A stretch of DNA of 20,325 nucleotides from a virus: positions 1-20,325 of the IMG/VR virus record IMGVR_UViG_3300003691_000070; one strand, written 5' to 3'. Position numbers and translations under genes: made by a program. Below, one piece after another: positions 1-20,325 of the stretch (position 1 is its first letter; each line of letters begins with the position of its first letter). Under the pieces are notes generated by a model, which was given only the letters and a program-made list of their open reading frames with translations, ran no database searches and was not told the DNA's origin.

Positions 1-103
1 TGCACTTTCTCACAAAGTTGAACAGGATTTCTTAGCTGAAATTGATGTTCCCGCTGTCGAAGAAGAAGAAGAAGAAGAAGAAGAAACAACCGAAGAAGAA
101 TAG
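1..103 (+). CDS. 3' end of an unidentified gene with a poly-glutamate tail
   Basis: The window opens inside a rightward reading frame whose codons start at base 2 and which stops with TAG at 101-103. The visible 33 residues begin ALSHKVEQDFLAEIDV and end in a strongly acidic tail: nine Glu, two Thr, three Glu. All nine Glu of the run (59-85) are GAA codons, a pure triplet repeat. Acidic tails occur on many unrelated proteins, including single-stranded DNA binding proteins, so no function can be given. The terminator directly downstream supports a real transcribed gene end. The start and most of the protein lie outside the window. Confidence 0.6.
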   Translation, partial: ALSHKVEQDFLAEIDVPAVEEEEEEEEETTEEE

Positions 104-130
104 TCTTTAGCGGTTGGCCAAAATAATGAA

Positions 131-157
131 AAAGCCCTTATATTAAGGGCTTTTTTT
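131..157. terminator. bidirectional intrinsic terminator between convergent genes
   Basis: AAAGCCCTTA (131-140) pairs perfectly with TAAGGGCTTT (144-153) around a 3-nt loop, and seven T follow at 151-157. On the other strand the stem is followed by five T (A-run 129-133). It sits between the stop of the rightward gene (103) and the stop of the leftward gene (161-163), so it can end transcription from both sides and separate the preceding phage region from the structural region. Confidence 0.88.
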
Positions 158-160
158 GGT

Positions 161-697
161 TTATAGGTAAGATAAAATTAATAGGCGCTCGGTTTGTTTT
201 TCAGTAAAATTTTCCATTTTACAGTATTTTAAGAACAATGCCTTTCTTGGTTGTTTTACAAAACTTAAAGCCGTTTCATAATCATTAAAAGCAAATAAAT
301 CCTCTTTGACCAACAAACCTTCTTTTGTAACTGTGATGGATCGTGGAACAGGAAAAGGTATTTTTACAGAAGGTAAATCCGTTAAGTTCTGTAATTTATT
401 ATTCCACGGATTCCCATCAGAGTTAAATATTTTCTCATTGTATTCCCCATATTCAAGACACCAAACTATTGCGGGAACGGAATAAATATTATCGTCAAGC
501 CTGACTTTTAAGGTAGATTTTGGGGCTTTGTTAAAATACGTTAATCCCGCTATTTTTCCAGCTTGATTTTTATTAAATTTTTCCCAATTTTGAGTATTGA
601 TAAAATGTTTTGAGGGTCGATATGACCAAAGTAATTCGCCTTTTTCAGGATCATATTTAAAACATTGGGATAAAAAATTATAGGAAATTTCCTTCAT
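161..697 (-). CDS. HNH-endonuclease-like protein, probably catalytically dead
   Basis: This leftward gene of 178 residues uses the ATG at 697-695, with GAGG (703-706) 5 nt upstream. An in-frame ATG at 775 would add 26 residues but has no comparable SD. Residues 10-110 follow the phage HNH plan: YDPEKGELLW near the N-terminus, QAGKIAG, then YSVPAIVWCLEYGEY and GNPWNNKLQNL. Family members normally have HR before LxW and DHxxGN before the Asn-rich segment. Here these read PA and FNSDGN, so the catalytic and metal-binding histidines are missing while the Asn residues remain. The likely role is DNA binding without cutting, for example a regulator, or a decayed homing-type gene. It is the only gene on this strand. 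Confidence 0.6.
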   Translation of the reverse strand: MKEISYNFLSQCFKYDPEKGELLWSYRPSKHFINTQNWEKFNKNQAGKIAGLTYFNKAPKSTLKVRLDDNIYSVPAIVWCLEYGEYNEKIFNSDGNPWNNKLQNLTDLPSVKIPFPVPRSITVTKEGLLVKEDLFAFNDYETALSFVKQPRKALFLKYCKMENFTEKQTERLLILSYL

Positions 698-702
698 TCG
701 AA

Positions 703-755
703 CCTCGTTTCGTATTGCGTTACATGGGGAGTTGAACCAAGGCGGGGTAACGAGG
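703..755 (-). promoter_or_regulatory. possible SD-hiding hairpin in the leader of the HNH-like gene
   Basis: In the leftward transcript, CCTCGTT (complement of 749-755) can pair with AACGAGG (complement of 703-709), which contains the SD of the HNH-like gene. A competing pair, GTAACG at 747-752 with CGTTAC at 718-723, uses part of the same segment. The two pairings exclude each other, as in a simple on/off leader. Stems are only 6-7 bp with long loops, so this may be chance. Confidence 0.25.
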
Positions 756-790
756 CCCGCCGTTTCGGCTTGCATGGCCTAGGAACGGTG

Positions 791-820
791 AATATAACAT
801 AAAGCTTTACGGGGGTGCAA
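791..820 (-). promoter_or_regulatory. candidate leftward promoter for the HNH-like gene
   Basis: On the minus strand TTGCAC (815-820) and TATATT (791-796) are 18 nt apart and match the sigma-70 boxes at 3/6 and 5/6 positions. Transcription would start near 784, giving a leader of about 85 nt before the ATG at 697. This agrees with the shorter start chosen for that gene. It is seen by eye only. Confidence 0.3.
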
Positions 821-940
821 ATTTGGTGTATCACGCGCACATGCACACGCGCCCCGCATAATGTGTGTGTGTGGGAAAAAACTATACTGCACCTTGTATT
901 TGAAAATAATACATAGATGGATTCTGAAGTGATATTGATG

Positions 941-967
941 GCGGTATTGGCGGTATTGGCGGTATTG
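941..967 (+). repeat. three perfect tandem copies of a 9-bp unit
   Basis: GCGGTATTG is repeated exactly three times in a row (941-949, 950-958, 959-967), with a partial related unit just before it. Short direct repeats at regular spacing upstream of a terminase operon could be protein binding sites (small terminase, replication initiator or repressor). Slippage of a simple repeat is the other explanation. Confidence 0.7.
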
Positions 968-1039
968 GATTACAAAGGGTATAGGAATCAATGAGCTACA
1001 AGTATCGTTTGTTTTTTATACAGTGGTTTTAGTGCTAGG

Positions 1040-1074
1040 AGACTTTATGGCGCTTGCAAAGTCTTGGGGTTTTT
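1040..1074 (+). terminator. weak terminator-like hairpin
   Basis: AGACTTT (1040-1046) pairs with AAAGTCT (1058-1064) around an 11-nt loop. After TGGGG comes a run of five T (1070-1074). The stem is AT-rich and the T-run is offset by 5 nt, so termination would be weak. It could stop read-through into the terminase operon just before the candidate promoter. Confidence 0.3.
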
Positions 1075-1100
1075 GTTAACTACGTGCGTCACATTATGAT
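1073..1100 (+). promoter_or_regulatory. candidate promoter for the terminase and head operon
   Basis: TTGTTA (1073-1078) and TATGAT (1095-1100) are separated by 16 nt and match sigma-70 boxes at 4/6 and 5/6 positions. The start would fall near 1107, leaving a leader of about 120 nt that contains both small GNRA-type hairpins before the small terminase gene. A late phage promoter of another type cannot be excluded. Confidence 0.4.
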
Positions 1101-1174
1101 GGGCGCGTGCGTGCACTAAATATTTCTGTAATACAAGACTAGGAAACAAATTAGTTTTCTGTAGTATTCAAATC

Positions 1175-1203
1175 AAGCGTGATGCTTACCCCGTCGTGAT
1201 GAC
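1175..1203 (+). promoter_or_regulatory. pair of GNRA-type mini-hairpins before the small terminase gene
   Basis: First hairpin: AAGC (1175-1178), loop GTGAT (1179-1183), GCTT (1184-1187). Second: GTC (1193-1195), loop GTGAT (1196-1200), GAC (1201-1203). The loops are identical and both are closed by C-G, while the outer stem bases differ but still pair. They belong to a family of seven in this window, the others being before the scaffold and the major capsid genes. They lie 23-51 nt before the chosen ATG of the small terminase gene. The role is unknown; binding by an RNA-binding protein is inferred. Confidence 0.6.
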
Positions 1204-1225
1204 ACAGAACCAAAAGCGAGTTTGT

Positions 1226-1861
1226 ATGGCTAAGCCTGATTACATTGATTTCTTTGCGGATAACCACAATGGTTTGAGTCCCAATGAAATTATTTTTTGT
1301 ACGGCTTACGCATCCAATGGACAGAACGCGACCAAAGCATATTTGAAAGCCTATCCCGAAGTAGAAGACCGTTTAAGTGCGGGAAAGATGGCTCATATTC
1401 TCTTGAAAAAATTGGAAGTCAAGAAATTAATTAATAACAAACTGAATGATCGTTTAGCTTGCGCTGATTTAGATATGGATTGGGTCCAAGCACGATTGAA
1501 GAATATTGCCAACGCAAACATCCAAGATCACGTTCACCCTGAGACTGGAAAAAATATTGCGATTAAAGATCTTCCCCGACACATTGCCGCAAATGTTAAG
1601 GAATTGGAAGTGTCCATTGTGGGCGATATGCGATTTGAAAAAACGAAATTACATTCTGCACAAAAAGCGTTAGACACTTTGGGGAACATGTTTAAGCCTG
1701 AAGTTCAACGTCATGAGATCACCGGGAAAGATGGAAAGCCTATTGGTATAGAGCATTCAGGGGGCGTGTTAGCTATCCCTGTTATGACCTGTGCTGAAAC
1801 GTGGGCCAAGGATGCCAAAGAGAGCCAAGAAGCCGTTCACAAAATCGCTAACGAAGAATAA
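1226..1861 (+). CDS. terS: terminase small subunit
   Basis: The predicted protein of 211 residues recognises phage DNA and hands it to the large terminase. Near the N-terminus LSPNEIIFCTAYASNGQNAT, then KAYLKAYPEV and a segment ending LEVKKLINNKL, have the helix-turn-helix pattern of the Terminase_2 family. Position just before the large subunit (6-nt gap) agrees. The frame can be opened from GTG 1196 or ATG 1199, but those lie inside the second mini-hairpin. ATG 1226, with AGCGAG about 5 nt upstream, gives the usual compact N-terminus (MAKPDYIDFF). The C-terminal part (GKDGKPIGIEHSGG onward) is presumably involved in contact with the large subunit or portal. Confidence 0.88.
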   Translation: MAKPDYIDFFADNHNGLSPNEIIFCTAYASNGQNATKAYLKAYPEVEDRLSAGKMAHILLKKLEVKKLINNKLNDRLACADLDMDWVQARLKNIANANIQDHVHPETGKNIAIKDLPRHIAANVKELEVSIVGDMRFEKTKLHSAQKALDTLGNMFKPEVQRHEITGKDGKPIGIEHSGGVLAIPVMTCAETWAKDAKESQEAVHKIANEE

Positions 1862-1867
1862 AACCAC

Positions 1868-3403
1868 ATGACAAACCTCGCGCCCTATTATAAAAAGATC
1901 GACGCGCACAGCCCAAGAATAACCATTGATACAACAAAACCCGCAGACTTAACACAGACCCGTGTTGTGTGGACTCCCCAAAAAGGTTCACAAACACTTG
2001 CTTTGTCCTGTCCTTTTTCGGAAATACTTTATGAAGGCGCACGTGGTCCAGGAAAGACCGATTGGATCTTAATGCGGTATGCTGCGCGTGTTGGTGTTGG
2101 TTTCGGTCCTTTTTGGGTGGGGATTATATTTCGTCGTGAGTATAAAGAACTTCAGGATATTATCCGTAAATCAAAACGATGGTTCCCACACATCTTTCCC
2201 GGTGCACGCTTTCTTCGTTCTGCTTCTGAATTAAAATGGGTATTCCCTGATGGGGAAGAACTTCTATTTCGTTTGATCAAAAATGAAGATGACTACTGGA
2301 GTTATCACGGTCACGAATATCCATTTATTGGTTGGGAAGAACTTTGTACATGGCCGGACTCTACTTGTTACGACGTAATGTTTTCCTGTAATCGTTCAAG
2401 CTATGTTCCTGAAGAAGGGGGAGACCAGTTACCGCTGGAGGTTATGTCCACGGCTAACCCTTATGGTGTTGGCCACAATTGGGTTAAAGCGCGATTCATT
2501 GACCAAGCATTACCCGGGGTGCCCTTTCTTTCAGAAGCTGGACGTGTAGCAGTTCATATCTTTGGTCATATCACTGAAAATAAGTTTTTGGATGAAGACT
2601 ATGTTGATACCATTCGCAATATCAAAGATCCAAACAAAAAGTTGGCTTGGTGGAATGGCTCTTGGGATATCACCGCAGGTGGAATGTTTGATGAGTTCTG
2701 GAGAACTGACATACACAAGGTTGACCTGTTCAAGATTCCTGGAACATGGAGGGTTTATAGATCCTTTGATTGGGGCTCCTCCAAGCCGTTTAGCGTTGGC
2801 TGGCACGCTATTTCCGATGGTAGTACGGTCGAAGCCTACGGAAAGACCTTTCGTACTGTACGGGGCGATATGTTCCGTATTAGCGAATGGTACGGATGTA
2901 CTGGAAAAGCTAATGAAGGGCTTAGAATGACCTCTAAGAACATAGCTATTGGAATCCTTGAACGTGAAGAGCTTTTAAAGACTCGCTTGAATGTGTTTGA
3001 AATTCTCCCCGGTCCTGCTGATTCATCCATCTACGATGAAAATGATGGGCCAAGCATTGGGACCAAGATGGAAGAGGAAGGTGTTTATTTTGAGAAAGCG
3101 AATAAACGTCCAGGATCAAGGAAAAATGGTTGGGAATTATTGCGTAACCTATTAGAAGCGGGTCTTCCTGTTCCAGCAAAAGATAATGACGGGGAACCCA
3201 TCGAAGGTGAATACCTACCACGGGAACACCCTTCATGTTATATTTTCAGCACTTGCACACACTTTTTTCGAACTATACCCACATTACCCCGTGACCCAAA
3301 AGACATGGATGATGTAAACACAGAAGCTGAAGATCACATTGCTGATGAATGGCGTTATATGGCGTTACATGAATTCGGAATGATCGCCCAAGAGGAATTC
3401 TAA
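1868..3403 (+). CDS. terL: terminase large subunit (packaging ATPase and nuclease)
   Basis: The protein of 511 residues is the motor that pumps DNA into the procapsid and cuts it. The ATPase half shows a Walker A motif GARGPGKT (57-64), a Walker B-like YPFIGWEEL (151-159) with the catalytic Glu pair, and the coupling motif STANP (194-198). The nuclease half has the RNase-H-type acidic residues in SFDWGSS (D301), GPADSSIYD (D385) and HIADEWRY (D493). Length is normal for the family. The SD upstream of ATG 1868 is weak, suggesting coupling to the small subunit gene. The stop overlaps the portal start by one base (TAATG at 3401-3405). No key residue is missing. Confidence 0.95.
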   Translation: MTNLAPYYKKIDAHSPRITIDTTKPADLTQTRVVWTPQKGSQTLALSCPFSEILYEGARGPGKTDWILMRYAARVGVGFGPFWVGIIFRREYKELQDIIRKSKRWFPHIFPGARFLRSASELKWVFPDGEELLFRLIKNEDDYWSYHGHEYPFIGWEELCTWPDSTCYDVMFSCNRSSYVPEEGGDQLPLEVMSTANPYGVGHNWVKARFIDQALPGVPFLSEAGRVAVHIFGHITENKFLDEDYVDTIRNIKDPNKKLAWWNGSWDITAGGMFDEFWRTDIHKVDLFKIPGTWRVYRSFDWGSSKPFSVGWHAISDGSTVEAYGKTFRTVRGDMFRISEWYGCTGKANEGLRMTSKNIAIGILEREELLKTRLNVFEILPGPADSSIYDENDGPSIGTKMEEEGVYFEKANKRPGSRKNGWELLRNLLEAGLPVPAKDNDGEPIEGEYLPREHPSCYIFSTCTHFFRTIPTLPRDPKDMDDVNTEAEDHIADEWRYMALHEFGMIAQEEF

Positions 3404-4824
3404 TGAGCGCTAGTAAGAACACAGTAGATTCAACATCCACAGCATATGACATTATGCTTCCTCGATTGAGATTAGGTGAAACATTGTTAGGGGGAACTCC
3501 TGCAATGAGAGATGCGGAAAAAACTTACTTACCTCAGTACGAAAGAGAAAGTGATGACAACTACAATAATCGTTTAGAAAAAGCCGTTCTGTTTAATGCC
3601 TACAAAAAGACATTGAACGGAACGGTTGGACGTGTGTTTTCAAAACCCGTTACCCTTAACGAAGGAGCCCCACCGCAGTTAGAAGAAATGACCACCGATA
3701 TCGACCGGCAAGGAAATGACCTAACAACTTGGGGCCGTAACTCGTTCAGGGATGGTGTTAGTAAAGGATTAACACATTGCTTAATCGACTTTCCAGAAAT
3801 CGACGCCGACAACGCAGAAGAAGAACTGGCACAGAAACCAGTCCCATACTTCAACATGATACCCCACGAAAACCTGATAGCAGCATACGCAACGGTAATC
3901 GACGGGAAGGAGGTGTTAACCCAAATTCGTATCAGAGAAGTTTCTGTTGTGGTTATTGGGTTTGAAGAGCAACAGATTGAACGTATACGTGTAATTACCC
4001 CTGGGGAGTTCGCTGTCTATGAAAAAACAGATGGTGATGATTGGGCTGTTGTGGAGCAAGGAACCTACGACCTAACCTTTATCCCCTTAGTAACGTTTTA
4101 CGCAGAACGTGACGACTTCATGTTGTCCACTCCACCATTGAGTGATTTGGGTTATCTAAACGTGGCTCATTGGCAATTCACATCTGATCTACAAAACACC
4201 TTAACCGTTGCAAGCTTTCCAATGTTAGCGGTTGCAGGTGCAGATAGTGATCAGAAAGGAAAGATTGTTGTTGGACCCAAGCAACTACTAAGCACTAAAA
4301 AAGAATCAGGGCGGTTCTACTTTGTAGAGCACACTGGCGCATCAATCGAAGCCAACCGGAATTACTTGCAGGATGTAGAAGGTCAAATGGCGTTGGAAGG
4401 TGTGAACCTTTTACGCCAACGACCGGGCACACAAACAGCAACACAACGAGCGATGGATGGTGCGGAAGAAACAAGTGATCTTAGAGAAATGGCCATACGC
4501 TTTGAGGACTTCCTTAACACCTGTTTTAATGTTGCCGCAGCATGGTTAGACCTAGAACAAGATTCAGCGGTTGTGAATGTTAACACTGATGGCCTTATCC
4601 TAGCGTCTAAAGATGCTGCTGAATTAGATCTTCTGTATAATATGTGTATTGCGGGAAAGCTTTCTTGGATGAGGTTCTTCACTGAATTGAAACGACGTGG
4701 TGTTCTTGCTGATGATGTTAATTTTGATGAGGAACGCGCATTGATTGCCGATCAGCCTCAAGACGACATGGGTATGTTTAACACACCTAGCACAACAGTA
4801 GACGATACGAATGACAGCGAATGA
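3403..4824 (+). CDS. portal protein, DUF4055 family
   Basis: The product of 473 residues forms the ring at one capsid vertex through which DNA enters and leaves and to which the tail attaches. The N-terminus has the DUF4055 portal signature: LGGTPAMRDAEKTYLPQYE, then YNNRLEKAVLFNAYKKTLNG and VGRVFSKPV. Further on, GTQTATQRAMDGAEETSDL fits the conserved helical region of this family. Placement between large terminase and the minor head protein is the standard order. Its ATG overlaps the terminase stop, and its own end overlaps the next gene by 14 nt, so translation is probably coupled. Confidence 0.92.
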   Translation: MSASKNTVDSTSTAYDIMLPRLRLGETLLGGTPAMRDAEKTYLPQYERESDDNYNNRLEKAVLFNAYKKTLNGTVGRVFSKPVTLNEGAPPQLEEMTTDIDRQGNDLTTWGRNSFRDGVSKGLTHCLIDFPEIDADNAEEELAQKPVPYFNMIPHENLIAAYATVIDGKEVLTQIRIREVSVVVIGFEEQQIERIRVITPGEFAVYEKTDGDDWAVVEQGTYDLTFIPLVTFYAERDDFMLSTPPLSDLGYLNVAHWQFTSDLQNTLTVASFPMLAVAGADSDQKGKIVVGPKQLLSTKKESGRFYFVEHTGASIEANRNYLQDVEGQMALEGVNLLRQRPGTQTATQRAMDGAEETSDLREMAIRFEDFLNTCFNVAAAWLDLEQDSAVVNVNTDGLILASKDAAELDLLYNMCIAGKLSWMRFFTELKRRGVLADDVNFDEERALIADQPQDDMGMFNTPSTTVDDTNDSE

Positions 4825-6010
4825 AGAATACTTTGACCGGTTGGTGTCTCACCAACTCGGTCTGGAAAGGTTAAAAACGGGTGTAGCCAATAACCTGTTA
4901 GAGCTTTTGGTTGCGAGTGAAACCGACTTGAAACAATTGATTGCGGGACGTATAGCATTGATTGATCAACGTGGGCCTACCTTTTCTGCTAATTCAACTC
5001 GAAGACTTAACGCTCTTCTAAAAGATATCGAGATCCTTAGAAGAAAAATCTACGGGGATCTAGAAACATCTTTAGACTTACAGCGTGTAGACTTCGGTGA
5101 ATATGAGGCAGAGTTTAATGCACGTATCATTGAAGATGTGGTACCTATCGAAGATTTCACGGTAACGCTACCAGGAAGAGACCAAATTGTTTCCGCTGCG
5201 CAAGCGAACCCAATTCGGGGACGGTTTTTAAATGAATGGTTCGACCAAGCAAGAACGAGTGAACTTGGTCGGCTGAATCAAATACTAAAAGTAGGCTTCT
5301 TCGAAGGTCGCACGAATGACCAAATTACCTCAGACATTTTTGGATCGGCGGACGTTCCGGGTGACATAAGAAAGTCACGTGCGAATGTTAAAACTATTGT
5401 TAGAACGTCCATGCAATCAATGGCACAAGGTGCACGTGATGAACTATTTAACGCAAACCAAGACCTTATTGGCGCGGTACGTTATACCTCTACGTTGGAT
5501 GGTCGTACAAGTGCCATCTGTAGAGCACGCGACGGAAGAGAGTTCCCCCTTGGGGAACCCAGACCAGAAATTCCGGCGCACCCTAATTGCAGGAGTACTT
5601 ATGTCCCTATTCTTGATGGCGTGGCCATTGTTGGTACTCGGCCTTTTGTACGAGATACCCGAGCACGCCAAACTAGGGAAATCAACTTTCGTGCAGACGC
5701 CCGCGCTCGTGCCGGTGACTCACGATGGAAACAACTGGATGAGAAACAAAGACGGGGCCTTATCCAAGGTGAAAGAGTGAGGTGGGCGGATTCTGCTATT
5801 GGCGCAACACCCGCAGAAACAACCTATTCACAATGGTTTAAGAAACAACCTACGAGCTTTCAACGACAAACACTAGGACCTACTAAGTTTGATCTGTATA
5901 ATCAAGGTGGCCTAGATCTTAACGCATTCGTTGATGAAACGAGCGGTAAGCCTTGGACACTAGCACAACTTCAAGCGAGAGAGGCGACAGCTTTCGCGAA
6001 GATAAGTTAA
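4811..6010 (+). CDS. minor head / head morphogenesis protein (Mu gpF-like)
   Basis: The protein of 399 residues carries the phage minor head domain: TLDGRTSAICRARDGREF (about 234-251) followed by IPAHPNCRSTY, the conserved pattern of SPP1 gp7 / Mu gpF proteins, thought to act at the portal during assembly or early DNA ejection. The first 150 residues are helical and poorly conserved. The C-terminal part (SQWFKKQPTSFQRQTLG, then GGLDLNAFVD) resembles the tail often found in this family. It overlaps the portal gene by 14 nt. A second open frame inside it (5379-5780) is a shadow. Confidence 0.9.
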   Translation: MTANEEYFDRLVSHQLGLERLKTGVANNLLELLVASETDLKQLIAGRIALIDQRGPTFSANSTRRLNALLKDIEILRRKIYGDLETSLDLQRVDFGEYEAEFNARIIEDVVPIEDFTVTLPGRDQIVSAAQANPIRGRFLNEWFDQARTSELGRLNQILKVGFFEGRTNDQITSDIFGSADVPGDIRKSRANVKTIVRTSMQSMAQGARDELFNANQDLIGAVRYTSTLDGRTSAICRARDGREFPLGEPRPEIPAHPNCRSTYVPILDGVAIVGTRPFVRDTRARQTREINFRADARARAGDSRWKQLDEKQRRGLIQGERVRWADSAIGATPAETTYSQWFKKQPTSFQRQTLGPTKFDLYNQGGLDLNAFVDETSGKPWTLAQLQAREATAFAKIS

Positions 6011-6030
6011 CTAAACAACCGGTGAATAGT

Positions 6031-6381
6031 ATGTTAGATAGAAAGGCGATAGAAGAGTCTTTAAAGGTTACGGAAACCCTTGACGGATTAGCTCTTGGGG
6101 GCAACAACCACAAACTAAGTCACCTACTTAGGTTACGGGAACATGTGGTAAGCCTTGTCACAGAAATGGATAAATACAATTCAGATCTTCAAGACCTCAT
6201 TGATGTTCAATGCAGTGAGGGTAACTGGAACTATAATGAATATATGAGAGGAATGGCTAATGGTCTCTTAGTGGCCCAAGCTGCACGAACGGAAAAGGTT
6301 ATTACGTTTTTAGAGGCACCTGAAACTTTCCTCTGTGATTTACCTAGCCAAACACCTAGACTTTTAGGTGATCCAGAATGA
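6031..6381 (+). CDS. conserved-looking phage protein of unknown function
   Basis: The gene encodes 116 residues from ATG 6031, with GGTGA (6021-6025) 5 nt upstream; a longer frame from 5953 would overlap the previous gene by 58 nt and is less likely. The middle is helical and charged. The segment YNEYMRGMANGLLVAQA followed by FLEAP resembles small phage proteins I have seen between head genes, but no function is known to me. It starts 20 nt after the minor head gene and overlaps the next gene by 4 nt (ATGA), so it belongs to the head operon. Confidence 0.75.
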   Translation: MLDRKAIEESLKVTETLDGLALGGNNHKLSHLLRLREHVVSLVTEMDKYNSDLQDLIDVQCSEGNWNYNEYMRGMANGLLVAQAARTEKVITFLEAPETFLCDLPSQTPRLLGDPE

Positions 6382-6761
6382 GCCAACATTTAATTGAAGT
6401 GCGCGTTGTTGCGGCAATGGACCCTAATTCTAGAATCCCCCGACCTATTTATAAATTCCTTGTGCGTATGCGTTCCAATATGCGTGACCCTGCCTTGTGG
6501 GCCAATGTTACTATTGATCCAACAAAGTGTGTTTCTTCTGGTGATGTGAAGAAAGCAATTGAATATGCGGGGGGTGCCGCCGCTGAAAGACTCTGTGATG
6601 AGTACGGTGACCACATAGACTGTGAACGTGCCGCCAGTACCGCCCTAAAGATTTTCGAACAATTAATGTTAGACATACATAACAAATCATTAACCATTAT
6701 TGATATAGCAAACATGGATCACATAAGTGGTCCCGGCTTGTTTCATCAAGAAGTAGTTTAA
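6378..6761 (+). CDS. unknown protein between head morphogenesis and scaffold genes
   Basis: The predicted protein of 127 residues starts at an ATGA overlap with the preceding gene. It has a short basic stretch near the N-terminus (FLVRMRSNMRD), a helical middle with Cys residues (ERLCDEYGDHIDCERAA) and no signal peptide or membrane segment. No family is recognised. Translational coupling with 6031-6381 suggests the two are made together. Its stop is followed after 4 nt by the first hairpin of the scaffold leader. Confidence 0.7.
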   Translation: MSQHLIEVRVVAAMDPNSRIPRPIYKFLVRMRSNMRDPALWANVTIDPTKCVSSGDVKKAIEYAGGAAAERLCDEYGDHIDCERAASTALKIFEQLMLDIHNKSLTIIDIANMDHISGPGLFHQEVV

Positions 6762-6765
6762 AACC

Positions 6766-6791
6766 GGCGTGATGCCACCAACGCGTGATGC
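6766..6791 (+). promoter_or_regulatory. pair of GNRA-type mini-hairpins before the scaffold gene
   Basis: Third family copy: GGC (6766-6768), loop GTGAT (6769-6773), GCC (6774-6776). Fourth copy: GC (6783-6784), GTGAT (6785-6789), GC (6790-6791), whose third pair is a C/A mismatch, so it is weaker. They fill most of the 45-nt gap between the previous stop (6761) and the scaffold start, ending just before the SD (GAGG, 6795-6798). This puts them where a bound protein would block ribosomes. Confidence 0.55.
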
Positions 6792-6806
6792 AAAGAGGAA
6801 ACACCA

Positions 6807-7571
6807 ATGTTCGAATTTAATGCTACAGTTTCAGATATAGAAATCGTTCCAGAAAATGCACGTTCACTTTATACGGCGAATGAAGAGGGAACGGGTTTCA
6901 ACCTGGACAAAGACCTAGCAGGTCGTTTAGATACGTCTAAACTAACAGGAGCCCTCGATAAAGAACGGGGCCTAAATCGCCAATCTGCAGCTATCCTGAA
7001 GTCTTGGAAAGGTCTGGGGTTTGAAACTCCTGAAGATGCTGAAACAGCAATTGAAGAAATGCGTAATGCACAAGCAGCCGGTGCTGACGGTAAATTGGAC
7101 TTTGACAAGTGGAAGCTTGATTCTGAAACCAAAATGAACAAGACGCTTGCTTTGAAAGATGAAGAAGTGGATGCGGCAAACGCAACGGTTCGAAATTATT
7201 TAGTTAACTCACAAGCCGCGAGTATCCTGGCGGATAAAGCCGCCGGTTTATCCGGTGCCGCTGCTTTGATCATGCCTCATGTTACCCGTGAAGTTGAAGC
7301 CATCAAAGGTGAAGATGGGACTTACGTTGTTCGTGTTAAAGATATGGAAACCCCTGGGCAGTATCGATCAAACGGCGAAGGTGGTTTTATGAACCTTCAA
7401 GAGCTACTTACCGAAATGAAATCACGTCCTGATATGGCGCGTGCATTTGATGCGGAACAAAAGCAAGGTACCGGAACCAAGACAAACCAAACCCGGACAC
7501 CTCTGAAAACAACCGGCGAGCGTTCCCCCAACCAAAAGATTACGGATGGACTAAACGCAAAAAGACGCTAG
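6807..7571 (+). CDS. capsid scaffolding protein
   Basis: The protein of 254 residues is rich in charged helix and has the build of an internal scaffold that guides capsid protein assembly and is then removed. LDKERGLNRQSAAILKSWKG (about 50-69), a Glu/Lys-rich helical centre, and a basic C-terminus ending NAKRR are typical of phage scaffolds, whose basic tail binds the capsid protein. It lies directly upstream of the major capsid gene. The SD GAGG is well placed. No protease gene is seen in the window, so removal may be by exit through pores or by a protease encoded elsewhere. Confidence 0.82.
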   Translation: MFEFNATVSDIEIVPENARSLYTANEEGTGFNLDKDLAGRLDTSKLTGALDKERGLNRQSAAILKSWKGLGFETPEDAETAIEEMRNAQAAGADGKLDFDKWKLDSETKMNKTLALKDEEVDAANATVRNYLVNSQAASILADKAAGLSGAAALIMPHVTREVEAIKGEDGTYVVRVKDMETPGQYRSNGEGGFMNLQELLTEMKSRPDMARAFDAEQKQGTGTKTNQTRTPLKTTGERSPNQKITDGLNAKRR

Positions 7572-7584
7572 AAAGCAAAAAGCT

Positions 7585-7639
7585 TGGAGCGCATTGTGTG
7601 GGGAGTCGCCACCCCAACCACCGGACACAATGCGCTCCA
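7585..7639 (+). repeat. 15-bp perfect inverted repeat in the capsid gene leader
   Basis: TGGAGCGCATTGTGT (7585-7599) is exactly complementary to ACACAATGCGCTCCA (7625-7639). The 25-nt loop can form a further GGGG/CCCC stem (7600-7603 with 7612-7615). No T-run follows (TCCCTTC), so it is not a standard intrinsic terminator. Possible roles are an RNase III processing site, an mRNA-stabilising structure at the 3' end of the scaffold message, or partial termination to tune scaffold against capsid protein. Confidence 0.85.
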
Positions 7640-7650
7640 TCCCTTCATAG

Positions 7651-7677
7651 TTGTTATAATTTGTAAAGTGCTATAAA
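7651..7677 (+). promoter_or_regulatory. candidate promoter for the major capsid gene
   Basis: TTGTTA (7651-7656) and TATAAA (7672-7677) are 15 nt apart, slightly short, and match the sigma-70 boxes at 4/6 and 5/6. A perfect TATAAT also occurs at 7655-7660, but its -35 region falls inside the 15-bp stem and is poor. A promoter here would boost the capsid gene, the most needed product, and give a leader holding three mini-hairpins. Confidence 0.35.
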
Positions 7678-7690
7678 ATAGAAACATATA

Positions 7691-7773
7691 GGCGTGAAGC
7701 CGCTCTATTTTCACCAAACTTTTCTAGGCGCGATGCCGAACAAGGTGATAGTAGCTAAAAAATGCGTGATGCA
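7691..7773 (+). promoter_or_regulatory. three GNRA-type mini-hairpins in the capsid gene leader
   Basis: Copy five: GGC (7691-7693), GTGAA (7694-7698), GCC (7699-7701). Copy six: GGC (7727-7729), GCGAT (7730-7734), GCC (7735-7737). Copy seven: TGC (7763-7765), GTGAT (7766-7770), GCA (7771-7773). The loops vary only at positions allowed by G-N-R-A-plus-one, and the stems keep pairing (GGC/GCC versus TGC/GCA). Spacing is 36 nt between each pair of starts (7691, 7727, 7763). The SD AAGGAG and ATG 7815 follow. Regular spacing supports a multi-site binding element. Confidence 0.6.
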
Positions 7774-7814
7774 ACCAAAAACTTTCTAATGAATTTTTTA
7801 AGGAGCATCTACCA

Positions 7815-8750
7815 ATGCCTTCAATTACTCTTCCCGAATCGGCAAAACTTGCACAAGACGATCTTGTAGCGGGAATTATCGAAAACATCATTACCGTTAA
7901 CCACATGTTTGAAATGCTTCCCTTTGATGGAATCGACGGTAACGCATTATCTTATAACCGAGAAAACGTTCTAGGTGACGTTCAACAGCTTGGTGTGGGC
8001 GGTGTGATTACGGCCAAAGCTCCTGCAACATTCACCAACGTTACAAGTTCACTGACCACAATCATCGGTGATGCAGAAGTTAACGGCCTAATCCAAGCCA
8101 CACGTTCAAGCGATGGCAACGACCAAACCGCCGTACAGATTGCATCAAAAGCCAAGTCAGCCGGTCGCGATTACCAAAACCAATTGATTAACGGAACGGG
8201 TGCATCTGATCAATTCAGTGGTCTATCTCTGTTAGTGGATGGTTCACAATCTATCGTCCAAGATACTGGCGGTAGTGTAACGAACGGGGGTGTTTTGTCG
8301 TTTGCCAAACTTGACGAACTGATTGACCTTGTAACCGACAAAGATGGTAACGTTGATTACATTGCCAAGAATGCGCGTACCATCCGTAGTTACTACGCTC
8401 TATTGCGTGGCCTTGGTGGTGCCTCAATCATGGACACGGTTGAACTACCTTCCGGTACGGTTATACCAGCCTATCGTGGTATTCCAATCTTGCGTAACGA
8501 TTACATTCCTGTGAACCAAACAACCGGTACGTTATCAGATGGTACCACCGTTTTCGCGGGTACGTTTGATGATGGTTCCCGTTCTTCTGGTATTGCCGGT
8601 TTAACCGCGACAAATGCATCAGGTATTTCTGTAGTCGATGTAGGTGAATCAGAAACACGTGATGAAAGTATCACACGTGTGAAGTGGTATTGTGGTCTTG
8701 CTTTGTTCAGTCTGAAAGGATTGGCAGCATTGACAGGTGTAGCCAACTAA
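7815..8750 (+). CDS. major capsid protein (HK97 fold expected)
   Basis: The protein of 311 residues would form the shell. Position after the scaffold, its own leader, a strong SD (AAGGAG) and a strong terminator directly after it all fit the major capsid gene. The sequence is typical of phage capsid proteins without a cleaved N-terminal domain: an N-arm (PSITLPESAKLAQDDLVAGI), a long-helix segment (FAKLDELIDLVTDKDG), and a P-loop-like strand region (SGTVIPAYRGIPILRNDYIP) ending with a hydrophobic A-domain-like segment (CGLALFSLKGLAALTGV). Arg is written mainly with CGT, consistent with high expression. Confidence 0.88.
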   Translation: MPSITLPESAKLAQDDLVAGIIENIITVNHMFEMLPFDGIDGNALSYNRENVLGDVQQLGVGGVITAKAPATFTNVTSSLTTIIGDAEVNGLIQATRSSDGNDQTAVQIASKAKSAGRDYQNQLINGTGASDQFSGLSLLVDGSQSIVQDTGGSVTNGGVLSFAKLDELIDLVTDKDGNVDYIAKNARTIRSYYALLRGLGGASIMDTVELPSGTVIPAYRGIPILRNDYIPVNQTTGTLSDGTTVFAGTFDDGSRSSGIAGLTATNASGISVVDVGESETRDESITRVKWYCGLALFSLKGLAALTGVAN

Positions 8751-8765
8751 AAATTGGTGCATAAT

Positions 8766-8802
8766 AAAAGGGGCTACGTGGAAACATGCAGCCCTTTTTT
8801 TT
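8766..8802 (+). terminator. strong intrinsic terminator after the major capsid gene
   Basis: AAAAGGGGCT (8766-8775) pairs with AGCCC and the following T-run (8790-8802), with one G-T pair. The loop is itself a stem, CGTG/CATG around a GAAA tetraloop (8777-8788), so the hairpin is long and stable. Eight T follow at 8795-8802. It would end or strongly cut transcription after the capsid gene and so raise capsid levels relative to downstream genes. Confidence 0.88.
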
Positions 8803-8828
8803 CGTTTTAACTAACCGGTGAGATAATT

Positions 8829-9332
8829 ATGATCGAAGAAATAACCCCTGAAGCTGTACGATTCAAAATATTCGGCATTAAAAAAGGCGCTACTGTTTTG
8901 TATGGCAACCTTCAGTTCGTTGATGGAATGGTTGAAGTACACAAAACTGATGCTGTCAATATCGAACGTGCCTTACGTCCCTATTCAGCATGCCTTGAAT
9001 CTGAATGGGAAGACCGGCAAGCAGAATGGGAAGAAGCACAAGCTCAAGTAAAAGTTATTGTTGAAGAAAAGCAACCTACATTAGACGATATTTCCCACGC
9101 AAAACAAGAAATAGCGGATGTTCTTGAAAAAATTCGTGTTCAAGGGGAAGAGTTTGACGAAGCTAAAATTGCATTACGTGAAGCATTTGAAATAGAAAAA
9201 GCGGAAGCCATAAAGCAAGCAATAGCTGCATACATCAAAGAACAGGCGCAACCCGAAGGAAAACCCACAACAGCCTCAAAGGCTGGAGTTAAAGACGATG
9301 GCAACGGTAAGGATAACAAGAGTACCAAGTAG
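8829..9332 (+). CDS. unknown protein with small N-terminal domain and charged coiled-coil
   Basis: The product of 167 residues starts at ATG 8829 with a weak SD (GGTGAG). Residues 1-50 look like a small beta domain (KGATVLYGNLQFVDGMVEV). Residues about 58-140 are a highly charged, heptad-like helix rich in Glu, Lys and Ala. The C-terminus is polar and Lys-rich. No family is recognised. Its place between the capsid and decoration-like genes suggests a head-associated or assembly protein. Confidence 0.72.
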   Translation: MIEEITPEAVRFKIFGIKKGATVLYGNLQFVDGMVEVHKTDAVNIERALRPYSACLESEWEDRQAEWEEAQAQVKVIVEEKQPTLDDISHAKQEIADVLEKIRVQGEEFDEAKIALREAFEIEKAEAIKQAIAAYIKEQAQPEGKPTTASKAGVKDDGNGKDNKSTK

Positions 9333-9501
9333 CCGCCGCCGATTACAAGCTAGGGCGACCTTTAAAAGGTCGTCCGCTGGCTTACGACGGCAAAGTAGAG
9401 TAGCCTCAACAACGGGACGCCAACAAGCGGTTCCACGAGTAGGAAAACCGGGGATATTCCCACGGGGTTCCAGACGAAACAGAATCGGCACACGCCGGTG
9501 A
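9298..9501 (+). CDS. small arginine-rich basic protein (possible gene)
   Basis: The 67-residue frame overlaps the preceding gene by 35 nt, with GGAG (9285-9288) 9 nt before ATG 9298. It fills what would otherwise be a 216-nt gap in a packed region. There are 18 Arg and 2 Lys and no Asp or Glu; clusters are SSRRRLQAR, GLRRQSR and GSRRNRIGTRR. Such a protein would bind nucleic acid: protamine-like DNA condensation, an arginine-rich RNA-binding peptide, or a basic capsid-interior protein are options. Against it, none of its 18 Arg codons is CGT, the common one in the capsid gene, so it may be a chance frame or have foreign codon use. Confidence 0.5.
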   Translation: MATVRITRVPSSRRRLQARATFKRSSAGLRRQSRVASTTGRQQAVPRVGKPGIFPRGSRRNRIGTRR

Positions 9502-9548
9502 GGAGTTAATTGGGGTTTAGATCCCACAAAGTTCATGGAGGTTAAACC

Positions 9549-9899
9549 ATGTCCTTAATTTCTAAAAAAGGCTTCACAAAGCTCTATGCAGCGTCGGGGG
9601 AAGTAGGAAGCACCTTAGAACTGTCCCTAGATTGGGATTTCGCGCACGCCTTTGTAGGTATTGATTTTTATTCTGATGCGGGGCTAACCACTCTTGTAGA
9701 ACCCACCGCAGGAACCGTTACCCTAACGGCGTTGCCTGTCGTATGCTCTAAATACCAAGAACTTCAAAACGGAAAAATAGCCGCTGTTGTGCGGAATGTT
9801 ATAGATTTCGCAGGAAATGTTACATCAATTAAAGCAGTACCTTTAGGTATCGTTGGTGCTACCCATTATCAATTAAAAGTTTCCACTAACCGTTCTTAA
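9549..9899 (+). CDS. putative small virion protein, unknown function
   Basis: The product of 116 residues starts at ATG 9549 behind a strong SD (GGAGG). It is predicted mostly beta (LELSLDWDFAHAFVGIDFYS, GTVTLTALPV), with the segment FYSDAGLTTLVEPTAGTVT resembling small structural proteins near phage capsid genes. A decoration or head-stabilising role is inferred from position only. It is followed after 12 nt by another beta-rich gene. Confidence 0.72.
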   Translation: MSLISKKGFTKLYAASGEVGSTLELSLDWDFAHAFVGIDFYSDAGLTTLVEPTAGTVTLTALPVVCSKYQELQNGKIAAVVRNVIDFAGNVTSIKAVPLGIVGATHYQLKVSTNRS

Positions 9900-9911
9900 C
9901 GGGAGTTTATC

Positions 9912-10733
9912 ATGCCTTTAGGTTTTTCTTACGGCGGGGTAAACCCGTTTAGCACAGAGTATTTATATGAAGCGGGGCTTGGCCGTATACCAGGGGTTAC
10001 CACCGGGGTAATGGTGGGTCAAAATAACAACACTAGTTCAACAGGATTTGATGCGGTTACTGACCAAGGCGGACAATACACATACCTGACAGCAAACACC
10101 CAACTATACGTAAACTCTACCAGTGCCTTAGATGTTAACGTTGACGTGGTTATGCAAGGTTTAGATGATGACTACAACCCTATAGCATTAACCGCTAACA
10201 CGAACGGTCAAATACAGGAGCCTTTATCCGCTGCGACATCGTTTAGGACACACACGTTTTTTGTGTCAGGTAATATCACCCCTGTGGGCGAATTATACCT
10301 TTCTGAACTAACCACATTAACAGGTGGAGTTCCTGATGACGCTGCGAAAATTAAGGCAAAAATACCCTTATCAACGGATACCACGGGTGCCATTGTGGAC
10401 ACTGGTACAATCTACGCGTCTGATAATTTCAGCCACCTTGGGCTAGTTACGGTTCCGGCCGGAAAAAATATGGTGGTAGTCCGTATTATTTTAGGTACGG
10501 CTAAAGACGATAATATTAAAATAGGCGGCAGAGTGAGACCTCCCGGCGGGGCATTTAAATGGTTCAACCGCAACCCGGTGCCGGTATACCAATCGAATGT
10601 TGTACTTGAGTTTAACCCCCCAATTATAACCCCTGAAAAGTTTGATTTAGAATTCATGTCTATTGGTGGTAGCCCCGGTAGTTTATCCCAAGTTCAAGTA
10701 TTTTTCACGTTGGAGGATATGCCAAATGTCTGA
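9912..10733 (+). CDS. putative virion surface or decoration protein
   Basis: The product of 273 residues starts at ATG 9912 with GGGAG upstream. It is glycine-, threonine- and asparagine-rich and predicted all-beta, with two halves: an N-terminal part (to about 110) with STSALDVNVDVVMQGLDDDY, and a C-terminal jelly-roll-like part (GLVTVPAGKNMVVVRIILG, then RVRPPGGAFKWFNRNP). This composition suits a capsid or virion surface protein. No named family is recognised. Its stop overlaps the next gene by 8 nt. Confidence 0.7.
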   Translation: MPLGFSYGGVNPFSTEYLYEAGLGRIPGVTTGVMVGQNNNTSSTGFDAVTDQGGQYTYLTANTQLYVNSTSALDVNVDVVMQGLDDDYNPIALTANTNGQIQEPLSAATSFRTHTFFVSGNITPVGELYLSELTTLTGGVPDDAAKIKAKIPLSTDTTGAIVDTGTIYASDNFSHLGLVTVPAGKNMVVVRIILGTAKDDNIKIGGRVRPPGGAFKWFNRNPVPVYQSNVVLEFNPPIITPEKFDLEFMSIGGSPGSLSQVQVFFTLEDMPNV

Positions 10734-11043
10734 ATCTAAACGAGGAAGGAACATTAACACCTACACCGCTGTTAATGCACCACCACCCCTTCAACTGAAT
10801 ACAACGACCTACACCACACTAGGAGTGGATAACCCTAGAAGGCTCGGTTATAAAATAACTAATGATTCCGCCCATGATATCCTTGTTAAAGAACAAGCGT
10901 TTGATGATCCTGATTCAGCAGACAGAGGGTTCAAGGTTTTCAAGCGATCAGTGTATGAATCAAAACCGGATAATATAGCCATTGGCCCTATTAGTGCTAA
11001 AGCTGTCAGTGGATCACCCTCCGTAATGTTTGTGGAGGAGTAA
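10726..11043 (+). CDS. small putative virion protein
   Basis: The product of 105 residues uses ATG 10726, with a strong SD (GGAGG, 10712-10716) 9 nt upstream inside the previous gene; the frame is open back to 10663 but without an SD. A basic start (MSESKRGRNINTY) is followed by a beta-rich body (NPRRLGYKITNDSAHDILVK). No family is recognised. The 8-nt overlap with the upstream gene and 2-nt gap to the next imply coupled translation of a decoration-type cassette. Confidence 0.68.
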   Translation: MSESKRGRNINTYTAVNAPPPLQLNTTTYTTLGVDNPRRLGYKITNDSAHDILVKEQAFDDPDSADRGFKVFKRSVYESKPDNIAIGPISAKAVSGSPSVMFVEE

Positions 11044-11045
11044 CC

Positions 11046-11474
11046 ATGCCAATTTATCAGGAAGCAACATTCCATGACCGCCAGTGTATAAATAATGAAG
11101 CAATTAGCGCCACGACATCAACCATGTATGTTGATCTTCCCGGTGCGGTTATAAATACAAAATCACTAGCCCAACCCGGTCACTACATGATTATGTTCTC
11201 TGCATTAATGAACGCATCTTTAAATAATACGGTGGCTAACTTCCGAATTTTAATTAATGGTAACCCTATTAATGTTAACGGAATAAACGTGAAGCTAAAG
11301 GTGAAGCTAAAGGTGAAGGATTTGGATGTAGGGTACACAGTTAGTTGTGTGGCGGAATCCGTACCCGAAAATGCAGAGATAAGAGGTGAGTACAAAACGG
11401 ACAAAGGTACCCTCACCGTTGAAGAGTTTAACCTCTTGATTGACGGGGTGCCCCCGTCAAGAGTTGTCGAATAA
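11046..11474 (+). CDS. putative virion protein with an internal VKLK duplication
   Basis: The product of 142 residues starts at ATG 11046 with GGAGG upstream. It is beta-rich and hydrophobic-alternating (GHYMIMFSALMNASLN, then ANFRILINGNPI), similar in style to trimeric jelly-roll virion proteins. Residues 82-91 read VKLKVKLKVK because of a 12-bp tandem duplication in the DNA. No family is assigned. It is the last gene of the 8829-11474 cassette before a candidate promoter. Confidence 0.68.
   Translation: MPIYQEATFHDRQCINNEAISATTSTMYVDLPGAVINTKSLAQPGHYMIMFSALMNASLNNTVANFRILINGNPINVNGINVKLKVKLKVKDLDVGYTVSCVAESVPENAEIRGEYKTDKGTLTVEEFNLLIDGVPPSRVVE
11289..11318 (+). repeat. 12-bp tandem duplication inside a coding gene
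   Basis: GTGAAGCTAAAG occurs at 11289-11300 and again at 11301-11312, followed by a partial third copy GTGAAG (11313-11318). It adds VKLK units in frame, lengthening one strand or linker. This is typical of recent replication slippage. Confidence 0.85.
11440..11460 (+). repeat. GC-rich 9-bp hairpin at the end of a gene
   Basis: TTGACGGGG (11440-11448) and CCCCGTCAA (11452-11460) form a perfect 9-bp stem with a 3-nt loop just before the stop at 11472-11474. No T-run follows, so it is not a standard terminator; it may shield the message from 3' exonucleases or pause polymerase before the candidate promoter at 11483. Confidence 0.6.
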
Positions 11475-11482
11475 CTCCTTGA

Positions 11483-11511
11483 TTGGGGTTTCCCTGTTTA
11501 TTGTGTATAAT
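11483..11511 (+). promoter_or_regulatory. candidate promoter for the neck and fibre genes
   Basis: A perfect TATAAT (11506-11511) lies 17 nt after TTGGGG (11483-11488, 3/6 match). Transcription would start near 11518, about 22 nt before ATG 11540. It falls in one of the few non-coding gaps here, right after a strong hairpin. Confidence 0.42.
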
Positions 11512-11539
11512 AATCAAAATCACATAATAGGGCGCGCAC

Positions 11540-12067
11540 ATGGCTTTCTTAGTTGAAGATGGAACAGGAGTAGAGGGGGCCAACGCGTACACCTCAGTAG
11601 ATTACACAGATCAATTTCACATAGATCGAAACAACGAAGCATGGTTTTTGTTAAGCAATGCTGAAAAGCAAGCGGCTTTAATTCGTGCATCAGATTACAT
11701 TGACCAGCGTTTCGATTTTATTGGCTATAAGCAACGACGGGAACAAGGGCTAGATTGGCCACGCTATGAAGCGTATGACCGAGATGAATTCTTGTTACAA
11801 GGCGTTCCGATTGACGTTCAAAAAGGTTGTGCGGAATATGCAATCATAGCGTCAGCGGAACCATTGTTCTTAACCCCTATCTATGACCCAACGGGTCTAG
11901 ATGTTAAATCAACAAGCGTTGTTATTGGACCTATTGAAGAAGAAATAACCTACGCAACGGGAAGTTCTGGTACAGCAACAGACCGTGTAGTTCTAAAACA
12001 ATTCCCAATTGCTGAATACCATTTCTGTAATCTCGTTATAAGTTCAACCGAACTATTAAGGGGTTAA
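11540..12067 (+). CDS. head-tail connector / adaptor (phage DnaT-like annotation)
   Basis: The product of 175 residues has the N-terminus FLVEDGTGVEGANAYTSV, then AWFLLSNAEKQAALIRASDY and LDWPRYEAY. This pattern is found in phage proteins often labelled putative DnaT-like ssDNA-binding and placed among head-tail adaptors. In that position it would sit under the portal ring and start the neck. The helical first half and C-terminal arm (VVLKQFPIAEYHFCNL) are consistent. The replication label is probably misleading; the adaptor role is inferred from gene order. Confidence 0.78.
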   Translation: MAFLVEDGTGVEGANAYTSVDYTDQFHIDRNNEAWFLLSNAEKQAALIRASDYIDQRFDFIGYKQRREQGLDWPRYEAYDRDEFLLQGVPIDVQKGCAEYAIIASAEPLFLTPIYDPTGLDVKSTSVVIGPIEEEITYATGSSGTATDRVVLKQFPIAEYHFCNLVISSTELLRG

Positions 12068-12068
12068 T

Positions 12069-12455
12069 ATGGCAACCGCGTATGACTACACAAACATAAC
12101 AGCAACGGCCCAACGTTTAATTGAACGTTTTGGCAAGCAATCAGAACTGTTTTATATCTCTTCTGTAGCACAAAGCTTAATTGATGAAAACAAACCGTGG
12201 TTAGGTAAGTCTAAAAAGTCAGAAAGGTTGCCTTTCATTGGACCTTTGTTTGATGTTGAGGCGTCCAAAATTGATGGAACAACGATTCAACAAGGCGATA
12301 AACAAGTTTATATCTCGGCACCATCACTTTCTATTCCTGTTACCGAAGATGGTTGCGTTGAAGATGGGGGTGTTTTGTATAACATCATCCCTCCTTTGCA
12401 AACCATTGCCCCGGCGGGAACACCTATTGTTTATATTGCAAACTTGAGAAAGTAG
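12069..12455 (+). CDS. probable head closure / neck protein
   Basis: The product of 128 residues follows the connector gene with a 1-nt gap, with AAGGGG as SD inside it. TAQRLIERFGKQSELFYIS opens like phage neck proteins that start with an LxRFG helix and strand, and the rest is beta-rich (GDKQVYISAPSLSIPV, PAGTPIVYIANLRK). Size and place fit a head closure protein that plugs the connector and receives the tail. The assignment rests on order and the N-terminal pattern. Confidence 0.68.
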   Translation: MATAYDYTNITATAQRLIERFGKQSELFYISSVAQSLIDENKPWLGKSKKSERLPFIGPLFDVEASKIDGTTIQQGDKQVYISAPSLSIPVTEDGCVEDGGVLYNIIPPLQTIAPAGTPIVYIANLRK

Positions 12456-12500
12456 CCATGCTAAGTAACAATTTTAAAAACGAATTCGGAGCGGTTGAAG

Positions 12501-13346
12501 ATGTTAGCTAACAACGTACAAGAGTCCACAACTACAACGGGTACTGTTCCTATAATACTGGACGGGTCCTCCAAGAACGGTAGAACTGTTAGCAGTGTGT
12601 TTGCTGTTAATGCTAGGTTGTCCTATTACATTGACGATTTGTTAGGGGACTTTGAACACGGGGTTGGTTACTTATCGGATGCAACCACTCTTGTTCGTGA
12701 AACCATAATTGATAGCACAAACGCGGGCCTTACTGTTAATTTTAGTGCGGGTGTAAAACAGGTATTTGTTAACCAATCTGCACAAATAGGACCATTCACA
12801 AGATTAATAAACGCATCCGGCATTAATCAATCTTCAGGATGGTACTTATCTAGTCATATACCTTACGACTCAGTTGTTGATGCGACTAGTATCTCACCTA
12901 ACCGAGTTTTTCTTGTACCCCTGTATTGGAGTGGGGGTAGTATTGCGGACATGGGAACCCAATTTTCAGGTACAATAAATTCGTCTACGAAATTTCGGTT
13001 GGGTATTTACGAAATGAATTACGATTTTAACCCGGGTGCTCTGCTTGCGGAGACCTCAGACATTACCCCTGTTACCGGTAGCTTTGTATCCGCTTCGTTA
13101 CAGACAGCTGTAATGTTGCGTAGGGGGTGGTATTGGACCGCATATTTGGACGATGGTGGTGCAAGACTTAGAGCTCAAAACGGTAGTGTTGTGTCTTGCA
13201 CTCCTTTGGGTATGCGAGGGGGGACCACTGTTATGAACTACGCCTCAGACAGCATACCTAGCGGATGGGTGTCTCTACCAACTGCGTTAACTATTAACGA
13301 AGAACAGCACATTAACCCTATACCTAGAATTGTGGTGAGAGCATGA
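12501..13346 (+). CDS. putative fibre or virion surface protein
   Basis: The product of 281 residues starts at ATG 12501, with GGAG (12488-12491) 9 nt upstream; an in-frame TTG at 12495 is less likely. Residues 1-90 match a domain common at the start of phage fibre-like proteins: VQESTTTTGTVPIILDGSS, then a Tyr-rich strand segment and LTVNFSAGVKQVFVNQSA. Residues 100-281 are a beta-sandwich-like region with many Trp, Tyr and Gly, as in receptor- or sugar-binding domains. The gene overlaps the next by 4 nt. It may be a neck or tail fibre. Confidence 0.7.
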   Translation: MLANNVQESTTTTGTVPIILDGSSKNGRTVSSVFAVNARLSYYIDDLLGDFEHGVGYLSDATTLVRETIIDSTNAGLTVNFSAGVKQVFVNQSAQIGPFTRLINASGINQSSGWYLSSHIPYDSVVDATSISPNRVFLVPLYWSGGSIADMGTQFSGTINSSTKFRLGIYEMNYDFNPGALLAETSDITPVTGSFVSASLQTAVMLRRGWYWTAYLDDGGARLRAQNGSVVSCTPLGMRGGTTVMNYASDSIPSGWVSLPTALTINEEQHINPIPRIVVRA

Positions 13347-13834
13347 TAAACATTACAGAAGAAAAGTTAGCAGGGGGTGTTATTGATGCCATTGTCAGGA
13401 ATGGCTATAAACTAGAGCGGCATAACAACGCATGGATTACATGTAGTACCGCTGAGGTTCAAACGTTTATTGATAACTACGACGCGTTAGCAACACTGAA
13501 AAGTGAAGCTAGGCAAAGGATTATTAGTCAAGTTGAAAAAGAGGCGGAAGCCCGCGAAACACTTTACCCTGAAATCGAAAAAAGAACCTTCGCTAAACAG
13601 GAGGCCGAGGCAATAGCGTTTATGGCGGAACCTACCTCACCTGTTCCAATGCTTTCCGTTATTGCTAAGGCAAGGGGTGTTTCTATAGTGGTGCTTGCTG
13701 CTAAGGTTATAAAAAACTCGCAATCTGATGCCGCTCGAATAGGTGCCTTGTCAGGTGCTAGGCAGAAAGCGAATGACTTAATAGGCGCGGAAAAAGACTA
13801 CCGTATTGTTCAGCAAATTAATTTGGTGATATAA
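13343..13834 (+). CDS. probable fibre assembly-like helical protein
   Basis: The product of 163 residues overlaps the previous gene (ATGA). The N-terminal 50 residues are a small mixed domain. The rest is helical and Ala/Glu-rich, with EKRTFAKQEAEAIAFMAEP, then TSPVPMLSVIAKARGVSI and ALSGARQKANDLI, a pattern I associate with proteins encoded beside phage fibres and with fibre assembly helpers. Lying between two fibre-like genes supports a chaperone or connector role. Function is inferred. Confidence 0.62.
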   Translation: MINITEEKLAGGVIDAIVRNGYKLERHNNAWITCSTAEVQTFIDNYDALATLKSEARQRIISQVEKEAEARETLYPEIEKRTFAKQEAEAIAFMAEPTSPVPMLSVIAKARGVSIVVLAAKVIKNSQSDAARIGALSGARQKANDLIGAEKDYRIVQQINLVI

Positions 13835-15073
13835 ATGGATGAGGTTGCCGGACGTATAGGTGCCTATCGATTAGGCCAATTTAGGATAGGTTGGCCCGGT
13901 ACCAGTGAGGTTACCGGGTTAGTTCTTGCGGGTACCACTGCGGGTACATCAACTGCGGTTGGTGATCTTTCCATAGTAAGCTCCTTTTCATTAGGGGGAA
14001 CCCTTGCGGGCACATCAACTGCGGTTGGTGATCTTAATATAATAGGTGCTTTCGAACTTTCTGGTGCTTCCCCTGGTACGTCGACAGCCGTAGCTAGTGT
14101 GAGTATTAGTAAAGATTTAACCGGTCTTTCTGCGGGCACATCAACTGCGGTTGGTGATCTCGGTATTTTTAAAGCGTTGGTTGGTAGTGCTGCGGGCCTT
14201 TCCACCTTAACAGGGGAATTGTTATTATCAGGTGCCTTCTCTTTGTCGGCAACCGTTGGGGGTTCTTCAACAGCAACCGCTGATGTGACAATAACGAAAG
14301 ATTTACTAGGTAATGCTGCGGGATCTTCAACAGCAATGGGGGATCTTTCACTATCAGGCGCTCTTTCTTTAGCAGGAGCAGCCATTGGTTCTTCAACAGC
14401 AACCGCTGATGTTGAGATCAGTAAAGACGTACAAGGAATAGCCCTTGGGTCTTCAACAGCAACCGCTGATGTAACCATTGAAAAAGACTTACTAGGTAAT
14501 GCGGCGGGGTCTTCAACAGCAACCGCTGATGTAACCATTGAAAAAGACTTAGCGGGAACAGCCCTTGGGTCTTCAACAGCAACTGGTGATATATCGTTAG
14601 AGGGTGTTTTTTCATTACGTGGAGTACTTGCGGGAAGTTCAACAGCAACCGCCACAGCAACACTTGATGGGCCCTTAAATGGAGCATCACCGGGAACGTC
14701 GACAGCAACCGCTGACTTAAATCTAACAGGGGCATTTTCATTAGCAGGTGCAACTGCGGGATCTTCTACAGCGTCAGGTTCTGTTGATATTTCTAAGCCC
14801 TTAGCGGGAACGGCTGTTGGTGATGCGGTTATTGCTGGAAGTATTTCAGTAACCAAAAATATGGAGGGCTCCGCGACCGGTTCTTCAACATCAGCGGGAA
14901 ACATAGGGTTCAACTATAGCCTTATCGGTCAAGCTAGTGGAAGTTCAACATTAACAGGGGTACTTACTTCACCAACCTCTATTTTGTTGGGTGCACAAAA
15001 CCTGACTATACAAACCGCAAGAGATGACTACACGGTTCTAAAAGGTAGCAATAACGCCTTCACAATCCTGTAA
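13835..15073 (+). CDS. repeat-rich fibre-like protein
   Basis: The protein of 412 residues begins with a short unique head (RIGAYRLGQFRIGW) and then carries about 17 consecutive repeats of 20 or 22 residues (about 28-376), each containing G-S/T-S-T-A. The 20-residue type reads like IEKDLLGNAAGSSTATADV; the 22-residue type has GAFSLAGA before GSSTAT. A 35-residue end (ILLGAQNLTIQTARDDYT) follows. Such repeats suit a beta-solenoid or trimeric fibre shaft built from Ser, Thr, Gly and Ala. The start directly follows the previous stop (TAAATG). Repeat number is likely to vary between relatives. Confidence 0.75.
   Translation: MDEVAGRIGAYRLGQFRIGWPGTSEVTGLVLAGTTAGTSTAVGDLSIVSSFSLGGTLAGTSTAVGDLNIIGAFELSGASPGTSTAVASVSISKDLTGLSAGTSTAVGDLGIFKALVGSAAGLSTLTGELLLSGAFSLSATVGGSSTATADVTITKDLLGNAAGSSTAMGDLSLSGALSLAGAAIGSSTATADVEISKDVQGIALGSSTATADVTIEKDLLGNAAGSSTATADVTIEKDLAGTALGSSTATGDISLEGVFSLRGVLAGSSTATATATLDGPLNGASPGTSTATADLNLTGAFSLAGATAGSSTASGSVDISKPLAGTAVGDAVIAGSISVTKNMEGSATGSSTSAGNIGFNYSLIGQASGSSTLTGVLTSPTSILLGAQNLTIQTARDDYTVLKGSNNAFTIL
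14447..14551 (+). repeat. recently duplicated 60-bp unit in the fibre gene
   Basis: Bases 14447-14491 and 14507-14551 are identical over 45 nt at a 60-nt period, and weaker copies of the same unit occur at 14387 and 14267 onward. Coding repeats usually drift at third positions, so identity here points to recent duplication or gene conversion between units. Confidence 0.85.
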
Positions 15074-15076
15074 ACT

Positions 15077-15104
15077 TGTAACTAAACCGCACCCATAGCA
15101 TAAT
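15077..15104 (+). promoter_or_regulatory. candidate promoter for the tail genes
   Basis: TTGTAA (15077-15082) and CATAAT (15099-15104) are 16 nt apart and match sigma-70 boxes at 4/6 and 5/6. They lie in the 69-nt gap after the repeat-rich fibre gene. Transcription would start near 15111, about 32 nt before the next ATG at 15143. Confidence 0.38.
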
Positions 15105-15142
15105 ACACTTATGTAAGCCACCACCCATAATAGGAAACTAAA

Positions 15143-15547
15143 ATGTCAAAATCAGATTACCTAGAAAATGCTGTATTGGATCACGTACTTGGTGGTTCCG
15201 CATTAACCCAACCCGCTGGTCAATTTGTGGCGTTGTGCGTTTCCGCACCTAGCGATGCCGACACAGGTGCGACTCTTCCAGAGATAACGCACACTAACGG
15301 TTACGCTCGTCAATCTGCGACCTTTGCCGCTGCTGCTGCGGGTGCTACGTCTAACTCTAACTCCATTGCGTTTACCGCATCAGGTGGTAGTTTTAGTGGT
15401 ATAGCAACACACTTTGCCGTACTGGATAGTATTACGGATGCTGCGGGAAATGTTCTCTATCATGGGGCCTTGAATAACGCCCGTACGTTTAATGATGGCG
15501 ACACCGGAACCTTTGCCGCTGGCGATTTAGACGTTACAGAGGATTAA
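15143..15547 (+). CDS. phage tail fibre-like / virion structural protein
   Basis: The product of 134 residues opens with SKSDYLENAVLDHVLGG, a well conserved start in small phage structural proteins often labelled tail fibre protein. It continues with QFVALCVSAPSDADTG, GYARQSATF and ends VLYHGALNNARTFNDGDT, then FAAGDLDVTED, all hallmarks of that family. It is beta-rich and likely a small virion surface or tail accessory unit. An SD (AGGA) precedes ATG 15143. The end of the gene carries the SD for the TTG-started gene that follows. Confidence 0.8.
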   Translation: MSKSDYLENAVLDHVLGGSALTQPAGQFVALCVSAPSDADTGATLPEITHTNGYARQSATFAAAAAGATSNSNSIAFTASGGSFSGIATHFAVLDSITDAAGNVLYHGALNNARTFNDGDTGTFAAGDLDVTED

Positions 15548-15551
15548 TTAA

Positions 15552-15884
15552 TTGGCTACTACTGAAACCGTATTTATTGGGGTGGATAACCTTACCAAAA
15601 TACGTTTGTTTACTGAAAACCGTCCGGCTGATTTATCAGAAGTGACGCGTATCGTAATCATCGTAGATACGGTTACCTTAGATAGTGACGTGATCCCCAA
15701 CGCTTTCGACTGGACCACACCCACTGAGTTGGGGGAGCTTTGGTTAAAGATAGGTACGCAATTTTCAAGCGTAATGTCACCTACCGAGGCACGTATCACC
15801 GTTTATGATCCGGCACATATAAATGGTATTCGTTGGGAAGATGATTGTGGTAATCCTGAATTACAGTTAGAGACCTGTCTATAG
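15552..15884 (+). CDS. small phage structural protein of unknown role, TTG start
   Basis: The product of 110 residues has no ATG at its front; TTG at 15552 with GAGGA (15539-15543) 8 nt upstream is the convincing start, 4 nt after the previous stop. The sequence is beta-rich: ETVFIGVDNLTKIRLFTEN, then DLSEVTRIVIIVD, and a conserved-looking end VYDPAHINGIRWEDD. It resembles small phage proteins next to tail terminator genes. Its exact place in the particle is unknown. Confidence 0.72.
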   Translation: MATTETVFIGVDNLTKIRLFTENRPADLSEVTRIVIIVDTVTLDSDVIPNAFDWTTPTELGELWLKIGTQFSSVMSPTEARITVYDPAHINGIRWEDDCGNPELQLETCL

Positions 15885-16315
15885 TGGCCACTAAATCAGA
15901 AGTAAAAGACGCTATTTACACGTTCTTTAGCGATGGGTTAACTATTGTTTACCCTGTTAATGCGATACCAACGGCGTACCCCAACACAGAATTCACAGCC
16001 CCTGCAAAATCAAGATGGTTATCCATCATTGCGAGTTTTGCGGATGCTGGACAAGAATCTCTTGGGGAAGTCGGGTCACGAAAATTCATTCGTTCGGGTT
16101 CCATTAATGTCTTGGTTTCCACCCCGTTATTAACTAACACAACAGATTCTGATGACATTAGTGAAAACATTCAAAACATCTTTGAAGGGAACCAAATTAC
16201 TTTAACAGATGACTGTATAATATTTAGAAACGCTAGAACGATTGACATTGGCCCAAACGGTGAATTCTATCTAGCCTCAGTAAGCGTTGACTTTGAGTAT
16301 CGCGTAATAAAATAG
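15884..16315 (+). CDS. probable tail terminator protein, GTG start
   Basis: The product of 143 residues starts at GTG 15884, which overlaps the previous stop (TAGTG). It has an N-terminal helix (KSEVKDAIYTFFSDGL), a central NTEFTAPAKSRWLSI, and SINVLVSTPLLTN followed by helix and strands. This is the plan of tail terminator (gpU-like, DUF4128-type) proteins, in which a Trp follows a Pro-containing segment. Such proteins cap the tail tube and join it to the head. Location right before the tail tube gene is the usual one. Confidence 0.75.
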   Translation: MATKSEVKDAIYTFFSDGLTIVYPVNAIPTAYPNTEFTAPAKSRWLSIIASFADAGQESLGEVGSRKFIRSGSINVLVSTPLLTNTTDSDDISENIQNIFEGNQITLTDDCIIFRNARTIDIGPNGEFYLASVSVDFEYRVIK

Positions 16316-16324
16316 GGGAACAAC

Positions 16325-17803
16325 ATGGTTGCTAGAATTACCACCGACTCGAACCGCGTAGGTTTAGGTTACAAAGAAGAAGTAACGTATGGGGTTACAC
16401 CAACTAACCCTGATTTTCAATTACTTGAACCCAACAGTTTTGCAGACACCGGGGGTAGTATCAGTACCGTTGCACGAAACCCCTTAAACCCTGGACGACA
16501 AAACCAAAAGGGTAATATTACGGGAATCGCGGCGGCGGTTGGGTTTGAAACGGATCTAACCTATGAGGGTCAACAAGACCTTTTACAGGGCTTTGTTGTT
16601 TCTACGTGGGAAAACAAAGTTAGGAGTGGGATTGTTTCAGATGTCACAACCTCTGAATACACTGTAGCCACGAGCTTAGCGGCGGTGGTTCCTGTTGATA
16701 CTTTGGTATTCGCAAAAGGGTTTGCAACGGCTAATAATAACGGTTTTAAAGTTGTTGCGGGAGTACCTACCGTTGATAATATCGCGGTTGCGGGTTTGAC
16801 TGCGGAAGCTACCCCACCTGTTACAGCCACCGTTCAAGTTGTCGGTGTTCGGGGTGTTGCGGGAGACATTGACGCAGCGGCATCCACTGGCGGAAATGCT
16901 GGACGTTTAACCTCAACCGCATTAGATTTTACTACCTTGGGTTTACAACAAGGTGAATGGATTTATGTAGGCTCCTCTTTAGCTGCTAATCGTTTTGTTG
17001 ATGTTAATAACAATGGTTTTGTGCGGATTGCCCCAGGTGGTATCTCTACGAACGCTATTGAATTAGATAAAACACCTACCGATAGTTGGGGGGTAGAGGA
17101 TAACGCGGCACAAATAGACTTACTGTTTGGTGACGTATTAAAAAACCAACGTGACCAAAGTTTACAGGTTATACGTTCATACACATTTGAACGTACGTTT
17201 GCAGGAAGTGCCTTTGAGTATGTGAATGGTGCCGTTGCTAACGAGTTTGCCTTAACTTTGGATACGGAAGCTAAAGCGTTGGCCAACTTATCTTTTGTTG
17301 CACGTGATGGTGAAGTGGTTGAAAACGAGCTTACGGGAGCCACACGTATTCCGGCACCACAACAATCTTTGTTAAACACTACTTCCGATGTTGCGCGTCT
17401 TAGAGTTTCAACCGATGCGGGTTTAACAACGTATGTTCTTAACACGGGGATCACCATAAACAACGGTGTAACCGCGAATAACAAAGTGGGTAGCCTCGGT
17501 GCTATTGATGTTACGTTAGCTAACTTTGTAGTATCCGGTGATCTCAACGTGTGCTTCACTGACCACGAGTTATCCCAAGCTGTGCGTCAAAACACCAGCT
17601 CTACTTTTGATATTGCGTTAAGATCTGGTAGCAATATTTTGTTAATGGATTTACCATTGATAACCTTCGATGATGGCCGTCCGAACGTTGAGCAAGACAG
17701 TCCTGTTTCTGTTCCTGTTCCCTATAACGCGTTTGAACATCCTGAATTGGGTTACACATTAATGGTACAACGTTTTGAATACGCTCCTGTATTCATAGTT
17801 TAA
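16325..17803 (+). CDS. major tail tube protein
   Basis: The protein of 492 residues begins VGLGYKEEVTYGVTP, then a Ser/Thr segment, RQNQKGNITG and GFETDLTYEGQQDLLQ, which is the N-terminal pattern of the phage tail tube family. It would stack in rings to form the tail. The middle holds two similar NNNGF modules (137-144 and 228-235), an inserted domain likely displayed on the tube surface. The C-terminal third (SLQVIRSYTFERTFAG onward) returns to tube-like beta strands. It is longer than simple tail proteins because of the insertion. Location before the chaperones and tape measure is decisive. Confidence 0.88.
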   Translation: MVARITTDSNRVGLGYKEEVTYGVTPTNPDFQLLEPNSFADTGGSISTVARNPLNPGRQNQKGNITGIAAAVGFETDLTYEGQQDLLQGFVVSTWENKVRSGIVSDVTTSEYTVATSLAAVVPVDTLVFAKGFATANNNGFKVVAGVPTVDNIAVAGLTAEATPPVTATVQVVGVRGVAGDIDAAASTGGNAGRLTSTALDFTTLGLQQGEWIYVGSSLAANRFVDVNNNGFVRIAPGGISTNAIELDKTPTDSWGVEDNAAQIDLLFGDVLKNQRDQSLQVIRSYTFERTFAGSAFEYVNGAVANEFALTLDTEAKALANLSFVARDGEVVENELTGATRIPAPQQSLLNTTSDVARLRVSTDAGLTTYVLNTGITINNGVTANNKVGSLGAIDVTLANFVVSGDLNVCFTDHELSQAVRQNTSSTFDIALRSGSNILLMDLPLITFDDGRPNVEQDSPVSVPVPYNAFEHPELGYTLMVQRFEYAPVFIV

Positions 17804-17816
17804 TAAGGAAAACAAT

Positions 17817-18233
17817 ATGTCCGGTGCATATGATTTATTTCAAACGAGTGAAAACCTTGAAGCTTCTGGGGTCTGGATTAACTACGGTAGCTTTGCAATA
17901 AAGATCGCTGCGGCTGGTTTTGGTAACACAGAGTTCACTAAGCTTCGTACAGAACTACTTAAGCCCTTTCGCCACCAGATTCAATCTGGTGGAATGTCAG
18001 AGGAGGACATGAAGGGGGTCGAGCAGGAACTTTATGCAACAACCGTTTTGCTCGACTGGCAAGAGTTCGAAGATAAAAACGGGGAGGAAATGGAATGTAC
18101 CATCGGTAATAAAATCAAGGTGTTCTTAGAATTACCTCGTTTTTATGCTGATATTCTTCGCATGGCAAGCGACCTAACAAAGTTTCGTGAGGAAGACGAG
18201 GCCCAAGACGCAAAAAACTCGCAGAGTGTCTAA
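17817..18233 (+). CDS. tail assembly chaperone, gpG-like
   Basis: The product of 138 residues matches phage tail assembly chaperones: AYDLFQTSENLEASGVWINY, then FAIKIAAAGFGNTEFTKL, FRHQIQSGGM and ATTVLLDWQEF. These proteins bind the tape measure protein and recruit tail tube subunits, but are not in the finished tail. An SD (AAGGA) precedes ATG 17817. Five codons before its stop lies a slippery site (18212-18218), which lets some ribosomes read into the next frame to make a longer form of about 256 residues. Confidence 0.88.
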   Translation: MSGAYDLFQTSENLEASGVWINYGSFAIKIAAAGFGNTEFTKLRTELLKPFRHQIQSGGMSEEDMKGVEQELYATTVLLDWQEFEDKNGEEMECTIGNKIKVFLELPRFYADILRMASDLTKFREEDEAQDAKNSQSV

Positions 18234-18260
18234 CATGGGAACTCACCTATGGTGGACACT
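18212..18260 (+). promoter_or_regulatory. programmed -1 frameshift site with downstream structure
   Basis: The heptamer A AAA AAC (18212-18218) is in the correct phase: the 0-frame codons are GCA AAA AAC. After a 6-nt spacer, AGTGTC (18225-18230) pairs with GACACT (18255-18260), and CACC/GGTG (18244-18247 with 18251-18254) stacks directly against it. Slippery heptamer plus spacer plus structure is the classic -1 arrangement. The -1 frame is open from here to 18586. Frameshifting of tail chaperones is well known in lambda (gpG/gpGT) and many other phages. Confidence 0.85.
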
Positions 18261-18586
18261 ACCAGAAACAGATTGACGCAGTAATGCACGCAGCGAAATT
18301 AAGGGGCCAAAAGCCCCCTGATTTTATTAGCTACAAACCAGAACTGTACGTTGGATTAGAGTTCTTTTTTCAATCATGGATGAGGTTAGCAAAAGGCCGT
18401 GAAGCGGGTACCCCAACCCCATGGCCCACCATAAATGAATTTGCAAAAAGGTATGCTATACTGGGCGAAAATTTCCAACGTTTTGAATTTTTTATGTCAG
18501 CGTTGGATGAAGCCTACTTGCAATTCATGAAAGGTGCCGCGAATGACCCTAGCAAGATTCAGCCGGAGAATGGCCAAAAGGGGTGA
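18218..18586 (+). CDS. gpT-like part of the tail chaperone frameshift product
   Basis: This -1 frame adds 122 residues to the 134 of the upstream chaperone, giving the gpGT-like form. It reads LAECLTWELTYGGHYQKQID just after the shift, then VMHAAKLRGQKPPDFISYKP and a helical body with aromatic residues (LEFFFQSWMRLAKG, YAILGENFQRFEFF). The first ATG (18284) lacks an SD and would cut off the start of the domain, so it is best read as a fusion only. The T part typically binds the tail tube protein while G binds the tape measure. The end overlaps the next gene by 44 nt. Confidence 0.82.
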   Translation, partial: LAECLTWELTYGGHYQKQIDAVMHAAKLRGQKPPDFISYKPELYVGLEFFFQSWMRLAKGREAGTPTPWPTINEFAKRYAILGENFQRFEFFMSALDEAYLQFMKGAANDPSKIQPENGQKG

Positions 18587-19019
18587 TCAGGTACAGCCCA
18601 ACACAAACCTGTTGGTTAGGGCAATTGCACTGCAATCCCTAACCACGGTTTCTTTTGCTACTCCCGTAGATACTGGACGTGCTCGGTCCAATTGGCAAGT
18701 TAGTATTGGTAAGCCCCTCCGGTCTCAACTGGAAAGCTTTGCAGGGGACCAACCTTCTGGAGGCTCAGAGAGCCAAAGAGCGGCGAATGGTGCAATAGCA
18801 ACACAAACCAGTGTTGCACGAGGAAACACCACCATTGGCCAATACAAAGGTCAGGGGGGTATATTCTTATCTAACAATGTTGATTACATCAATGAACTGA
18901 ATTTGGGATCGTCCCCCCAAGCAGGACGTGACTTTGTTGGAACGGCTGTTCGTGAATCTGTAAAAGCTGTCGTTAATTCACCTAGATTTAGGGGAATTAT
19001 CCAAAGGAGTAGCATCTAG
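18543..19019 (+). CDS. tail completion / minor tail protein, HK97 gp10-like
   Basis: The product of 158 residues uses ATG 18543 with AAAGG (18530-18534) 8 nt upstream; GTG 18534 and ATG 18570 are alternatives. The start MTLARFSRRMAKRGDQV followed by VRAIALQSLTTVSFATPVDT and GRARSNWQVSIG is the hallmark of HK97 gp10-like proteins, with the conserved ATPVDTGRARSNW core. These are small tail proteins often in the neck. Here the gene lies between chaperones and tape measure, which is unusual but occurs in some phages. Confidence 0.8.
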   Translation: MTLARFSRRMAKRGDQVQPNTNLLVRAIALQSLTTVSFATPVDTGRARSNWQVSIGKPLRSQLESFAGDQPSGGSESQRAANGAIATQTSVARGNTTIGQYKGQGGIFLSNNVDYINELNLGSSPQAGRDFVGTAVRESVKAVVNSPRFRGIIQRSSI

Positions 19020-19021
19020 TT

Positions 19022-20325
19022 ATGGTTACTGAACGCATTGATATTGTTATCAAAGAACAAGGGGCGCGGGTTGTTGGCCGGAACATTCGTGATATTGGCG
19101 AAACAGCTCAACGTTCCGCAGGATTCCTAGATGGGTTGCGGGGTATTCTCGGTCTTGTGGGGGGTGCCTTAAGTATTCGAAAGGTTAACCAATATGGGGA
19201 AGCCTGGACAACGGTTAACAACCGGTTGGCCTTGGTTACGGATACCACCCAAGAATTAGTAATCGCACAAAACGACGTTTTTGATATTGCTCAAGATACC
19301 CTTGCACCTTTGCGAGAAACTGCGGACCTTTATTCCCGTTTGGCAAGATCGTCTGACAGACTTGGATTGTCTCAAAATGATTTGGCCGGACTTACCGAAA
19401 CAATCACCCGAACATTAGCTATATCAGGAACCGCAGCAGCGGGGCAAGCAGCCGCACTCAACCAATTGGGTCAGGCCTATGATGGAGGTATCCTTCGTGC
19501 GGAAGAATTCAACAGTATCATTGATCAGACACCGCGTTTGGCACAAGGAATTGCGGAAGGTTTAGGGCTCACTATCGGTGAGCTTCGAAAACTCGTTCTT
19601 GCTGGGGAAGCGGATATTGGCTTAGTTACACAAGCCTTGCAAAACCAAGCCCAAGTAATTGAACAAGAGTTTGCTACTATCGCGGTTAGACCTTCACAAG
19701 CTTTCGGAGTTTTGGAAAATAGCTTCATCCGTTTAACGGGGGAGCTTAATGAACTATCAGGGCAAACCGGAACGTTTAGCGGATTGATTTTAGACCTTGC
19801 GGACACTATTGACAGCGGGATTGTACAAAGTGAGTTCTTACGCCAAATAAATCTTTGGGGTGCCTCCTTTGATCAAGTATCCGGTGATGCGGAACAATTC
19901 AGCAATGAATTGATTCTGTTACAGGATATTGCTTCTCGGTTAATTGATTTGGGCCAAGACGCCTTCACCAATTTTCCTGCAAACATTATCGCAGTTACAA
20001 GAATCGGGGCTGTTGAAGTTGCCGCCTTTTTGGATCGACTAGAAATTAATTTTGACACCACGATTAACAGCTTGGAGTTACGGGTAACCTCGTTCGCACA
20101 GAGTACATTAGGTGAATTTAGGGATCTATTAAATGCGCTACCCTCGTTTGAAATTGATCTTCCAGGGATAGGTGGTGTTAGTTTAGAAATTCCTGGTTTG
20201 CAAGAAGTTAATTCCTTATATGACGAACTAGCACAACGTGTTTCCGACACAAGAGCGGAACAAGAATCAGGAGCGGAAGCGCTTCAACGATCGAATAAAC
20301 TTCGTGTAGATTCAATTAGTTTAAT
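19022..20325 (+). CDS. tape measure protein, N-terminal part
   Basis: Starts at ATG 19022, two bases after the previous stop, with AAGGAG (19004-19009) 12 nt upstream, a long spacing. The frame stays open to the window end (434 residues seen). It fits tape measure proteins: an N-terminal helix set (GARVVGRNIRDIGETAQRSA), a short hydrophobic Gly-rich stretch (LRGILGLVGGALSI), then YSRLARSSDRLGLSQNDLA (about 104-122), AYDGGILRAEEFNSIIDQTP and GLTIGELRKLVLAGE, a pattern of the phage tape measure domain. It sets tail length and is ejected into the host envelope. The C-terminus is missing. Confidence 0.88.
   Translation, partial: MVTERIDIVIKEQGARVVGRNIRDIGETAQRSAGFLDGLRGILGLVGGALSIRKVNQYGEAWTTVNNRLALVTDTTQELVIAQNDVFDIAQDTLAPLRETADLYSRLARSSDRLGLSQNDLAGLTETITRTLAISGTAAAGQAAALNQLGQAYDGGILRAEEFNSIIDQTPRLAQGIAEGLGLTIGELRKLVLAGEADIGLVTQALQNQAQVIEQEFATIAVRPSQAFGVLENSFIRLTGELNELSGQTGTFSGLILDLADTIDSGIVQSEFLRQINLWGASFDQVSGDAEQFSNELILLQDIASRLIDLGQDAFTNFPANIIAVTRIGAVEVAAFLDRLEINFDTTINSLELRVTSFAQSTLGEFRDLLNALPSFEIDLPGIGGVSLEIPGLQEVNSLYDELAQRVSDTRAEQESGAEALQRSNKLRVDSISL

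Follow-up and report, generated by a model that had tools for sequence, protein, structure and literature searches.

Short hairpins preceding the small terminase, scaffold and major capsid genes of a virus record are, as judged from the sequences, a lineage-specific RNA element in the leaders of head-gene mRNAs, and they often stand in tandem. Seven of them had been described in a first-pass annotation of this DNA; that observation is real, and it was understated. The same hairpins were found in about 80 metagenomic relatives and in the phages YuA, LKO4, PaMx11, FP1, Sonora, PaMx28 and DoCa6. The reading preferred here, with a probability of about 45%, is an RNA operator that would be read by a putative RNA-binding factor and would act on translation.

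Hairpins of the analysed window

The window, i.e. the whole stretch of DNA that was analysed, is a virus record of 20,325 bases. Besides terS (small terminase subunit) and terL it carries genes for the portal, head morphogenesis, the scaffold, the major capsid protein and the tail. In its capsid protein it shares about 73% identity with the Pseudomonas phages PaMx11, Ab18 and Lucjan, and about 70% with YuA, Bordetella phage FP1 and Stenotrophomonas phage Sonora; its capsid relatives belong for the most part to the Mesyanzhinovviridae. All seven stem-loop sequences were present where they had been described (Table 1). Six of them are hairpins with three or four Watson-Crick pairs, and the remaining one, the second copy of the scaffold leader, has two pairs only. 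The 9-mer GCGTGATGC, reported to occur four times on one strand, was counted four times on the plus strand and not at all on the minus strand, with a mean of 0.14 and a maximum of 1 in dinucleotide shuffles. The description of all copies as intergenic perhaps does not hold strictly for the second terS hairpin, which overlaps start candidates of that gene.

A strict window hairpin was defined by the loop G[TC]GA[TA], C-G closure and at least three Watson-Crick pairs. Six such hairpins were found on the plus strand of the 20.3 kb and none on the minus strand, and all six lie within 493 nt of leader sequence, for which a first-order Markov null gave an average of 0.009 and never more than 2 in 1000. 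A chance origin was ruled out by the shuffles, by this null and, as described below, by the strand bias in relatives and the covariation of the stems. The hairpins were also rejected as intrinsic terminators, since none of the seven was terminator-like in a pattern scan and no T run follows any of them. When folded alone, the two-pair scaffold copy had an energy of 0.0 kcal/mol and the other six were weak (−0.4 to −3.3 kcal/mol); in the minimum-energy fold of the scaffold leader the two hairpin copies paired with each other.

Table 1. Positions of the hairpins and associated features in the 20,325-base window.
Feature	Position	Strand	Details
terS-leader hairpin 1	1175..1187	+	AAGC-GTGAT-GCTT, 4 bp; covariance-model match, 15.4 bits
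terS-leader hairpin 2	1193..1203	+	GTC-GTGAT-GAC, 3 bp; overlaps in-frame start candidates GTG1196/ATG1199
Terminase small subunit gene	1226..1861	+	phrog_51, 1.7e-16; Pfam Terminase_2, 6e-17; alternative start at 1196 or 1199 possible
Scaffold-leader hairpin 1	6766..6776	+	GGC-GTGAT-GCC, 3 bp; covariance-model match
Scaffold-leader hairpin 2	6783..6791	+	GC-GTGAT-GC, 2 bp only; loop end 17 nt upstream of ATG 6807
Head scaffolding protein gene	6807..7571	+	phrog_206, 6.8e-27
Candidate sigma70-like promoter	7651..7679	+	TTGTTA-N17-TAAAAT; upstream of capsid leader; weak, promoter count of the region not above shuffles
Capsid-leader hairpin 1	7691..7701	+	GGC-GTGAA-GCC, 3 bp
Capsid-leader hairpin 2	7727..7737	+	GGC-GCGAT-GCC, 3 bp; covariance-model match, 16.8 bits
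Capsid-leader hairpin 3	7763..7773	+	TGC-GTGAT-GCA, 3 bp; covariance-model match; loop end 44 nt upstream of ATG 7815
Major capsid protein gene	7815..8750	+	phrog_212, 6.6e-71

Several other features of the window were recorded. The gap between scaffold and capsid genes contains a perfect 15-nt inverted repeat (TGGAGCGCATTGTGT / ACACAATGCGCTCCA, 25 nt spacer, 7585-7639), which matches the terminator of relatives in its site, yet has no T run after it. Directly after the capsid gene (8771-8802), an imperfect GGGC...GCCC stem-loop with eight T behind it is terminator-like by eye and was not reported by the pattern scan. Upstream of terS, the non-coding region at 840-990 holds an alternating GT/CA-rich stretch and tandem repeats of GGCGGTATT, and an HNH endonuclease gene (161-775, minus strand), a possible homing insertion, lies on the opposite strand between a gene for an acidic-tailed protein and terS. 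A 412-aa protein encoded at 13835-15073 has repeated AGTSTAVGDL / GSSTATADV-like units, and a 349-aa antisense frame is open there.

The hairpin family in related phages

For the analysis of relatives, eighty loci were retrieved by capsid protein. In an unbiased scan of 975 kb for every pentaloop with at least four Watson-Crick pairs, GTGAT ranked first (38) and GCGAT second (30) on the coding strand, compared with 4 and 3 on the opposite strand; the dominance of GTGAT noted in the window is local to it. A leader set was assembled from 103 leaders, each covering the 130 nt before a scaffold or capsid start, and GYGAT was taken regardless of pairing. Among the 105 plus-strand copies, 86% had at least two pairs and 65% at least three, versus 5.6% and 1.8% in coding sequence, and none of the 16 minus-strand copies in these leaders reached three pairs. 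One or more strict copies were present in 42 of 64 leaders of the major capsid protein (MCP) gene (minus strand, 1/64); for scaffold leaders the figure was 27 of 37, with none on the minus strand, and for coding control windows 9 of 483. In the relatives, copies stand upstream of the same genes as had been noted in the window, namely scaffold and major capsid and, in a part of the phages, the small terminase as well. Loop and stem pairing were conserved on one strand and before these genes instead of being scattered at random over both strands.

Covariation was computed for 76 non-redundant copies that had been selected by loop only. All five counted pairs showed changes on both sides, and the covariation score of 0.650 was reached in none of 500 shuffles (0.201 ± 0.025) and fell to at most 0.184 when the partners were slid. 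The outer stem pairs thus change together, as had been read from the seven copies alone, and the copies form one family of RNA-strand hairpins. The second stem pair is G-C in the majority (57/76). Constant closure by C-G, a property of the window copies, did not extend to the relatives, in which G-C, C-G and A-T are about equally frequent. A covariance model of a single hairpin comprises 19 positions and is too short to find copies unaided; its best match in the window was a minus-strand chance match (11006-11024), and the leader sites of the named phages scored E-values of only 0.4-4. Because of these poor E-values the case rests on position and covariation.

The constancy of G1, G3 and A4 of the loop is imposed by how the copies were picked; independently of this, the near-variant loops GYAAT, GYCAT, AYGAT and GYGCT were not enriched in the 103 leaders, so that changing G1, G3 or A4 abolished the pairing signal. 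At position 5, leader copies with at least three pairs had 68 T, 19 C, 9 A and 5 G. GTGAC is a frequent variant in the leaders, and some few relatives have GAGAT or GAGAG loops in place of GYGAY. Since position 5 is usually able to pair with G1, the loop can be read in two ways, as a GNRA-like pentaloop or as a YGA triloop with G-U or G-C as its closing pair; the earlier term 'GNRA plus one' is one of these readings. The first hairpin of capsid leaders often sits atop a lower stem across a symmetric purine-rich internal loop of 2-4 nt (GAA/AGA, AA/AA; MCP leaders L005, L007, L014, L019, L026, L029, L054, L070 and L072), in some of these cases with GAGAG or GAGAT as the loop; this internal loop is perhaps a second recognition element.

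In six named phages whose genomes were complete or nearly so, clusters were confined to head-gene leaders, and isolated copies elsewhere were about as frequent as the minus-strand background. Hairpins were absent from the leaders of Acinetobacter phage MD-2021a, Brevundimonas phage Poludnitsa, Xanthomonas phage Xp15 and Pseudomonas phage hairong, no strict GYGAN copy was found in the scaffold or MCP leader of four loci of the lineage (L001, L002, L012, L062), and the hairpin was not enriched in 72 loci with distant terminases and other capsids. The element thus tracks the capsid/scaffold lineage, though not all of its members.

Proposed function and alternative explanations

An element at the RNA level is indicated by the covariation, the constant loop, the single orientation and the position within leaders. 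The hairpins, usually two and sometimes one or three per leader, stand at a conserved distance from the start codon. From the loop end of the last hairpin to the AUG, 14-27 nt were measured in 26 of 33 scaffold leaders (mode 18 nt) and 44-56 nt in 29 of 44 MCP leaders (about 48 nt), and the window matches both spacings, in the scaffold leader by its two-pair copy (Table 1). In YuA, LKO4, PSA20, FP1 and Sonora the annotated terS ATG lies inside a GYGAT copy; three of these five phages are close relatives, so that the overlaps amount to about three independent cases, and ATG1199 of the window is possibly a fourth. A copy at terS is not found in all phages, PaMx11 being without one. For Xanthomonas phage DoCa6 (L091:5756-5888), the annotated scaffold start at 5756 lies upstream of the hairpin pair, and translation probably begins instead at the ATG that follows AGAAGGAG near 5888.

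Phage RNA operators that act on translation have their hairpin at a set position with respect to the start codon, and such a position was found here in the spacing and in the terS overlap. The distance of the hairpins to promoter-like sites is variable, and translation is preferred as the output because the conserved distance is that to the start codon and not to the promoter. From covarying structure, strand, genes, spacing and lineage, all of which were computed, we infer action of the RNA in the transcript, binding of a protein and an output in translation. The hairpins would act in cis within the 5′ leaders of the late mRNAs of head genes (small terminase, scaffold and major capsid), each consisting of a short stem of free sequence and the loop 5′-G-Y-G-A-Y-3′. 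A single RNA-binding factor, encoded by phage or host, would recognise loop and stem shape and by its binding tune how often ribosomes start on the head genes. The strength of this effect would differ per gene through the fixed, gene-specific distance of the last hairpin to the start codon, so that it would cover the AUG of terS, abut the ribosome-binding site of scaffold and lie about 45 nt upstream of the capsid start. Against such an operator stand the position of the last capsid hairpin outside the usual ribosome footprint, for which a simple steric block would be insufficient, the weakness of the window hairpins alone together with the other fold that the scaffold pair may adopt, and the lack of a strict copy in about one third of the MCP leaders. 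Moreover, the fixed spacing might stem from common descent of the leaders.

Protein binding, which the first-pass annotation had suggested, is plausible from the fixed G1, G3 and A4 next to variable stems. It speaks against a translation operator that the non-structural proteins common to six motif-bearing phages included no candidate for the binding factor; the genes in common encode a helicase, a thymidylate synthase, a dCMP deaminase, a nuclease-like protein, a primase and a membrane protein. No N-type arginine-rich antiterminator was recognised by sequence among these shared proteins, although short basic proteins diverge fast. The head-morphogenesis protein tracks the motif in the named phages and was rejected as binder, as two relatives (L064, L065) have hairpins but no detectable homologue; the terminase small subunit was rejected because those of the window (phrog_51) and of YuA (phrog_4044) belong to different families. 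The hairpins may be read by a factor of the host or by RNA polymerase itself.

In antitermination, promoter-proximal hairpins would, once transcribed, recruit a factor or contact RNA polymerase directly, like HK022 put, so that terminators after scaffold and capsid are passed towards the tail genes. The tandem hairpins resemble put, a phage factor is not required, consistent with the missing shared candidate, and the records of YuA, PaMx11, Sonora and LKO4 place terminators behind scaffold and/or capsid. Promoters are annotated directly before the hairpins in LKO4; where the window has its candidate capsid-leader promoter, LKO4 has an annotated one and YuA a readable one. Both phages have sigma70-like promoters before terS (TTGGCT-N17-TATACT) and before scaffold (TTGACC-N17-TACAAT), and the first scaffold hairpin of YuA begins 7 nt past the −10 box of the latter. 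The YuA record labels the scaffold-leader fragment as a −24/−12 promoter of high activity. Across all leaders, however, promoter enrichment upstream of hairpins was slight (7.3 versus 6.5-6.7 in shuffles), window promoters did not exceed the shuffle expectation, and no boxA was found in the window leaders. MCP genes less than 90 nt from scaffold had hairpins in 1 of 11 cases compared with 34 of 50 for longer gaps, which favours antitermination; yet short gaps simply leave little room, two of them (L004, L063) were mis-called by ORF calling and do carry hairpins, and some short-gap phages (L028, L034, L039) have hairpins before scaffold instead. With the conserved distance being that to the start codon, antitermination is considered unlikely.

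Protection or processing of mRNA, i.e. 5′-proximal hairpins that block 5′-end-dependent decay of late mRNAs or mark endonuclease cleavage sites, would suit genes that are highly expressed and the scaffold leaders of YuA and FP1, in which the first hairpin is close to where the transcript is predicted to begin. A need for stability would not by itself account for the fixed GYGAY, though, as other stable loops are unenriched, and many of the hairpins are thermodynamically weak, so that this role is likewise rather improbable.

Two further explanations are very improbable. Sites at the DNA level, either palindromic operators bound by a transcription factor or hairpins in single-stranded DNA like those of the N4 virion RNA polymerase, would agree with near-palindromic copies near promoters; but stems and closing pairs vary while pairing is kept, which makes a base-reading protein on double-stranded DNA unlikely and ruled out a double-stranded operator, the orientation always follows the genes, and no annotated YuA protein comes close in size to the N4 virion polymerase. 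Pairing of GUGAU with AUCAC at the 16S rRNA 3′ end, as an extended Shine-Dalgarno or standby site, draws on GGUGAUCC, which is part of a perfect complement of the 16S tail; GCGAT mismatches the tail yet almost reaches the frequency of GTGAT and is paired equally often, and the stems would need opening.

On a bolder reading, only slightly less probable than the preferred one, an undescribed RNA-operator family would join the head genes of the lineage into a post-transcriptional regulon, in which one loop-reading factor would set the ratio of terminase, scaffold and capsid via gene-specific hairpin distances; the factor is possibly of host origin, because the phages have no apparent candidate in common. 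For a capsid to assemble, scaffold, capsid and packaging proteins must be made in fixed ratios, and how phages with double-stranded DNA set them is poorly known. The covarying motif, which stands in the leaders of just these genes and occurs in cultured phages (YuA, LKO4, PaMx11, FP1, Sonora), offers a direct handle, as the loop can be mutated and the binder retrieved, and related phages without hairpins are natural comparisons. The hairpin could also serve for tagging RNA or as a part for control.

Comparison with known systems

In line with the first-pass annotation, no phage system with this motif and placement was found in the literature searched; an earlier mention in papers on YuA transcription is possible. 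Covariance models of Rfam release 15 gave no gathering-level match in the window, and in YuA (33.3-39.6 kb) no more than two matches, both at the level of chance. CsrA/RsmA sites, which need GGA in the hairpin loop, were rejected for the GYGAY loop.

The analogy with boxB of lambdoid nut sites, drawn when the hairpins were first noticed, was not supported. Both are short phage RNA hairpins with a GNR-type pentaloop, repeated in leaders and with a plausible loop-reading binder. The GNRNA loop of boxB requires A at position 5, which is mostly U or C here, and no boxA (CGCTCTTA-like) was found beside any window hairpin; boxB identity thus failed on both tested features. In addition, the hairpins described here are usually tandem, free in stem sequence and tied to head-gene start codons.

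The put RNA of HK022, as generally known, has a pair of adjoining stem-loops shortly after the start of a phage transcript, with terminators downstream. A similar layout may hold here, as tandem stem-loops were found in many leaders, with transcript starts that are predicted only; unlike put, the stems are very short, the loop is constant (GYGAY), three separate leaders per phage are concerned and the spacing is fixed to the start codon. The coat-protein operators of the RNA phages MS2 and PP7, also from general knowledge, are similar in the hairpin at the start site and in the recognition of loop and stem shape that is proposed here, and differ from the present element in loop, in the tandem arrangement and in the three genes of a phage with double-stranded DNA.

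Among described one-strand repeats at phage gene starts, the nearest are the Start Associated Sequences (SAS) of cluster K mycobacteriophages, which are short, lie few bases from many start codons and have a suspected role in translation initiation (PMC3203893). SAS are a fixed 13-mer with a Shine-Dalgarno core before non-structural genes only, and for the ESAS repeats support by base pairing is, according to the authors, lacking (PMC3203893). The hairpins share with SAS the one-strand short repeats at phage gene starts; in contrast to SAS, their stems covary strongly and the genes that they precede are structural.
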